Part shown: positions 1 through 64,000 of the stretch, piece after piece
Position numbering within the stretch: the first letter of the stretch is position 1
Layout: each line of letters begins with the position of its first letter
NCBI GenBank assembly: GCA_019637585.1
Contig: JAHBVL010000004.1
Coordinates: 248,001 to 312,000 of the forward strand
Direction: 5' to 3'
DNA length: 64,000 nucleotides
DNA from: Thermomicrobiales bacterium
GTDB taxonomy: Bacteria; Chloroflexota; Chloroflexia; Thermomicrobiales; UBA6265
The notes under the pieces: generated by a model
What the model was told of the DNA's origin: nothing
What the model saw: the letters and a program-made list of their open reading frames with translations, nothing else
Database searches by the model: none
Position numbers and translations under genes: made by a program

Positions 1-936
1 CTGGGAGATGCCGCGGCATCGATGTCGCAGGAGGGCCAGGGGCTTTCCGCGGCCGCAGAGAGCGCCGCTGGTGGTCTCCGCGAAGGGGGCTCCGCCGCCG
101 AAGAAGGAATGCTCGATGTCGCCGACGCTGTCGAGCAGTCAGTTGCTCAGCTGCAATCGAACGACTCGGTCGGCCAATCGCTGGATCAGTCATCCGAGCA
201 GGGTGGCGGGCAAGCGTCTTCCCAGCAATCGCAGGCAACGGGTCAACCGCAATCGCTCTTCGACGATCAAACCACCGGGCAGGAGAACGCGTCGAGCGAG
301 AACGGCAACCAGCAGGATTCGGGTAATCCCGAAACGGCCGATCAGCAGTTTTCGTCTCAGGCTGGCTCGGGCGCGGAAGCTGGGGCCGGGACGGATCAGG
401 AGGGATCCGGCGGAGCCGCCGAGCAGAGTCAGAGCGACGGATCATCCGGTGGAGCATCCCAGGCGTCATCGGAGGACGCAACCTCCGGCGGTGGTGCGCC
501 AGAGGGTGATTCGGCGCCGAACAGCGGACCGGGCGAGAGCGGGGCGGCCCAGGAAGCGAGCAGCGGTGATGACGCGAGCGACGGCACCTCGTCCGATTCG
601 GCGTCGGATGGTGGCACATCCGGTTCCACCGGCAACGAGCAGCTTCCCGATCCTGCTGCACCGAATGTGAGCGAGAGCGAGGTCGATCCATCGGGTGCAG
701 GTGGCGCTGCCGTCACTCCCGGGGGCGTTGTGGTGCTCAACCGGTCGCCGCAGGGCCAGGCAGTGCCGTTGCAGGGATCGGGCAATCAGTCGAATCTGGG
801 CGGGGGCGGTGGTGTGGCCTCGGGCAGCGGCAGTTCGGCGCAGGGAAATGTCGCGGCTCCCGGTCCAGACAGCAACCACGTGCCGCCCGAGTATCGGGCG
901 ATCGTCGAAGCCTATTTCTCCTCTGGCAATGAGTAG
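1..936 (+). CDS. Gln/Ser/Gly-rich C-terminal part of a vWA-cluster protein (5' partial)
   Basis: The reading frame is open from the first base, so the ATG at 22 need not be the start and the N-terminus probably lies outside the window. The visible 311 residues are low-complexity (Gln, Ser, Gly, Ala, Glu, Asp), with no Cys and no membrane segment. Only the end looks ordered: the last residues read HVPPEYRAIVEAYFSSGNE. A Q-rich tail ending in a VPPxYRxxVxxYF-type helix is what I recall of DUF4175-like proteins of MoxR/BatA clusters, which carry N-terminal membrane helices. The next gene starts 3 nt downstream, so it sits in one operon with the DUF58 and vWA genes. The family assignment is inference from context. 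Confidence 0.6.
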   Translation: MGDAAASMSQEGQGLSAAAESAAGGLREGGSAAEEGMLDVADAVEQSVAQLQSNDSVGQSLDQSSEQGGGQASSQQSQATGQPQSLFDDQTTGQENASSENGNQQDSGNPETADQQFSSQAGSGAEAGAGTDQEGSGGAAEQSQSDGSSGGASQASSEDATSGGGAPEGDSAPNSGPGESGAAQEASSGDDASDGTSSDSASDGGTSGSTGNEQLPDPAAPNVSESEVDPSGAGGAAVTPGGVVVLNRSPQGQAVPLQGSGNQSNLGGGGGVASGSGSSAQGNVAAPGPDSNHVPPEYRAIVEAYFSSGNE

Positions 937-939
937 CTT

Positions 940-1950
940 GTGATGCGTTGGCCCGCCTTCTTCGATCAGTTCACAAGCAGAGCGCCCGGAACCGGGGCCG
1001 GCAGATCGCTGGACGTGCCAACAGAGAGTGACGCGCTCTTCGACGAAGCGCTGCTCGAACGGCTGCGTCGCCTGATTCTGCTGTCGCGCAGCGCCGTTTC
1101 CCAGGGAATCACCGGAGAGCACCGGTCGCGCCGCAAGGGAGCATCCCCCGAGTTCGCAGATTTCAAGAACTATGCGCAGGGAGACGACTTTCGCCGGATC
1201 GACTGGAATATCTACAGCCGTCTCGACGCGCTCTTCATTCGGTTGAGCGAGGTGACGACCGAACTGACGGTCCACATCCTGATCGATGCCAGTCGATCGA
1301 TGGACTGGCGCAGCTCGGACGGACACCCATCCAAATTCGCCTACGCTCGCCGGTTGGCCGGGTCACTGGCGTATGTATCCCTCTGGCATTTCGACCGGGT
1401 TGTCGTCACGCCATTCAGCAATGGGCTCGGAACGTCGTTTGGGCCGGTGCAGGGACGGGCGCACATTCAGGCCGCGCTGCACTACCTGGAGGGGATGCGA
1501 TCGGCGGGAGAAACCGACCTGCTCGACGCCGTGCAGCGCTATGTCAGCGCGCGGCGCCACCCCAGTTTGCTGGTCGTGATCTCAGACCTCCTTTCCGGCG
1601 AGCCGGAATCGCTGCGGGAGGCCATCCGCCATGCCCGCACCCGCGGATGGCAGGTCTCGGTCATTCATATCGTCGACGCAGCCGAGCTGGCTCCCGGTGG
1701 CGTGCTCTTCCCGGATAGCGAGCGCGGCACGCTGACCATCGATCTCATCGATCTGGAGGATGGCGGCAGATTGCGCCTTGCGGCGGACGATGCCGTCATC
1801 GAGCGTTATCAAGACGCCGTCGACCGGTGGAAAAGCAGCATCGAACAGATCTGTGCCAGCGAACAGGCGGACTATGTGTTGTTGCAGACCGATTGGCCGT
1901 TCGAGCAGGTCGTTTTGCAGCGGCTCTACGAGACTGGTCTGGTGGCATGA
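940..1950 (+). CDS. DUF58 domain-containing protein
   Basis: DUF58 proteins pair with MoxR AAA ATPases and vWA proteins in assemblies thought to help fold, activate or insert other proteins at the membrane. The family core is visible: an SRRKG-type segment, DFRRIDWNIYSR, then a vWA-like strand with the metal-site motif DASRSMDW at about residues 109-116. A C-terminal Rossmann-like half contains VVISDLLSG. The protein has about 336 residues and lacks the N-terminal membrane pair some DUF58 proteins have. GTG at 940 and ATG at 943 are adjacent and either could start it. It follows the preceding gene by 3 nt, and its stop overlaps the next start as ATGA. The MoxR ATPase expected upstream is not in the window. 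Confidence 0.88.
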   Translation: MMRWPAFFDQFTSRAPGTGAGRSLDVPTESDALFDEALLERLRRLILLSRSAVSQGITGEHRSRRKGASPEFADFKNYAQGDDFRRIDWNIYSRLDALFIRLSEVTTELTVHILIDASRSMDWRSSDGHPSKFAYARRLAGSLAYVSLWHFDRVVVTPFSNGLGTSFGPVQGRAHIQAALHYLEGMRSAGETDLLDAVQRYVSARRHPSLLVVISDLLSGEPESLREAIRHARTRGWQVSVIHIVDAAELAPGGVLFPDSERGTLTIDLIDLEDGGRLRLAADDAVIERYQDAVDRWKSSIEQICASEQADYVLLQTDWPFEQVVLQRLYETGLVA

Positions 1951-3920
1951 GTCTCCTTGCGCCCATCGGACTCGTGGCGCTCATCGGGTTGCCGCTGATC
2001 CTGCTGCTGCACATGCGGCATTTCACGCCGTATGAACGGCATGTGCCGACCCTGCGATTCTGGCGGGAAGCGGAACCGACCCGCACCGAGAACACCCGGT
2101 TCAGGCGGCCGCCGCTGACCGCGCTGCTGGTGTTGCAACTCCTCGCCGCCGGGCTGCTCGGGCTGGCGCTGGCTCGCCCGGCGCTCTCCGGCGCCTGGAG
2201 CGGGATTTCGCAGCAGGCGTCGATGCGCCACCTGGTGGTGATTCTGGACGGGTCGACCAGCATGTCCGCCACAGACACCCCGGAGGGTCTGAGCCGGTTC
2301 GACGTGGCCAAAACCAGCGCGCTCGATCATCTCGCCGGACTGCATGAAGGAGATATCGCCACACTGATGGTGCTGGGCACCCAGGTGACGACGCTCCAGG
2401 CAAACAACCGTGCGGAGCTCAATGGACTGATCGGGCAATTGCGGTCGCTCGAGCCTCCCGGAGGTATCGCGGGGTTGAATGCCGCGCTCAAGCTCGTGTC
2501 GGATCTCGATCTGCCGAATGTGCGGGAAGAGATTCTCGTGCTGTCGGATGGCGCTGTTTCGGCGGATCCGGCAATCGTCGAAACGCTCAACGCGGCCATC
2601 GCGTTCGAGCAGGTTGGCCAACCCGACACTGGCAACATTGCCATCACCGATGCGACATTTCGCCCGTCAGTGGACAATCCCGCGCGGTCGGATGTCTACG
2701 TCCAGGTGGCGAATTTCGGCGACGAGCGGGTCTCGACGACCCTCCTTGCCGTGGCGGACGGCGCCGAAGCGTTCCGCCGCGACCTGGCGCTCGATCCCAA
2801 CAGCTCGACCGATATCGTCATCAACACACTGCCAGCAGGCGCTACTGAAGTGATCGTCGAAGTCCGCTCGAATGATCCGTTCTTCGCTGACAACCAGGCC
2901 CGGCTGCCATTGCAGCAGTCGAGTGACTTCTCATTGCGGATATTGCTGGTGTCGGACACACCGGCCAGGCTTCAGCAGGCGCTCTCCAGTTTGCCGGGCG
3001 CGACGATCGAGATGGTGAACGGCGCCGAGTATCGGCGTGGCGCCATTCCGGCTGGGCCGTTCGATCTGATCGTCTACGAAGGAGAAGGGCCGGAAGCCGG
3101 CGCCGTGCCCGATGTGCCGATGGTGCTGATCGATCCGCCGCGAGACAGCGTGATTCCGATGGGAGGGATGATCACCACGCCAGGGGTCGAACGCATCCGG
3201 GCCAACGATCCCGTCCTGAAAGATGTCGACCTGACCGGGCTGACATTCTTCGAAATGCCGGCGCACCAGCTCGACGGTTCGGCCGTCGAAATCGTCGGAT
3301 CAGTGGGCGGACCATTGATCTACCGGGCCGATGTGCCGGGCCGGAATCAGCAGATGATCGTGCTGGCATTCGATCTGCAGCAGTCGAATCTCACTCGCCG
3401 GATCGCGTTTCCCATTCTCATAGCCAACATCGTGAACGAGCTGACCCCAAGTCCGCTGCCCTCGACGGTGCGGCTCGGCGACGCTGTCACCTACACGCCG
3501 CACACGCTCGCCGAGTCGGTGCAGATCACCGATCCTCGTGGTGTGACGGTGGAGCTTGCGGTGGCCAGCGCCCCAGCCGTCGATGTAGCGGTCGATCTCT
3601 CCCGCGAAGTCACCTTCACCGCCACAGGCTTTCCGGGCGCCTATCAGCTGACCGAGCTGAATGGCGCCGAACGGGCTATCGCCGCTGCTTCGTTCGTCGT
3701 CAATGCCGGTCACCCACAGGAGTCGGATCTCAGAGCCGAGCCTGACTTGCCGGAAATACTGGCTCTGGCGAGTGCCAGCCACGATTCGGGCACACAGCGT
3801 GCCCTCAACGATCTCTGGCCGGCACTGGCCGCGCTGGCTCTCGTGGCGCTCCTGGCCGAGTGGCTCTGGCCACTCCTGCCCAGGCGACGGTCCATGACTC
3901 GCACCGGGAGCCCGATATGA
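1947..3920 (+). CDS. BatA-type vWA membrane protein
   Basis: The start chosen is the ATG at 1947, which overlaps the DUF58 stop as ATGA; a longer in-frame reading would overlap the previous gene by over 100 nt. The 657-residue product begins with the BatA N-terminal domain: a short hydrophobic segment (residues 4-22), the HMRHFTPYERHVPTLRFW region, and a second membrane helix (about 57-77). A vWA domain follows with the metal-site motif DGSTSMS at 101-107. The middle looks like a CARDB/GATase-like extracellular fold, and a last helix (WPALAALALVALLAEWLW) lies close to the C-terminus. Such proteins are predicted to sit in the membrane with the vWA domain exposed. Translational coupling on both sides argues for a stoichiometric complex with its neighbours. 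The molecular target is unknown. Confidence 0.85.
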   Translation: MSLLAPIGLVALIGLPLILLLHMRHFTPYERHVPTLRFWREAEPTRTENTRFRRPPLTALLVLQLLAAGLLGLALARPALSGAWSGISQQASMRHLVVILDGSTSMSATDTPEGLSRFDVAKTSALDHLAGLHEGDIATLMVLGTQVTTLQANNRAELNGLIGQLRSLEPPGGIAGLNAALKLVSDLDLPNVREEILVLSDGAVSADPAIVETLNAAIAFEQVGQPDTGNIAITDATFRPSVDNPARSDVYVQVANFGDERVSTTLLAVADGAEAFRRDLALDPNSSTDIVINTLPAGATEVIVEVRSNDPFFADNQARLPLQQSSDFSLRILLVSDTPARLQQALSSLPGATIEMVNGAEYRRGAIPAGPFDLIVYEGEGPEAGAVPDVPMVLIDPPRDSVIPMGGMITTPGVERIRANDPVLKDVDLTGLTFFEMPAHQLDGSAVEIVGSVGGPLIYRADVPGRNQQMIVLAFDLQQSNLTRRIAFPILIANIVNELTPSPLPSTVRLGDAVTYTPHTLAESVQITDPRGVTVELAVASAPAVDVAVDLSREVTFTATGFPGAYQLTELNGAERAIAAASFVVNAGHPQESDLRAEPDLPEILALASASHDSGTQRALNDLWPALAALALVALLAEWLWPLLPRRRSMTRTGSPI

Positions 3921-6544
3921 GCGATCTCTCGCTGAGTTTTGCCCGTCCCGGCGCGCTCTGGTTGCTCCTCCTCCTGCCGGTGATCCTGATCGTCGGGTGG
4001 CGGACCGGCCGGCGACGCAGCGGCGTCCGGCGCGCCGCGTGGTTGCGGGCTCTGGCGGTGGCCCTCCTGTGCGTCGCGCTGGCGGAACCGTTGATCGGTA
4101 GTGCGGATAGCGCAACGTCGACGATTTTTGTTGTCGATCAATCGTCGAGCATCGACGACAGTACCTCCGGCCGCATCACCAGCTGGGTCAACGAGGCGCT
4201 GGCCGCGGGTGGGTCATCAGACCGGGCCGCGGTCATTGCCTTTGGCGGGGCTCCTGAGTTGTTGAGCGCATCTCTCCCTGCAGGCCAGATCAGCCCCGAT
4301 CTTCTCGGCGGTGGCATCGTGCAGGCGAATGCCACGAACATCGAATCGGCTCTGGCCATGGCGCGGTCGCTGCCGTTGACCGGCTCGCGGCGTATCGTGC
4401 TGGTGTCTGACGGCGCAGAGAACTCGGGTTCGGCCATCGCGCAGGGATCGCAGCTGGCGGCGGATGAAACGCCCGTCGATGTTCTCCCGGTGGTGGGCAT
4501 CGGCGCCGACGACTTCCGTATTGAGGGCGTCACCTCCCCCTCCTCCATATGGGCGGGGGAGCAGGTCTCCGTGTTGCTCAGTGTGGTCTCGTCCGTCGAA
4601 ACAGACGGCACGGTCGAGATCGTGGTCGACGGCGGCGAACCTGTCGCGCACGATGTGCGATTCTCCGAAGGGTTGAGCTCCCATCTCTTCACGCTGGACG
4701 ATCTGCCAGCGGGTTTCCACGCGATCGACATCCGGGCCACCGCCGCCGAAGGAATCGACGCCTTTCCGCAGAACAACGCGACTTCTCGGTCGGTTGTCGT
4801 CCGTGACACCCCATCCCTGCTGCTCGTTTCCGCGGGCCGGAGCGACAGCTCGTTCCTGAGGGAAGCGCTGGAGAGCCGCGGGGCGGTGGTGACCTCCGCC
4901 ACGCCGGAGAACATTCCGGAACGGCTTTCCGACCTCACCGCGTTCGATGTCGTCCTCCTGAACAACGTTCCAGCGGCGGAGTTGACCGTTGGTCAGGTGG
5001 CCGCGCTCGAAACACTGACGCGCGAATTCGGCCGCGGGTTGGTGGTCATCGGCGGATCGGCGGCCTATGGACCGGGAGGCTATTCCGCGACGCCGCTGGA
5101 AGAGATGCTGCCGGTTTCGGTCAAGGTCACGGAAGGAAAGGAGCGGCAACGGGTCGCCCTGATGCTGATCATCGACAAGTCGGGCTCCATGGGCTACGAC
5201 CCACTGCAACCCACCTCGAAAATCGCGATGGCCCGCGAAGCGGCGCGGCTGGCCGCCGGAGCACTCTCAGCCGGGGACGAAATCGGCATCCTGGTCTTCA
5301 ACGGGAATCAGCAGTGGATCGTCAGATTGACGCGGATCGAGGGACAGGATGACCGCGACCGGATCAATGCGGCGATCGATACGATCAATGCCGACGGTTC
5401 GACCGAGATCTTCCCTGCGCTCGAAGTGGGATTCGATGAGATCGTCCAGTCGGATGCGGATGTCCGTCATGTCATTCTGCTCTCCGACGGCAAATCCGGC
5501 ACCGGCACCCGATCGAGCTACGAACAGCTGGTCGCGGAGTTCGGCCAGAGCAATACCACCCTTTCGACCATCGCCATCGGAGAGGACGCCGATACCGATC
5601 TGCTCCAGTTCCTGGCCGAACAGGGCAATGGCAACTACCACACCACCAGCCGGCCAGAAGAGATTCCGACGATCACCCTTCAGGAAGCGGTCAGCGCCGG
5701 CAGTCAGTCGATCATCAGCGGCGCATTTCAGCCGATCCAGGTTGGGCCGAGTCCGATTCTGACGGGGTTCGATCCCGAGTCGTTGCCGATCATCGAGCGT
5801 TATGACTACTCAGAGATCAAGGAGAGTGCCCAGGAGATCCTCACCAGCCAGCGGAACGACCCCATTCTGGCCAAGTGGCAGTATGGGCTGGGCCGGGTCG
5901 TTGCCTGGACGGCGGACGATGGCATCGATTTCGCCGAGGAGTGGCGGTCCTGGTCCAGGTATGAGGAGTTCTGGGCCAGCGTCGTTCGCTGGACCCTCCC
6001 CGATCCGGAGAGCGGGCCAGTTTCGGTCGAGGTGGAGCGAGATGGGACTGACATCGTCCTCACCGTGCGGGCTCAGAGCGTTGTTGGCGATTATGTCGAT
6101 TTATCAGGAGCGATGGTGGACATCACCGCTCCTGACGGCACGATGACCGGCGATCTGCCGCTCCATCAGTCCGCACCGGGCGAGTACCAGCTGAGGATCG
6201 CCGACCCCGCACCGGGCGCGTACCAATTCGCACTCGATACGGGCGATCTTCAGGCGGGCCAGCAATCGTTGATTGGCTTCGCCATTCCGGAGTCACCGGA
6301 GCTGCAGCCGTCCGCGGCGAGCGCCGAGCTTCTGGCATCGATCGCGGCTCGCACCGGTGGTCGGATGTTGTCGATCGACGACCCGGCCGAGGTTTTCGAT
6401 CTGCCGTCGAATCCCGCCGAGGGAATCTCCAGCTATCGGGCCATCTGGTGGTTGCCCCTCTCCCTGGCACTGATCCTCTTCCTCACCGAGCTCGCTCAAC
6501 GCTACGAATTACGATCCCAATTGGCGCATCTCCGCCGGGCGTAG
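3917..6544 (+). CDS. vWA / glutamine-amidotransferase-like membrane protein
   Basis: The ATG at 3917 overlaps the previous stop (ATGA). The product has 875 residues. Two N-terminal helices (about 10-28 and 44-60) are followed by a degenerate first vWA domain (DQSSS at 74-78). A class-I glutamine-amidotransferase-like segment comes next (DVVLLNNVPAAEL, then VVIGGSAAYGPGGY). A second vWA domain has a complete metal-site motif, DKSGSMGYD, from residue 420, and VILLSDGKSG. A beta-rich region and a final helix (WWLPLSLALILFLTELA) close the protein. This layout matches vWA/DUF1355-type proteins at the ends of MoxR-DUF58-BatA operons. The duplicated vWA is seen directly; a role in membrane-associated assembly is inferred from the family. 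Confidence 0.85.
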   Translation: MSDLSLSFARPGALWLLLLLPVILIVGWRTGRRRSGVRRAAWLRALAVALLCVALAEPLIGSADSATSTIFVVDQSSSIDDSTSGRITSWVNEALAAGGSSDRAAVIAFGGAPELLSASLPAGQISPDLLGGGIVQANATNIESALAMARSLPLTGSRRIVLVSDGAENSGSAIAQGSQLAADETPVDVLPVVGIGADDFRIEGVTSPSSIWAGEQVSVLLSVVSSVETDGTVEIVVDGGEPVAHDVRFSEGLSSHLFTLDDLPAGFHAIDIRATAAEGIDAFPQNNATSRSVVVRDTPSLLLVSAGRSDSSFLREALESRGAVVTSATPENIPERLSDLTAFDVVLLNNVPAAELTVGQVAALETLTREFGRGLVVIGGSAAYGPGGYSATPLEEMLPVSVKVTEGKERQRVALMLIIDKSGSMGYDPLQPTSKIAMAREAARLAAGALSAGDEIGILVFNGNQQWIVRLTRIEGQDDRDRINAAIDTINADGSTEIFPALEVGFDEIVQSDADVRHVILLSDGKSGTGTRSSYEQLVAEFGQSNTTLSTIAIGEDADTDLLQFLAEQGNGNYHTTSRPEEIPTITLQEAVSAGSQSIISGAFQPIQVGPSPILTGFDPESLPIIERYDYSEIKESAQEILTSQRNDPILAKWQYGLGRVVAWTADDGIDFAEEWRSWSRYEEFWASVVRWTLPDPESGPVSVEVERDGTDIVLTVRAQSVVGDYVDLSGAMVDITAPDGTMTGDLPLHQSAPGEYQLRIADPAPGAYQFALDTGDLQAGQQSLIGFAIPESPELQPSAASAELLASIAARTGGRMLSIDDPAEVFDLPSNPAEGISSYRAIWWLPLSLALILFLTELAQRYELRSQLAHLRRA

Positions 6545-6596
6545 ACCGTTCTACACTTCAGCGCACTGTCTGTAGTCTCTGCTGGCTGGCGGATCG

Positions 6597-7565
6597 ATGA
6601 TCACTGTTCTGACATTTCGAGACGGCGCAGCTCCCGAGGTGGCCGAGGATATCGAGATCATCGATACCCTCCTCCGCGAGGACGACGCGATTCACTGGGT
6701 TGCCGTTATCGATCCCTCCGATGACGATCTTGGCGCCCTCCAGCGAGTCTTTGGATTTCACTATCTGGCGATCGAAGCAACCCGACGCGAGCACGCGCGT
6801 CCGGAGATCGATTTCTACAGCGATTTCACCTATCTCAGCTTCTACGGTGTCGACAGAACATCAGAGGAATCGATCGACTTACGGATGATCTCCTTTTTCA
6901 TCGGGAGAAACTATCTCGTCACCGTGCAGCACCAGCCGATGCATATGTTCGAGGAGATTCGGGCCAACTGGGAACGGAGCACCAGGGAATCGGGTGCGCC
7001 TACCGTGGGACTCCTCGTCTACTCTGTGCTCGACCCGATTGTCGACAGCTACTTCTCACTTGTCGACGATCTCGCCGAACAGATCGACGCCCTCGAAACG
7101 GAGATCTTCCAGCAGAACAGTCCGAGCGGGTTGAAGCGGCTCTTCGAGATCAAGAAGCAAACCATGGAGTTTCGCCGGGTGCTGGCGCCCGAACGGGATG
7201 TGCTCAACACCCTGTTGCGCTGGGATTCCCCGCAACTGGCGCAGCAGGAAGTCATCTACTTCCAGGATGTCTACGATCATCTCTTGCGAGTGCTGGACAG
7301 TGTGGACAACTACCGGGATCTGCTGGGCAGCGTGCTGGACGCGCACCTCTCCGTCACATCCAACCGACTCAATCAGACGATGAAAACGTTGACGGCGTCG
7401 TCGATCATTCTCATGGGCATGACATTGGTGGCCAGCGTCTATGGCATGAACTTCAAGCACATACCGGAACTCGGCTGGACGTTCGGGTATTGGTGGGCGC
7501 TAGGCCTGATGGCTCTCATCGGGGCCAGTCTCGTCGTCGTTTTCCGGAGAATCGACTGGATCTGA
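6597..7565 (+). CDS. corA: CorA-family divalent cation transporter
   Basis: CorA channels are homopentamers that let Mg2+ (or Co2+, Ni2+) into the cell. The 322-residue product has the expected layout: an N-terminal alpha/beta cytoplasmic domain, a long helical stalk (about 130-260), and two C-terminal membrane helices (about 266-284 and 300-316). The family signature GMN is present at 283-285 in VYGMNFKHIPEL, at the end of the first helix. The loop after GMN reads FKHIPEL rather than the common MPE, so the ion preference is uncertain. The start is the ATG at 6597, 52 nt after the vWA operon; co-transcription is possible but not shown. Its last 66 nt overlap the convergent hydrolase gene. Confidence 0.93.
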   Translation: MITVLTFRDGAAPEVAEDIEIIDTLLREDDAIHWVAVIDPSDDDLGALQRVFGFHYLAIEATRREHARPEIDFYSDFTYLSFYGVDRTSEESIDLRMISFFIGRNYLVTVQHQPMHMFEEIRANWERSTRESGAPTVGLLVYSVLDPIVDSYFSLVDDLAEQIDALETEIFQQNSPSGLKRLFEIKKQTMEFRRVLAPERDVLNTLLRWDSPQLAQQEVIYFQDVYDHLLRVLDSVDNYRDLLGSVLDAHLSVTSNRLNQTMKTLTASSIILMGMTLVASVYGMNFKHIPELGWTFGYWWALGLMALIGASLVVVFRRIDWI

Positions 7566-8897
7566 GGGGCGAGATTCGGCGGGATCGCTCTCCGCGGTGT
7601 CCCCGGCGGTTGGCGGAGCGAGACCTGCATCTACCGGTGTGTTGCTGCTGTCCACCTGGGTGGAGTCGTGCTCCGGCGTCACCAGCTCGCCCACTTCTGC
7701 TGCCGGAAGCTCGAAGAGATTGGTCAGCCACTCGGCAGTCACCAGCATCCAGTCGTCGACCCGGTCGAAGAGGCAATGTGACCCATCCGGATACCAGACA
7801 AGCGTGCCCAATGCGCCGAGCGCCGAGGTCAGCTTGACCGACTCATCCGGCGGAACCACCAAATCGCGGGCCGCGCCAAAAACCAGGGCCGGGCAGCGTA
7901 CCCGGGAGACGACATCGGGCAGCGAGAAATCGGAGATGAGCACCTGAATCGAAGGCGCTTGTCCCGCCAGGGAGACGAGCTGGCGCGCCACCAAGGGGTT
8001 GATCGAATTCACCCATGGCCGGGGGTCGAACGGCGGAGTGAGTGCGACGACCGCGGCGATGCGCCGGTCCGACGCTGCCGAGCGGAAGGCCACTACTCCT
8101 CCCAGACTGGCGCCGAAGAATGCGACCTTCGTTGCATCGAGATCGGATTCGGCTTCGATCAGATCGAAGATGCCTTCCGTCATGTCATCGCAGTAGCTGG
8201 AAAGGGGTTGGCCGTCGGCGGCTTCGCCCGTGCCTGGCCAATCGACCGCCAGAATGGCGAATCCCCGCTCCCGGAGCAAGGCGGTCCAGATGAACGTCTC
8301 TTCCTTGGTCGTGGTGGCGCCATTGAGCATGACGACGAGGGGCGCCGGTTCGGTCAGATCGATAGGGATGGAGAGGTAGGCCGGGAGCCTGCGTGTCCTC
8401 CAGGGGATGCCCACGCGCCGTGTTCCGGGCGCCAGCCGGGTGATTGCCTGTCCGAACGCCTGTACGGCACTGGCACGCAGCGCTCGCACGATACGTGGAT
8501 CGTCTTCGGTGACCAGGTGAGCGGCGTGATAGCACATGGCCGCGTTGCGCCGGGCCACGGAGGATGCTTCCCACTCCCCGGTCGCTTCCTCTCGCCGCGA
8601 CTCCGCCATGAAGCGCTGAGCGGCTCTGCTCCATGCCCCGACCCAGTCGTCGAGCCGGTGCACCTCACTAAGGGCCCGGTCGATCGTTTCCTCGGGGATG
8701 AGCATGGCTTTGAAGCGGGATTTGAGTGTGTCGGGCATGCTCTTTGCCGACCGCACTTTCAGCAGCTTGTTGACCGACGATGGATTGAGTTTTGCGGAGA
8801 GATCCCAAAGCCGGCTGGAGAATCGCCAGCGTTGCGGCCGCTCTCCCGACGCTTCCGGGCCGGAATCGCGGTTCCAGGCTTCGCCGCCCTCGATCAT
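7500..8897 (-). CDS. FrsA-like alpha/beta hydrolase
   Basis: This is a 465-residue hydrolase of the FrsA/DUF1100-like group, which includes esterases and C-C hydrolases with a helical N-terminal cap. The first 170 residues are mainly helical. The hydrolase core then shows the nucleophile elbow GASLGG, an acid in FGAARDLVVPP, and the histidine in PDGSHCLF, giving a full Ser-Asp-His triad. The last 60 residues are an acidic Pro/Ser/Asp-rich tail with no fold. No signal peptide is visible, so it should be cytoplasmic. Its ATG overlaps the stop of the macro-domain gene by 4 nt (ATGA at 8894-8897), so the two are translationally coupled. The tail overlaps the convergent corA gene by 66 nt. The substrate is unknown. 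Confidence 0.85.
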   Translation of the reverse strand: MIEGGEAWNRDSGPEASGERPQRWRFSSRLWDLSAKLNPSSVNKLLKVRSAKSMPDTLKSRFKAMLIPEETIDRALSEVHRLDDWVGAWSRAAQRFMAESRREEATGEWEASSVARRNAAMCYHAAHLVTEDDPRIVRALRASAVQAFGQAITRLAPGTRRVGIPWRTRRLPAYLSIPIDLTEPAPLVVMLNGATTTKEETFIWTALLRERGFAILAVDWPGTGEAADGQPLSSYCDDMTEGIFDLIEAESDLDATKVAFFGASLGGVVAFRSAASDRRIAAVVALTPPFDPRPWVNSINPLVARQLVSLAGQAPSIQVLISDFSLPDVVSRVRCPALVFGAARDLVVPPDESVKLTSALGALGTLVWYPDGSHCLFDRVDDWMLVTAEWLTNLFELPAAEVGELVTPEHDSTQVDSSNTPVDAGLAPPTAGDTAESDPAESRPSDPVDSPENDDETGPDESHQA

Positions 8898-9478
8898 GCC
8901 GGCCAGGCCGCGGCGCGAGCGGTGGCGAGTGCGTCGGAGACGATCGCCAGATCGTCCGGATAGCGAGACACCACCACGACCGATTCGAGACGGACGCGGT
9001 CACGCCGCACATGCGCAACGACGCTGTCCAGAATCGCCTCGATCCAGCCTCGCAACTGCTCTGGCGAGGAAATATGGGTTCCCGTCATCATCGGCACCGC
9101 CAGAGATTGAACCTTTTCCCGGTAGGCAAGCTCGAACGCCGACTCGATCGCTCTGCGCACCACGGGCAACTGCCGGTCGCCGCCTGGCTCCTCGGAAACG
9201 ACCGCATGGATCAGCCGCGTGATGCCGCGGTCGTGGAGTTTGCCGGCATCGGTGGAAATGGCGCTGCCCAGTGTCAGGGGCGCCATCGCCATCGTTGTGC
9301 GTTCGATCTCCGCTCCGGCCAGCGACCGCAACGAATGCGACCCACTGGCGGACATGATCCCGCGTGTGTTGGCCGGACAGATGATCGCCTGGACGGGTTG
9401 ATCGAATGTCTCCCCCAATCGGGTTTCGATCCGGGCCCGGCCGAAGGCAATCGGTTGTGATTCTGTTTCGTTCACCAT
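8894..9478 (-). CDS. Macro-domain-like protein
   Basis: The start is placed at the ATG at 9478, preceded by a GAGAGGG Shine-Dalgarno; longer in-frame readings add an Arg/Ser-rich stretch without fold character. The 194-residue product follows the macro-domain plan: QAIICPANTRGIMSAS in the ADP-ribose-binding position, ERTTMAMAPLTLGSA, ITRLIHAVV and SLAVPMMTGT. Macro domains bind ADP-ribose, O-acetyl-ADP-ribose or related nucleotides and often hydrolyse them. The usual GGGVDGAI-type loop is replaced by SASGSHSLRS, so catalysis cannot be assumed. It is the first gene of a two-gene unit with the hydrolase downstream, which suggests a shared deacylation or nucleotide-metabolite role (inference). 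Confidence 0.7.
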   Translation of the reverse strand: MVNETESQPIAFGRARIETRLGETFDQPVQAIICPANTRGIMSASGSHSLRSLAGAEIERTTMAMAPLTLGSAISTDAGKLHDRGITRLIHAVVSEEPGGDRQLPVVRRAIESAFELAYREKVQSLAVPMMTGTHISSPEQLRGWIEAILDSVVAHVRRDRVRLESVVVVSRYPDDLAIVSDALATARAAAWPA

Positions 9479-9611
9479 CGACCCTCTCGGAGGATTCGAG
9501 CGGGCTGCGACGGCCTGGATTCTACCATTCGCCGGGTAGCGAGCAGGAATTCGGCTGTCTCGAATGACGATTATGTCGATATCGAAGCATCGGTCTGAAT
9601 CGCGCGAGGCC

Positions 9612-12053
9612 CTACTGGCTGAGGACTTCGCTGGCGCTGACGGTGCGCAACGTCGTGGTCGGTCCCTGCTCCAGGTAGTAGATCGTGTCATCGAGCCAGT
9701 ACGGAGGTCCGATCAGGTTGCTGCCGCCGGCGCTGCCAACATAGTCGCCATAGAGTGAATAGATCATCAGACTCGATCCGTTGGCCACCACGATCTGGTC
9801 GCCCGCGCTGGAGAAGTCGAAACCGCCGGTGAACGGAATGCTGGATCCGAGCGCGGCTCCGGGGTTCGAGGTCTCGGCCACGACGATCTCGTTGCCCACG
9901 GTGTACGCGATCAGCGACCGGCCCGGACCGAGGATCGCGGCGCCAATAGCGCCATATGGGTTCGATCCGACCTCCCAGCTGCCGCCGTCGGGAGCGACGC
10001 CGATCCAGCTCGAACTGGTGGCAAACATGAAGCCAAAGTCAGTGGCGACCGGCCGGGCCGAAACCGGATAGACACCGGTACTGCTCCAGATCAGTCTATC
10101 GCCCGATCCATCCCACGACGCAGCATGGAACTCGATCTCGCCCGGGGAATCCGGGAAGGTCCGCTGGTAGTAATACTCACTCCCAGACCACCCCGCCGGC
10201 ACATCGTTGACCGTCCGATCGGATGGTTCCCCTCCGCCATAGATGTCGCCGGTTTCGGCATCCCAGGTCATCACCCGGGAAGCGCCGGAGCTGACATCGG
10301 CATAGAGCAACACACCACCGAGTGGCGACCAGACTGGATAGTTCGCCGCGCCGAGTGACGCGACAATCGATCCACTCGTTCCGATGACGCCGAGCGAGCC
10401 GTCACTTAGCCAGGCACAGAAGAAGTCGACTGACGACCGGAACTCGATGCGTCCAATCGGCGCACTCACGCCGGGGCCAAGGTCGGTCACAACCGGGGCA
10501 GAATCGAGCATCATCGCGGTCTGGCCACCGAGGCCCTCTTCTGATTCAGGGGTTGGCTCTTCGGTCGTTTCCTCGGATTCCTCCCCCTCGTCCGCGCCGC
10601 CACCGACCGAAACGATCTGTGAGCTGCCGGACTGACTTGCCGCCGTTTCCGTGGGCTCGGGGTCGGTTGGTCCCTGCGACTGAATCTGCGTCGAACCGCT
10701 CTCTTCCTCGCCTGTCTCGATCGCGTTGCCGGCAACGGGGACAATCGGCGGTTGCCCTTGCTGAACCTCCGTATAGGGTGTCTCCGTCGGCGTCGCGGTC
10801 GGGCTGGGCGTGATCGTTGGTTCGCTGGTCGGCGTCTCGGTTGGCTCGAACGTCGGACTCGGCGTGGCAGTGGGTTCGAGCGTTGCTGTCGCCGTGGGCT
10901 CTTCGGTCGGCGTCCATGTTGGTTCAGGCGTCGCGGTCTGGGTGGGTTCTGCCGTTTCCGTTGGCTCGGGCGTCGCGGTTTCGGTCGGCTGAGGAGTCGC
11001 CGTGGCCGTCGGCGGAACCGGTGTATCGGTTGGCGAAGGCGTGGGCGACGCGGTTTCCGTTGGTTCGAGCGTCGCGGAAGGCGTCGGGCTCGCTTCGCTG
11101 GTCGCCGTCGGTTCGGCGGCGGTGATCGCCGTTCCATCTCCCTCGAGGTCCGGAGTCGCGCCAGCTTTAGCCGACGACTCCTGGCTCCCAGCGGCGGCGA
11201 TGCCCGTCGTGTCCTCGGTAGCCGTCGGCTCTGGCGGTTCGCCTCCCGATGCTTCGGCAGTCGCGGTTGGTGAGGGTTGCCCGAAACCTGCCGCAGCGAC
11301 CTGACCTCCCTGGTCGGCCGGGGTGCGTGCAGACTCGGCCGTGATTTCTGGTTCGCCGGCTGTGGTGGCGTTCTCGGTGCCCGCGGTTGCGGAGGGCAGG
11401 GATTGGGCCAGTGCGGGAGCGCCGCTCTCGGGAGAGGGCGTCACCGTGGCCAAACCGCCAACCGCGGCGGTGCTCGACGCGTCGAAGGTCGGCGGCGGCG
11501 GAACGACTCGCACTGTGGCCGTTGGCGACAGCGACGGAAGTTCGCTCAAAACGGAGACTGTTCCGGTCGCATCAGCGCTGGATTGCCCGTTTTCGTCCGG
11601 CGTCAGCTGAACGGCGACCTCGCCGGGAGCGGTGATCGATCCTACGCCGCCCTCTCCGGATCCAGTCAACTCGACCAAGACATAGGTCGTGACGGCAAGC
11701 AGTAGCACCATCGCTGCCAGCGCCGCTGGCAGTGCTCTGCCGAATCCGCCGTTGCCGGCCGATCCGCTGGCGGTCAACCGGGCCCAGAGTGATGGCGGCG
11801 CGGTGATGCGATTGTGGACTTCCCGGCGGACGGCGGGACTCGCCGGCAGGCGAGGCAACGACTCGAGGTCCCGCGCCATGACTTCCATCTGGACGGCAAA
11901 GGCACGGCAGGAAGCGCACCCCTGCAGGTGGCCGAGAAGCGCGCGATTGTCCCACGGGTCGATCGGTGCATCCAACCTGGCCGACAGGAGCTCTTCGGCC
12001 TCGGTATGGGTCAGCGACCGCGGCGACTGGGAATTTCCGGTGCTGCGGCTCAT
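9612..12053 (-). CDS. Membrane anti-sigma factor with long Pro/Thr-rich linker and propeller-like ectodomain
   Basis: The 813-residue product begins with a zinc-finger anti-sigma domain: H42, C46 and C49 in GHLQGCASCR, with an upstream His at 16. One membrane helix follows at about 106-129. Next comes a very long low-complexity segment of roughly 400 residues with repeated TPxPTxTATPEPT-like units. The C-terminal 270 residues read like a TolB/WD40-type beta-propeller (SPLGGVLLYADV, TWDAETGDIYG, SAGDQIVVANGSSLMIYS). It overlaps the ECF sigma gene by 4 nt (ATGA), the standard pairing in which the finger domain holds the sigma factor at the membrane. The linker and propeller would lie outside and could sense an envelope signal (inference). 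The repeated codons make nearby antisense frames look open. Confidence 0.85.
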   Translation of the reverse strand: MSRSTGNSQSPRSLTHTEAEELLSARLDAPIDPWDNRALLGHLQGCASCRAFAVQMEVMARDLESLPRLPASPAVRREVHNRITAPPSLWARLTASGSAGNGGFGRALPAALAAMVLLLAVTTYVLVELTGSGEGGVGSITAPGEVAVQLTPDENGQSSADATGTVSVLSELPSLSPTATVRVVPPPPTFDASSTAAVGGLATVTPSPESGAPALAQSLPSATAGTENATTAGEPEITAESARTPADQGGQVAAAGFGQPSPTATAEASGGEPPEPTATEDTTGIAAAGSQESSAKAGATPDLEGDGTAITAAEPTATSEASPTPSATLEPTETASPTPSPTDTPVPPTATATPQPTETATPEPTETAEPTQTATPEPTWTPTEEPTATATLEPTATPSPTFEPTETPTSEPTITPSPTATPTETPYTEVQQGQPPIVPVAGNAIETGEEESGSTQIQSQGPTDPEPTETAASQSGSSQIVSVGGGADEGEESEETTEEPTPESEEGLGGQTAMMLDSAPVVTDLGPGVSAPIGRIEFRSSVDFFCAWLSDGSLGVIGTSGSIVASLGAANYPVWSPLGGVLLYADVSSGASRVMTWDAETGDIYGGGEPSDRTVNDVPAGWSGSEYYYQRTFPDSPGEIEFHAASWDGSGDRLIWSSTGVYPVSARPVATDFGFMFATSSSWIGVAPDGGSWEVGSNPYGAIGAAILGPGRSLIAYTVGNEIVVAETSNPGAALGSSIPFTGGFDFSSAGDQIVVANGSSLMIYSLYGDYVGSAGGSNLIGPPYWLDDTIYYLEQGPTTTLRTVSASEVLSQ

Positions 12054-12667
12054 GCTCCGACCTCCGAATCGATTGGTTGGGGGCCGTCGAATGCGGCAGC
12101 AAACGCTTTGCGCGCCCGGAACAGCCGCAGTTTGCAGGCGGCTTCGGTGATATCGAGAGCGGCGGCTGTTTCAGCGAGTGAAAGACCTTGATAGTGACGC
12201 AGGAGCAGCACAGCGGCGTAGTGAGGCGGAAGCTGGCTCAGCGTTTTCTGAACGTCGTGACGCCGGCTGACCGTGCCTTCGACCTCGTCGTCCGCGGCGG
12301 GTTCGAAGGTCGGGCTGAAGGGAATCCATTGAACGATCCGTTTGCGCCGGCCGTGAGAGATGGCGGTGTTGGTCGCGATTCGGTAGAGCCACGCCTTGAA
12401 TGCCAGATCGGGACGTGTGGCGCCGAGTCCACGGTAGGCCTTTTCGAACGAGTCCTGGGCCAAATCCTCGGCCAGAGCGCGATCGCCGACCATCCGGTGG
12501 AGGTAGTTGAGAATGGGTGCGTGGTACTGCTCGTAGAGTCGCTCGAACGCCGCCGGATCGCCCGCTCGTGCGCGGGCGACGAGGTCGCTCTCGTCAACAA
12601 CTCGACTGGGTTCTGATCGTCCAAACGCACCCAATGCGCGCCCTGACCACGTTAGCACCTGATTCAT
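12050..12667 (-). CDS. ECF-type RNA polymerase sigma factor
   Basis: The 205-residue product has both ECF sigma regions. Region 2 is at about 26-95 (ARAGDPAAFERLYEQYHAPI, then DLAQDSFEKAYRGL). Region 4 is at about 135-190 (LPPHYAAVLLLRHYQGLSL, then AAALDITEAACKLRLFRARK). It would direct RNA polymerase to its own promoters once released from the anti-sigma factor encoded immediately downstream with a 4-nt overlap. The first 25 residues before region 2 are not conserved family sequence, so the true start may be internal. The 234 nt upstream hold a parS-like palindrome and an 18-bp palindrome. No self-recognised promoter could be identified. Confidence 0.92.
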   Translation of the reverse strand: MNQVLTWSGRALGAFGRSEPSRVVDESDLVARARAGDPAAFERLYEQYHAPILNYLHRMVGDRALAEDLAQDSFEKAYRGLGATRPDLAFKAWLYRIATNTAISHGRRKRIVQWIPFSPTFEPAADDEVEGTVSRRHDVQKTLSQLPPHYAAVLLLRHYQGLSLAETAAALDITEAACKLRLFRARKAFAAAFDGPQPIDSEVGA

Positions 12668-12816
12668 GCGAGTCTGGCGCCCTCCTTCGCCAACTGAAAC
12701 GCATCGTCAGACAGCATCGTTTCGGTGGCTTCGCCAGAGGAGGGGAAGAGCGCCGCGAACCTCGTGCCGCCAGAATAGCAGGTTCAGGAGTCCGTACACC
12801 CCGATCGTGGCCCGGA

Positions 12817-12832
12817 TGTTCCACGTGGAACG
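12817..12832. promoter_or_regulatory. parS-like ParB binding site
   Basis: The sequence TGTTCCACGTGGAACG is a palindrome around CACGTG, imperfect only at the outermost base. The widely conserved chromosomal parS is TGTTNCACGTGNAACA-like, and this site matches a fully palindromic version at 15 of 16 positions. It is intergenic, about 150 nt upstream of the ECF sigma gene. No parA or parB gene is in the window. It could instead be an operator for the sigma gene. Confidence 0.55.
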
Positions 12833-12876
12833 TACGGACGCGGGGATTCTGACGATCGAGTAATTGTGGGAATGGA

Positions 12877-12894
12877 AGTCCACCCGGGTGGACT
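12877..12894. terminator. 18-bp perfect palindrome after the SGNH hydrolase gene
   Basis: AGTCCACCCGGGTGGACT is perfectly self-complementary and lies 7 nt beyond the minus-strand stop of the SGNH hydrolase gene. The core TCCACCCGGGTGGA recurs at 16134-16147, again 8 nt after a minus-strand stop. The placement suggests a terminator hairpin, although no run of T follows, and a protein-binding site is equally possible. Confidence 0.4.
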
Positions 12895-12901
12895 CTCGGC
12901 G

Positions 12902-13528
12902 CTACCCCAGAATCTCCCGAACTCGTGCGGCGATCGCCTTGCCTAGTCTGGCGTGATTCTCTTCGTCAAAGTGGATGCCATCGACCGGGCTCGACGTCAC
13001 AACCGTCCCAGCGTCGAAGAACTCGAGTCCATACCGTTTGGCAAACCAGGCGTATCGCTCGCCGAACTGCGCGGATTTGGTATCGGCACCCGCCAGCAGC
13101 TCGTCCCAACCGGGGAGAACGATCATCGGTGGTGGCGCGACCAGCAGCACTCTTGGAGCCGAACCTCCCGGGCCGCTGACCGACCGGGCGGCCATCTGAC
13201 CGAGCAACGCGGCGCTTTGGGCGATGTCGCTGGCGGATCGATTCAGCCTGACCCGGGTATCGTTGGTGCCCAGCATGATCACGATCAGGTCGAATGGCGC
13301 GTGGGTTTCCAGACGGCTCGGCAGATGGGTGCGGCCGTTGCGATCGTTATCGACCGGATCGTCCACGTTGGTGATGCGGCCGTTCAGACCTTCTTCGATG
13401 ACGGAGTAATCGGCGCCGAGCTCGGCTTTGAGCACGCCGGTCCATCGGATATCGGGGGCGAACCGTCCCGATGTGACCGCGTCATATCCCCACGTGTTCG
13501 AGTCTCCGAAACAAACGACAACCGGCAT
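12902..13528 (-). CDS. SGNH hydrolase, MsAcT-like arylesterase/acyltransferase
   Basis: The protein (about 208 residues) carries the SGNH blocks: GDSNTWG near the N-terminus (nucleophile Ser), the Gly of EEGLNGR, GTNDTR with the block-III Asn, and the Asp-His pair in VDGIHF. The run FAPDIRWTGVLKAELGAD and the IMLGTNDTR context match closely what I recall of the Mycobacterium smegmatis arylesterase/acyltransferase group (octameric, able to transfer acyl groups in water). No signal peptide is seen. ATG at 13528 is preferred, being 8 nt from GGGAG; GTG at 13531 is directly upstream. Its upstream region contains the structured element at 13618-13800. The natural substrate is unknown. Confidence 0.9.
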   Translation of the reverse strand: MPVVVCFGDSNTWGYDAVTSGRFAPDIRWTGVLKAELGADYSVIEEGLNGRITNVDDPVDNDRNGRTHLPSRLETHAPFDLIVIMLGTNDTRVRLNRSASDIAQSAALLGQMAARSVSGPGGSAPRVLLVAPPPMIVLPGWDELLAGADTKSAQFGERYAWFAKRYGLEFFDAGTVVTSSPVDGIHFDEENHARLGKAIAARVREILG

Positions 13529-13617
13529 CACTACGACTCCCGCTGAACGACAATGTCAATGCCGTCATTGTACGAATCACTGAGCGCGATCGCCGCCGCT
13601 ATGGTTCGGTAGATTGC

Positions 13618-13800
13618 GGGAACATGGTCCGCGCTGTCCGCAGCGCCGTGAAACGGCGCCGCTCACAGTGCGATGCCCCTGTCGGGGCCGGACATCAGGT
13701 CTGAAAGACCTTGGCACTGTGAGCCCGGCCCGTTTACGGCCGGGCGGATGTCGCGGAACCTCAGCAAGCCGGGAGGCGGCTCCGCAACGACTCAGTTCCC
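13618..13800. ncRNA. Highly structured noncoding element, possible HEARO/omega-RNA-like RNA or folded repeat
   Basis: About 183 nt between the HAF gene and the SGNH hydrolase gene can fold almost completely. The ends pair (GGGAAC with GTTCCC). A perfect 10-bp stem CTCACAGTGC/GCACTGTGAG encloses two smaller hairpins (GCCCC-TGTC-GGGGC and AGGTCT-GAA-AGACCT). Further hairpins are GCGCCGT-GAA-ACGGCGC, CCCGGCC/GGCCGGG and AGCCG-GGAGG-CGGCT. No plausible protein is encoded. The strand is undetermined. Compact multi-branch organisation of this kind occurs in HEARO (IscB-associated omega) RNAs, which exist as standalone copies in some Chloroflexota; that identity is a guess. It overlaps the last codons of the HAF gene. 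Confidence 0.45.
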
Positions 13801-14880
13801 GATCACGCTAAGGGTCGCGATATGAGTGTTGCCATCGGCATCGATCGCCCGGCAGAGAATCTGGCCAAATGCGTTGACGCTGACCGCATCGACCAGCGTC
13901 AGTCCGTCGCCGCCCGACGTGATGGTGTTCAGATCGAGCACTTCACCGTTGGTCCAGAGGATGGCCACAGTGTCGTTGCCGGCGTCGCCTGGTTCGGGCA
14001 ATCCCACCAGACCGACGATCATCCCCACATCGTTGACGTCATTGGCGATGCCCCAGGCATGATCGGGACCCAGGCCGAGGTCGGTGATGACACCGTCCTG
14101 CCAGCTGAAGGGAGATGTGCCGCTTTCTTCGAGTGCGTTCTGGTCTTCGCGGGTCATCGAACCACCGACGATCAAACCGGTTTCATTGATCGCCCGGGCC
14201 TCGCTGTAGTTGCCGCCCAGGGTGCCAAGATCGGTAGCTACGCCGTTGTCCCACAGGGTGGCGTGGCGTGCCAGCGAATCACCACCGGCATCCGACCAGC
14301 CCACCATTTGCTGGATCGTGTTCAGGTCGAACACGCTACCCGCTCCGTCGCCACCAATCGCCGGAAGCGGCTCGATGCTCGATTCCGTCCAGTAAACGGG
14401 ACGAGTCTCGCTGTCGCCCTCCTCGATGAACGCTTCGCCGGCCACGACACCTTCCAAGGTCACGGCGCGCGCCCGGCCGGAGCTGTAGTCGCCAGGCATG
14501 ATCACGACGCTCTCGTCATTGAGCAACGCCCCCTTCTCGGGTCCATCGTCGCTCGATGCCGCTCCCGCCACCGTGCCCGTGTCGTTGATCGACGAACCCC
14601 AGGTCGCGTTGTCATCACCACCGATCGGCTCGAATGCTCCACCCCGGAAAACGAAGGTGGTGGGGGAGTCGTCGACCAGCGCGTTGACCAGGACGTCGCC
14701 ATTGGCGTTCATCGCCATCGGCTGGATATCCGAAGCGCCGTCGGGCGCACCGACATCGGTGATTTGCATCGACGCGACGAATGAATCCTGGGCGCCAACT
14801 GGCAGATGGCTGGTGAGGGTGGAGAGCGACGCAACGGTCGCGCATTTGAGGGCGAATCTTCGACTGAACATAAGAGACAT
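13792..14880 (-). CDS. Exported HAF-repeat protein
   Basis: The 362-residue product starts with a Tat-like signal (FSRRFALKCATVASLSTL, with cleavage plausible after VGAQ). The rest is made of HAF-type extracellular repeats: DLGTLGGNYSEARAINETG is the textbook unit, and variants recur (SSINDTGTVAGAASSDD, VNDVGMIVGLV, VNAFGQILCRAI). These repeats form beta-propeller-like domains in secreted proteins of unknown function. ATG at 14880 and an internal ATG at 14871 are both possible. The stop and last three codons fall inside the structured element at 13618-13800, so the C-terminus may have been set by that insertion. It follows the YihY gene by 58 nt on the same strand. Confidence 0.8.
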   Translation of the reverse strand: MSLMFSRRFALKCATVASLSTLTSHLPVGAQDSFVASMQITDVGAPDGASDIQPMAMNANGDVLVNALVDDSPTTFVFRGGAFEPIGGDDNATWGSSINDTGTVAGAASSDDGPEKGALLNDESVVIMPGDYSSGRARAVTLEGVVAGEAFIEEGDSETRPVYWTESSIEPLPAIGGDGAGSVFDLNTIQQMVGWSDAGGDSLARHATLWDNGVATDLGTLGGNYSEARAINETGLIVGGSMTREDQNALEESGTSPFSWQDGVITDLGLGPDHAWGIANDVNDVGMIVGLVGLPEPGDAGNDTVAILWTNGEVLDLNTITSGGDGLTLVDAVSVNAFGQILCRAIDADGNTHIATLSVIGN

Positions 14881-14938
14881 CCTTTCGAGCGGCGGGGCGT
14901 CTGGTCACTCACACTACCACGATTGCCATCTCTGGTGA

Positions 14939-16027
14939 CTACGAACGGGAGCGGGGCAGAAAGCGGGTGAACGTCGACTTCGAGACCGGGAACTGGAAGG
15001 GATCGGGCAGGATCTCCTGCCCAGACTGGACATAACGAATCTTGCGGGGGTGAGCGGCCAGATCCGCCTTGCGACGCATATCGTACCGGTTGCCCAGCAC
15101 ACCATTGATCACAGCCCCGACGATCAGGAGAAGCGCGGCGAGGTTGAGCACGTAGAGGAGGAGAAGGAATCCGCCGGCGGCCCCGAACACGGTGTCGAAA
15201 CTGAGCCGGCGGGCGATATAGCCTGACACCGACAGCAACGCGAACCAGGCGAGGGTGATGAGCAAGGCGCCAGGAACCGACCATCGCAAGTGCTGATCCA
15301 CCGACGGCGAGAAACGGTAGAGAATGAGCAGCACCAGAAAGGTCGTCGAGAAGATCAGGAAGCCCTGCACGGCTTCGCCGGAGAATCCGAGAAAACCTGA
15401 TGGACCGAACCATGCCGTGAGACGGTCGATCGTTTTGCCGCTGAAAAAGACCGCAAGGACCGTCAACACGATCATGCCGGCCAGCACAAAGGTCATGAGA
15501 AAGCTGAAGAGTCGCTTCTGCGGCCAGGAGCGGGTGTTTCGCACGCCGTAGGCGCGATTGATCGCCTCGACCAGCGTATTTACGCCCCCCATACCGGCCC
15601 AGATCGCGATGACCAATGCGATGAGACCGCTGATCGACGCCGTCAGAACGCTGGTGTTGGTGATGGCCTGATCGATGGCGTTGAGGAGGATCGGCTGGGC
15701 GGCGTCTGGAACATGTTCCAGCACAAACTCGCGCAGTTCTTCATTGACGGGAACGTTGGTCAGGTTTTCGATCAACGTGCTCATGGCCACGAGCACGAAC
15801 ATGGCCGGCACCAACGCGAAAACGACGCTGTACGACACCTGCTTGGAGAGCCCCATCGCGTCGATGCGCAGGAACGAATCGGTCAGCTCCCTGGCGATAC
15901 CCCGAAACCGGTTCCATGGTCGCTGTTTGCGGTATTTCTGCGAACGAGAATTGGGTGGAACGGGTTCCAGGTTGTAGTGGTAGATGGGCATCGGTTGCTC
16001 GGAACCCGTTCCACGAACACGACTCAC
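14939..16027 (-). CDS. YihY/BrkB family membrane protein
   Basis: The product (362 residues from GTG at 16027, or 350 from ATG at 15991) has the six-helix YihY core. Helices fall in VSYSVVFALVPAMFVLVAMS, LTASISGLIALVIAIWAG, FLMTFVLAGMIVLTVLAVFF, FLIFSTTFLVLLILY, ALLITLAWFALLSVSGYIA and GGFLLLLYVLNLAALLLIVG. Conserved family positions include WAGMGGVNTLVEAINRAYG and FSPSV. The family was once called ribonuclease BN, which is incorrect for this fold, and its transport role is unproven. Neither start has a clear Shine-Dalgarno. A 16-bp palindrome at 15706-15721 lies within the coding sequence and is explained by codons. Confidence 0.9.
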   Translation of the reverse strand: MSRVRGTGSEQPMPIYHYNLEPVPPNSRSQKYRKQRPWNRFRGIARELTDSFLRIDAMGLSKQVSYSVVFALVPAMFVLVAMSTLIENLTNVPVNEELREFVLEHVPDAAQPILLNAIDQAITNTSVLTASISGLIALVIAIWAGMGGVNTLVEAINRAYGVRNTRSWPQKRLFSFLMTFVLAGMIVLTVLAVFFSGKTIDRLTAWFGPSGFLGFSGEAVQGFLIFSTTFLVLLILYRFSPSVDQHLRWSVPGALLITLAWFALLSVSGYIARRLSFDTVFGAAGGFLLLLYVLNLAALLLIVGAVINGVLGNRYDMRRKADLAAHPRKIRYVQSGQEILPDPFQFPVSKSTFTRFLPRSRS

Positions 16028-16133
16028 CAGACGTTCGCATCGCGGCGATCGAACGATTGCTGCGCGTCAGGATCATACGCTGCCGCAGAATCAACGTGCC
16101 AAAGCGCTGGACCGGAGCCGGAGCGGGGGCGCG

Positions 16134-16147
16134 TCCACCCGGGTGGA
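16134..16147. terminator. 14-bp perfect palindrome after the small hypothetical gene
   Basis: TCCACCCGGGTGGA lies 8 nt past the minus-strand stop at 16156 and matches the core of the palindrome at 12877-12894. As RNA it forms a short GC-rich hairpin with no T-run. The shared sequence and placement suggest a common terminator or binding-site motif. Confidence 0.35.
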
Positions 16148-16155
16148 AGAAGCCG

Positions 16156-16581
16156 TCAGGCAGCGCCGGCCGCCGGCGCCGCCGCGATCGGTTCGAGCAC
16201 CAGAATGATGTCGAACGACGCGCCGGCGACATCGAAGACCAGATCGCCCGCCCGCGCGCAGACGCGAACCAGCTGATTCCAGAAGTCGACCGGCAGCTCG
16301 CCCTGCGAAACGTAGGCATTGCCTTCGCCGGCTGTTTGTCCTTCGAGGGCGCGAAAGGGTCCCTGCGCCGGATTCTTCAGATCGAGGTAGATCGATCCTG
16401 ACTCGAGCGCTTCGCCCGCTGTGATGATCGGGAGCCGGGTTTCTCCGGAGAGGGAGATGCTCGTTCCACGAGCCGGTTCCGTGGGTTCGTCCGGGCCATC
16501 AATTCGCCAGGTGGGTAGCCAGCCGTCCTCCAGGGAATCTGAATCCGGACTTTGCCTGTGGTATTGAACGATCAAGTGCAT
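16156..16581 (-). CDS. Hypothetical protein (141 aa)
   Basis: The start at 16581 has a good Shine-Dalgarno (AGAGGAG, 7 nt spacing). The product is acidic, with beta-rich character and no Cys pair motif, signal or membrane helix: MHLIVQYHRQ, then ITAGEALESGSIYLDLKN and ELPVDFWNQLVRVCARAGD. The C-terminus ends in an Ala/Pro-rich tail. I do not recognise a family. It stands alone between the YihY gene and the divergent MlrC gene, with the palindrome at 16134 just after its stop. The upstream 278 nt to the MlrC start would hold divergent promoters, none identified. Confidence 0.65.
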   Translation of the reverse strand: MHLIVQYHRQSPDSDSLEDGWLPTWRIDGPDEPTEPARGTSISLSGETRLPIITAGEALESGSIYLDLKNPAQGPFRALEGQTAGEGNAYVSQGELPVDFWNQLVRVCARAGDLVFDVAGASFDIILVLEPIAAAPAAGAA

Positions 16582-16859
16582 GAGATGACTCCTCTGATGG
16601 GGAAAAGGGCTGATCGGCCAATGAGCGTTGAAGACTGGACCAGCGCCGGATGACGATCCCGATCTGAGCAGTTTTCCGCTGAGCCGGCGCGGCGAAAGAG
16701 CGCCGCCGGTCTCGCGATCGGAACCAACCTATCATGCCTTGGGCATTGGGTTCAACGTGATCGTTGTTCTGCGCAGGCAGCATGTGGCGTGCCGGATCAC
16801 CGAACATGGCAAACAAACGAGGGAAAACAGGTCGTCCAATCGAACGACAGGAGCAAGCA

Positions 16860-18323
16860 ATGCGATTCATCATCGGCGGCATCATGCACGAGACGCACAC
16901 CTTTTCCCGGGAGATCACCTCGATCGACAAGTTCGACATCTCGCGCGGCGAAGAACTGCTCCGCTTTGCCGGATCGAACCACTCGGTGGGCGGCGCTCTC
17001 GACGGTTGTGCCCGGCGGGGCATCGAGGCGGTTCCCGCCTTCTTTGCCATCGCCACGCCGGCTGGGCTCGTTCCTGCTGAGGCATTCGAAACCCTCCTCG
17101 ACGAGCTGGCCGAGCGCGTTGCATCGTCGCTGCCCGCCGACGGTATCGTGTTGACGCTGCATGGGGCGATGGTCGCCAAGGGCTCCCCGGATGCCGAAGC
17201 AGCGATCCTCGAGCGGGTGAGGGATGTGGCGGGAGAGACCATACCCATCGCCGTCACCCTCGATTTCCATGCCAACATCGGCCAGCGGATGGTCGATCTG
17301 TCGACCATCATCACCACCTACGACACCTATCCGCATGTCGATATCGCCGAACGCGCGGACGAAGCGGTTGGATTACTGCAGCAGGTGGTGCTCGGCGAGA
17401 TCGAGCCGGCGACTGTGCTGATCAAACCGCCCCTCATCCCGGTGCCTCAGGTTCAGCAGACGGCCATCGAGCCCTTTCGCACCATTCTCGAACGAGCGCA
17501 CGACATGGAGACGCGAGGTGAGGCCCTTACGGTGACGGTGGCCGGCGGTTTCGCCTATGCCGATGTCCCGGATGCGGGAGTCAGCTTCCTGGTGACGACC
17601 AACGGCGATCGCGCCGCCGCGGCGACACTGGCCAACGAACTGGCGGGAATGCTCTGGGAGCGACAGGAGATGCTGCTGGCCAGCAATCCATCAGTCCCGG
17701 ATGCGGTGGCCGACGCCATCGCCGCTGAGGAATGGCCTGTGATCCTCGTCGATGTCGGCGACAACGTCGGTGGCGGCACACCGGGCGATGCCACCGAAAT
17801 CCTGGCCGAACTGCTGCGTCAGAACGCGGTCGATGCCACCATCGTGATCGCCGATCCCGAATCGGTGCAGCAGGCGATCGCCGCCGGAGTCCGCAATGAG
17901 GTTTCCCTGCGCGTCGGCGGCAAAGTCGACGATTTGCACGGGGACCCGGTCGAGCTGACCGGCAGGGTGGTGACCATCACCGACGGACAGTGGGTGCACG
18001 AGGGACCGGAGAACGCCGGTGTCCCGGCGGATATGGGGCCGGCCGCCGTCGTCCGGGCCGGCGGCGTCAATGTGATCCTGACCTCGGTGAAGTCGATGCC
18101 GGGCGATCTCAACCAACTGCGATCGGTCGGTATCGAACCATCGAGCCAGCGGATCATCGTCGTGAAAGCGTCAGTGCGGTGGCGTGGCGGTTTCGAACCG
18201 ATCATGGCCCGGGGCATCCTGGTCGACACCAGTGGGCTGGGCAGCGTCGATCTGTCGCGCTTTGCCTACGAATCGGTCAGGCGGCCGATCTTTCCGTTGG
18301 ATGAGCGGGCGGAGTGGGGGTAG
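16860..18323 (+). CDS. M81 family metallopeptidase (MlrC-like)
   Basis: M81 proteins are related to MlrC, the zinc-dependent microcystin-degradation peptidase, and most members act on unknown peptides. The N-terminal half (DUF1485) begins MRFIIGGIMHETHTFSREIT; the HETHTF histidine, the LHGAM segment and DFHANIG are expected metal-site and family motifs. The C-terminal MlrC domain contains VILVDVGDNVGGGTPGDATE. The product has 487 residues, normal for the family. The start ATG at 16860 is fixed by AGGAG 7 nt upstream. No signal peptide is present. The stop is followed directly by the heptad repeat tract at 18326. Confidence 0.92.
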   Translation: MRFIIGGIMHETHTFSREITSIDKFDISRGEELLRFAGSNHSVGGALDGCARRGIEAVPAFFAIATPAGLVPAEAFETLLDELAERVASSLPADGIVLTLHGAMVAKGSPDAEAAILERVRDVAGETIPIAVTLDFHANIGQRMVDLSTIITTYDTYPHVDIAERADEAVGLLQQVVLGEIEPATVLIKPPLIPVPQVQQTAIEPFRTILERAHDMETRGEALTVTVAGGFAYADVPDAGVSFLVTTNGDRAAAATLANELAGMLWERQEMLLASNPSVPDAVADAIAAEEWPVILVDVGDNVGGGTPGDATEILAELLRQNAVDATIVIADPESVQQAIAAGVRNEVSLRVGGKVDDLHGDPVELTGRVVTITDGQWVHEGPENAGVPADMGPAAVVRAGGVNVILTSVKSMPGDLNQLRSVGIEPSSQRIIVVKASVRWRGGFEPIMARGILVDTSGLGSVDLSRFAYESVRRPIFPLDERAEWG

Positions 18324-18325
18324 GG

Positions 18326-18427
18326 TGGGCAAAGGGCAAAGGGCAAAGGGCAAAGGGCAATGGGCAATGGGCAATGGGCAATAGGCAAGGGGCAAAGGGC
18401 AAGGGGCAAAGGGAAATGGGAAATGGG
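18326..18427. repeat. Heptad GGGCAAA/GGGCAAT repeat tract
   Basis: About 14 imperfect 7-bp units occupy the space just after the MlrC stop, mostly GGGCAAA at first, then GGGCAAT, then GGGGCAA variants. They resemble the short tandem heptanucleotide repeats common between genes in cyanobacteria. The same unit returns in two opposing arms at 61686-61795. Confidence 0.85.
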
Positions 18428-18428
18428 T

Positions 18429-18690
18429 CAACCACGGACCGGGTAGGGGCGCACGGCGTGCGCCCTCTTGTGGGAAACGCCGTTATCTTGCCCTACGACC
18501 GTCGGCGCCGGTCGAACAATCACGAACCGGTAGGGGCGCACGGCGTGCGCCTTCTTGTGGGAAACGACCTTTGTTTTGCGCTACAACCGTCGGCGCCGGT
18601 CGAACAACCACGGACCGGGTAGGGGCGCACGGCGTGCGCCCTTTTGTGGGAAACGACCTTTGCCTTCCCCTACGACCGCCGGCGTCGCAA
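18429..18690. repeat. Three tandem ~88-bp repeats with strong hairpins
   Basis: Units begin at about 18444, 18531 and 18620 (87 and 89 bp spacing). Each opens with a hairpin, GGGCGCAC-GGC-GTGCGCCC, then TTGTGGGAAACG, a variable part ending in CCTACGACCG, and (first two units) a GGCGCCGGTCGAACAA tail. The third unit runs into the 3' end of the ABC permease gene. Its CTACGACC supplies that gene's stop codon and the codons of its RRRS tail, read in the opposite sense. Confidence 0.85.
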
Positions 18691-19764
18691 TTGCAGCAGT
18701 AGAAGGGCGTATGCCACGACCGCCCAAAACGCGATCACGGCCAGATCGAACAGGGGAGTGTCGAGTTCGCCGACATCGGTGGCGCTGTCGATCAGCAGCC
18801 GCATCCCGGCGCCGGTTGGCAGCAATCCCGCGATGCGTTCAACGATGTCGGAGATGCCGGTTTCCACCAGGAATGCCGGCGCAATGAACGGGATGATGAC
18901 CAGCGACGACCAGTTGTTCAGCTGACTCGCATTTGGCATCAACCCGGCGAACAGCAACCCGAACCCGATGACCGTCAGCGCCATCAACAGGATCGCCGCG
19001 ATGTAGAGGGGCCAGTTGTGCGGTTGCAGCCGGGTGAGGACGGTCAGAATCGTTGCCGAAATGCCCAGATAGATGAGACCCAGCGCCGCTTTCGCGGTGA
19101 CGATCTCGCCGTAGCTGGAGATCAGGGCCAGCGCGTCGATCGTTTTCTTTTCCGACTCCTCCGCCAGCACAATCGGCACCGCCATGATGCCGATCATCGT
19201 GATCGTCATGATCAGCGAAACCAGCACCAGATAGGTGCGAATGCCGATCCGGTCGAACAGGGAGAGCGCATCGAGATCTTTGACCTGCGTTTCGACGTCG
19301 AATGTGGCCGGCAGTTGCTGACCGGCCATCTGCCGGAGCGCCGGGTCGACCGCTGCGAGGACATAGTCGCCGCCGAAGGTACGGTCCTCTGGAATGAGCG
19401 CCGTCAGCGGTGGAGACGACCCGGCCAGCACCGCCGTATCGAAATCCGCGGGGAGCAGCAGACCGAGATCGGCATCGGTTTGCGCCACCTGCTGGCGGAC
19501 ATCGTCGTCGCTCATACCCTTGAAGTCGACATCGACGACCGGTGCAACGATCGACGACAGCGTGGCGATGAATTCCGCTCCGGCTCCTTCGGAATAGACG
19601 ACCGTGGCCGTCGGCGCTGGTTCGGTGTCGTCGAAGATGAAGGAGTAGAAGAGACCGATGCCCAACGGAACCAGCAGAGCGATCAGCACCCGGGCGTCGC
19701 GAATCGCGTCGACCAGATCCTTGCGCAGGATCGTCCAGACTCGACGGAAGGAGAAACCCCTCAC
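18670..19764 (-). CDS. ABC-2 type transporter permease
   Basis: The start is GTG at 19764, overlapping the stop of the ATPase gene by 4 nt (GTGA). The 364-residue permease has one N-terminal helix (ARVLIALLVPLGIGLFYSFI) and a large extracellular loop of about 140 residues. Five C-terminal helices follow (from LVLVSLIMTITMIGIMAVPIVL through AVIAFWAVVAYALLLLQL). This is the ABC2_membrane_3 / NatB-like plan for exporters of drugs, lipids or Na+. The C-terminal LRRRRS and the stop are encoded by the repeat at 18620-18690, so the original end may have been replaced. The substrate is unknown. Confidence 0.87.
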   Translation of the reverse strand: MRGFSFRRVWTILRKDLVDAIRDARVLIALLVPLGIGLFYSFIFDDTEPAPTATVVYSEGAGAEFIATLSSIVAPVVDVDFKGMSDDDVRQQVAQTDADLGLLLPADFDTAVLAGSSPPLTALIPEDRTFGGDYVLAAVDPALRQMAGQQLPATFDVETQVKDLDALSLFDRIGIRTYLVLVSLIMTITMIGIMAVPIVLAEESEKKTIDALALISSYGEIVTAKAALGLIYLGISATILTVLTRLQPHNWPLYIAAILLMALTVIGFGLLFAGLMPNASQLNNWSSLVIIPFIAPAFLVETGISDIVERIAGLLPTGAGMRLLIDSATDVGELDTPLFDLAVIAFWAVVAYALLLLQLRRRRS

Positions 19765-20597
19765 AGCGGCCGTCCCGCCAGCGCGATGAAAACGTCCTCG
19801 AGGGTGCCCTCGTTGGAATGCATGGTCAGGATGTCGCCATTCTCGATCCACTGGGCCACACGAGCTGCGTCCTCGGCACTGGTGAGGCTGACATCATGCT
19901 CGGAACGGTCTTGCAGCAGCACTCTCGCCGTCGGCTCCCCGTAGCGGAGTTTCAGCTCCCGGGGAGTGTCGAGCGCGACAATCCGGCCGTTGGCCATGAA
20001 CGCGACGCGGTCGCACAGCTCGTCCGCTTCCTCCATGTAGTGCGTGCAGAGCAGCACACTCACGCCGGTGCTGGCCAGCTCGCGGATGATGGTTCGCATT
20101 TCCCGGGAGCTGGCCGGATCGAGCCCGCGGGTCGGTTCGTCGAGCATCAGGACCTTCGGCGCATTGATCAGCGATCGGGCGATCAGGAGTCGCTGTTTCA
20201 TTCCGGACGAGTAGGTCTTGAGTTTTCGGCTGGACGCCTCGGTCAGGCTGAAACGGGCCAGCAGTTCGTCGACGCGTGCCGCCGGAGCGCCATAGAGTTC
20301 GGCGAAGAACTTCAGATTGTCATAACCGCTGAGGCGTTCGTACAGATTCTGATCTTCGAACACCAGGTTGATCAGTGGTTTGACGTCAGAAAGGTGGGTG
20401 ACGACATCGAATCCGCCGATGGAGGCGGCGCCTGACGTCGGCAGCGCCCGGCCGGTGAGCATGCGCAACGTGGTGGTTTTGCCGGCGCCATTGTGGCCGA
20501 GCAGGCCGAAAACCTCGCCTGGCGCCACAGAGAAGGTGATGCCGTCGACCGCTTTCACGTCGCCGTAGTGCTTGACCAGATTGTTGACGTCGATCAT
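19761..20597 (-). CDS. ABC transporter ATP-binding protein (DrrA/NatA type)
   Basis: The ATG at 20597 (MIDVNNLVKHYGDVKAVDGI) is the natural start; longer in-frame readings run into the regulator gene transcribed the other way. All nucleotide-binding motifs are present: Walker A GHNGAGKTTT, the Q-loop in FEDQNLYERLSG, the signature YSSGMKQRL, Walker B KVLMLDEPTRGLD, and the switch His in LCTHYMEEAD. The 278-residue product energises the permease downstream, with which it is translationally coupled. The family exports antibiotics, lipids or ions. The start-to-start region with the divergent LuxR-type gene is 124 nt. Confidence 0.93.
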   Translation of the reverse strand: MIDVNNLVKHYGDVKAVDGITFSVAPGEVFGLLGHNGAGKTTTLRMLTGRALPTSGAASIGGFDVVTHLSDVKPLINLVFEDQNLYERLSGYDNLKFFAELYGAPAARVDELLARFSLTEASSRKLKTYSSGMKQRLLIARSLINAPKVLMLDEPTRGLDPASSREMRTIIRELASTGVSVLLCTHYMEEADELCDRVAFMANGRIVALDTPRELKLRYGEPTARVLLQDRSEHDVSLTSAEDAARVAQWIENGDILTMHSNEGTLEDVFIALAGRPL

Positions 20598-20721
20598 CGA
20601 ATTCACAGACGGCACGAGGGCAGCAATACGTTGCGGGCGAGTATACGATGGAGGGAATGGGGCCACGCCGCTGCGCCAGCTACCATTCGCCAGGGAACCG
20701 CGCGACTGCAGATCGGCGCCG

Positions 20722-23037
20722 ATGGAATCACCACGACTCTCAAGCCATCTCGACACCGAACCCGTCTTCCGCCTGCCGGAATGGCGGACGCCGATCATCG
20801 GCCGCGACAAAGAGCGGGCCGACCTGTCAGCGCTTCTCCAACAGGAGGATGTCTGGCTGGTCACTGTCACCGGACCGGGCGGAGTGGGGAAGTCGAGACT
20901 GGTCCATGCGGTTGCCAGAGACCTGGCCGGGCAGTTCGATGGACAGGTCGGATGGATTTCCCTGGCGGCCGCGCGCGACCGAAGCCGGGCCATCGAGCAG
21001 ATGGTGTCGGTGCTTGGGATCGCGCCGGGGGCGGAGTCCGCCCAGGAGTCGCTGATCAGAACGCTTCGTCATCGTCGTGTGCTGCTCGTGCTGGACAATC
21101 TCGAGCAGGTTCCGGATCTGGCGCCATCGCTCGCAGAACTTGCCGATGAACTCCCCGACCTGAAAATCCTGGCCACGAGCCGCGTTCCGTTGCGCCTGCG
21201 CGGCGAGCGAGATCACGTGCTTGGCCCGTTGACCGCGCCCCGGCCGTCTGGGTCGTTCGCCGAACTGCGCGAGTCACCGGGTGTGCAGCTCTTCGTCAGC
21301 CGTGCCGAAGCCGCGGACAGCAGCTTTTCACTGAGCGAGGAGAATGCCGCCGATATCGCGGAGATCTGTCGCCGTCTGGATGGATTGCCGCTGGCGATCG
21401 AGCTGGCGGCGGCCAGAGTCCGGTTGCTGACACCCAGTGCGCTCGTTCCCCGTCTCACCCGCAGTCTCGATTTGCTGACGACCGGACCGCGCGATGCCCC
21501 GGAGCGGCACCAGACGCTCCGCAACACGATGCAATGGAGCTACGACCTCCTGCCAGAGGAGACCCGGCGCGTATTTCGGCAGTTGTCGGTCTTCTCGGAC
21601 GCTTTCGGGCTGGACGCTGCCCATGCCGTTGCCGGAGCGAGCGAGGATGTCCTCGATCATCTCGCGACGCTGATCGAGCACAGTCTCGTGGTTCGCCTCG
21701 GCCAGCCGCAATCCGGTCGCTTCACCATGCTGGAAACGATCCGGGAGTTCGCGGCATCAGTACCAGCTTCCGAGGAGGAACGCCGCGACACAGCGCGGCG
21801 GCACGCATCCTATTTCGCGGCGCTGGCGCGCACCTCCGAGGTACGTCCCGGTCAACACGCTCCCTGGCTCGACCTGGTCGAAGGAGAGATCGGGCATATT
21901 CGTGATGCGCTCGACTGGTTCGAAGCCCAGGACGAATGGGAAGAACTTCTCACGACAGTGAATATGCTGGGCAGTTGGTGGTTGAGCCGCGGCAACATTC
22001 GCGAGGGATACGAATGGCTCAGGCGTGTTGCCCCGCATGCCCCAGACGTCGCTCCGTCGGTACGGGTTGATACCCAGATCAGCGCGGGCTGGTTTGCCAC
22101 GCAGGTCGGCGACTTCGACTACGCGAAATCGATGATCGACGGCATCGATCTGGCCGAGCTGAATGACGAGCCGATCGAAACACAGGTGCGCTATTGCTCG
22201 CTACAGGGCGCCTGGTACTTCCTGCAGGAGGATGTGGACAACGCCCGTCTGCACATCGATCGGGCGCGGCAGCTGGCGGAGGACCGCGGGATCATCGCCC
22301 AGACGCCGAGCATCCGGATCAATCTGGGAGCGATTGCGGCAGTCTGCGGCGATCTGGAGGAGGCGAGGAAACAGCACCTGCTCGGGCTCCAGGAATCAAC
22401 CGGCATCGATGTGCGGGCGATCCATGCCGCGGGTCTGGCCAACATCGAGACAAGGCTGGCGAACCTGCCAGCGGCTTGGCCCTATCTGCGTGCCGGTTGG
22501 AACGATGCCCGGCAAATCGGCTACGTCCAGCTGATGGTTTCCGCCATGGCCACCAAAGCGGAGCTGATGGCCAGGCTGGGGCGAATGGAGGACGCCGCGA
22601 CGATCCTCGGCGCCGCCGATGAGCTGCGCCAGTCGCGGGGATGGTCGATCGTGGCCTATGTGAGCGAGGAATACAATGGTCTCATCGATCTCGTGAAGCA
22701 GGGAATGCCGGATGACGCCTATGCCCTGGCCGAAGCAAGGGGGCGCGCCATGCTGCCGAGCGAGATCGACGCGCTGATGGAGCTCGACCCATTTGCCGGG
22801 ACAGTCGAGCCGGTGGCAGACGACTCAGGCGTCGAATCGAGACGGCACGGGCTGACCTCCAGGGAGCTGGAGGTGCTCCGGCAGCTCGTTCAGGGCAAAA
22901 CCAATCCTGAAATCGCGGATGCGCTCTTCATCTCTGAGCGTACCGTCCAGACGCACGTCGCCCGCATCCTGCAGAAACTCGGCGTCTCCTCCCGGAGCGC
23001 AGCGGCGGTGGCGGCGGTCAGGGAGGGGATAGCCTAG
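20722..23037 (+). CDS. Large AAA-ATPase/LuxR transcriptional regulator
   Basis: The start is placed at ATG 20722 (MESPRLSSHLDTEPVFRLPE), because earlier in-frame codons overlap the divergent ABC gene; the Shine-Dalgarno is weak. The 771-residue product has an NB-ARC/AAA domain with Walker A TGPGGVGKSRL (51-60) and Walker B LLVLDNLEQV, then ILATSRVPLRLRGE and the GLPLAIELAAARVRLL segment. A helical, TPR-like middle follows (about 370-680). A GerE/LuxR helix-turn-helix closes it (LTSRELEVLRQLVQGKTNPE, then SERTVQTHVARILQKLGV). Such proteins bind a ligand through the helical part and activate transcription. It faces the ABC exporter pair and may control it (inference from divergence). Confidence 0.9.
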   Translation: MESPRLSSHLDTEPVFRLPEWRTPIIGRDKERADLSALLQQEDVWLVTVTGPGGVGKSRLVHAVARDLAGQFDGQVGWISLAAARDRSRAIEQMVSVLGIAPGAESAQESLIRTLRHRRVLLVLDNLEQVPDLAPSLAELADELPDLKILATSRVPLRLRGERDHVLGPLTAPRPSGSFAELRESPGVQLFVSRAEAADSSFSLSEENAADIAEICRRLDGLPLAIELAAARVRLLTPSALVPRLTRSLDLLTTGPRDAPERHQTLRNTMQWSYDLLPEETRRVFRQLSVFSDAFGLDAAHAVAGASEDVLDHLATLIEHSLVVRLGQPQSGRFTMLETIREFAASVPASEEERRDTARRHASYFAALARTSEVRPGQHAPWLDLVEGEIGHIRDALDWFEAQDEWEELLTTVNMLGSWWLSRGNIREGYEWLRRVAPHAPDVAPSVRVDTQISAGWFATQVGDFDYAKSMIDGIDLAELNDEPIETQVRYCSLQGAWYFLQEDVDNARLHIDRARQLAEDRGIIAQTPSIRINLGAIAAVCGDLEEARKQHLLGLQESTGIDVRAIHAAGLANIETRLANLPAAWPYLRAGWNDARQIGYVQLMVSAMATKAELMARLGRMEDAATILGAADELRQSRGWSIVAYVSEEYNGLIDLVKQGMPDDAYALAEARGRAMLPSEIDALMELDPFAGTVEPVADDSGVESRRHGLTSRELEVLRQLVQGKTNPEIADALFISERTVQTHVARILQKLGVSSRSAAAVAAVREGIA

Positions 23038-23155
23038 CGGGCAGCGGGCAGCGGACGTGGACTGCGTACGAGTGTCAGCCGACGTAGTGCATGCAGCTTC
23101 GCGCCGCACACGGTCGCCTACTGCCCGCTGCCTGCTGCCGACCGCCCGCTGGCCT
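23038..23155. repeat. Inverted GGGCAGC/GCTGCCC heptad tracts
   Basis: Just after the LuxR gene stop, a short run of GGGCAGC units (23038-23055) faces a tract of CTGCCCGCTGCC units (from about 23115 to 23153), with about 60 bp between. The arms could pair as a long hairpin, possibly ending transcription. The organisation parallels 61686-61795, but the heptamer differs. Confidence 0.7.
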
Positions 23156-23279
23156 CCGCCAAATGGCGGATACACGGCTCCTTCGGAACTTCACGAACCT
23201 GGCGGATGGCGACCTTCCCGCCCGCTGACATGATTGCTGCAGTGCCCCTGAAGATACTCGGGCACGGACAGGAGCAGCA

Positions 23280-23510
23280 ATGAATTCGTCATCCTTCCAA
23301 TCTCCCGAACTGACTCTCGAAGTCGCCCGCCGGCGTGCTCAATCTCCGGCCAAACAGCAATACGAGTACTTTCTCGATGAAGGCAAGAAGCGGTCATTGC
23401 GAGTCCGGATGCAAGGGCTCTTTTCCTCATTGCGCCGCAGGAACGCATCCTCCCGGATCGGGAGTTCTCGCCGGTCGTTGTCGCATCAGCGGATCCAGGT
23501 ACGCCCGTGA
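23280..23510 (+). CDS. Small basic hypothetical protein (76 aa)
   Basis: The ATG at 23280 is preceded by an excellent Shine-Dalgarno (AGGAG, 6-nt spacing), the main reason to accept it. The product is short and basic. The first half looks helical and ordered (ELTLEVARRRAQSPAKQQYEYFLDEGKK); the second half is Arg/Ser-rich and may be disordered. No Cys, membrane helix or known family is visible. It lies alone between the inverted heptad repeat and the MFS gene, which is in the same direction 115 nt downstream. Confidence 0.5.
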   Translation: MNSSSFQSPELTLEVARRRAQSPAKQQYEYFLDEGKKRSLRVRMQGLFSSLRRRNASSRIGSSRRSLSHQRIQVRP

Positions 23511-23625
23511 CTCGCACGCGTCCGGCGAACTCGCATGCACCACTTCCCCAGACCAACGAATCACGCCGATTTGACGTAGACTCGCGCAGGTGGCGTCGAT
23601 TGGGCAGCGGGATTGAGGCGGGTCG

Positions 23626-24909
23626 GTGGTGGTTGCGGGGACTGGATCAACTGAGGAAACGCCAACCGCATCGCCAAGCTCCCCCAGTCCCCGACGATCA
23701 GGCGGTCTTTCCGACGCCCAGCTGACCTCCGGCTTCCTCCTGCTGGCGATCACCACATTTGCCACCTCGACCGCCATGCAAACCGTCCAGGCGATTCAGC
23801 CGAATTTCATGCGCGACGTCCTCGGTATGGATGGCGCGCAGAACGGCTACATGATCGCGATCCGCGAACTGCCTGGTTTTCTGCTGATCTTCGTGGCGGC
23901 CATTCTGCTCCGGTTGGGTCTGGCCCGGGCCAGTGCCCTTTCCCTGATCATCATGGGCGTCGGATACAGCCTGATGTCGCTGACCGACTCGTTCGGCCAG
24001 CTCATTCTGCCGACCTTGATCGCCAGCGTCGGGTTCCACTCCTGGTTGCAGCTCCAACCCGCTCTCGGTCTGTCGATCGCCCCCAGGGGAAACGAGGGGA
24101 GTGTGCTGGGCAGGCTGAACAGCATCGGTTCGCTGGGCAGTTTTTTCGGCCTGGGAGGCGTCCTACTGCTGTTGCTGGGCATCGAGCATTTTCGCGGTGA
24201 CCTGACCGCGTATCAGGAGCCCTTTCTGCGCGGTCTCTTCATCGCGGTTGGCGTTGCCGCCGTGATCGGCGCGATCGCGATCGCGCGTTTCCCGGTTTCG
24301 GCGAGCGACATCGCCGCCGCCCGGGTGGCTCCCAAGATCGTCTGGCGGCAGGAGTACAAGCTCTACTACGCATTGTCGTTTCTCGATGGCAGCCGTCAGC
24401 AGATTTACTTCGCCTTTGCCCCGTTCGTGCTGGTCGAAGAGTTCAAGGTGAATGCCCGGTCGATCACGACCCTGCTGATCATCTCAGCAGTGATCAACTG
24501 GAGAACCGGTTCGTTCGTGGGACGCATGGTCGACGTTCACGGCGAAAAGCGCATCCTGACCATCGCCTACATCCTCCACTTCATCGTCTTTCTGGGGTTC
24601 GCATTTTCCACGAATGTCTGGATGCTCTATTTCTTCTATCTGGGCTACCTGTGGCTTTTCCTCTTCTATGTGGGAACGACGACCTATCTGCGCAAGATCG
24701 CCCACCGGGAGGACATTCCCGCGTCGCTGGCCATGGGTGTGTCGCTGGCCCATCTGACCGCCATCGTCGTGCCCATCATTGGTGCGGCGCTCTGGAGCAG
24801 ACTCGGCTACCAGTTCCCCTTCCTCTTCGGAACAGTTTTCTGCCTAGCATCCCTCTACCTAACCCAGAAGATCGACGTCTCCCGGCAGCGCGTCGCGGGG
24901 TACAGTTGA
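23626..24909 (+). CDS. MFS transporter
   Basis: The product (427 residues from GTG 23626) has about 12 membrane helices after a Ser/Pro/Thr-rich hydrophilic head of some 28 residues. Identifiable helices include SGFLLLAITTFATSTAMQTV, LPGFLLIFVAAILLRLGLA, GLFIAVGVAAVIGAIAIA and FPFLFGTVFCLASLYLTQKI. Family-like features are the ILLRLGLARAS loop after helix 2 and NWRTGSFVGRMVDVHGEKR between the two halves. Substrate and direction cannot be read from the sequence. The start is weakly supported; ordered sequence begins near GGLSDAQL. Confidence 0.85.
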   Translation: MVVAGTGSTEETPTASPSSPSPRRSGGLSDAQLTSGFLLLAITTFATSTAMQTVQAIQPNFMRDVLGMDGAQNGYMIAIRELPGFLLIFVAAILLRLGLARASALSLIIMGVGYSLMSLTDSFGQLILPTLIASVGFHSWLQLQPALGLSIAPRGNEGSVLGRLNSIGSLGSFFGLGGVLLLLLGIEHFRGDLTAYQEPFLRGLFIAVGVAAVIGAIAIARFPVSASDIAAARVAPKIVWRQEYKLYYALSFLDGSRQQIYFAFAPFVLVEEFKVNARSITTLLIISAVINWRTGSFVGRMVDVHGEKRILTIAYILHFIVFLGFAFSTNVWMLYFFYLGYLWLFLFYVGTTTYLRKIAHREDIPASLAMGVSLAHLTAIVVPIIGAALWSRLGYQFPFLFGTVFCLASLYLTQKIDVSRQRVAGYS

Positions 24910-25058
24910 GCTTGCGCGAGGACGCCGACCCGCCAGCCGGCGCCACGTGCAGGCAAGCGATGCGTAGCCTCGCCATTTATGGCGTTTTCGCCCACATCCG
25001 CCAGCCCGGATTGTTTATCAGGCGACAAACACAACCTTTGACCGCAACCTTGTCGCCA

Positions 25059-25227
25059 TGTAGTCGCAGACCCCCGTGTCTGCACTTGTATGGGACACGC
25101 TGCGATCGCTCGCCATCGTCCTCATGCGCAAGAATCGCGACCCCGCATCGGCGCGTGAAGAGAAGCCGTCGCCAATGGATGCGTTGCGCCTCCCTGCGAG
25201 AGCAGACACGGGGGGTCTGCGACTACA
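25059..25227. mobile_element. MITE-like element, copy A (169 bp, terminal inverted repeats)
   Basis: The left end TGTAGTCGCAGACCCCCGTG continues TCTGC, and its reverse complement forms the right end at 25202-25227 with a single extra base (5 C against 6 G). The interior has no plausible gene. A relative with degraded ends lies at 37950-38095. Both copies are intergenic. No transposase with matching ends is in the window. No clear target-site duplication is seen. Confidence 0.7.
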
Positions 25228-25241
25228 GACAAACATGACCG

Positions 25242-25640
25242 TCAATGCGCCGACGAATGTGACCGAATCATCCTCGAGCTGGTGGCCGAGAGTCCCGCGA
25301 TCATGATGATGGCGACTACGAAGTGGAGGACGATCAACGCTACAGCCGTTTTGCCGTCCGCTTCATAGGACGGACCCAGTATCGAAATTGCCAGCGCCAC
25401 GCTACCCACCGACGGCCACCAGTGGGCGCGTCCGGTTCGGGCCAGGAGCTCGAACACCAACCAGCCGAGCAGACCCGCGGCCAGAGCGGCAACCCCGACT
25501 TCGGCAGCGCCGATCTCGGTGCCGTCTTTCAGCAGAAAATCGACATCCAGAAGCGTCATGACCCAGTACGCGGCGAGCGCCGCGATCGTCGCGACAGCGA
25601 CAACCAGCGCTTGTTGCAGTCTTCTCGGATAGGTCGTCAT
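25242..25640 (-). CDS. DUF6069-like four-helix membrane protein
   Basis: The 132-residue product begins at an ATG at 25640 with GGGG-type Shine-Dalgarno a few nt upstream. It is almost entirely membrane: helices in ALVVAVATIAALAAYWVMTL, IGAAEVGVAALAAGLLGWLVF, WPSVGSVALAISILGP and TAVALIVLHFVVAIIMIAGL. The pattern, including LLARTGRAHWWPSVG after helix 2, resembles small DUF6069 proteins known mainly from Actinobacteria and Chloroflexota, of unknown function. Its 3' end lies 14 nt from the inverted-repeat element at 25059-25227. Confidence 0.75.
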   Translation of the reverse strand: MTTYPRRLQQALVVAVATIAALAAYWVMTLLDVDFLLKDGTEIGAAEVGVAALAAGLLGWLVFELLARTGRAHWWPSVGSVALAISILGPSYEADGKTAVALIVLHFVVAIIMIAGLSATSSRMIRSHSSAH

Positions 25641-25700
25641 TGCTTTCCCCTTTCTGTCGCTACAGACAGATTCGGGCGCAATGTCCGTGCCAGATCGATG

Positions 25701-25744
25701 CCGGCGCAGGGCCGGATGGCCACCGGCACAGGGCCGGGTGGCTA
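25701..25744. repeat. Two tandem 22-bp GC-rich units, hairpin-forming
   Basis: Two imperfect copies of a 22-bp unit (CCGGCGCAGGGCCGGATGGC, then CA; second copy CCGGCACAGGGCCGGGTGGC, then TA) sit exactly at the 3' end of the giant membrane-protein gene, whose stop codon is at 25742. Each unit can fold (CCGG..CCGG), and the pair may serve as a terminator. Confidence 0.5.
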
Positions 25745-28700
25745 CGGTGAACCTGGGTTGTACCGGAAGATCTTCACGCCGTTCTGGTCGTAGACCAGCT
25801 CCAGCAAACCGGCCGCGACAGCCTCGTCGAACTTGGCCAGCGCAGACTCGGCGTAGTAGGCGCGCTCCAGCGGACCGACATAGATGTAGGTGACGCCATA
25901 GCGATCGAGCAGGGGCCGGATGCTCTCGAATGAGCGGGTCTCACCGAAGATCGTAGCCACATCCGCCTTGCGCTGATCGATCAGATTCTGCATGCCGGGG
26001 CGTTGTTGCGTCTGGTGCCAATCCCAGCCGATGACGGTGGGGAGACCGGTGTAGACGCTGACCCGTGAACCCCATCGGTAGAGGGGCGTCACGGCCTCCA
26101 GCACGACCGGCGAGCCTTCGACGTTCTCCCGCAGCCAGTCGATCGCCACCCGATCCTGGAGAAGGAGGATGCTCGAGGGTTCCAACCCATCCGGGCCGTC
26201 GACAAAGGTCGCTTCGTCCATGTACGCCATGCCATCGAGTGTGCCCGGCAGATCGGTGAAGCGATCGTCGAGCCGGGCTGATGTCGCATAGACCGGATAG
26301 ACGAGCGATGCCGCCACCAGCACGGCGAAAACGATCAACCATGGACCGCGCACGAACCAGGACATCTGCCGGCGCAGGCGATCGAGAAAGAGCACGAGGA
26401 AGACGGCGGCGGCCAGCCCGAGCAGCACCCACACCTGCAAATAGAACTTGAATACCGTGTTCATCCGGCCGATATCGCCGCGCAGGGTGTAGTGCTCGAC
26501 GCCAAAGCTGATGAAGAGCGCGGCCAGGGTGAGTCCGCACAGGAAGAGGAACGCCGGTTCGCGCTCCCGGTTGATGACCTCCAGCGTGACCAGCGCGATC
26601 ATCGCCACAAGCATCCCCGATATCGAATCGGCCCACAGACTGATACCGCCGAGCAGCACCAGCATGATGGCGATAAGCCCCGACAGCGACCAGCGAATCT
26701 CGACTGGCGACGTCTCCAGGTGGACGGCTCGGCCGCTGTTGCCGGCATCGTTCGCGCCGAACGTGAGTGTCGACGGCAGCGGCAAAGTGAATCGGTGAGA
26801 CCGGTCGTCGTTCAACAGGTCGGCCACGATGTAGCTGCCGATCACGAAGAGAAAGAGCCCATGGATGATCAGGTAGGTGTCGGGGGGGGAGCGATCGAGC
26901 CAGGGATCGAATCCGGAGTTGGGTACCTGATAGTGACTGATGAAGGGGAGATAGATGACTCGGCCCAGAACGACAACCGCCGCCATGGTCACGGCGGCCC
27001 GCCTGAGCACGGCGAAGGAGACGCGCCAGCCGAGGGTCCCCGATGACGTCGCCGCGACGGCGGATCCCAGCGCATCGACCAGGAAGATCGTGCCGCCGGT
27101 GATCAGCAGATAGGTGGGGTAATCCCAGGTGTTGATCGGGTAGAGCGCTCCCGTCACCACCGCCGCCAGGACGACGAGGGCAGCGCGTTCTCCCAGTTCG
27201 GACCGCGGCAGTGAGGCGACCCACGATCGGACGCTCTGTCCGAGCCCAAATGCCGGTTCGTCTGGTTCGACGCTGGAGGGGCGCTGGTCCGGCCACATCG
27301 AGGAACAGAGCATCCCCAGAGCCACGACCAGCGCCGCAATCGTGAACGGAATCGACATCATGTGGGGGTGGAGATCGGCGAAAAGAAAAGAGAAGTAGGG
27401 GAACTCATTGATCGTACCGTCGATCAGGCGGGTGGGGGTCCAGAAAGCATCGGTGGGCAACGAGCGAGGGTTGGCCACGGCACGCACGACACCCCGCGCG
27501 ATGTCGCCAAAATGCCCAAGACTCAGCAGGCCAGAGGCGCTGGTCGGTTCGAATCCCCATTCACCGGCGCCGAACCGGCGGGCCATGTCGAGATTGCCGA
27601 TCACGGCCACGAAGAAACTGCCGATCACTCCCAGTCCGAGCGGCCACCAGAGCGATCGCAGTTTCAGGTGCCGCGACAGGAGGGAGATCGACGTCGAGGC
27701 CACGCTCCAGGCGTTCAAGACAGTCAGGGCGAAACAGGTTGCGACTGCCAGCTGGAATGCCGTCTCGGGAACGATCGCGGTCAGGCGGGTCAGCGATCCG
27801 AGGATCACCCAGCCGAAGTAGTAGTAGTTGAGATACCCCCCGGCAAACCAGGGATCGTAGGGCGGGAAGTGGGTCGACCGGAGCACCGCGTTGAAGTAGG
27901 CGAACTCCATCGGTTTTTCGCCGCCGCGGGCCGGGTGCCAGAGGTCGGGGTTCTGCCAGCGGAGCCAGACGAAAAAGAGAAAAGCGGCCAGAAAGAGAAC
28001 TTCGGCAACCAGGATGCTGCGCCAGAGGGGTTTCAGATCGTCCCAGAGCCGTCGCCAGTGTCCGCCGGTGGCGATCACTGAAAGCGCCGCCATGGCCAGG
28101 ATGCCGTAGAAAACGGCGAGCCCACCAAAGGACATGATCTTGAAACTGGCCAGCAGCCAGGCGATGGTCGCGGCGCCGAGCAGCCCAATGGTCTTGCTCA
28201 CGGCATACCCCCGGTCGGGGAGCCGTTTCAGCACTTTCCAGCAGAGCGGTACGGCCGCCAGCGCCATCAGCTGAAGCGCCAGATACCACGCCACAACCGG
28301 GTACCGGTTGGAGAGGGAGTCAGGGTCGAAGAGCTCGCTCCAGGTGCCGCCTGCCTGCTGGACGGCCAGTTCCTCTTCGTCGAACTGGAGGAGGTCGTAT
28401 CCGGCGTTCACCGAACGGATGTTGGCGATCTCCTGATTGAGGAAGGTGGCCAGGTGTGTGGCCACGCGATCGGCATCGAACTCGGCGGTTTTGCGAAACG
28501 CCAGCACCTTCGGATGGTCGTAGACGGAAAAGGCTTCTTCCGCGTTGTCATCGTTGAGCTCGATGCCGAAGAGCTCCGGATGGGAGGCGAAAGTCTCCAC
28601 CAGCTCGAAACCGAGCTCTCCGGAAAAGAGCATCCGGTAGTACTCGATCGTCATCGGGTACTTTTCGGGCATGCGGGTGATCGAGTCGTAGAGCCGGTTG

Positions 28701-30268
28701 CTGGAGAGGAAGAGCCAGTCGCTCTGCTCCAGGATATCGACCATCCGGGAGAGCTTTTCGGCATTGTCCGGATCGTAGTTGGGCATCTGTTGCCCGGGAA
28801 ACGCGCCCGACCCGGGATAGCCGGGCAGGTTGAGGGGGAGGGGATCGTCCCAATGCTCGAGCGCGACGGTCCCCTCCGGGACGTTGTTGTAGATCCATTC
28901 CGAAGCCGCAACGCGCGTGGTCGGGTTGGTGTAGATCGACGAAAACGCGATCGCGTAGAACGCGGTCAGCGCAACAACAGCCACCGCCGGCAGCACAAAG
29001 AGCCAGTCCCGTTTCGGCCAGCGGTCACGGCCCCAGGCGTAGAGCGCCATCAACCCCGCCGCGGCCAGCAATGCCAGAAATGGGTAGGCCGGGATCACGT
29101 AGCGCATCGTGCGGGTGAAGGCGACGCTGTAGTAGACGAGATGAAACGCTGGCCAGCCGATCAGCACGAGCAACCAGGTCGGGGGAAGCCGCTTCGCCGT
29201 CAGCGCGCGCAGCGAAGCGAACCCCAGTCCTGCCAGCGCCGCGATACCCAGGGCGGGACCCATACCCCAGAGCACCAGGTTCCTGGTGATGAAGGAGAGC
29301 GGCCGGTTGGCCCACTGGACGGAGGGGGGAGCGTCCGCATCGCCGCTCTGGATGGCTCGCCAGTATTCGACATCGCGGGTCCAGCGAGGATCGAACGAGA
29401 AGTTGAGCGGATTGCCGCTGGCGAATGCGTAGGGTTGGGCAAAGCGGAATGTCCAGATGGCGGCAACGACCGCCACGGCCACTCCCAGCAGAACCGGCAA
29501 ACCCCGCTTCGACGGTTTTCGCCAAAAGGCCTCGATACCGTGAATCCGCATCTGCTCGATCAGCGGCAGCGCGGTGACCGCGATGATCGGCAACGCACTC
29601 AGCTTGCTGGCGATCGCCAATCCGGCCAGCACACCCGACAGCGCGAAATCCCACCACCGCCCCCGGTCGTTGGCCCGTAAGGCGAAGTAGAACGCTCCCA
29701 GGCAGAACGCAGTCACCCAGTTGTCGAATGTCCCGAAGTGGGAGAGTTGAATCGGGAGCACGCTGAGGGTGTAGAGCAACGCACCGAGCAATGCCACGGT
29801 ATCGCCAAAGAGGCGCCGGCCGATCAGGAAGAGGAGCAATATCGAAAAGAGATCGACAATGGCCGACAGCGACCGGCTGGCCAGGTGATAGCTGCCATAC
29901 TGGTCGTTGCCGGTCAGCTCACCCCACCACTTGCCAATCACCAGCGGGAATGTTCCATAAATGAAGGTGGGATAGCGGGCATTGCCATCCCCATCCCTGA
30001 CGTTGTAGGGATTGAGGGGGGATGTCTGGCTGTCCAGGTAGCCGCCGATGCCGTCCGGCCACTGGACCTCGGTGGCCACCATGGTCAGAAAGCGCTCGTC
30101 CGGATGCAGGTTTTGCCCATCATCCCAATCGGCATTGGTCAGACGGAGCAGACCACCCAGCACGAGGATCAGCAGGAGGGTCAGCGGCGTGACGTATCGC
30201 ATCAACGCCGGCGCAATCGCGTCACCCGTTGATTTGGCAGGTATGGCCGGAGCGCTCTCGCTTACCAC
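25742..30268 (-). CDS. Giant PMT-family glycosyltransferase fused to a DUF2298 (YYY) membrane protein
   Basis: The 1508-residue polytopic protein has two parts. The N-terminal part (about 30-480) is GT-C/PMT-like, with the acidic loop after helix 1 (DWDDGQNLHPDERFL), used by such enzymes to bind a lipid-linked sugar, and many helices. The C-terminal part (about 700-1500) is DUF2298: FNAVLRSTHFPPYDPWFAGG is followed by LNYYYFG, the YYY motif naming the family. Such fusions are known in Chloroflexota and archaea and are thought to move sugars across the membrane. Translation begins at GTG 30268, 3 nt after the methyltransferase stop. The gene ends an operon with epimerase, GT4 and methyltransferase genes, supporting a role in surface glycan assembly (inference). 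Confidence 0.9.
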   Translation of the reverse strand: MVSESAPAIPAKSTGDAIAPALMRYVTPLTLLLILVLGGLLRLTNADWDDGQNLHPDERFLTMVATEVQWPDGIGGYLDSQTSPLNPYNVRDGDGNARYPTFIYGTFPLVIGKWWGELTGNDQYGSYHLASRSLSAIVDLFSILLLFLIGRRLFGDTVALLGALLYTLSVLPIQLSHFGTFDNWVTAFCLGAFYFALRANDRGRWWDFALSGVLAGLAIASKLSALPIIAVTALPLIEQMRIHGIEAFWRKPSKRGLPVLLGVAVAVVAAIWTFRFAQPYAFASGNPLNFSFDPRWTRDVEYWRAIQSGDADAPPSVQWANRPLSFITRNLVLWGMGPALGIAALAGLGFASLRALTAKRLPPTWLLVLIGWPAFHLVYYSVAFTRTMRYVIPAYPFLALLAAAGLMALYAWGRDRWPKRDWLFVLPAVAVVALTAFYAIAFSSIYTNPTTRVAASEWIYNNVPEGTVALEHWDDPLPLNLPGYPGSGAFPGQQMPNYDPDNAEKLSRMVDILEQSDWLFLSSNRLYDSITRMPEKYPMTIEYYRMLFSGELGFELVETFASHPELFGIELNDDNAEEAFSVYDHPKVLAFRKTAEFDADRVATHLATFLNQEIANIRSVNAGYDLLQFDEEELAVQQAGGTWSELFDPDSLSNRYPVVAWYLALQLMALAAVPLCWKVLKRLPDRGYAVSKTIGLLGAATIAWLLASFKIMSFGGLAVFYGILAMAALSVIATGGHWRRLWDDLKPLWRSILVAEVLFLAAFLFFVWLRWQNPDLWHPARGGEKPMEFAYFNAVLRSTHFPPYDPWFAGGYLNYYYFGWVILGSLTRLTAIVPETAFQLAVATCFALTVLNAWSVASTSISLLSRHLKLRSLWWPLGLGVIGSFFVAVIGNLDMARRFGAGEWGFEPTSASGLLSLGHFGDIARGVVRAVANPRSLPTDAFWTPTRLIDGTINEFPYFSFLFADLHPHMMSIPFTIAALVVALGMLCSSMWPDQRPSSVEPDEPAFGLGQSVRSWVASLPRSELGERAALVVLAAVVTGALYPINTWDYPTYLLITGGTIFLVDALGSAVAATSSGTLGWRVSFAVLRRAAVTMAAVVVLGRVIYLPFISHYQVPNSGFDPWLDRSPPDTYLIIHGLFLFVIGSYIVADLLNDDRSHRFTLPLPSTLTFGANDAGNSGRAVHLETSPVEIRWSLSGLIAIMLVLLGGISLWADSISGMLVAMIALVTLEVINREREPAFLFLCGLTLAALFISFGVEHYTLRGDIGRMNTVFKFYLQVWVLLGLAAAVFLVLFLDRLRRQMSWFVRGPWLIVFAVLVAASLVYPVYATSARLDDRFTDLPGTLDGMAYMDEATFVDGPDGLEPSSILLLQDRVAIDWLRENVEGSPVVLEAVTPLYRWGSRVSVYTGLPTVIGWDWHQTQQRPGMQNLIDQRKADVATIFGETRSFESIRPLLDRYGVTYIYVGPLERAYYAESALAKFDEAVAAGLLELVYDQNGVKIFRYNPGSP

Positions 30269-30271
30269 GGC

Positions 30272-31090
30272 TCAGCACGCATCGCCGTCGGGCGAGACTG
30301 GTTTAACGGCCGACACAAACTGATAGGCGCCCGTTTCTGGCAGTGGCTCGTCATAATAACGGCGATACCACCAGGCATATGGCTTCATTTGGGCGGGATG
30401 GAGCACCCATTTGCCCAGCAATCGCTTGGACGCCAGATTGGGGAGTCCCAGATAGTGAGCCATGTCGAAGGCGTGGTGCGCCTGTTCGGAAAAGTAGTAG
30501 GTGTGCTGGCGCATCTCCAGCCCGACCCGACGCAACCGCTCGTCCCAGACGCCGGGCGGGTCGACATGGTAGTGGTAGGAGATCTTGTTGAAGAAATCGC
30601 CGTAGGCAGCGGACGCCCGATCGAGTCTCGCCTTGCGCAGAGCCGTCGATCCGAGCAGGAACTCCGGATAGTGCTCGCTTGGCAGGGTGGTGGCGAATGT
30701 GCCGCCCGGTTTCAACACCCGGCTGATTTCAGAGAGCGTGGCGTCGACGTCGGGGATATGTTCGATCACGCAATTGCTGACAACGGTGGCGAATGACCCA
30801 TCCCGAAACGGGAGCGATGTCGCACTGCCCTGCACCACATCGAGATAGACCCCCGGCCGCATAGCGGCTGCTTCCTGGAGATCGCGATCCATCGGATCGA
30901 GGCCGACATCGATCGGTTCGTCGTAGGCAATCGAGGCGAAGTTGCCGTCGCCGCATCCGATATCGAGCACCGGATGGACCAGTTCGACCGCGTTCATGAA
31001 TTTGCATTCGACCGAACGAAGGAGCGCCCGGTGAGGAGCCATGCTCTCCAGATGCGGCGTCAGGAAATCACGATCGGTGGTGCTTTTCAC
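30272..31090 (-). CDS. Class I SAM-dependent methyltransferase
   Basis: The 272-residue product shows the Rossmann methyltransferase motifs: VLDIGCGDGNFASIA (motif I, SAM binding), VGLDPMDRD (motif II acid), SATSLPFRDGSFATVVSNCV and LSEISRVLKPGGTFATTLPS (motif III). This is the Methyltransf_11 type. GTG at 31090 overlaps the glycosyltransferase stop as GTGA, so the genes are coupled. Within a glycan operon it may methylate a sugar or lipid carrier; the C-terminal half (about 160-270, with YYFSEQAHHAFDMAHYLGLP) would hold the acceptor site. The substrate is unknown. Confidence 0.9.
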   Translation of the reverse strand: MKSTTDRDFLTPHLESMAPHRALLRSVECKFMNAVELVHPVLDIGCGDGNFASIAYDEPIDVGLDPMDRDLQEAAAMRPGVYLDVVQGSATSLPFRDGSFATVVSNCVIEHIPDVDATLSEISRVLKPGGTFATTLPSEHYPEFLLGSTALRKARLDRASAAYGDFFNKISYHYHVDPPGVWDERLRRVGLEMRQHTYYFSEQAHHAFDMAHYLGLPNLASKRLLGKWVLHPAQMKPYAWWYRRYYDEPLPETGAYQFVSAVKPVSPDGDAC

Positions 31091-32250
31091 ACTGCTTGCC
31101 GTTTCTCTTCGATCAACCGGTCGAACAACGCTTCGTATGAGGCCACGGTTACCGATGGGTCGAAGAGCGATTCGATGTCCGCCCGGGGCCGCTGGTAGGC
31201 GTCCCGGTTGGCCAACACCTTGCGGATACCGGCTTCGAGCGATGCGGCGTCGGCAATCTGCACGATCTCTCCCATCCCGGTCATGGTCACCGGCTGGCGA
31301 ACGCCCGGCAGGTTCGTGGCCACCACGGGCGTTCCGCAGAGCATCGACTCCACCTGCACCAGTCCGAACGATTCGGTCGAATTGACGCTTGTCATCAGCA
31401 GGGCGTCCAGCGAACCATAGAACGCCGGCAACTGGTGCGACCCCAATGTGCCGATAAAGCGCCAGTGATCGCCCAGCGCGTCGATCTTCGGCCGCAACCG
31501 TTCCCGATAGTCATCTTCGCCGATAACCTCTCGGTACGGACCGGCGAAAAGAATGCGCAGATCAGGATAGTCCCGAATCAGCGATGGCGCTGCTTCGATA
31601 GCGTATTCGATTCCTTTTTCCGTGGCGAACCGGGAGGCAAATCCGAGAACCGGACCGTTGCCGATTCCGTGCGACGCCTTGAATGTGGCCACTTCTCCCA
31701 CGGTCGGTGCGGGCATCGTGACCGGCGGACCGATAACCACACGTTTGTCCCGCCACCGCCGGAGAAACGGGGAATGCTCGGCATAGTCGTCCGTGTAGGC
31801 GACCACCGCATCGGCGAGGCGCCCCGAAACGAGGTTCGCCGCATCGACAACCCGGCCGACACCGGCATTGAGGCGTCCGGGCGGCAGATCGAGATCGCAG
31901 TGATAGGTGAGCACGACCGGTTTGCCCAGCGTTCGGGCAGGGGCCGCCACCAGTGGAGACTCGACCTGGGGAAGATGCAGACTGGCGATGTCGTGATTCC
32001 GCAACAACTGCGCGGCTTTCGGCCCGAATTGCGGCATGAGCGGTCCCTTGCCCACGGAAGCCACAACCGGTATCCGGACGATCCGCACACCCCTCACGAT
32101 CTCGTCTGTCGGCAGCTCAGGTCTATGGCGGGAGGTCAGCACCGTCACCTGGTGGCCCCGCTCGGCGAATGCTGAGGCCAGCCGCTCAACATAGATCGTC
32201 AAACCACTGACATGAGGGGTGTAGTAGGTGAGCGAGAAAAGGATGCGCAT
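31087..32250 (-). CDS. Glycosyltransferase family 4 (GT-B)
   Basis: The start is ATG at 32250 (MRILFSLTYYTPHVSGLTIY); a longer in-frame reading overlaps the epimerase gene and is not protein-like. The 387-residue enzyme has the GT4 architecture. The N-terminal Rossmann domain carries the glycine loop after strand 1. The C-terminal domain carries VLGFASRFATEKGIEYAIEA, LRILFAGPYREV and the donor-site run ESFGLVQVESMLCGTPVVAT (E-x7-E motif). It transfers a nucleotide-sugar unit onto a lipid- or glycan acceptor on the inner face of the membrane. It starts 8 nt after the epimerase stop and overlaps the methyltransferase start. Confidence 0.93.
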   Translation of the reverse strand: MRILFSLTYYTPHVSGLTIYVERLASAFAERGHQVTVLTSRHRPELPTDEIVRGVRIVRIPVVASVGKGPLMPQFGPKAAQLLRNHDIASLHLPQVESPLVAAPARTLGKPVVLTYHCDLDLPPGRLNAGVGRVVDAANLVSGRLADAVVAYTDDYAEHSPFLRRWRDKRVVIGPPVTMPAPTVGEVATFKASHGIGNGPVLGFASRFATEKGIEYAIEAAPSLIRDYPDLRILFAGPYREVIGEDDYRERLRPKIDALGDHWRFIGTLGSHQLPAFYGSLDALLMTSVNSTESFGLVQVESMLCGTPVVATNLPGVRQPVTMTGMGEIVQIADAASLEAGIRKVLANRDAYQRPRADIESLFDPSVTVASYEALFDRLIEEKRQAV

Positions 32251-32258
32251 CGGGAAGG

Positions 32259-33293
32259 TCAGCTGAAGAGCGCGCGATTGTCGTCGATCCAGGCAAGGAG
32301 ATTGGCCACACCCTGTTCGACCGGCGTCGTGGCGCGCCAGCCGGTGTCGCGTTGAAAGGCTGCCGTATCGGCAATGAACACGGGCTGGTCGCCGGGCCGT
32401 TCGGGAGCGAAGGCCGGAGCGGGAAGTTCTCTGCCGAGCAGATCTTCCAGCAACGGACCAAACTCCCACCAGATGGAAAGGGCGTTTTCCGCGCCGCCCC
32501 CCATGTTGTAGACCTTGCCACTCGTCGCGTCGCTCTTTTCGATGGCCAGCTCATAGGCGTGCAGCAGATCGTCGATATAGAGGAGGTCGCGCACCTGCTT
32601 GCCATCGCCGTAGATGGTGATGGGCTGACCCGTCAGGGCGGCAATGGCGAACCATGCCACCCACCCCTGCTCTTCGACACCCATCTGGCGTGGACCGTAG
32701 ATGCAGGACTGCCGAAAGACGACGGTTTGCAGACCGTAAATCCGGGCATAGTCGTGCACATATTGATCGGCAGCTCCCTTGGAGCAGCCATAGGGTGAGT
32801 GGAAGTCGAGCGGTTCGCTCTCGCTCACCCCGTTGGGCAGATTCTGGAACGCGTGCCGCGTTTCGAGTTCGACCGTTTGCAAATGAGCGAGCTCGCCATA
32901 GACCTTGTTCGTCGACGCAAAGACCAGCGGGGGACGATGGGACGACGTTCTGATCGCTTCGAGCAGATTGAAGGTGCCGAGGGCGTTGACCGCGAAATCG
33001 TGGCGGGGATCCGCCACGGACGTCGTCACGGCTACCTGTGCCGCGAGGTGATAGACGGCGTCCGCACCGGCGACGACGCGCTCGCAGGCACGCGCGTCGG
33101 TGACCGATTCGGCGATCAGGTCAAACGAATCGCCATGTCGCTCGCGCAGCCAGCGGATGTTCTCGTCGGCGCCGGGACGCGAGAGATCGTCGAGGATCGT
33201 GACCCGCCGGCCAGCGGAGAGCGCCCGGTCGGCCAGATTGGCGCCGATAAAACCAGCGCCCCCGGTAACCAGCAGTGATTGAGGGGTTTCCAC
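32259..33293 (-). CDS. NAD-dependent sugar epimerase/dehydratase (extended SDR)
   Basis: The 344-residue enzyme opens with the NAD-binding motif TGGAGFIGANLADRAL (about 10-25) and the acidic end of strand 2, ILDDLSRPG. It has YHLAAQVAVTTSV, the serine-region segment VFASTNKVYGEL, and the catalytic YGCSK (Y-x3-K). RQSCIYGPRQMG and the late ...RDLLYIDDLL are also typical. The pattern is closest to the CDP-paratose/tyvelose 2-epimerase-type group, but the exact sugar cannot be fixed. Translation starts at GTG 33293. It is the first gene of the glycan operon and makes a nucleotide sugar for the glycosyltransferases downstream (inference). Upstream 33294-33586 is noncoding. Confidence 0.9.
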   Translation of the reverse strand: METPQSLLVTGGAGFIGANLADRALSAGRRVTILDDLSRPGADENIRWLRERHGDSFDLIAESVTDARACERVVAGADAVYHLAAQVAVTTSVADPRHDFAVNALGTFNLLEAIRTSSHRPPLVFASTNKVYGELAHLQTVELETRHAFQNLPNGVSESEPLDFHSPYGCSKGAADQYVHDYARIYGLQTVVFRQSCIYGPRQMGVEEQGWVAWFAIAALTGQPITIYGDGKQVRDLLYIDDLLHAYELAIEKSDATSGKVYNMGGGAENALSIWWEFGPLLEDLLGRELPAPAFAPERPGDQPVFIADTAAFQRDTGWRATTPVEQGVANLLAWIDDNRALFS

Positions 33294-33586
33294 GCGAAAA
33301 AGGTTCCCGTTCCGGCGTCGGTCAGTCGCGGTTGAGCGGTTCGATCACCTCGATTGAACCGCGGTCGATGATACCACCGGGTACCGCGTCATCAGTTCTG
33401 CGGATGACTATGTACGTCGTTCCAGTGCTGTTTGGGCGGAATGTCGATTGCAAATACTGAATTCTGCGGATGGCGGTCGTCGCCACAGATCATAGGATTA
33501 GCTCAGGTCGAATTCGAATCCGGACAACGAGACAACTAATGGAACGTGCACCAGGCACGGGAATGTACTGGAGGAGTAGGGTGGTT
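33294..33586. other. Divergent intergenic region
   Basis: These 293 nt separate the glycan operon from the divergent FAD oxidoreductase. The only structure seen is an 11-bp direct repeat TTCTGCGGATG (about 33395 and 33461) in an AT-richer stretch. No promoter hexamers could be assigned with confidence, and no small gene is apparent. Confidence 0.5.
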
Positions 33587-34963
33587 ATGGAAACGGTGCT
33601 GGAGCGTCCCGCGCCCAGCGCGACGGGATTCGAAAAGCTGGCGGGACGTATCGAGGGCAGAGTCTTTACCGAGGGGCACGACAATTATGATGAGTCGCGC
33701 CGGATCTGGAACGCTCTGCGGGACCGCAAACCGGCTGCAATCGTCCGGCCCAAAACGGTGCAGGATGTCGTCCAGTCGGCCAGATTCGCCCGGGCAAACG
33801 GCTACCTTCTCTCGGCGAAGAGCGGCGGGCATGGCATCAGCGGAGGCGCGGTGCGGGATGGCGGCATCACCATCGACTTCTCCCGCTGGAAAGAGATCGA
33901 GATCGATGCCGGAGCGCGTACTGCCCGCCTTCAGCCAGGTTTGACCTGGGGAGAGATCGATGCCGCCACCCAGGAGTATGGGCTGGCCATCCCGGGCGGT
34001 AAAGTGGCCTCCATCGGGGCAGGTGGGTCGATTCTGGCAGGGGGCATCGGTTGGCTGCTGCGGTCGCACGGTCTGACCATCGATTCCCTGCGATCGGTCG
34101 ACGTCGTCACCGGCGACGGACGGTTGATCCATGTCGACGGCCGGACCAACCCCGACCTCTTCTGGGGAATGCGGGGCGCCGGGTCATATCTCGGTATCGC
34201 CACATCGTTCGAGTTCGATCTGGCGCCGGTGAACAATGTCCTGGCTGGGATCGTCTTTCATCCGATCGATCGTGCGGTTGAGGTTCTCGCCTTTTATCGG
34301 GAGTTCACGGCAAATGCGCCGGACGAACTCACCAGCATGGCCGCACTGATGTATGGCCCGGAGGGTGGCAAGACCGTCGCCATTGGCGTCAACTGGGCGG
34401 GAGATCTCGACGAGGGCGAAAAGGTCCTCGCTCCGCTCCGCGCTTTTGGTCCGCCGGCAGCCGACATGATCGGGGTCATGCCGTATGGACTCCTGCAGAA
34501 AGAACTGGCCAAGATGACGCCGCCGGGTGTCAACCGGGGGATGAAGTCCGGGTTTCTCCAGACGTTCGACGATGACTTCATCGCCCAGGCCGCGGACGCT
34601 TTTCGTACCGCTCCCACTCCCGAGTGCATGATGCTCATCGAGCACCATGGTGGCGCGGCACGCGCCGCGGGGAATGACGCAACCGCGTATCTGCATCGCG
34701 ATCGCGACTACAATCTGGTGATCGATGCAGGCTGGAAAAAAGACGTTCTCGGTCGCGAGACCTATCTCTGGCTGGCCAGCACCTGGAACCGGCTGCGGCC
34801 AATGACCGCCAATGCCGCCTATTCCGGATATCTCGATGCGGACGATATCGGCCGGGGGCTCGAAGCGTTCGGTGTCGCCGGGTTTGCCCGGCTGCGAAAC
34901 CTGAAAGCGAAAACCGATCCAGGGCACATTCTGGCCAGTCTGCCCGGGCTGCGCATCCTGTGA
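33587..34963 (+). CDS. BBE-type FAD-linked oxidoreductase
   Basis: The 458-residue flavoprotein has the PCMH FAD-binding domain: AIVRPKTVQDVVQSARFARA, then the flavin-linking region SAKSGGHGISGG (conserved His) and GGITIDFSRWKEIEID. GGGSILAGG-like glycine runs and DLFWGMRGAGSYLGIATSFE follow. The C-terminal BBE segment is AYSGYLDADDIGRGLEAFGV, then LKAKTDPGHIL. These enzymes oxidise alcohols, sugars or alkaloids with O2 or another acceptor. The second (Cys) flavin link of bicovalent members is not evident. ATG at 33587 is chosen; GTG at 33581 is closer to the GGAGGAG Shine-Dalgarno and is an alternative. The stop is directly followed by the multicopper oxidase gene. Confidence 0.9.
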   Translation: METVLERPAPSATGFEKLAGRIEGRVFTEGHDNYDESRRIWNALRDRKPAAIVRPKTVQDVVQSARFARANGYLLSAKSGGHGISGGAVRDGGITIDFSRWKEIEIDAGARTARLQPGLTWGEIDAATQEYGLAIPGGKVASIGAGGSILAGGIGWLLRSHGLTIDSLRSVDVVTGDGRLIHVDGRTNPDLFWGMRGAGSYLGIATSFEFDLAPVNNVLAGIVFHPIDRAVEVLAFYREFTANAPDELTSMAALMYGPEGGKTVAIGVNWAGDLDEGEKVLAPLRAFGPPAADMIGVMPYGLLQKELAKMTPPGVNRGMKSGFLQTFDDDFIAQAADAFRTAPTPECMMLIEHHGGAARAAGNDATAYLHRDRDYNLVIDAGWKKDVLGRETYLWLASTWNRLRPMTANAAYSGYLDADDIGRGLEAFGVAGFARLRNLKAKTDPGHILASLPGLRIL

Positions 34964-35016
34964 AGGGGCGACCATCGCGGCTCGCCGCATCTCGAAGCAC
35001 CACCATTGAGAAGACG

Positions 35017-36420
35017 ATGAACATCATGATCGATTCGATGGGGAACAAGGAGCGACGGAAGCGCCTGCGGCTTGCGTTCTTCGCCGGGTTGCTCGCGATC
35101 TCGCTGGCAGCTGGCGCCTGGAGCCTGTTCGACAGCGGCGAGGCGATCAGCGCGCAGCAGGTGAAGGAATTCACCCTGACCGCCGAAGAGATCGACTGGG
35201 AACTTCAGCCCGGCACAATCGTCAAAGCCTGGGCGTACAACGGGCAGGTCCCGGGTCCCGAGATCCGGGTGACCGAAGGTGACCTGGTTCGCATTCATTT
35301 CGAGAACAGATTGCCGGTTGCCTCCACGATTCACTTCCATGGGGTCAACGTTCCCCAGGAGATGGATGGTCCGGCCGGGCTCAATCAGGCGGCTGTCGAA
35401 CCAGGTGAGTCGTTCACCTACGAGTTCGTGGCCACGCCGTCGGGAACGCGGTGGTTCCACTCGCACACCGATGTCGCCACGCAGGTGATGCTCGGGCTCT
35501 ATGGATCGTTCATCGTCGAACCGAAGTCGCCACAGGTTGCGTTCGATCGCGAATACACCTATGTGCTCTCAGAATGGGATCTGGAGCTGACGCCCGAGGT
35601 GGCGATGGGGCTGGAGCCGCGCGGCCCGCGCGATTCGCAGCTGCGCGGCGGTGAATTCGGCGCCGATCTCTTCCTCTTCAATGGCAAGATGCACGACGGT
35701 ATCGCGCCGATGCTGGTCGAGGAAGGGGACCGGGTGTTGATTCGCCTGATCAACGCCGGAACGATGGCGCATCCGTTTCACACCCATGGGCACTCCTTCC
35801 GGGTCGTGGGCACCGATGGCAATCTTGTCCCCGAGGCGGCCCAGATCGTCAAAGACACCATCATGATCGCGCCGGGCGAGCGATATGACCTGCTACTGGT
35901 AGCCGACAATCCCGGCGTCTGGATGGTCCACTGTCACATCGAAAATCATGCCGACAACGGGATGATGACCGTCATTCAGTACAGAGGCGTCATGCCCAGC
36001 GGTCCGATCGCCGAGAACTGGAACCCCAAAACCGGCGGTCTCGCCGTTCCCTCAAAGGATCCATCGATGGGCATGGGTCATGCATTGCATCATGCGGCTG
36101 ATCCTGCGTCTGGCGCCTCCGAGACGCCGTCGGCAGAGGCTCCAGTGCCGGCGGGTGAGGCCGTGGTGGCGCTCGCCGACAATCGCTATGTCCCCGGCGG
36201 CATCACCGTCACCGCGGGGACGACTGTGACCTTTCAGAACACCGGCGGGAACTGGCACAGCGTGAAGGGAAATGGAGGGGCCATCGACTCCGGAAGCATC
36301 GAGTCGGGAGGCGACTGGTCATATACATTCGACGAACCCGGGGTCTTCAAATTGATCTGTATCCAGCATATTCGGCAGGGAATGAGCGGAGAAGTGATCG
36401 TGGTCGCTGCGGACGAATGA
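35017..36420 (+). CDS. Multicopper oxidase fused to a C-terminal plastocyanin-like domain
   Basis: The 467-residue exported enzyme has an N-terminal hydrophobic signal/anchor (LRLAFFAGLLAISLAAGAWSL). Domain 1 contains the trinuclear-copper ligands HFHG and WFHSHTD. Domain 2 contains HPFHTHGHSF and WMVHCHIENHADNGMM (HCHxxxH...M, type-1 and trinuclear ligands). After a Pro/Ala linker, a third cupredoxin fold (about 385-467, VALADNRYVPGGITVTAGTT onward) ends in ICIQHIRQGMSG. It supplies a second blue-copper set (His of NWHSV, Cys, His, Met). Two-domain laccase-like enzymes oxidise phenols or metal ions; the extra domain could relay electrons. ATG 35017 was chosen; GTG 34960 overlaps the previous stop and is possible. 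Confidence 0.88.
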   Translation: MNIMIDSMGNKERRKRLRLAFFAGLLAISLAAGAWSLFDSGEAISAQQVKEFTLTAEEIDWELQPGTIVKAWAYNGQVPGPEIRVTEGDLVRIHFENRLPVASTIHFHGVNVPQEMDGPAGLNQAAVEPGESFTYEFVATPSGTRWFHSHTDVATQVMLGLYGSFIVEPKSPQVAFDREYTYVLSEWDLELTPEVAMGLEPRGPRDSQLRGGEFGADLFLFNGKMHDGIAPMLVEEGDRVLIRLINAGTMAHPFHTHGHSFRVVGTDGNLVPEAAQIVKDTIMIAPGERYDLLLVADNPGVWMVHCHIENHADNGMMTVIQYRGVMPSGPIAENWNPKTGGLAVPSKDPSMGMGHALHHAADPASGASETPSAEAPVPAGEAVVALADNRYVPGGITVTAGTTVTFQNTGGNWHSVKGNGGAIDSGSIESGGDWSYTFDEPGVFKLICIQHIRQGMSGEVIVVAADE

Positions 36421-36573
36421 TGGTTCCGTCCGGGTCTGGCGCCCCGCTGAAATCATGCCGAAAATGCGTCTCGGCGAATGAACATTTTGGCAGAAGGGAG
36501 GTCTATACTGAATCTTGGCCCTCGATGTTCGGGGGTAGTTAAGTCGTGGGATATGCAATAAGTGGAGGACGCA

Positions 36574-37788
36574 GTGACAACACGCAGATCAGTACTCAAA
36601 GGGGCAGTTGTAGCAGGGGCAGCTGCCGTTCCCGTTCTCAAGGGTGTCTCCGGAACATTGGCCCAGGATGGCGCAACGCCTGAGGCACAGGGTGGACCGC
36701 CGATTCCTGAGAATTGTGTGCTTGTTGCCGGTGGGCTCAACAATCCTCGCGGTATCGCCATCGCAGCCGACGGGTCCATCTATGTGACCGAAGCGGGCAC
36801 CGGTGGAGACGAAGAGCTCTTCGAGCCTTCGGCTGCCACGCCAGACGCCAGCCCCGTTCCTCAGACCCCCTTCGCCACCCGCGGTCCGTCTGGTCAGGTG
36901 ATCAAGATCGCAGCCGACGGCAGCGCGACCGTCGTCGCGACGGGGCTGACCTCCTATCTGATTGGCGGGTTCGAGCCGAATGGCCCGAACGGCATCGCGC
37001 TCGGTGATGGCGTGATCTACGTCTCCGTTGGCGGGTTGGGCCCGGCCACAGGTGCTGTGGAGCCGGGTGAGACCGATGGCCGCATCGTTTCGGTGGACGA
37101 GGCCAGCGGTGCTGTGACGATCGTCGCCGACCTCAGTGCGTACGAAATCGAGAACAACCCCGATCCGAACGCCGTCGACTCCAACCCGTACGGCATTACC
37201 CTGGGCGCTGATGGTCTGATCTATGCCGCCGACGCCGGAGCCAACACTGTCTACAGTGTCGATCCCGCCACCGGCGAGATCGCGGTCGTCGCGGTGATTC
37301 CGGGCATCGAGCTTCCCGAGGAGATGCAGCAGGAAGGCGGCAACCCGGCGCGGGGTGGCGCACAGGAGATCGACCCGGTTCCGACCGGCGTGGCCGTCGG
37401 CGCCAATGGTGATGTGTTCGTCTCTCTGCTGAGTGGCGGTCCCTTCCCGGCTGGAGCGGCGAAGATCCAGAAGATCTCCGGCGGCACCGTCAGCGACGTG
37501 GCCGGCGGACTGACCATGGCGACTGACGTGGCGATCGGACCGGATGGCCACCTCTACGCCGTTCAGATCTCACTGAACTTCCTGGCCGAGACGCCGGATC
37601 CGGGCAGCGTCGTCCGCGTCCTGGAGAATGGCACGCTCGAGACGGTCGTCGAGGGCTTGATGCTCCCGAACGGTCTCGCGTTCGATGACGCCGGCAACCT
37701 CTACATCACCGCAGGCACAGTAGCGCCTCCGGGCATGGGACCGGTCGGCATGGTGCTCCGCTGCGACGGTGTTGCAGCGTCCGCATAG
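36574..37788 (+). CDS. Tat-exported ScyD/ScyE-family beta-propeller protein
   Basis: The start is GTG 36574, placed 5 nt after a GGAGG; the in-frame GTG at 36562 overlaps that Shine-Dalgarno and is a less likely start. The 404-residue protein begins with a twin-arginine signal (TTRRSVLKGAVVAGAAA, cleavage near TLAQ) and a short Ala-Thr-Pro linker. The rest is an NHL/SMP-30-type propeller of the ScyD/ScyE family: NPRGIAIAADGSIYVTEAG, GPNGIALGDGVIYVSVG, NPYGITLGADGLIYAADAG, VPTGVAVGANGDVFVSLL and LPNGLAFDDAGNLYITAG. ScyD/ScyE are named from cyanobacterial scytonemin clusters, but most members have no known activity. It lies in the same direction after the multicopper oxidase and is followed by a strong terminator. 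Confidence 0.88.
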   Translation: MTTRRSVLKGAVVAGAAAVPVLKGVSGTLAQDGATPEAQGGPPIPENCVLVAGGLNNPRGIAIAADGSIYVTEAGTGGDEELFEPSAATPDASPVPQTPFATRGPSGQVIKIAADGSATVVATGLTSYLIGGFEPNGPNGIALGDGVIYVSVGGLGPATGAVEPGETDGRIVSVDEASGAVTIVADLSAYEIENNPDPNAVDSNPYGITLGADGLIYAADAGANTVYSVDPATGEIAVVAVIPGIELPEEMQQEGGNPARGGAQEIDPVPTGVAVGANGDVFVSLLSGGPFPAGAAKIQKISGGTVSDVAGGLTMATDVAIGPDGHLYAVQISLNFLAETPDPGSVVRVLENGTLETVVEGLMLPNGLAFDDAGNLYITAGTVAPPGMGPVGMVLRCDGVAASA

Positions 37789-37811
37789 TCGCTGTACAGC
37801 CATAGGTGCAA

Positions 37812-37841
37812 AAAACGAGGGCGCGTTCGCGCCCTCGTTTT
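37812..37841 (+). terminator. Intrinsic terminator of the ScyD-like gene
   Basis: A 14-bp perfect inverted repeat AAAACGAGGGCGCG/CGCGCCCTCGTTTT with a TT centre starts 23 nt after the stop at 37788. The 3' side ends in TTTT. It is the clearest rho-independent terminator on the plus strand. Confidence 0.85.
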
Positions 37842-37949
37842 CGCATCTCATGATTCCCGACTCGGACCCAGTCGCCAAGTGATCTCGGATTCCGGGGCGC
37901 CTGTTCCGCGGAAGTGCGGCCAACCATGCCCACGAACCCCAGTCACCAA

Positions 37950-38095
37950 GTAGCCTCAGACCCCCGTGTCTGATTTCCCATGGAGAAGGAGGTCGTCTCT
38001 GCCGACGCGGTGGTTCGCCGTTGTTCTCATGCGTACGCACGCAGTGAGCACCACCGCCCCTCTGAGATCCGGCAGACACGGGGGGCTGCAACTAC
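37950..38095. mobile_element. MITE-like element, copy B (146 bp, terminal inverted repeats)
   Basis: The left end GTAGCCTCAGACCCCCGTGT (then CTG) and right end at 38072-38095 are imperfect inverted copies. Both match the ends of copy A at 25059-25227, sharing CAGACCCCCGTGTCTG almost exactly. The interiors share only short stretches (a CTCATGCG core), so the copies are old or only end-related. It lies between the terminator at 37841 and the 3' end of the principal sigma gene. Confidence 0.7.
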
Positions 38096-38127
38096 GGAGG
38101 TGACCGGCGATCGCAGCGTGGAACCGC

Positions 38128-39159
<1,032 letters not shown>

Positions 39160-39165
39160 AACGCC

Positions 39166-39183
39166 GAATACGTCGTCGTATTC
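39166..39183. promoter_or_regulatory. Inverted repeat just upstream of the sigma factor gene
   Basis: GAATACG-TCGT-CGTATTC lies 7 nt before the ATG at 39159, in the leader of the gene. It could be an operator or an RNA hairpin masking the ribosome-binding region. A similar half (AAATACGACGAC) recurs about 30 nt further upstream. The rest of 39184-39470 shows no gene. Confidence 0.4.
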
Positions 39184-39470
39184 AGCGCTCTATACCTGGT
39201 CCGAAATTCGGAGGAAATACGACGACCACTGCCTTCCGCGGAGCCTTCGACTGCACCCAGCCATGCCCTTCGCGAGTGGCGGTCCAATGGATATAACGCA
39301 CGAACCGGGCCGGCTGGATTGCATGTCAACCGGCGCTCTATGGCGCCGCAGCACGGCAAGCAGCGGTGGCGTTATGCCATCGGCGACATTGTGCCGCCTT
39401 TCACAAGCTAAGCATTATAGCAGATTGTGGCTGATTTGGAAGAGGTCCGGACAGTTTTCTTTGTGAACAA

Positions 39471-39507
39471 CGAAAAAGCAAGGGCGGAGGCTTTGGCCTC
39501 CGCCCTT
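39471..39507 (-). terminator. Intrinsic terminator of the HesB/IscA-like gene
   Basis: On the minus strand a 12-bp perfect stem (AAGGGCGGAGGC/GCCTCCGCCCTT, loop CAAA) is followed by GCTTTTTCG, 17 nt after the stop at 39525. This is a canonical rho-independent terminator. Confidence 0.9.
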
Positions 39508-39524
39508 TGCTGAGCCTCGCCGGG

Positions 39525-39911
39525 TTACTTGCCGCAGCCGCAGCCGTGTGCGGTCGGCTCGTTGGCGCCGGTGTCGAAGGAATGGCCGCACGAGCAGGAG
39601 GCCACGGCATTCGGGTTTCGAACCGTGAATCCGCCCCCCATCAGAGAATTGACGTAATCAACCTCTGCGCCCTGCAGGTACATGCCGCTGAAGCTGTCGA
39701 CGAGGAGCTTCACGCCATCGGTTTCGATAACGGTGTCGTCCTCTTCCGCGGTGTCTTCGATGGTCATGCCGTACTGCAGACCGGAACATCCGCCCGGCGC
39801 CACGAAAACCCGAAGCATCTGGTCAGGGGTACCCTGCTCGACCAGAAAGTTCTTGAGCTGGCTGACAGCTTCGGAGGTCATGGTGATGACGGATTCTGTG
39901 GTAACTGACAT
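39525..39911 (-). CDS. HesB/IscA/ErpA-family Fe-S cluster insertion protein
   Basis: The start is ATG 39911, 8 nt after GGGAGGAG. The 128-residue protein has the A-type scaffold cysteines: one in GGCSGLQYGM and two in SCSCGHSF. It carries family sequence such as ITMTSEAVSQLKNFLVEQGT and VDSFSGMYLQGAEVDYVNSL. A-type carriers receive Fe-S clusters from the scaffold and hand them to apoproteins. An extra Cys-rich tail (HGCGCGK) lengthens the usual C-terminus. It is separate from the suf operon at 60.9 kb but would work downstream of it. A strong terminator follows. It lies 123 nt after the substrate-binding protein gene and is probably transcribed on its own. Confidence 0.93.
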   Translation of the reverse strand: MSVTTESVITMTSEAVSQLKNFLVEQGTPDQMLRVFVAPGGCSGLQYGMTIEDTAEEDDTVIETDGVKLLVDSFSGMYLQGAEVDYVNSLMGGGFTVRNPNAVASCSCGHSFDTGANEPTAHGCGCGK

Positions 39912-40034
39912 CGAAAAGTCTCCTCCCGGAGTGGTAAAGGCATGTTGCTCGAGGTTCACGTGCCTCGGAATCGCCTGCATTCATCATAACGGCGGAGGCA
40001 TGCCCGAGGCAACATGCCAGCGCCGCACCGGAGA

Positions 40035-41660
40035 CTATTCTCCTTCGATCCATACCCGCTTCATGTAGGGCGCGCTGGCGTTTGGCAGAGGCGTCACCCC
40101 CTGATACCGGGAGTCCCAGACCAGCCACGAGTCGATCACATAGTGGAAGAGGTTGGGCGTCAGGTCGTCCAGCTTCAGCTGGATTTCGGTATAGAGCGCC
40201 TGGCGCTGCTCGACATCGACGGTCGATCTGGCCAGATCCATCAGCGCATCGAGGTCCGGGTCGAACAACTGGTTGCGATTCGATGTGGAGGTCGAATGGT
40301 ACCGGCCGCGAGTGTAACCATCGGGATCGGGCAGCCCGAGGAGCAGGATGTTCAGCATCTCGAATTCCTTGTTCACCCAGGCGTCGAGCAGACTTCCCCA
40401 TTCCATCTGCTCGATCGTCACATTCACATCGATCGCCCTGAGCTGTTGCTGCAGGATCTGGGCGTTGGCGATATCCAGGATGTATTGGGGTGATGCCCGC
40501 AGAGTGATGTCGAAACCGTTCGCATAGCCCGCTTCCGCCATCAGGGAGCGGGCTTTGTCGATGTCATGGTGATAGGTCGGCAGCTCATCGACCGGAACCG
40601 CCCAGAATTTCTCCGGAGTCGGGATGTATCCGCTGACCTGTCCATACCCGAGTGCCGCCGTTTGCAGGATCTCGTCCCGGTCGATGGCGTAGCTCAACGC
40701 CTGGCGGACCCGGACATCGGCCAGCGGTCCTTCCGCGCAGTTGATGTAGGTCGTGGCATGCGTCAGGGTGGAAACCTGGTGCACGGTCCAGTCGGGATTG
40801 TCGAAAAACGACTCGACCGGCTGGATGTCGATGAAATCGGCGCTCTGAATCTCGCCACCGCGCAGCGCCGCGACTCTCCCCTGATCGTCAGGCAGGATGA
40901 CCCACTCCATCTCGTCGAGCAGGGGAAGTCCTTCCTGCCAGTAGCCGGGGTTTCGGACGAATCGAAGCGTCTGGTCGGGAATGAACTCCTCGAGGATGAA
41001 CGGCCCCGACCCCAGAGTCAGGGCCTGCAGGTTGCCGTCGTTGGCCTCATAGAACGCCTTGGACAGGATGGGGTTGTAGTGCCACGACAGGTACCCGATG
41101 ATCGGCGCAAATGGCGCTGCCAAATTGAGCTGGACGGTTTTCTCATCGACCGCCTCGACGCTGTCGATCACGCTCGCCCACGATCGCGCTCCGATGTCGG
41201 GATCGCGATAGCCATCCAGTGTGAACTTCACGTCCTCTGCGGTGACGGGCGTGCCGTCGGAAAAGGACGCGGACTCCTCCAGCCTGAACACGTAGGTCGT
41301 GTCGTCCGGCGCCTCGAATCCGGTGCAGAGGTTGGGTTGCGACGCCAGATTCTGATCGAAAACGAAGAGGGTGTCGTAGATCTGCTCGGTGACCAGAATC
41401 GACGCCAGGGAAGTCATGGTGAAGGGATTGAGATCGTCGGGATTGGCTTCGAAACCCAGACGAAGAGTCCCGCCGGCAGTCGGCGACACCTCTGGCGACG
41501 GTGTGCCGTCCTGGGCGACCGTCTTCCCCATGCTGAGAAGGGGCGCCGACCCAAGCGCCAGTCCGCCGGCCACGCCGGCGTTGCGGAGCAGTCTCCGGCG
41601 AGAGAGTTGCTCCCGCTGGATCGCTCTGAAGAGTGTTTCATCGAGATAGCGTGTCATCAT
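40035..41660 (-). CDS. Peptide/solute ABC transporter substrate-binding protein (family 5), copy 1
   Basis: The 541-residue lipoprotein-like or Tat-exported protein has a signal with twin arginines (LSRRRLLRNAGVAGG) and a short TPSPEVSPTAGG linker. It contains the SBP_5 fold: GGTLRLGFEANPDDLNPFTM, TYVFRLEESASFSDGTPVTA, EDVKFTLDGYRDPD, and YINCAEGPLADVRVRQALSY. It binds peptides or similar solutes outside the membrane for the permease pair upstream in the operon. It is paralogous along its whole length to the protein at 44720-46345. It is the last gene of the operon, 83 nt after the P1 peptidase gene. MM at 41660/41657 gives two adjacent starts. Confidence 0.92.
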   Translation of the reverse strand: MMTRYLDETLFRAIQREQLSRRRLLRNAGVAGGLALGSAPLLSMGKTVAQDGTPSPEVSPTAGGTLRLGFEANPDDLNPFTMTSLASILVTEQIYDTLFVFDQNLASQPNLCTGFEAPDDTTYVFRLEESASFSDGTPVTAEDVKFTLDGYRDPDIGARSWASVIDSVEAVDEKTVQLNLAAPFAPIIGYLSWHYNPILSKAFYEANDGNLQALTLGSGPFILEEFIPDQTLRFVRNPGYWQEGLPLLDEMEWVILPDDQGRVAALRGGEIQSADFIDIQPVESFFDNPDWTVHQVSTLTHATTYINCAEGPLADVRVRQALSYAIDRDEILQTAALGYGQVSGYIPTPEKFWAVPVDELPTYHHDIDKARSLMAEAGYANGFDITLRASPQYILDIANAQILQQQLRAIDVNVTIEQMEWGSLLDAWVNKEFEMLNILLLGLPDPDGYTRGRYHSTSTSNRNQLFDPDLDALMDLARSTVDVEQRQALYTEIQLKLDDLTPNLFHYVIDSWLVWDSRYQGVTPLPNASAPYMKRVWIEGE

Positions 41661-41743
41661 GCTCCATTTCCACCGCGAACCGGACCTTGCGTCAGTCTAC
41701 GGGAGGATCGCGAGGGGGGATGCAGGGTGACCGTGGAGTCCGT

Positions 41744-42784
41744 CTACGGCTGAAGAGGCTCGTATGCTGCCCGCACTGCTCGCGCCGCCTCGTCAACGGA
41801 GGGCCAGCCACCCAGCGACTCGGTCGCTGTTGCGGCATCGAGGGCAGCGCGGACGAGCGCATCCGACGCCGCATGGCCAACCATATCGGTCAGGTTTGCG
41901 TCCGTCGTGCCCGCTGCTGAAGCGTCGCCAGTAGAAACCGAGAACACGGTATCGCCATCCAGCATCGCATGAACCGGGCGGATCGCCCGCGCCAGTCCGT
42001 CGTGGGCCAGCTGCGCCATCTTGACCAGCTGCGGTTTGGTCAGACCGGCATTCGTAGCCACGACGGCGAGGGTCGTATTGGCGATGGCGTCGGAGGGCTG
42101 GGAGGTTTCGTCATATTGCCGGTAGAGCGTGGGGATATCGAAGCCGCCGTGGGTGGCGTAGAGCTGACCAGTCACCGGGTGAACTAGGCCTCCGAGGGCG
42201 TTGACCACGATCAACGCGCCGACCATGATCCCGTCCGGGAGCGTCAGTGACGCTGTGCCAAGCCCTCCCTTGGTGCGGACGCACCCCGGTCCTTTTCCTG
42301 CCGTGCCGCCCCGGCCGGCACCCACGTTGCCCCGTTCGAAAGCGCCGGGTTTTGCCGCCGCGGCCGCAGCCCGTCCCCAGTCGGCTGTCGGGTGGCGGTA
42401 GGGGTCGCTCAGATCGAGGTCATAGATCACCGCTCCCGAGACGATCGGGATCAATGCGCCCCGCCGGGGCAGACCGATCCGCTGTTCGAGGAGCCACTCC
42501 GTGATCCCCGCAATCGCTCCGAGTCCAAACAGACTGCCTCCGGAGAGACCAATGGCGTGGACGAGACCGGAAACGGTCGTCGACGCTAGCGCATCGGTGT
42601 TGAACGTGCCCGGATTGGAACCACGCACTTCCACCCCGGCGATTGCGCCCTCCGGAAACAAAAGGGCTGTTGTGCCGCGATAGACGCGGTCGTCGGTGTA
42701 GTGACCGACCAGCACGCCCGGCACATCGATGATGGCATTCAGCGGACCCGGTTCGAGGATGTGGGGGGATGTCGTCGTCGTCAT
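41744..42784 (-). CDS. P1-family aminopeptidase (DmpA/BapA-like)
   Basis: P1 peptidases are Ntn-type enzymes that cut their own chain to free a nucleophile and then remove N-terminal or beta-amino acids from small peptides. The 346-residue precursor shows the family pattern: AIIDVPGVLVGHYTD, GATALLF-type strand, EVRGSNPGTF, AIGLSGGSLFGLGAIAG, then the self-cleavage-region run NTTLAVVATNAGLTKPQ. A start ATG at 42784 has AGGAG 6 nt upstream. No signal is present, so it is cytoplasmic. Placed between the permease genes and a binding-protein gene of a peptide transporter, it probably degrades the imported peptides. Confidence 0.9.
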   Translation of the reverse strand: MTTTTSPHILEPGPLNAIIDVPGVLVGHYTDDRVYRGTTALLFPEGAIAGVEVRGSNPGTFNTDALASTTVSGLVHAIGLSGGSLFGLGAIAGITEWLLEQRIGLPRRGALIPIVSGAVIYDLDLSDPYRHPTADWGRAAAAAAKPGAFERGNVGAGRGGTAGKGPGCVRTKGGLGTASLTLPDGIMVGALIVVNALGGLVHPVTGQLYATHGGFDIPTLYRQYDETSQPSDAIANTTLAVVATNAGLTKPQLVKMAQLAHDGLARAIRPVHAMLDGDTVFSVSTGDASAAGTTDANLTDMVGHAASDALVRAALDAATATESLGGWPSVDEAARAVRAAYEPLQP

Positions 42785-42796
42785 TGGAGTCTCCTG

Positions 42797-43696
42797 TTAC
42801 CGGCGCAATCGGGGGTCGAGCACATCGCGGAGGGCATCGCCGAGCAGATTCGAGGCCAGCACGCCGAGCATCACCGCCAGTCCGGGAAAGATCGCCAGAT
42901 AGGGAGCCGACTCCATGAACCGGCGGCCGTCGCTGAGCATGACTCCCCACGAGGGGGTGGGGGGCTGGGCGCCGAGTCCGAGAAAGGAAAGAGCCGCTTC
43001 CGCCAGCAAGGCGAAGGAGAAGGTCACCGTGGCGGTGACGATCAGTGGCGAAATCACGTTTGGCAGCAGGTGACGCGCCAGAATCCGGCCCGTGCCAGCG
43101 CCGATCACGCGGCTGGCGTCCACATATTCCAGCTCCTTGGCGGCAAGCACCGGTCCGCGAATGATCCGGGAGAATCCGGGCGCGTAGACGATGCCCAGTG
43201 CGATCGCCGCATTGCGCAGCGACGGGCCGAGAATCGCGGTGATGCCCAACGCCAGCAGAATCGCCGGAAAGGAGAAGATGATGTCCATCACCCGCATGAT
43301 CAGCGTATCGACCGTGCCGCCGAAATAGCCGGCGATGATGCCGCAGGGAGCGCCGATCGCCGTGGAGATGAGGATGGCCAGCCCGGCCACCTGCATCGAC
43401 GAGCGAGCGCCATAGACGATGCGGCTGAAGAGATCGCGGCCGAATTCATCGGTACCCAGCCAGTGTTCCCGGCTCGGTCCCTGCAAACGGTCGATCCGGT
43501 TGATGTAAAAGGGATCGTGAGTGGCCACCCATGGCGCCAGGATGGCAGCGAGCACGATGGTGCCGAGAATGACCAAACCGATCACCCCCGCCCGGTTGCG
43601 GAGAAAGAGCCGCCCATACATGAGCCACAGCGATTGATGCCGCGCGGTCCGTATGGTCTCATCAGCGTTGCTGATCTCCAGCGCCTCCTCAGCCAT
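42797..43696 (-). CDS. Peptide ABC transporter permease, DppC/OppC type
   Basis: The 299-residue permease has an OppC N-terminal cytoplasmic part and helix (GVIGLVILGTIVLAAILAPWVA), then DPFYINRIDRLQGPSREHWLGTDEFGRDLFSR. This is followed by the five-helix inner-membrane core with the EAA loop YVDASRVIGAGTGRILARHL. It pairs with the DppB-type protein encoded upstream, whose stop shares one base with its start (TGATG at 43694-43698). It forms the transmembrane channel of an ABC importer. The ATPase subunits are not encoded nearby. Confidence 0.93.
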   Translation of the reverse strand: MAEEALEISNADETIRTARHQSLWLMYGRLFLRNRAGVIGLVILGTIVLAAILAPWVATHDPFYINRIDRLQGPSREHWLGTDEFGRDLFSRIVYGARSSMQVAGLAILISTAIGAPCGIIAGYFGGTVDTLIMRVMDIIFSFPAILLALGITAILGPSLRNAAIALGIVYAPGFSRIIRGPVLAAKELEYVDASRVIGAGTGRILARHLLPNVISPLIVTATVTFSFALLAEAALSFLGLGAQPPTPSWGVMLSDGRRFMESAPYLAIFPGLAVMLGVLASNLLGDALRDVLDPRLRR

Positions 43697-44658
43697 CAGT
43701 GACCGGCACTCCCATATTTGATGCGAGGATCGACATAGGCGTAGAGAAGATCGACCGCAAGGCTGATCAGCAGCACGATGAGGGTGATCATCAGAATCGT
43801 CGCCTGGATGACCGGGTAATCCCGGTCGGCGATCGCCTGAACGGTGTACCGGCCGACGCCGGGCAGGTTGAAAACCGTTTCCACGATCACCACCCCGCCG
43901 AGCAGATACCCCAGCTGCAGACCGATCACCGTGATGATGGGGATCAGCGCATTCCTGAACGCATGCCGCCGGAGAACAACTGCTTCCCGCAGACCTTTCG
44001 ACCGGGCGGTGACGATATATCCGCTGCCCATCACATCGAGCAGCGCCGATCTGGTCATGCGCATCAGCGACGCTGAGAGGGAGACGCCAACCGCAATGGC
44101 GGGCAGGATGAAGATCGACAGGTTTTTGCCCGGATCCTGGAAGAAGCTCACATACTGGGCGCCCGGATACCAGCCGAAATAGCGGGAGGCAACCAGCAAC
44201 ATCATCGTCCCGAGCCAGAAATCGGGCACAGAGAGACCGAACAGCGCCACTCCCTGTGCGGCCAGCTCAGTCCGGGTGCCATGGCGCAACGCGGCGACGA
44301 TGCCTGCTGGAATACCGATCAGGAGTCCAACCAGTGCCGCCAGGATCGCCAGCTCGATGGTGACCGGCAAACGGGCTTTGATGTCGCCGACGATCGAACG
44401 CTGCGTTTTGAGCGACTTCCCTAAATCGCCCTGCAGCACATCTCCAGCCCACTTCACATATTGGACTGCCGCCGGATCGTCGAGACCGAGATTGCGCCGC
44501 AACTGGGCGCGTTGTTCGTCGGTGATATCGCTCCGGGTCCCGGAGAGAACCAGCACGATGTCACCCGGCACCATCCGCACCGAGAAGAAGACGATCAGCG
44601 AGACCCCGATCAAGGTCGGAATCATCGTCAGCAAACGCCGGAGGATGTATGTGCTCAC
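43696..44658 (-). CDS. Peptide ABC transporter permease, DppB/OppB type
   Basis: The 320-residue product has six membrane helices and the DppB features: MSTYILRRLLTMIPTLIGVS, DIVLVLSGTRSDITDEQRAQ, LGKSLKTQRSIVGDIKARLP and an EAA-like loop SGYIVTARSKGLREAVVLRR. The C-terminus ends YAYVDPRIKYG, as in family members. GTG at 44658 is the start. It lies 61 nt after the binding-protein gene and is coupled to the DppC-type gene. Confidence 0.93.
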   Translation of the reverse strand: MSTYILRRLLTMIPTLIGVSLIVFFSVRMVPGDIVLVLSGTRSDITDEQRAQLRRNLGLDDPAAVQYVKWAGDVLQGDLGKSLKTQRSIVGDIKARLPVTIELAILAALVGLLIGIPAGIVAALRHGTRTELAAQGVALFGLSVPDFWLGTMMLLVASRYFGWYPGAQYVSFFQDPGKNLSIFILPAIAVGVSLSASLMRMTRSALLDVMGSGYIVTARSKGLREAVVLRRHAFRNALIPIITVIGLQLGYLLGGVVIVETVFNLPGVGRYTVQAIADRDYPVIQATILMITLIVLLISLAVDLLYAYVDPRIKYGSAGH

Positions 44659-44719
44659 GAGAGAGAAACCGGTCGGGATGGTGCGCCGCAGCGCACCATC
44701 CCGTTCGCGGAAATCACCG

Positions 44720-46345
44720 CTATTGCTCGATCCAGATGCTCTTCATATACGGAGCGCTGGCGTTTGGCATCGGCGTGACGCCCTGGAAGCGGGGATCCCA
44801 CACCAGCCAGACGTCATAGACGTAGTAGAAGAGGGTGGGGACCAGTGTGTCGAGCTTCTGCTGGATATCGACGAAGAGCGCCTTCCGCTGTTCGACATCG
44901 ACCGTCGCCCGGGCCTGATCGAGCAGTGCGTCCAGTTCCGCGTCGACAATCTGGCTGCGATTGGTGGGGGATGTCGAGTGATAGCGTCCCCAGGTGTAGC
45001 CGTCCGGATCGGGCTGGCCGAGGAGCAGGATGTTCAGGAGCTCGAAGTCCTTGTTCACCCAGGCATCGAGCAGACTTCCCCATTCGAGCTGCTCGATGTT
45101 GACGTTGATGTTGATCTCCTTGAGCTGCTGCTGCAGCACCTGGGCGTTGGCCGTGTCGAGCACGTAGAGGGGCGATACCCGCAGCGTGACGTCGAACCCG
45201 TCCGCATACCCGGCTTCTTCCATCAATGCCCGAGCGGTGTCGAGATTGGTGTGATAGGTCGGCAGCTCGTCGACAGGGATCGCCCATGCCTGGTCGGGAG
45301 CCGGGATGTAGCCCGACACCTGGCCAAAACCGAGCGCCGACGTCTGCAGGAACTCATTCCGGTCGATGGCGAAGCTCATCGCCTGGCGCACCCGGGCGTC
45401 GGCCAGTGGTCCTTCCGAACAATTGATATAGGTCGTGGCGTGCGTCAGGGTGGAAACCTGATAGACGGCCCAATCCGGATTGTCGACAAACGACTCGACC
45501 GGCTGATAGTCGAGGAAGTCGGAATTCTGGACTTCCCCGCCGCGCAGCGCCGCGACCCGAGCCTGGTCGTCCGGAAGCACGACATATTCCATCTCGTCCA
45601 GGTATGGGAGACCCTCGCGCCAGTAGTTGGGGTTCTTGACGAACTTGATCGACTGGTCGGGGACGAACTCCTCCAGGATGAAGGGACCCGAACCCATGGT
45701 CACGGTCTGAAGGTTGCCTTCGTTCGCCTCGTAGAACGCCTTGGAGATGATCGGGTTGAAGTGCCAGGAGAGGTAGCCGAGCATCGGGGCAAAGGGGTTG
45801 GCCAGATTGACCTGTACGGTGGTCTCGTCGACGATGTCGATCGTGTCGATCGCCTGCGCCCAGCTGCGGGCGCCCAGTTCCGGGTTCTTGTATCCCTCGA
45901 GGGTGAACTTGACATCCTCGGAGGTGACGCGCGATCCGTCGGAGAAGGTTGCGTTCTCGGCGATGGTGAAGCGATAGGTCGTTTCGTCCGGCGCTTCGAA
46001 GTTGACGCAGAGGTTCGGTTGCGACACCAGATTCTGATCGAAGATGAAGAGGGTGTCGTAGACCTGCTCGGTCACCAGCGCGGAAACGAGCGAGGTCATG
46101 GTGAAGGGATTCAGATCGTCGGGATTCGCTTCGAATCCGGCGCGGAGCGAACCACCGGCAACGCCCTGACCGGCCTCGGGCGACGCTTCCTGGGCGCCCA
46201 CTCCCGGTGCAAATGGGTTGATCACCCGCATCCCGGTCATGCCAAGCGCTGTACCGCCAACCGCCGCTGACTGCAGGAGACGCCGGCGCGAGAGTCGATC
46301 CTGATGGACGAGCTGAGCCAGCGTGTCGTCGACAAACCGGGACAT
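44720..46345 (-). CDS. Peptide/solute ABC transporter substrate-binding protein (family 5), copy 2
   Basis: The 541-residue protein has a twin-arginine-like signal (LSRRRLLQSAAVGG) and a family-5 fold nearly colinear with the copy at 40035-41660. Shared stretches include TDEQ-free landmarks such as ANPDDLNPFTMTSLV, YRFTIAENATFSDGSRV, ARVRQAMSFAIDRNEFLQTS and LDAWVNKDFELLNILLLGQP. It is the first gene of the operon and has a clear Shine-Dalgarno (AAGGAG, 9 nt before ATG 46345). An inverted repeat overlapping a TATACT box lies upstream. Duplication of the binding protein inside one operon suggests two ligands for one channel (inference). Confidence 0.93.
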   Translation of the reverse strand: MSRFVDDTLAQLVHQDRLSRRRLLQSAAVGGTALGMTGMRVINPFAPGVGAQEASPEAGQGVAGGSLRAGFEANPDDLNPFTMTSLVSALVTEQVYDTLFIFDQNLVSQPNLCVNFEAPDETTYRFTIAENATFSDGSRVTSEDVKFTLEGYKNPELGARSWAQAIDTIDIVDETTVQVNLANPFAPMLGYLSWHFNPIISKAFYEANEGNLQTVTMGSGPFILEEFVPDQSIKFVKNPNYWREGLPYLDEMEYVVLPDDQARVAALRGGEVQNSDFLDYQPVESFVDNPDWAVYQVSTLTHATTYINCSEGPLADARVRQAMSFAIDRNEFLQTSALGFGQVSGYIPAPDQAWAIPVDELPTYHTNLDTARALMEEAGYADGFDVTLRVSPLYVLDTANAQVLQQQLKEININVNIEQLEWGSLLDAWVNKDFELLNILLLGQPDPDGYTWGRYHSTSPTNRSQIVDAELDALLDQARATVDVEQRKALFVDIQQKLDTLVPTLFYYVYDVWLVWDPRFQGVTPMPNASAPYMKSIWIEQ

Positions 46346-46365
46346 TGTCTTTTCTCCTTACGGAA

Positions 46366-46396
46366 ACTTTCCCACGACTACTGAGGGAAAGTATAG
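46366..46396 (-). promoter_or_regulatory. Candidate promoter -10 and operator of the peptide-transport operon
   Basis: On the minus strand a TATACT hexamer (46396-46391) is immediately followed by an 8-bp inverted repeat, ACTTTCCC/GGGAAAGT with an 11-nt spacer (46366-46392). The repeat lies about 20 nt before the start codon and overlaps the -10 box. This is a typical repressor-site arrangement. A convincing -35 box was not found. Confidence 0.4.
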
Positions 46397-46476
46397 TCCC
46401 GTTCACACTGGATCGAGCCGAAAAATCCGGTCTGGAAAGGCCGTCGGAAGATGCTGAGGATCCGGCTGAACGCGGG

Positions 46477-47325
46477 TCAGCTGTTGGCTGAATCGCGCGA
46501 ACGAAAGGCTTCCGCTGCCATATCCATTCGAGAAAAATGCGCGCCGTTTTCCCTGAACCGCTCGATCAGGCTCTCCAGCATCAGCATGCGGTGCCCTCGC
46601 CCGATGACCTGCGGGTGCATGGTGATGGTCATCACGCCGCCCGGCACGTAGCGGGTCATGAATGTGAACTCATCCCACCAGATCTCTTCGACCTTGCTCG
46701 GCGCCGACAAACCCGGCATGACTTTGGCGCCGACACTCAGAAACTCGAAATGGGGGAAATCGTCGAGGATCCAGCTGACGGGCATTTCCACGAGATCGAT
46801 CGGCGTTCCAAAGTGAAAGGGTCCGTCCGGCTGGTGGCGATCCCCGGTCCGGCACCAGTAGGGGGTGAAGTCGTCGGCCATGAGCGAGCTTTCATAGCGG
46901 AATCCGTGTTCGAGGAGCAGATCGACGGTATGGGTGCTGTTGTCCCAGGACGGAGAGCGATACCCAGTCGGGCGGACCCCTGCAACCGTCTCGAACGCCT
47001 CGAGCCCGCGCTCCATGACGCGCCGTTCCTCCACTTCCGAGAGTTCCCCGGGTTTTTCGTGCAGATAGCCATGATGCCCGACTTCGTGGCCGGCCGCGAC
47101 GATGGCCCGGGTGTGGTCGGGATAGGTCTCCACCGTGTGTCCGGGAATGAAGAAGGTTGCCGGAACAGCGTATCTCTCCAGCAGAGCCAGGATGCGCTCG
47201 ACGCCGACCGCTCCGAACTCGCCGCGGGAGATGAGACCGGGTGAGGTGGCCGCATAAGGCCCGACCCAGATCGAAATGGCATCGAAGTCGAACGACAGAC
47301 AGATCGTTGGCCGGTTGTCAGACAT
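46477..47325 (-). CDS. NodB-type polysaccharide deacetylase
   Basis: The start is ATG 47325 (MSDNRPTICLSFDFDAI), with GGGG 5 nt upstream. The 282-residue enzyme has the NodB motifs: SFDFD (motif 1, metal-ligand Asp pair), HEVGHHGYLHE (motif 2, HxxxH metal ligands), and the RPTGYRSPSWDNS segment (motif 3). The closing histidine region is VMTITMHPQV. These metal-dependent enzymes remove acetyl groups from polysaccharides or peptidoglycan, or act on related small amides. No signal peptide is visible, so it may be cytoplasmic, as in allantoinase/PuuE-like relatives. It is 132 nt upstream of the peptide-transport operon on the same strand. Confidence 0.88.
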   Translation of the reverse strand: MSDNRPTICLSFDFDAISIWVGPYAATSPGLISRGEFGAVGVERILALLERYAVPATFFIPGHTVETYPDHTRAIVAAGHEVGHHGYLHEKPGELSEVEERRVMERGLEAFETVAGVRPTGYRSPSWDNSTHTVDLLLEHGFRYESSLMADDFTPYWCRTGDRHQPDGPFHFGTPIDLVEMPVSWILDDFPHFEFLSVGAKVMPGLSAPSKVEEIWWDEFTFMTRYVPGGVMTITMHPQVIGRGHRMLMLESLIERFRENGAHFSRMDMAAEAFRSRDSANS

Positions 47326-47445
47326 ATCATCCCCTCTGGTGTGAGACTCTGAGCCGTTTGCACCGCACCCTATCATATGAGCTGACGATGCGCGGACATG
47401 CGGAGCGCAGTTCTCGCGCTCGACGATCCGAAAGGCATGTTTCCA

Positions 47446-48216
47446 ATGGAAGAGAGCAATCCAGTCGCGATTTTGATCGACTTTCCGGACATCAGCGATC
47501 CGGTCCTGCGTCTCACTGCGGCGCCGGCCCGGCTCCAGATCGTGCCGGGCGAGGTCGATCGGTGGGTAACCGGCACCTACACGGAGGTCGAGGGAGGCTC
47601 GGGCTACAAGCTCACCACCTCCGGCAATACGACCCAGCTTTCCAATGACTGGAATGTGGTCAAGCTGCGCAAGGGGCTTCCCGTGTTCGATCTCGAACTT
47701 GGCCGGAGCAAACCGTACGGTTTGATCGTCGAATCAGGGGCGAGTGACAAAAACCGCTGTGACTTTGGCGGACTGCCGTTGACCTCGCTCGACTTCAAGC
47801 AGGGAGCAGGAGAGATCGTTCTCGACTTCGCCGCCCCGAATCCAGAGGAAATGACACGATTCACCGTTTCATCGGGAGCGGCATCGGTCGAGCTGCGTAA
47901 CCTGGCCAACGCGAATGCCGCGGAGATTGCGATCACCGGTGCGGCAGCGGCGATGTTGATCGACTTCTGTGGAGAGCTCAGGCGCGACACGGTCGCACGC
48001 ATCAACTCGGGTATGGCCGATCTGAAGATCAGCGCTCCCAAGGAAACGGCCGTCAAGATCGTGGCCAAAACCACGCTCGGCCAGATGAAGGTCGGGGACG
48101 GCTTCATGACCAAGGAAGGCGCCTACTGGTCGGAGGCGGCCGTCAAAGGGGAGACTCCCGTTCTGACCATCGATCTCACGACGGCACTGGCATCGGCAAA
48201 GATCTGGCTCGTGTAG
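47446..48216 (+). CDS. Beta-helical toastrack-like protein (LiaF/DUF4097-related, tentative)
   Basis: The start is placed at ATG 47446 (MEESNPVAILIDF) with an AAAGG about 10 nt before; ATG 47437 is also in frame. The 256-residue product is made of short beta strands with a repeating polar rhythm: SLDFKQGAGEIVLDFAAPNP, FTVSSGAASVELRNLANANA, LKISAPKETAVKIVAKTTLG. This is the pattern of the toastrack domains in LiaF-like or DUF4097 proteins. It has no signal, membrane helix or lipobox. In those families the fold helps sense cell-envelope stress, but no LiaRS genes are next to it. The family assignment is moderate. Confidence 0.6.
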   Translation: MEESNPVAILIDFPDISDPVLRLTAAPARLQIVPGEVDRWVTGTYTEVEGGSGYKLTTSGNTTQLSNDWNVVKLRKGLPVFDLELGRSKPYGLIVESGASDKNRCDFGGLPLTSLDFKQGAGEIVLDFAAPNPEEMTRFTVSSGAASVELRNLANANAAEIAITGAAAAMLIDFCGELRRDTVARINSGMADLKISAPKETAVKIVAKTTLGQMKVGDGFMTKEGAYWSEAAVKGETPVLTIDLTTALASAKIWLV

Positions 48217-48283
48217 CCCCCCGGCGCCAGCGCAGGTCAAAAGGGCTTGCGCGTTCCTGCCCGGCGCGGCATGAAAAAGCACC

Positions 48284-48397
48284 GTCATCCTGAGCGTAGC
48301 GAAGGATCTCCTGCCGCAGCAGTCTCCAGGGAGACGACGGTCGTGGCCGACGCGAGCGAGAGATTCCTCCGCTCCGCTTCGCTCCGGTCGGAATGAC
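48284..48397. repeat. GTCATCCTGAGC-type inverted intergenic repeat
   Basis: The left arm begins GTCATCCTGAGCGTAGCGAA and the right arm ends near GCTCCGGTCGGAATGAC. The two are imperfect inverted copies with about 40 bp between. This is a repeat type seen widely between genes in many bacteria. The remaining noncoding DNA of the 48217-48607 gap shows no gene. Confidence 0.75.
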
Positions 48398-48607
48398 ATT
48401 GGTTTGATGGCGCTTTCGCCCACCTCCGTTTGGGCTTTGCCGCCAATCCGTTTTGCACCGAGCGGAGCGGCGATGTCTTGACATAGTTGCGGTCGGTGCT
48501 TGCGTTCCCTATGATGGGTAACAGCCATACATGCAGAAATCGGGCTGGTCGTCGAGGCAACCGATACCGAAGGCTGTTGCCGAAAACAGATTCACATGGA
48601 GGCAGAC

Positions 48608-51600
48608 GTGAATATCTTGCCTACTGGTTCCCGCCGTCACCTCACGTCTCACTCACGCCTGGCCGTAGCGCTCGGCGTTTTCGCGTTGGTTCTGGCGGTC
48701 GCTGCTCAGATTCTGACGATCGAATCAGCGGACGCCCAGATCACCGCCTCGGTCTCCCTCCAGCCTGATCCTGCCTACGTGCAGATCGACAAATACGACT
48801 GTCCAACCGGTGTCGACTGGTCGCAGGCGTCGTACGACCAGCTGGCCCAGGGCTGCGGACCGAATCAGAGCCCGGTGGCGATCACAGTCAATGGTGAAAC
48901 GCTGGCCGTCAGCGGTTCGGCCACGTGGGGTCCGTACCAGGACGTGACCTTCTTCGAGATCAGTGAGGAACAGCGCCAGGGATATGGGCCGCCGCATGTG
49001 CTGTGCGGACCATACGTCCCGAACGTCAGCCAACCGAACCTGCAGTATGGCGGCAGCACCTTCTATTCGAGCTGGCAGATTCAACCCGGCGAGTCGCTCT
49101 ATTGCCAGATGTTCAACTACCAAACCGGCAATCAGTTCGCCGCGCTGATTCTGCCCACGTACGCCTGCCCGGATAGCTGGGATTGGCAGGATCCATATGC
49201 CGCGCCGCTGGACCAGCTCAGCCAGGTTTGTGGGCAGAGGCTCCCCAACGTCCAGTTCGACTACCAGATCGACGGACAGGTCGCCGGTCAGCTGACGACC
49301 GACCAGAATGGCGACGCGCAGTGGTCGGAAGCTCCTCCCGGACAGGCGGTGATCCGCGAGCATCTCCCGAGCGGCTACGCATTCGCCGTCGTCCATTGTG
49401 CCTATCAGCCGGCCGAGGCAGCGCAGAACGGCGCCAGCGGCGCGCAGCCCGCGCAGATGCAGAGCGCCGACGCGTTTGCATGGACGCTCGAGAGCGGATT
49501 CGTGCTCGAATGCGCGTCGTTCAACTTCCCGTCCGATCAGATTCAGCTCAACAAATACTGGTGTCCAGAAGATTTCGATCCAGCTGGTCTCTCGTTCGAT
49601 CAGTACGAAACGGCATGTGGCGAGCAGCCCGGGACAGCCGTCGCCTGGAGCATCACGAATCTGACCACCAATCTGCAGGTTGCCCAGGTGATGCCGTCGG
49701 GGAATCCGCCCTCGTACGCTGGCTATCACCAGCTCGAACAGAATCAGGAGATCGCGATCGCGGAGCTGCTGCCGGCGGATTCCGGCTATGGCGCACCGGC
49801 GGTCTTCTGCGGCGAATTCCAACGAGGCGGACCCGCTGGTCAATCCTATGGGGAGATCGATGCGGAAGGCACTGTGCGCTGGACACCCCAGGACGGTCGG
49901 TATCTGGTCTGCAGTTACTTCAATATCCTCGCCCAGGACCAGAACCAGGAAGAGGGGCAAGAAGAGGAAGAGGGGGCCATCGTTTCAGACGAGCTGCAGC
50001 CGGGCAGCTCGGTCACGGTCTACACGTGGGATTGTGAGACAGGCACTGAATACGGGCGGGAGCTGGAGTACTACCAGGGTGGCCTGCCCGATCAGGAAAC
50101 CGGACCGTGCGAAACCGAGCACCTCAACGTGCCGATCGCGCTGATCGATGGAGCCGGCCAGCATCCGACCACAGCACAAGCCAATGGCACGCAATGGGAT
50201 GGCGTGGCGCTCCTCGAAGGCGCCTTCCAGATCGCCGAGCAGGTGCCCGATGGCTACGGCGAACCGATGGTCTTCTGCGGCACGCTCGACGACGAAACGC
50301 AGACGGCGATTCCGGCCACTGGCGGCGCGGTCACGCTGACTCCGGCCTCCGAGCCGTTCACCTACCAGTGCAATTGGTTCAATGTGCCGGAAGCGGCAGA
50401 GACCGGCGATCTCGATGAGACCGACGCCGCCGACGAAACCGGCGACGAATCGACGGTCACCGTCTACAAGTTCGAATGCGAGATGCCAGGCGCCGGATAT
50501 GAGACGCTGCTCGAATGGCAGGAAGCGTGCGATACCCCCGGCGACGATTGGGCGTTCACCCTTACCGACAGCGAAGACAACGCAACCCCAATGACGACCG
50601 CCAGCGGCTCCGCCGCATGGAGCGGGGTGCCGGTAGGCGTATTCACGCTGGCCGAATCGGTCGAACCAGGTTGGGAAGAGCCGGCTGTCTGGTGTGGGTG
50701 GACAGCCTCCTATGAAGGCGCGGTGTACGACGCTTTTCCCACACAAGTCACCACCGCCAGCGGCGTTTTTGCTGGAGAGATCAGCTACCCCGGAACGGAG
50801 TACGTCTGCTACTGGTTCAACATCCCCAGCGATGAAACAACGGTCACGGTACTCAAGTTCAACTGCGAGATGCGGCTCGCCGGGGGGCAATCGCTTATCG
50901 CCTGGATGGAATCCTGCGAGACGCCCGGGGATGGGCGGACCTTCACGCTGACCGACAGCGAAGAGAATGCCAGCCCGATGGTGACCGGCAACGGCTCCGC
51001 CAGCTGGAGTGATGTGCCGCTGGGGACATTCACCCTGGCGGAAACCGCGGAGGCTGGTTGGGGTGAACCGGTCGTCTGGTGCGGATGGACGGCCTTCTAC
51101 AACGGCGCGGTCTACGACGCTTTTCCCGTACAGGTCACCACGACCGACGGCGTTTTTGCCGGTGAGATCACTTACCCCGGAACGAAGTACACCTGTTACT
51201 GGTTCAACGTTCCGGTCGTCGAAACGACGGTCACCGTCCAGAAGTTCATCTGCGACGACCAGCCGGTTGGATTCCAGACTCTGGCCCAGTGGCAAGCCGC
51301 ATGTGAAACGCCCGGCAACGGTCGCACCTTCACGCTGACCGACAGCGAAGCCAACGCGACCCCGCTCGTGACCGCCGGGGGTTCGGCAACGTGGAGCGAC
51401 GTTCCTTTGGGGGCGTTCACGCTGAGCGAGGCCGTGGAACCGGGGTGGGGCGAGCCGGTTGTCTGGTGTGGTTGGACCGCGTTCTACAACGGGGCGGTGT
51501 ACGACGCTTTTCCCGTCCAAGTCACCACGATCGACGGCGTTTTTGCTGGAGAGATCAGCTATCCAGGAACCAGCTACTTCTGCTACTGGTTCAACATCCC

Positions 51601-53845
51601 GGTCGAACACTCCTCGGTGACGGTCTACAAGTTCGTTTGCCCGGACGGTCCGCTGGAAGGGGTCGTGCCGAACCCGCTGGCCGTCTACAGCAGCATGTGC
51701 ACGACACCGGTCAGCGGTATCGACTTCACACTCGAATCGGCTCTGGGGGAGTCGAACGCGACGACGATCGATGGCATCGCCCGCTGGACGAATGTGCCGC
51801 TGGGGGCAATCACGATCACCGAGCATCTGCCGCCCGGCTACGATCCGCCCGTCTGGTTCTGCTACGAGATCGGCGATATCACCCTCGCGACGACCGAGGG
51901 CGTCCAGTCGATCGTGATGAATGACACCGTCCATACCGGGACGATCGTGGGTGTCGGCACGCAGTACATCTGCTACGTCTTCAACTTCCCCGAGCCGGAG
52001 CGCACCGTTGAAGTCCACAAGTGGCTCTGCCCTGAAGGCTATGAGGGCGAAAGCTACGCAGACTGGTCGACGACCTGCACCATGCCGATGGACGGCGTCA
52101 AGTTCACCTTGACCGATGAGAATGGCAGCTGGCCGCTCAATACGGTTGGAGGAGAGGCCGCCTGGTATGGCGTGGCCCAGGGAACCGTGAGTCTCGATGA
52201 GCAGATCCCGCCGGGCTACTTCGAGCCGGTCATCTACTGCTCACTCGAAGTGATCGATGGCGCGGCGTTCGCAGAAGCTCCCACGCTCTACCCCTCCACC
52301 AACGGGCTGATCAGCCGCGAACTGGGCTACAGCGAGTTCCACTGGATATGCCACGTTTTCAACATTCCAAAAGGCCCGGGTGACATCACTTTCTACAAGT
52401 GGTTGTGCCCACCGGGTTACGACATCTACGCCTGGGGAGCGGATCCTGCCTATGACTGCAATCAGCCATACGATGGCGTCACCTTTACCCTCGACCAGCC
52501 CACGGGTCCCAATCTTCAGGCGACAACCGGGAATCCTCTCCCTGGCGCTGTCTATTTCGGCGGGCTCGATCCGGGCGCCTATGTCGCCTGGGAAACGGTG
52601 CCACCCGACATCGATGCTGTTTTCGTGCTCGACTGCACCGGCAGCGACGTCGACAAAGTCCATCCGTATCCGTTGCAATGGGGACACATCCTGACGATCG
52701 TCGTGGCCGGAGGAGACAGCATCGTCTGCAACTGGTACAACGTGCCCGAACCGGAAGAGGGGTGGGTGACCGTCTACAAATACCAGTGCTGGACGCCGGC
52801 GTACACATCGTTCGTCGATTGCGAGATCTACGAGTACGGCGCGACATTCGAGCTCTTCGACGTACCCGGCGACGACTCCTACGGTGTGGGGACGACGAAC
52901 GTTGGCGGTCTCTACACCTGGAACGGTTTGCCGGAGGGCGCCTACGATCTCGACGAGATCAGTCACAAACCGTGCAAGATCACAACGACCAAGCACGACG
53001 GCAACGGCCACATCTGGGTCGATGCCGGCGAGGGCACGGTGGTCAAGGTGTTCAACTGCAAGCAGGACACGCCACCCGGCAAAGTGCCCGACAAATATCC
53101 GAACACCGGCGTCGGGCCGGCAGCAGCCGGCGGGTCGCTGGCAGCGGCGCAGGCGACGCCGGAAGGCACGCCCGACGCATCGGTTGATGACTACTACCGG
53201 ATCAGCTGTCTGGACGCCCCTCCCGCGGCGACTCCTGAAGCGGCCGAAGCATCCGAGCCGGCGGCTGTTCCAACGCCCACACCGGAGGGTGGCGTCGAGG
53301 AGTTCGACCTGCCGGTCGAGGAGGAGGAGATCGTCCCTCCGCCTGATGGATCGCCTGCCCCCGAAGACGAGTGCATTCGCGGCGCCATCCCCGAGCGAGT
53401 GATCATCGATGCCGCGCAGGTCGATGCCGGGGTGGAGATCCTCGAAATCATCGACGGCGTCATGGAGCAGCCGACCGGACCGGAGTTGGTCACCTGGTAC
53501 AAGGAAACCGGCCGTCTGGGTGAAGACAACAACGTTGTCATCGCCGGACACCTGAACTATTGGGGCGTGCCGCAGGGGGTTTTCTTCCATCTCGATCAGC
53601 TCAAGGAAGGTGATCGCGTCGAGATCATCGGCGACGACGGTTTGATCTATGTCTTCGAAGTGCAATGGGTGCGCCAGGAGAGCAACCTCGAACCGCCAGC
53701 GGCAGAGGTCATCGGGCCGACCGACGTACCGAGTCTGACGTTGATCACCTGCGGAGGCGAGTGGAACGCATCGATCAGCGAATACGATGAACGGACCGTC
53801 GCGCGGGCTGTGCAGGTCGAAGTCGTGAGTCCCGAGGAGACGTGA
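48608..53845 (+). CDS. Giant exported repeat protein with YPNTG motif and C-terminal sortase domain
   Basis: The start is GTG 48608, 5 nt after GGAGG; the in-frame ATG at 48596 overlaps that Shine-Dalgarno. The 1745-residue protein has a signal peptide (LAVALGVFALVLAVAAQILT). About eleven repeats follow, each opening with a VxVYKxxC-like strand and closing before the next; they look like SpaA/prealbumin-like pilin domains. Three central repeats (50453-51613) are near-identical with exact 387-bp spacing. YPNTG occurs at 1497-1501 (53096-53110), followed by an Ala/Gly and then a Pro/Glu-rich region. The last about 150 residues are a sortase: VVIAGHLNYWG (His1648), LTLITCGGEW (Cys1715), YDERTVARA (Arg1729). 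An adhesin and its probable transpeptidase share one chain. Substrate and anchoring are inferred. Confidence 0.85.
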   Translation: MNILPTGSRRHLTSHSRLAVALGVFALVLAVAAQILTIESADAQITASVSLQPDPAYVQIDKYDCPTGVDWSQASYDQLAQGCGPNQSPVAITVNGETLAVSGSATWGPYQDVTFFEISEEQRQGYGPPHVLCGPYVPNVSQPNLQYGGSTFYSSWQIQPGESLYCQMFNYQTGNQFAALILPTYACPDSWDWQDPYAAPLDQLSQVCGQRLPNVQFDYQIDGQVAGQLTTDQNGDAQWSEAPPGQAVIREHLPSGYAFAVVHCAYQPAEAAQNGASGAQPAQMQSADAFAWTLESGFVLECASFNFPSDQIQLNKYWCPEDFDPAGLSFDQYETACGEQPGTAVAWSITNLTTNLQVAQVMPSGNPPSYAGYHQLEQNQEIAIAELLPADSGYGAPAVFCGEFQRGGPAGQSYGEIDAEGTVRWTPQDGRYLVCSYFNILAQDQNQEEGQEEEEGAIVSDELQPGSSVTVYTWDCETGTEYGRELEYYQGGLPDQETGPCETEHLNVPIALIDGAGQHPTTAQANGTQWDGVALLEGAFQIAEQVPDGYGEPMVFCGTLDDETQTAIPATGGAVTLTPASEPFTYQCNWFNVPEAAETGDLDETDAADETGDESTVTVYKFECEMPGAGYETLLEWQEACDTPGDDWAFTLTDSEDNATPMTTASGSAAWSGVPVGVFTLAESVEPGWEEPAVWCGWTASYEGAVYDAFPTQVTTASGVFAGEISYPGTEYVCYWFNIPSDETTVTVLKFNCEMRLAGGQSLIAWMESCETPGDGRTFTLTDSEENASPMVTGNGSASWSDVPLGTFTLAETAEAGWGEPVVWCGWTAFYNGAVYDAFPVQVTTTDGVFAGEITYPGTKYTCYWFNVPVVETTVTVQKFICDDQPVGFQTLAQWQAACETPGNGRTFTLTDSEANATPLVTAGGSATWSDVPLGAFTLSEAVEPGWGEPVVWCGWTAFYNGAVYDAFPVQVTTIDGVFAGEISYPGTSYFCYWFNIPVEHSSVTVYKFVCPDGPLEGVVPNPLAVYSSMCTTPVSGIDFTLESALGESNATTIDGIARWTNVPLGAITITEHLPPGYDPPVWFCYEIGDITLATTEGVQSIVMNDTVHTGTIVGVGTQYICYVFNFPEPERTVEVHKWLCPEGYEGESYADWSTTCTMPMDGVKFTLTDENGSWPLNTVGGEAAWYGVAQGTVSLDEQIPPGYFEPVIYCSLEVIDGAAFAEAPTLYPSTNGLISRELGYSEFHWICHVFNIPKGPGDITFYKWLCPPGYDIYAWGADPAYDCNQPYDGVTFTLDQPTGPNLQATTGNPLPGAVYFGGLDPGAYVAWETVPPDIDAVFVLDCTGSDVDKVHPYPLQWGHILTIVVAGGDSIVCNWYNVPEPEEGWVTVYKYQCWTPAYTSFVDCEIYEYGATFELFDVPGDDSYGVGTTNVGGLYTWNGLPEGAYDLDEISHKPCKITTTKHDGNGHIWVDAGEGTVVKVFNCKQDTPPGKVPDKYPNTGVGPAAAGGSLAAAQATPEGTPDASVDDYYRISCLDAPPAATPEAAEASEPAAVPTPTPEGGVEEFDLPVEEEEIVPPPDGSPAPEDECIRGAIPERVIIDAAQVDAGVEILEIIDGVMEQPTGPELVTWYKETGRLGEDNNVVIAGHLNYWGVPQGVFFHLDQLKEGDRVEIIGDDGLIYVFEVQWVRQESNLEPPAAEVIGPTDVPSLTLITCGGEWNASISEYDERTVARAVQVEVVSPEET
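50453..51613 (+). repeat. Three tandem 387-bp coding repeats in the sortase-fused protein
   Basis: Units start at 50453, 50840 and 51227, exactly 387 bp (129 codons) apart, and the following more divergent unit starts at 51614 in the same register. They share long blocks such as GVFAGEISYPGT and WCGWTAFYNGAVYDAFP at the protein level. The high similarity indicates recent duplication or gene conversion, and copy number may vary between strains. Confidence 0.9.
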
Positions 53846-53917
53846 CGACCGCTCAGGTGGCCCTGCCAGGCTATTCGGAATTCGGTGGGCCGTATAATGG
53901 CTTCTCTCAGGAGGTCA

Positions 53918-54223
53918 ATGATGGCACGCACCATTGTCGCAACACAGGAAGTCATGCATCTCGTCAATCAGCTTGCCCGGGACGATGAGCGGACGGGCGA
54001 TCTGACGATTGTCGATGCGACAGGTGGCGAGGTGGCGGTGCTACTGGATCCTGCGGTCTACCATGACCTTGTCGACAAGAGTGATCGCCGAGACTGGGCC
54101 CTCATCGAGAAGTCTCGAAAAGCTCTCGAGCACATCGATCCCGACGAAGTCGATCGAGAAGTCGATGCCGTCGTCGAGGAAGTGAGAAGCGAACGTTGGG
54201 CGGCGGAGAAGGGCGCTGCTTAG
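53918..54223 (+). CDS. Putative antitoxin of a PIN toxin-antitoxin pair
   Basis: The ATG at 53918 or the next ATG at 53921 follows GGAGG (3 or 6 nt), so 53921 may be the real start. The 100-residue product begins MARTIVATQEVMHLVNQLAR and contains GGEVAVLLDPAVYHDLVDKS, a Phd/prevent-host-death-like strand-helix arrangement in which the N-terminal part binds DNA. The C-terminal helix (IDPDEVDREVDAVVEEVRSE) is acidic and would wrap the toxin. It overlaps the PIN toxin gene by 8 nt, which is usual for such pairs. The family is inferred mainly from context and size. Confidence 0.65.
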   Translation: MMARTIVATQEVMHLVNQLARDDERTGDLTIVDATGGEVAVLLDPAVYHDLVDKSDRRDWALIEKSRKALEHIDPDEVDREVDAVVEEVRSERWAAEKGAA

Positions 54224-54650
54224 GGTCGTTCTGGACACGAACATCCTCGTCAGCGCGCTGATTTCATCGGCGGGATCTGCGGCAGCAGTTGTTGATTGCT
54301 GGCGGGAGCGTCGCTTTCTTCTCCTCTCATCGGATCACCAAATCGACGAACTGCTCGACGTTGTCTCGCGGCCAAGGCTGACAAAGAAATTCCCGGCAGC
54401 GATGCGGGGAAGTGCGCCGCTGGTGAGGCAGATTCTCAGATACGCCGAGTTCGTGAGCCTTGACAGTGGCACTCAGATCGAAATACGAGATCCCAAGGAC
54501 CAATACCTACTGACGATGGCGCAAACGGGCCGCGCAGATATATTGGTCTCGCGTGACGAGGATCTGATCGCGGTGTCCGAGCATCCTGCTCTGAGACCGA
54601 CGATGATCTTGCGGCCGGAAGACTTCCTGGACGCTCTGCGGTCGCGTTAG
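54216..54650 (+). CDS. PIN-domain toxin with apparent CTG start
   Basis: The ordered sequence begins (L)LRVVLDTNILVSALISS, the standard PIN N-terminus, usually preceded by ATG. The in-frame codon at the expected start is CTG 54216, and no ATG, GTG or TTG lies between it and the in-frame stop at 54183. A GGAGAAGG Shine-Dalgarno ends 3 nt before it. The 144-residue product has the acidic residues expected for Mg2+-dependent RNase: D in LDTN, D/E in SSDHQIDELLDVVSRP, and D in RDPKDQYLL and SRDEDLI. PIN toxins cut RNA, with the antitoxin encoded directly upstream. The stop overlaps the convergent oxidoreductase gene by 4 nt. Confidence 0.8.
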   Translation: MLRVVLDTNILVSALISSAGSAAAVVDCWRERRFLLLSSDHQIDELLDVVSRPRLTKKFPAAMRGSAPLVRQILRYAEFVSLDSGTQIEIRDPKDQYLLTMAQTGRADILVSRDEDLIAVSEHPALRPTMILRPEDFLDALRSR

Positions 54651-56737
54651 TCCGCGACGATGGCCAGGTCGACGCTTTCGCGTGTTTCCGCCGGGGTGAG
54701 GCGGAAGTGGTCCATGGTCAGGCACTCGGTTGGGCACCAGTCGACGCAGATGCCGCACCGGATGCACGATCGTTCGTCGATGACCATTGCCGCCGCATAG
54801 GGGCCGAGCTCGGCGCGGGCCATCTGGGCCAGCTCGACGTCATTGTCGATCGAGTAGATGCGGTCGGGCGAGATCATCTCGATGCACTTGTGCGGGCAGG
54901 CGTCGACGCACCCGTTGCAGAGAATACAGCGGTGACCGTCGATGAAGATGTTCAGCTGGCATTGCAGGCAACGCTTGGCCTCTTCGAAGCCGATCGGCTT
55001 CGACAATCCGACTTCGACCTCCAGCGTGGTATCGAGTGATCCGATGCCGCGTGCGTCGACCGGGAGCGTCGGCACGATCTGACGGCCGGTGGCCGAATAG
55101 TCGTCACCCCAGACGAGGCGGCGGCTCATCGCGCTCAACGACCACTCGGCGATGCCCTCGCTCAACAACGAGTTCGGCGTGGAGATGTACTCGGTCGGGA
55201 CGCGGGTGATCTCCATGTCCTTGACCGGTTTTTCGGCGCCGCGCATCTGCTTGTCGACCATCTCCGCAACGCGCTTGCCTTCGCCGATCGACGAGATGAA
55301 GTTCGTCGGGTTGATCACAAAGTCGCCCGCCGCCCAGACATTCGGCAATTCGGTTCGGAGGCTCTCATCCAGCAGAGGCACACCGCGGCGATCGCGGTTT
55401 GGCAGCGAACTCCCCAGGAAGGAGCTGTCCTGCTTCTGGCCGATTGCCGAGATGACCATATCGCATTCGATGATGAACTCGGAACCGGGCACCGGCTCTG
55501 GCCGCCGCCGGCCGCGAGCATCGGGCGCCCCGAGCTCGTTACGAATCAGCTCGATGCCGATCACATTCCCTTCCGAGTCGCCGATGATCTGGGTGGGAGC
55601 GACCATGTACATGATCTCCACACCCTCGATTTCGGCTTCCTCGATCTCCAGCTCTTCGACCGGGATCTCATGAACCGACCGGCGATAGGTCATGATCGAC
55701 GTTTCGGCGCCCATGCGAAGCACCGTGCGGACGCAGTCCATCGAGGTGAAACCACCGCCGACAGTCACCACCCGCTTGCCGACCCAGACATCGTCTTTGC
55801 CCAGATTGACATCTTCGAGGAAGCCAATACCGGTCACGACCCCCTTCAGGTCTTCGCCCGGGATGCCCATTGACTGCGCGATCTGACAGCCGACCGACAG
55901 AACGACCACATCGTAGGCGTCGACCAGATCCTGGAACGCGATGTCTTTGCCGATTTCCGTGTTGTACTTGATTTCGATTCCCAGATCGGTGATCAGCTCG
56001 ACTTCATCGGCGATCACGTCACGCGGCAGACGCCATTCCGGCACGCCGGTCCACATCACGCCGCCCGGAACGGGGTACTTCTCGTAGATCGTCACCTTGT
56101 AGCCGCGCCGGGCCAGTTGCCGGGCCGTGGTCAGCCCGTTGACGCCGGCGCCGACGATACCGGCGGTCAGGCCATTCCAGGCGGGAGGAACCTCGCGACG
56201 GGTTTCGCCGCGATAGTCGGACGCGACCCGCTTGAGATAGCAGATGCCGATCGGCGCGTCGACTTCCTTGCGCCGGCAGGCGTCTTCGCAGGGACGCGCG
56301 CACATCCGACCGAGACAACCGGGAAAGACGTTGTGTTCCCGGTTCAGCTCGAAGCTGTCCGCATACCGGCCGTCCGCAATCAGGGCGATGTACCGGGAGA
56401 TGTCGGTGTGCGACGGGCAGGCCGTCATGCACGGGATGTTGTCCTGGAACCATTGCGCATCGCCGGAGAAGATCTGATAGCGCTTGCCGGTTCGCTCCGT
56501 GTAGGCGGAAAAGAAAGATGCGTCGACAAAGGAAAGCAGACGGATGCGCCGGGTGTCCTCGACCTCGATGTCAAATCCCTGACCAACGATGCCATGGCTG
56601 GCCAGCTGGCCAGTGGCCACACCAACCTCGGCTTTGTCCATCGGCCGGAAGCGGTCGGGTGGCGAACCGCAGGAAGGGCATTCTGCCGGTGGCACGACGC
56701 CATCGTGAATCCAGGCGCAGACAGTGCAGCGGAACAT
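54647..56737 (-). CDS. Fusion oxidoreductase: rubredoxin-like head, GltD-like flavoprotein, 2x[4Fe-4S] ferredoxin tail
   Basis: The 696-residue enzyme has three parts. The N-terminal rubredoxin-like domain has CxxC pairs (FRCTVCAW and CPSCGSPPDRF). The middle is like the glutamate synthase small subunit: Fe-S cysteines (CMTACPSHTDISRYI, GCLGRMCARPCEDAC), FAD motif GAGVNGLTTARQLARRG, NAD(P)H motif VGGGFTSMDCVRTVLRMG and WAAGDFVINPTNFISSIGEG. The C-terminal ferredoxin has CILCNGCVDACPHKC and CIRCGICVDWCPTEC. Such proteins move electrons between NAD(P)H, ferredoxin and partner enzymes. A rubredoxin head on this framework is unusual. No glutamate synthase large subunit is nearby. The 247 nt upstream of its start hold no gene. 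Confidence 0.9.
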   Translation of the reverse strand: MFRCTVCAWIHDGVVPPAECPSCGSPPDRFRPMDKAEVGVATGQLASHGIVGQGFDIEVEDTRRIRLLSFVDASFFSAYTERTGKRYQIFSGDAQWFQDNIPCMTACPSHTDISRYIALIADGRYADSFELNREHNVFPGCLGRMCARPCEDACRRKEVDAPIGICYLKRVASDYRGETRREVPPAWNGLTAGIVGAGVNGLTTARQLARRGYKVTIYEKYPVPGGVMWTGVPEWRLPRDVIADEVELITDLGIEIKYNTEIGKDIAFQDLVDAYDVVVLSVGCQIAQSMGIPGEDLKGVVTGIGFLEDVNLGKDDVWVGKRVVTVGGGFTSMDCVRTVLRMGAETSIMTYRRSVHEIPVEELEIEEAEIEGVEIMYMVAPTQIIGDSEGNVIGIELIRNELGAPDARGRRRPEPVPGSEFIIECDMVISAIGQKQDSSFLGSSLPNRDRRGVPLLDESLRTELPNVWAAGDFVINPTNFISSIGEGKRVAEMVDKQMRGAEKPVKDMEITRVPTEYISTPNSLLSEGIAEWSLSAMSRRLVWGDDYSATGRQIVPTLPVDARGIGSLDTTLEVEVGLSKPIGFEEAKRCLQCQLNIFIDGHRCILCNGCVDACPHKCIEMISPDRIYSIDNDVELAQMARAELGPYAAAMVIDERSCIRCGICVDWCPTECLTMDHFRLTPAETRESVDLAIVAD

Positions 56738-56984
56738 CGAAGTTCAGTCCTCCAGGCTTTCCAGACATGCGCCGATCGATCATCGAACAGGGCGCATGGT
56801 GTTCGCCACAAGTATACCGACCCTTCAAGGCCGCGGAGTAGTTCGAATTCGCCAGCATGACCGAATATCAGTCCGAAGAGGACATAGGCTATTATTGACG
56901 AGTAGCGAGCGGCTCTGAACTCAGGTGGCAAAGGTGTCTGCCGGCAGGGGTTCTGTCGCACTCGATGCGCGAAAGGAGACCTCG

Positions 56985-57380
56985 ATGGGACTGGGCGATA
57001 TCTTCAATGATCTGAAGGCCAAAATCACAGGGACGGCCTCGAAAGCGGAAGGTTCGGTGAAATCGGCAGGCGATCAGGCTAAGGCGACCGCAGAAAAGAG
57101 CACCGCCGATGCCAGGAAAGCTGCCGATGATGCCAAGGCGTCGGCTGAAAAGGCGACTGAAGATGCCAAGGGGACCGTTGACAAGGTTGTCGATGGCGCC
57201 AAGGATGCCGCCGACAAGGTGGTAGATGGCGCCAAATCGGCCGCCGAAGAAGGCAAGGGCGCGGCTGACAAAGTCGTGGAAGAAGCCAAGGGCGCCGCGG
57301 AGAAGGCTGGCGACGAGATCAAGGCTGCGGTCGACAAGGCGAGCGCCAAAGCGAACGAAGTGATCGACAAGACCAAGTAG
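56985..57380 (+). CDS. Amphipathic 11-mer-repeat (LEA/apolipoprotein-like) protein
   Basis: The ATG at 56985 has AGGAG 6 nt upstream. After a short head (MGLGDIFNDLKAKITGTA), the 131-residue product is a nearly continuous Lys/Ala/Asp/Glu helix with an 11-residue rhythm (AADKVVDGAKSAAEEGKGAA, ADKVVEEAKGAAEKAGD). This is the pattern of group-3 LEA or YtxH-like stress proteins that protect membranes or proteins during drying. No Cys, Trp or signal is present. It lies alone on the plus strand, followed by an intrinsic terminator. Confidence 0.8.
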   Translation: MGLGDIFNDLKAKITGTASKAEGSVKSAGDQAKATAEKSTADARKAADDAKASAEKATEDAKGTVDKVVDGAKDAADKVVDGAKSAAEEGKGAADKVVEEAKGAAEKAGDEIKAAVDKASAKANEVIDKTK

Positions 57381-57409
57381 TCGCTCGGCGAATTCACTGG
57401 ATCATGACG

Positions 57410-57434
57410 CGGCCGCTGGAATCTCCAGCGGCCG
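57410..57434 (+). terminator. Terminator hairpin after the repeat protein gene
   Basis: An 11-bp perfect stem CGGCCGCTGGA/TCCAGCGGCCG with loop ATC starts 29 nt after the stop, followed by TTCGTCTTGG. The T-run is weak. The minus-strand gene ends at 57471, so it may serve both converging genes. Confidence 0.7.
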
Positions 57435-57470
57435 TTCGTCTTGGTCTGGGTTTTCCCTGGTGGGGCGCCG

Positions 57471-58457
57471 CTACGACAGCACTTCGGGGTTGACGATGTG
57501 TGCTGGACGCTCCCCTCGCAGTACAGCAAGCAGATTCTGAGCTGCCATCTCCGCCATTTTTCCGCGCGTTGCGATCGATGCTGAGGCAATGTGGGGCACG
57601 ATGACCACGTTCTGCAGACCGACAAGTGGATGATCCGCTGGAATCGGTTCCGGGTCGGTGACGTCCAGGCCAGCGCCCGCAATCGCACCCGTTTGCAGCG
57701 CGTTGACCAACGCATCCGTGTCCACAACCGGACCACGAGCGGCGTTGATCAGAATGGCGGTGGGTTTCATCAGGGCAAGGGCGTCTGCGTCGATGAGGTG
57801 CCGGGTTTCCGCTGTCAACGCACAATGCAGCGACACGAAATCTGATTCTCGCAGCAGCGTCTCCAGATCGACCAGCTCGATGCCCAGATCGGCAGCCGCC
57901 TGCTCATCTGGCATCGTGTCGAAGGCGAGAATGCGCATGTCGAAACCCCGGCCGCGTTTGGCAACTTCCTTGCCGATGCGACCGAAACCGACGATCCCCA
58001 GCGTGGCGTGATGGACGTCCGCGCCCATCAGGAGCGTCGGTCCCCAGGTCTGCCACTTGCCCGCTCTCACGTAGTCTGCTCCCTCGACTACCCGACGGGC
58101 AGACGCCATGAGGAGTGCCCAGGCCAGGTCTGCGGTGGTTTCGGTGAGAACGCCGGGCGTGTTGCAGACGGCAACGCCCCTGGCCGTCGCTGCGGTCAGA
58201 TCGATGTTGTCATAACCGACGGCGAATTGTGAGAGGACCCTGATCTGCGGTTCGGCGTCGAGCAGTTCAGCCCCGATTGGATCGGTGACGAGGACGATCG
58301 CGCCATCGCACCCATGCAGGAGCGCGACGAGCGCTTCTCTATCCGGGGGAAGGTCGCCTGGCCAGATGTCGAGCTCGATCTCGCCGGCCGCTTCGGCTTC
58401 TTTCAGAAGCGCCATGCCCGCGTCGGGGAGAATTCGAGTCAGTGCCACCTTGGCCAT
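57471..58457 (-). CDS. D-2-hydroxyacid dehydrogenase (glyoxylate/D-glycerate reductase type)
   Basis: The 328-residue enzyme has the D-isomer-specific dehydrogenase plan. The catalytic domain contains [14 protein letters not shown], and the NAD(P)-binding Rossmann domain has [20 protein letters not shown]. Catalytic residues are Arg in [14 protein letters not shown], Glu in [14 protein letters not shown], and His in [10 protein letters not shown]. The pattern is closest to GyaR-like enzymes that reduce glyoxylate or hydroxypyruvate. It begins at ATG 58457 and stands alone on the minus strand. No other glyoxylate-cycle gene is next to it. Confidence 0.9.
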
Positions 58458-58547
58458 AGTCAGCTCCTGCCGTCGATGCCGAATCGATCGCTCTTGTCCA
58501 TAGACCGATTCGGCATGATACCGGAGCGTTGGCGCCGGCGCGAGACG

Positions 58548-59327
58548 CTATTGCCCTTCGGATGACTCGACCGCGGCTTCAGCGGCAGCCAGACGCGGTT
58601 CGTAGAGCTGTACGGGCTTCTTCGCCGTGTGCGACATGCGCAGGTTCAGGATTTCCACCAACACCGCGAAGGCCATCGCGGAGTAGATGTACGCCTTCGA
58701 GATATGGAAGCCCCATCCCTCGGCGACCAGCGTGGTGCCAATCAGGAGCAGGAAACTCAGGGCGAGCATCTTGACCGTCGGGTGCCTGCTGACGAAGGAG
58801 CTCAAAGGACCAGACGCGACGAGCATCACACCGACCGCAATGACCACCGCCGCAACCATCACCTCGATATCCTCGGCCATGCCAACGGCGGTGATCACGG
58901 AGTCGAGGGAGAAGACGATGTCCAGGAGGAGGATCTGCACGATTACCCCGGAAAAGCTGGCGAACTTGCCGGATGCGTTGATGTGCTCTGCGTCCCCTTC
59001 GAGTTTCGCGTGGATTTCGGTGACTGCTTTATAGATGAGGAAGAGTCCGCCACCCAGCATAATCAGGTCGCGACCTGAGAATTCCTTGCTGGCGATCTCG
59101 AAGAGAGGCTCGGTCAGGTTGGCGATCCAGTTGATCGTCAGGAGGAGGCCAACGCGCATGAACATTGCCAGGCTCAGGCCCAGCAGCCGCGCTTTGCGGC
59201 GCTGTTCGGGAGGGAGCCGATCCGAAAGGATCGAGATGAAAATGACGTTGTCGATGCCGAGAACGATTTCGAGCGCGGTCAGCGTCAGCAGCGCGATCCA
59301 CGCATCAGGACTAGTCAGCAGGTCCAC
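58548..59327 (-). CDS. TerC family integral membrane protein
   Basis: The start is GTG 59327 (MDLLTSPDAWIALLTLTALE), with AGGGG 7 nt upstream; an ATG at 59357 would give a less typical N-terminus. The 259-residue product has seven to eight helices and both TerC acidic motifs: LEIVLGIDNVIFISILSDRL in the first helix and LDIVFSLDSVITAVGMAEDI later, around a loop rich in acidic residues. TerC proteins are linked to tellurite resistance in some hosts, and related members export Mn2+ to metalate secreted enzymes. The C-terminal tail is cytoplasmic and Glu/Ala-rich. Confidence 0.9.
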   Translation of the reverse strand: MDLLTSPDAWIALLTLTALEIVLGIDNVIFISILSDRLPPEQRRKARLLGLSLAMFMRVGLLLTINWIANLTEPLFEIASKEFSGRDLIMLGGGLFLIYKAVTEIHAKLEGDAEHINASGKFASFSGVIVQILLLDIVFSLDSVITAVGMAEDIEVMVAAVVIAVGVMLVASGPLSSFVSRHPTVKMLALSFLLLIGTTLVAEGWGFHISKAYIYSAMAFAVLVEILNLRMSHTAKKPVQLYEPRLAAAEAAVESSEGQ

Positions 59328-59626
59328 TATCGATCCCCTGAAGCAGCGTGATGACACACGCCCGAATCATCGTGTCGTCGGCAGCAGAGGATAGCCGAAA
59401 ACGGTCAGAGAGATAGCCCGATCTCATGAATGCCTCCCCTAATGCCTCCCCTGCCAAAGACGCTGTGCTGCGAGGCGAAGAGGCGAAGAGGCGGAAAGGC
59501 GGATGATGAGCCGGGGTATTGCACCCGGGGGACGCAATTCGATGCGAGTTTGATCCTCCATGACGCAGTCGACCGCGAACACCCCAGGTGCATGTCATCG
59601 TCGCGTTGGGGTCATACAATAGAAGC
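59328..59626. other. Noncoding region with 9-bp GAGGCGAA(G) repeat
   Basis: These 299 nt between the divergent terC and mntA-like genes contain a short tandem repeat (GCGAGGCGAAGAGGCGAAGA and on, about 59478-59502) and a CCTCCCCTAATGCCTCCCCT duplication before it. No gene or obvious promoter was recognised. A TA pair promoter may lie near the CATACAAT at 59613. Confidence 0.5.
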
Positions 59627-59944
59627 ATGAGCGCGCATGCTGATACTCACCAGTCGAATACAGTCGATCTTCCTCGGGCCATTACGTCGGAACTCCTCGA
59701 CGCGCTTCGCGGTTACGGTGTGACCAAGGCCTTCCTGTTTGGCAGTGTCGCTCGCGGCGAGGAACGTCCTGACAGCGACATCGATTTGCATGTGCAATTC
59801 GATCACGATATCACGCTGTTCGAGCAGATCGACATTGCGGAAGACTTGGCCAAAATCTGCGGTCGGAAGGTCGATCTCGTTCTGAATATCCACCCCGTTT
59901 TTGAGCCATACATTGTTCCAACGTTGGTTCCGCTTCCATTGTGA
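59627..59944 (+). CDS. mntA: MntA-like nucleotidyltransferase antitoxin
   Basis: The 105-residue protein has the minimal nucleotidyltransferase motif GSVARGEERPDSDIDLHVQF (GSx10DxD), with a third acid in RKVDLVL. MntA antitoxins add AMP units to a tyrosine of HepT and so block it. Here the motif is intact, so adenylylation activity is plausible. The ATG at 59627 is weakly supplied with GAAG. Its stop overlaps the HepT start (GTGA at 59941-59944), the usual tight pairing. Confidence 0.88.
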   Translation: MSAHADTHQSNTVDLPRAITSELLDALRGYGVTKAFLFGSVARGEERPDSDIDLHVQFDHDITLFEQIDIAEDLAKICGRKVDLVLNIHPVFEPYIVPTLVPLPL

Positions 59945-60306
59945 ACCGGGTTGCAGCGCCATATCTCGAGCTCATTCGAATTGCCATTCAGCAGATTCGC
60001 GAATATACCCCTGCAACAGCCGAGGAGTTCAGGGAATCACTGTTGCTGCAGGACGCCGTTTGCATGAGGTTTCTGGAAATCGGGGAGAACCTGATCCGGA
60101 TTCGGCGTCTCGACGACGATGCATTCGTTGAACTCGCGCCAGCCTCGTGGCACAAGATCATTGGTTTGCGCAATGTGATTGCCCATGGATACGAAGTGAT
60201 CAAGCCCATGCGAATCTGGCTTTTCATTGATGACGACCTTGAGGAGTTCGCCTCAACAATCGAAGCTGCCAATCCCGAATCGGGCCTGCCGCTTGCTGAC
60301 GAATAG
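59941..60306 (+). CDS. hepT: HepT-like HEPN-domain toxin
   Basis: The 121-residue all-helical product has the HEPN RNase motif R-x4-H in LRNVIAHGY, giving RNVIAH, and the Tyr two residues after the His, which is the AMP-acceptor position in HepT proteins. It starts with GTG at 59941 and overlaps mntA. HepT cuts RNA, notably the 3' end of tRNA in studied cases, and is silenced by MntA. This is a type VII toxin-antitoxin pair. The pair lies between terC and the Fur gene. Confidence 0.9.
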   Translation: MNRVAAPYLELIRIAIQQIREYTPATAEEFRESLLLQDAVCMRFLEIGENLIRIRRLDDDAFVELAPASWHKIIGLRNVIAHGYEVIKPMRIWLFIDDDLEEFASTIEAANPESGLPLADE

Positions 60307-60328
60307 CCCTCCTGCTATCATTGCAAGC

Positions 60329-60349
60329 GAAAACGAGACTCATTCTCAA
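60329..60349. promoter_or_regulatory. Candidate Fur-family operator upstream of fur
   Basis: GAAAACGAGACTCATTCTC (60329-60347) reads in the other strand as a partial Fur box, matching the classical 19-bp consensus at about 13 of 19 positions by eye. Its GAGACTCATTCTCAA part (60335-60349) recurs as GTGACTCGTTCTCGA at 60799-60813, upstream of sufC (13 of 15 identical). It is 32 nt before the start codon of the regulator. Confidence 0.5.
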
Positions 60350-60380
60350 CTAGAGTCTTGGCAGGGAACACCACGGTCAG

Positions 60381-60797
60381 ATGAGCGAGCACGCAACACC
60401 AGTCCGGACAAAGGGATACCGGCAGACAGCCCAGCGGGCGATGGTTCTCAATGCCGTTGTCGAAGCGCAGGAGCATCTCACTGCGGGTGAGATTTTCGAG
60501 CGCGTGCGACGCCGGGATCCGAAGATCGCCTATGGCACCGTCTATCGCACCCTCCACCTGCTGGCGCAGCACGGTCAGATTCAGGAATTGACGTTCGCCG
60601 ACTCCGCCAGTCGCTACGACGCGCGGGTCGAACGGCACGACCATGTCTACTGCACGGTCTGCGGCACGATGGTCGACGTCGAAGTCCCCGAAGCGCTCAT
60701 TGCACGGCATGTGGCATCCGAACGAAGCGGGTTCGCCATCTCCAATCACCACACGGTGTTTTCAGGCTCGTGCCCTGCCTGCCAATCTCGCGAGTAA
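60381..60797 (+). CDS. Fur/PerR/Zur family metal-dependent repressor
   Basis: The 138-residue protein has the winged helix (GYRQTAQRAMVLNAVVEAQE, TAGEIFERVRRRDPKIAYGT, VYRTLHLLAQHGQI), the metal-sensing HDHVYCTVCG and the structural CPAC near the C-terminus. The two CxxC pairs form the zinc site seen in Fur-family proteins. The sequence does not decide between Fur, PerR and Zur. It lies 86 nt upstream of sufC in the same direction, so it is likely to control Fe-S assembly; a shared motif at 60335 and 60799 supports this. The start is ATG 60381 in a weak Shine-Dalgarno setting. Confidence 0.9.
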   Translation: MSEHATPVRTKGYRQTAQRAMVLNAVVEAQEHLTAGEIFERVRRRDPKIAYGTVYRTLHLLAQHGQIQELTFADSASRYDARVERHDHVYCTVCGTMVDVEVPEALIARHVASERSGFAISNHHTVFSGSCPACQSRE

Positions 60798-60798
60798 T

Positions 60799-60827
60799 GT
60801 GACTCGTTCTCGATTCACGATGTGAAT
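60799..60827. promoter_or_regulatory. Candidate operator upstream of sufC
   Basis: GTGACTCGTTCTCGA (60799-60813) matches the motif before fur. A perfect inverted repeat ATTCAC-GAT-GTGAAT follows at 60813-60827. Together they occupy the fur-sufC gap and could control the suf operon. Confidence 0.5.
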
Positions 60828-60883
60828 TCTGCCGCGACAGGGGGTCGTTGGCATGCGCTCAACGGGAGGTACACGCGTTCGTT

Positions 60884-61684
60884 ATGAGTCAGACGCCGAT
60901 GTTCGAAATCGAAAATCTGCATGTCTCCATCGAGGACAAAGAGATTCTCAAAGGAATCAACCTCGTGGTCAATCCGGGCGAGATCCACGCGCTGATGGGT
61001 CCGAATGGCTCCGGCAAGAGCACGCTCGCCTACGTCATTGCCGGCCATCCTTCATATGAAGTGACCGAGGGATCGATCCGCTATTTCGGGGAGGATATCC
61101 TCGAGCTCTCGCCGGATGAGCGGGCGCAGAAGGGACTTTTCCTCGCGTTCCAGTACCCCACGGTGATCCCCGGGGTTTCGATGGCCAACTTCCTGCGCAT
61201 GGCGGTGAAGAATGTCCGTGATGCCCGTGCGGAAGAGATCGTCGCCAACGGCGGCACGGCGGAGCCTTTCACGCCGCGCGAGTTCCGCAAGCTGATGCGC
61301 GAAAAGATGTCCATGCTGAAGATGGACGACTCCTTTGCCACCCGCTACCTGAATGAAGGTTTCTCCGGTGGTGAGAAGAAGCGGGCCGAGATCCTCCAGA
61401 TGGCGCTTCTGGAGCCCCGCCTGGCCGTTCTCGACGAAACCGACTCGGGTCTCGACATCGACGCCCTGAAAACCGTTTCAGAAGGCGTCAACGAACTGAT
61501 GAACCCGGAGATGGGCATCCTGCTCATCACCCACTACCAGCGCCTGCTCAATCACATCAAGCCGCAGTACGTGCACATCGTGATGGACGGCCGCATCGTC
61601 CGGCAGGGTGGCCCCGAGCTCGCCCACGAGCTGGAGGCGAAGGGTTACGAGAATATTCGAGCGGAGCTCGCTGCGGCGAGCTAG
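60884..61684 (+). CDS. sufC: SufC, Fe-S assembly ATPase
   Basis: SufC is the ABC-type ATPase that drives cluster building on SufB-SufD. The 266-residue product has Walker A GPNGSGKST, the signature FSGGEKKR, Walker B RLAVLDETDSGLD and the switch His in LLITHYQRLL, with the SufC-specific DETDSGLDIDALK. ATG 60884 (MSQTPMFEIENLHVSIEDKE) is the sensible start, although the GGGAGG Shine-Dalgarno is 15 nt away. It is the first gene of the suf cluster, followed by sufB after 132 nt of repeat DNA. Confidence 0.95.
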   Translation: MSQTPMFEIENLHVSIEDKEILKGINLVVNPGEIHALMGPNGSGKSTLAYVIAGHPSYEVTEGSIRYFGEDILELSPDERAQKGLFLAFQYPTVIPGVSMANFLRMAVKNVRDARAEEIVANGGTAEPFTPREFRKLMREKMSMLKMDDSFATRYLNEGFSGGEKKRAEILQMALLEPRLAVLDETDSGLDIDALKTVSEGVNELMNPEMGILLITHYQRLLNHIKPQYVHIVMDGRIVRQGGPELAHELEAKGYENIRAELAAAS

Positions 61685-61685
61685 T

Positions 61686-61795
61686 TAGGCAAAGGGCAAA
61701 GGGCAAAGGGATTCAAAGTGAGGAACATTCGGGCATAGGGCAACATCCATGGGCAACCAAATCACGTTTGCCCTTTGCCCATTGCCCTTTGCCTT
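61686..61795. repeat. Facing heptad GGGCAAA/TTTGCCC tracts between sufC and sufB
   Basis: A run of GGGCAAA units right after the sufC stop (61686-61711) faces a run of TTTGCCC-type units (61769-61795), with 57 bp between. The arms can form a long hairpin in the operon's mRNA. The unit is the same as at 18326-18427. This splits sufC from sufB, which usually lie close together. Confidence 0.85.
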
Positions 61796-61816
61796 CTTGC
61801 GACAAAGGAGCAAGAC

Positions 61817-63223
61817 ATGGTCGCAACACCAAAGCCTCAGGTGGAGATCGCTGAGTATCAGTACGGTTTCCGCGACGAAGAGGATTATTTTTTCAAAAGT
61901 GAACGCGGGCTCAATCGGGAGGTTGTCGAGAGCATTTCCCGCATGAAGCAGGAGCCCCAGTGGATGCTCGATTTCCGTCTCAAGGCATATGACCACTTCG
62001 TGAAGCGGCCGATGCCGACCTGGGGTGGCAACCTCGGCGAGATCGATTTCGACAACATCTACTACTACATCAAACCGGCCGAGAAACAGGGCAAGACCTG
62101 GGACGAGGTGCCGGAGTACATCAAGAACACCTTCGAAAAGCTGGGCATCCCGGAAGCGGAGCGGAAGTTCCTGGCCGGTGTCGGCGCGCAGTACGAATCG
62201 GAAGTGATCTACCACTCGCTGCGAGAGGATCTGGCCAAGCAGGGCGTGGTCTTCCTCGATATGGACGCCGCGGTCCGCGAGCATCCCGATCTGGTCAAGC
62301 AGTATTTCGGCACGATCATTCCGGCCAATGACAACAAGTTCGCCGCGCTGAACAGTGCGGTCTGGTCGGGAGGTTCGTTCATCTACGTACCCGAGGGCGT
62401 CAGGGTGGAGGTGCCGTTGCAGGCCTACTTCCGCATCAACGCCGAGAACATGGGGCAGTTTGAGCGGACGCTGATCATCTGCGCACCCGGCTCCTACGTG
62501 CACTACGTCGAGGGCTGTACCGCTCCGACCTACAGCACCGACAGCCTTCACTCGGCGGTGGTCGAGATCATCGTCCAGGAAGGCGCCCGCTGCCGCTACA
62601 CGACCATTCAGAACTGGTCGAAGAACGTCTACAACCTCGTCACCAAGCGAGCCGCTGCCTACAAGAACGCCACAATGGAGTGGGTCGACGGCAACCTCGG
62701 CTCGAAGCTGACGATGAAGTACCCTGCCGTCTGGCTGATGGAAGAGGGCGCCCGTGGCGAGATCCTCTCCGTCGCCTTTGCCGGTGACGGGCAGCACCAG
62801 GACGCCGGCGGCAAAGTGGTGCACGTCGCGCCGAACACCTCCTCACAGATCATCTCGAAGTCGATCTCCAAGGGCACCGGCCGGTCGTCCTATCGTGGAT
62901 TGGTGAAGGTGCATAAGGGCGCCGAGGACGTGCGCAGCAATGTCGTCTGCGACGCGCTCCTGCTCGACGAAACGAGCCGCACCGACACCTACCCCTACAT
63001 GGAGATCGAGGAGGAGAAGGTCTCGATCGGTCACGAGGCGACCGTCTCGAAGGTGGCTGAGGAGCAGATCTTCTATCTGCAGAGTCGTGGCATCTCCGAG
63101 GAGGAGGCCATGAGCATGATCGTCAATGGCTTTATCGAGCCGATTGCCAAGGAGCTCCCGCTGGAGTATGCGGTTGAGCTCAACCGGCTCATTCAGCTCG
63201 AGATGGAAGGGTCGGTTGGTTAA
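61817..63223 (+). CDS. sufB: SufB, Fe-S cluster scaffold subunit
   Basis: The start is ATG 61817, 7 nt after AGGAG. The 468-residue product has SufB features: [80 protein letters not shown] and [20 protein letters not shown]. The Cys in EGCTAP is the likely cluster ligand. With SufC and SufD it forms the scaffold that builds clusters. Its stop TAA shares a base with the sufD ATG (TAATG). Confidence 0.95.
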
Positions 63224-64000
63224 TGGAAGCGACATTGACAGCAGCAGAAGCCGCCACTGGCTTCAGCCGGGAGAGCGTCGAGGCGCTCTCCGCGGCCAAG
63301 CAGGAACCGACTTGGGTGCGAGATGCTCGTCTGGCGGCGTGGGCGACCTACGAGTCACTGCCATTCCCACAGCGAACCGATGAGGAGTGGCGGCGGACCG
63401 ATATCCGTGGTCTCAAGCTCGACCGGCTCACGCCATTTGCCGGATTGAGCGGTGAGGCTCCCTCGCCCGAGTCGGTGCTGGCCGGTTTCCGTGACGGCGG
63501 CATCTCGGACGAGAGCGCCCGGGCCGGCGTCAACATCCAGTCTGATGCCAGCGCCATCCTGACCGACGTGCATGCAGACTTGGCCGGCCAGGGGGTGATC
63601 TTTACCGATCTGGGCACGGCTATGGCTGAGCATGGCGACCTGGTCCGGAAGTACTTCATGACTGAGGCCGTTCCGGCCAGCTTCGGCAAATTCGAAGCGC
63701 TGCATGCGGCGCTTTGGCAGAGTGGCTCGTTCCTCTACGTGCCGAAAGGTGTCAGCGTCGAGCTGCCGTTCCGGTCGTTTGCCGTGGCCAGCGCGCCGGA
63801 GTCCTCGATCTTCACCCACACGCTGGTTGTCCTGGAAGAGGGAGCGGAAGCGTTCGTCGTGGACGCGTTCGGTTCCGAGACTCAGGAGAACCAGGCGCTG
63901 GCCTCGACGATCGTCGAGCTCAATCTTGGCAAGGGGAGCCAGCTGCGCTATGTCCAGGTTCAGGACTGGGGCCGGCACGCCTGGAATTTCATGACCGAGC
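63223..64000 (+). CDS. sufD: SufD, Fe-S assembly subunit (3' partial)
   Basis: The gene starts at ATG 63223, one base overlapping the sufB stop, and runs to the window edge. The 259 visible residues show the SufD/SufB-like beta-helix: QRTDEEWRRTDIRGLKLDRL, VIFTDLGTAMAEHGDLVRKY, GSFLYVPKGVSVELPFRSFA and LVVLEEGAEAFVVDAFGSET. The sequence ends in QDWGRHAWNFMTE. SufD forms the scaffold with SufB and helps iron entry. Later suf genes such as sufS and sufU would lie beyond the window. Confidence 0.93.
   Translation, partial: MEATLTAAEAATGFSRESVEALSAAKQEPTWVRDARLAAWATYESLPFPQRTDEEWRRTDIRGLKLDRLTPFAGLSGEAPSPESVLAGFRDGGISDESARAGVNIQSDASAILTDVHADLAGQGVIFTDLGTAMAEHGDLVRKYFMTEAVPASFGKFEALHAALWQSGSFLYVPKGVSVELPFRSFAVASAPESSIFTHTLVVLEEGAEAFVVDAFGSETQENQALASTIVELNLGKGSQLRYVQVQDWGRHAWNFMTE

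Follow-up and report, generated by a model that had tools for sequence, protein, structure and literature searches.

Sortases are regarded as separate enzymes that act on many substrates. Those of class C join pilins through lysine and carry an active-site lid with the motif DP[WFY]. To our knowledge, natural sortases do not cut and attach their own chain. Such fusions have been engineered, however, and these sortase-LPETG constructs (Mao; BISOP) cleave themselves (PMC2901362). In our searches of the open-access literature (subscription journals and preprints were outside our scope), we found the engineered constructs, but no description of a natural substrate-sortase fusion.

Here, we describe a gene from a soil-type Chloroflexota bacterium of a Thermomicrobiales family that unites a pilin-like stalk, an xPxTG motif and a sortase in one chain. 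It lies on the 64,000-nucleotide stretch of DNA that was analysed (the window, to which the following coordinates refer) and is composed of these parts:

48608-53845, + strand: whole fused gene (1745 amino acids), comprising a stalk of SpaA/CnaB repeats, YPNTG, linker and sortase
48608-48736, + strand: signal peptide, LAVALGVFALVLAVAAQ...ADA/Q, cleavage likely after residue 43 (read from the sequence)
48779-53065, + strand: eleven SpaA/CnaB-like repeats with four cysteines each (Pfam, alignment, fold model)
53096-53110, + strand: YPNTG sorting-like motif, residues 1497-1501 (sequence and fused homologs)
53111-53374, + strand: flexible, acidic Ala/Pro/Glu-rich linker with two cysteines (1534, 1589) and without a hydrophobic segment
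53375-53842, + strand: sortase domain, Pfam PF04203, class-F-like (Pfam, NCBIfam, fold model)
53549-53551, + strand: catalytic His1648, within AGHLNYW (homolog alignment)
53750-53752, + strand: catalytic Cys1715, within LITCGG (homolog alignment)
53792-53794, + strand: catalytic Arg1729, within SEYDERT (homolog alignment)

The initial annotation of this DNA had claimed a 1745-residue chain with eleven cysteine-containing repeats, a YPNTG motif at 53096-53110 and a C-terminal sortase with the catalytic residues listed above, and all of this was borne out. The open reading frame starts with GTG (an alternative ATG is located at 48596) and has no internal stops, each repeat contains exactly four cysteines, and His, Cys and Arg are invariant across the fused homologs described below. 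That the fusion is an assembly or sequencing artefact was considered and rejected, because a second copy exists in the same genome and homologs are found in independent assemblies.

With respect to the enzyme, the domain scores 61.4 bits in Pfam (cut-off 26.6; E 9.4e-17), and its model matches solved sortases with a Foldseek E of about 1e-8 and a VIA Z of 15. It thus combines a score above the curated cut-off, the sortase fold and the catalytic His, Cys and Arg, as members of the sortase superfamily do. An inactive sortase fold had been named as an argument against the initial reading; the model instead has an intact fold with intact catalytic residues, and the domain is a predicted transpeptidase. 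Its best NCBIfam match is the class F model NF033748, which is covered over nearly its full length (6-152 of 155) with 87.1 bits, under the cut-off of 166, such that the sortase is class-F-like only. It further differs from class F sortases in its location C-terminal to a large stalk.

The stalk, in turn, resembles the isopeptide-containing pilins and adhesins of the SpaA/CnaB type. Pfam recognises a SpaA prealbumin-like domain (93.9 bits, E 6.8e-27), and the structure prediction that the initial annotation had proposed as a check gave a pilin/CnaB-like fold for one modelled repeat (pLDDT 95, a fold prediction). The top Foldseek matches of this model were the S. pyogenes major pilin (Spy0128) and the CnaB domain of FbaB (CnaB2), from which SpyCatcher was derived, and VIA matches also included BcpA, SpaA, SpaD and Sdr-type B domains. 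Within the fused protein, the lysine of the CnaB triad is present in nine of the eleven repeats (it is absent from repeats 2 and 4), and the glutamate and asparagine are kept. Across 19 aligned repeats from this protein and its relatives, the glutamate, the asparagine and the four cysteines are found in all 19 and the isopeptide lysine in 18. The repeats hence show both the prealbumin-like fold and the Lys-Glu-Asn triad of a SpaA/CnaB isopeptide domain, and we infer that they contain Lys-Asn isopeptide bonds as well as disulfides. What the fused protein adds to the known pilins and adhesins is the set of four conserved cysteines per repeat and the C-terminal sortase.

Since the repeats resemble those of pilins, one might expect that copies of the stalk are joined head to tail through lysine in a class C-like manner, and it had indeed been suggested earlier that the enzyme may join copies into polymers. 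We found little support for this suggestion. A few lysines do lie outside the isopeptide positions, but the whole chain contains just 22, most of which are isopeptide lysines (nine) or lie near the motif (several more). Furthermore, no pilin motif was recognisable in the chain on inspection, and no partner pilin gene adjoins the fused gene among the ORFs of the window. We therefore regard a polymerising pilin as very improbable.

A search for this architecture in Chloroflexota, as had been proposed, found it in ten proteins from nine of the 32 genomes of the GTDB family, namely this genome (two copies), G132, G136, G144, G145, G149, G154, G156 and G157. All ten carry YPNTG or YPDTG, which excludes that homologs consistently lack the motif; the cis arrangement of repeats, motif and sortase that the initial annotation had singled out is real, conserved and unusual. 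The paralogue in this genome (contig 1, L001/L066) has SpaA-like repeats, YPNTGVGP and a sortase in one open frame, while the gene of G144 is truncated by the end of its contig. The initial annotation mentions neither this paralogue nor two features described below, the hairpin of the relatives and the xPxTG segment of the standalone sortases. Alignment placed seven named homologous loci in metagenome assemblies of Thermomicrobiales/Chloroflexia, including UBA6265 and AVDCRST_MAG49, whereas a scan of genome contigs with a fragment of the window gave no match; in viral contigs, no fused homologs were found. The fused sortases form one clade in the tree (support 100/99), which also holds one unfused sortase (L129 in G147), and no pilin gene adjoins the latter on its contig.

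The motif consensus in the fused homologs is YP[ND]TG, mostly followed by [VL]GP, and the threonine and glycine are never degenerate. Mean pairwise identity, calculated for nine of the ten fused proteins, is 0.92 in the motif (eight columns), as compared to 0.27 in the linker, 0.39 in the last pilin repeat and 0.50 in the sortase. The codons of the motif vary at synonymous positions among the fused genes, and it is therefore the protein motif that is kept. A degenerate DNA pattern for YP[ND]TG[VL] gave 11 matches, nine of them in fused proteins, versus five for a reversed control pattern, and judging from these comparisons the occurrence of the motif is not due to chance. One could argue that motif and sortase are functionless remnants of the fusion, in line with a frameshift inside the sortase part of the G157 gene (maybe an assembly error). 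However, the frame is open in the nine other fused proteins, and few positions of this fast-diverging protein are as conserved as the motif and the catalytic residues, such that an evolutionary relic is scarcely credible.

The fact that the relatives keep the same arrangement suggests that the fused protein probably cuts and attaches itself. We lean towards the view that it is a natural substrate-sortase polyprotein working mainly in cis, which would cut YPNT/G and transfer its stalk to the envelope.

In this context, a comparison with the unfused pilins of the family is instructive. Among 20 unfused SpaA pilins that were read to their ends, 19 carry xPNTG (with P, A, Q, E or G as x) and one LPVTG, and in most of them the motif precedes a hydrophobic stretch and arginines. 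One further unfused pilin, in G144, does have YPNTG. The association of YPNTG with the fusion is strong (Fisher exact p 2.5e-7, shared ancestry ignored), but because the fused sortases form one clade, it represents a maintained association and not ten independent events; the tyrosine at the first motif position may thus go back to one event rather than ten.

These data also bear on the question whether YPNTG is cut in trans by a separate housekeeping sortase, in which case the fused sortase would serve other substrates and the fusion would couple only expression and location. This genome encodes five sortase domains, three of them on other, separate ORFs, and the unfused YPNTG pilin of G144 shares its contig with a fused protein, both of which would fit with processing in trans. 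However, in the two genomes for which both fused and canonical unfused pilins were read, this one (G000) and G156, the unfused pilins bear PPNTG or LPVTG, not YPNTG, which argues for separate specificities. Also, a substrate without a membrane helix, as here, would not be retained at the membrane until a separate enzyme could act on it. We therefore consider processing in trans unlikely.

The membrane helix itself deserves a closer look. A canonical LPXTG sorting signal is tripartite, and the window protein has the xPxTG motif, but neither a hydrophobic helix after it nor a charged C-terminal tail. The initial annotation was correct on this point for the window protein, though the absence is derived in it and its paralogue and is not a trait of the family, since a hydrophobic segment with arginines follows the motif in the fused relatives as it does in most unfused pilins. 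In G136, G154 and G156, a weakly hydrophobic stretch comes after YPNTG, then SRRxFLxR or TRRRMLK and a hydrophobic run, which together correspond to a Tat-like signal peptide, and then the sortase. The post-motif region of G144 and G145 resembles this, and in G149 and G132 it comprises a clear pair of hydrophobic helices with a loop rich in arginine. The fused relatives thus display, in one frame, YPNTG, a hydrophobic stretch, arginines, a Tat-like or Sec-like signal and the sortase, and the standalone sortases of the family start with signals of the same kind. Because the relatives retain both the remains of a sorting signal and the signal peptide of a sortase, the sequences indicate that the fusion joined a complete pilin gene, including its sorting signal, to a complete sortase gene, including its signal peptide. 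With the resulting hairpin topology in the relatives, the motif and the enzyme would both face outwards. In the window protein and its paralogue, the hairpin has been lost and the motif is unchanged.

Other Chloroflexota harbor what looks like the ancestral state, judging by gene order, in the form of adjoining substrate and sortase genes. In G119, G121, G123 and G403 (L253, L255, L254, L258), a surface protein that ends in LPNTG, LPATG or LPQTG, a helix and arginines is encoded with a sortase gene that starts a few bases after its stop codon, and these pairs are apparently translationally coupled. Similar pairs with less exact motifs are found in G173, G233 and G423. Compared to Gram-positive sortase/LPXTG systems, with which our protein shares the sortase fold, the His-Cys-Arg residues, the xPxTG motif and the SpaA/CnaB stalk, and whose arrangement as gene pairs is seen in these Chloroflexota relatives, our fusion unites enzyme and substrate in a single polypeptide and has lost the hydrophobic segment and charged tail behind its motif.

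Long fusions of surface proteins with sortases also exist in distant Chloroflexota families (L143, L144, L145, L146, L150). G228 and G375 encode DUF11-type surface proteins with LPNTS, a helix, arginines, a second helix and a sortase, and a relative of these in G249 lacks a clear motif. G235 has LPNTG ahead of the sortase in one chain, and G307 encodes carboxypeptidase-regulatory-like domains fused to a sortase, with a pair of LPNTG motifs but no helix. The sortases of G228, G375, G235 and G307 lie elsewhere in the tree, which indicates that these fusions arose separately. Two further groups were rejected as candidates: the fusions of G363 and G286 (L148, L151, L152), in which a large DELRATGGYIGS-type extracellular domain precedes the sortase, resemble the others in frame length but have no sorting motif, and the long frames of G398 and G303 are not clear substrate fusions. 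By eye, the DELRATGGYIGS extracellular domain of G363 and G286 is DUF4012-like.

The most serious structural rival to self-cutting is a role of the motif as a lid. Here, YPNTG would sit uncut in the active site as a pseudo-substrate and regulate a sortase that is displayed at the end of the stalk. Of the 45 standalone sortases of the family, 31 have a segment of the form xP[ST]TGxxRPGP, or close to it, after the signal peptide and ahead of the core, with degenerate forms in some (PSFG, PSYG) and an AGPLGLN remnant in one sub-clade; two standalone sortases of this genome (L002 1495-2139 and L004 1483-2373, both on the - strand) carry it as MPTTGGLRPGP. It looks like a substrate-mimic lid, and the fact that standalone sortases have such a motif of their own, sometimes degenerate, is what suggests a lid role for YPNTG as well. 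In addition, alignments to class C sortases and to B. anthracis SrtA start at residues 103-109 of the AlphaFold model, just ahead of the motif at 113-117, such that the stretch preceding the core may be positioned in the vicinity of the active site, as is the class C lid. Confidence in this part of the model is low (pLDDT 43-46), docking of the motif at the active site is accordingly putative, and this counts against our favored explanation. However, instead of DP[WFY], the fused protein has a complete xPxTG motif that originates from a sorting signal. The threonine and glycine of this motif are never degenerate in the fused proteins, and most relatives retain after it what is left of a complete sorting signal. 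A lid or pseudo-substrate function thus appears distinctly unlikely to us.

Returning to self-processing in cis, the following sequence of events can be envisaged. The chain would be exported through its N-terminal signal peptide, and the folded repeats would form a rigid stalk, stabilised by the isopeptide bonds and disulfides. The flexible linker is long enough to let YPNTG reach the active site of its own C-terminal sortase, where Cys1715 would cut between Thr1500 and Gly1501 and bind the stalk in a thioester linkage. This would then be resolved by an envelope amine, most simply that of a peptidoglycan precursor, such that the stalk is anchored and the sortase is freed. In the relatives with a hairpin, the same T/G cut would leave an ordinary membrane-anchored sortase, while in the window protein the sortase would be released in soluble form. 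This genome encodes one FemAB protein and four transpeptidases of penicillin-binding type, which makes peptidoglycan a plausible acceptor. With motif and enzyme tethered to each other, a sorting signal would no longer need its membrane helix, in agreement with the loss of this helix in the window protein. We infer the cleavage, its cis nature and the nucleophile and acceptor. We give about an even chance to the broader proposition that this is a self-processing sortase with one cut per molecule, that the helix was lost by way of the cis route, and that Chloroflexota have come upon the same solution several times. The engineered sortase-LPETG fusions likewise combine a sortase with its own motif in one chain (PMC2901362), but they are man-made and have the sortase N-terminal to the motif, whereas the present fusion is natural and its sortase is C-terminal.

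The conserved stalk-motif-sortase chain, the separate fusions and the unfused gene pairs as likely ancestors together make sorting in cis testable. The fused family also illustrates how the membrane anchor of a sorting signal can disappear, and with its YPNTG motif it is a candidate natural source of a self-cleaving ligation module.

Some further observations concern the surroundings of the fused gene and its genome. A 272-residue protein without a Pfam match is encoded 5′ of it (47398-48216, + strand). On its other side are a 696-residue ORF (54647-56737, - strand) with a rubredoxin-like start, a GltD-like FAD oxidoreductase and two ferredoxin-type cysteine clusters, and an LEA-like protein built from KAADDAKASAEK-type repeats, of the sort known from desiccation tolerance (56925-57380, + strand). 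Elsewhere in this genome (L199, G000 contig 15, 12000-21951), another SpaA-repeat protein has an open frame of >3300 amino acids that runs to the end of the contig.
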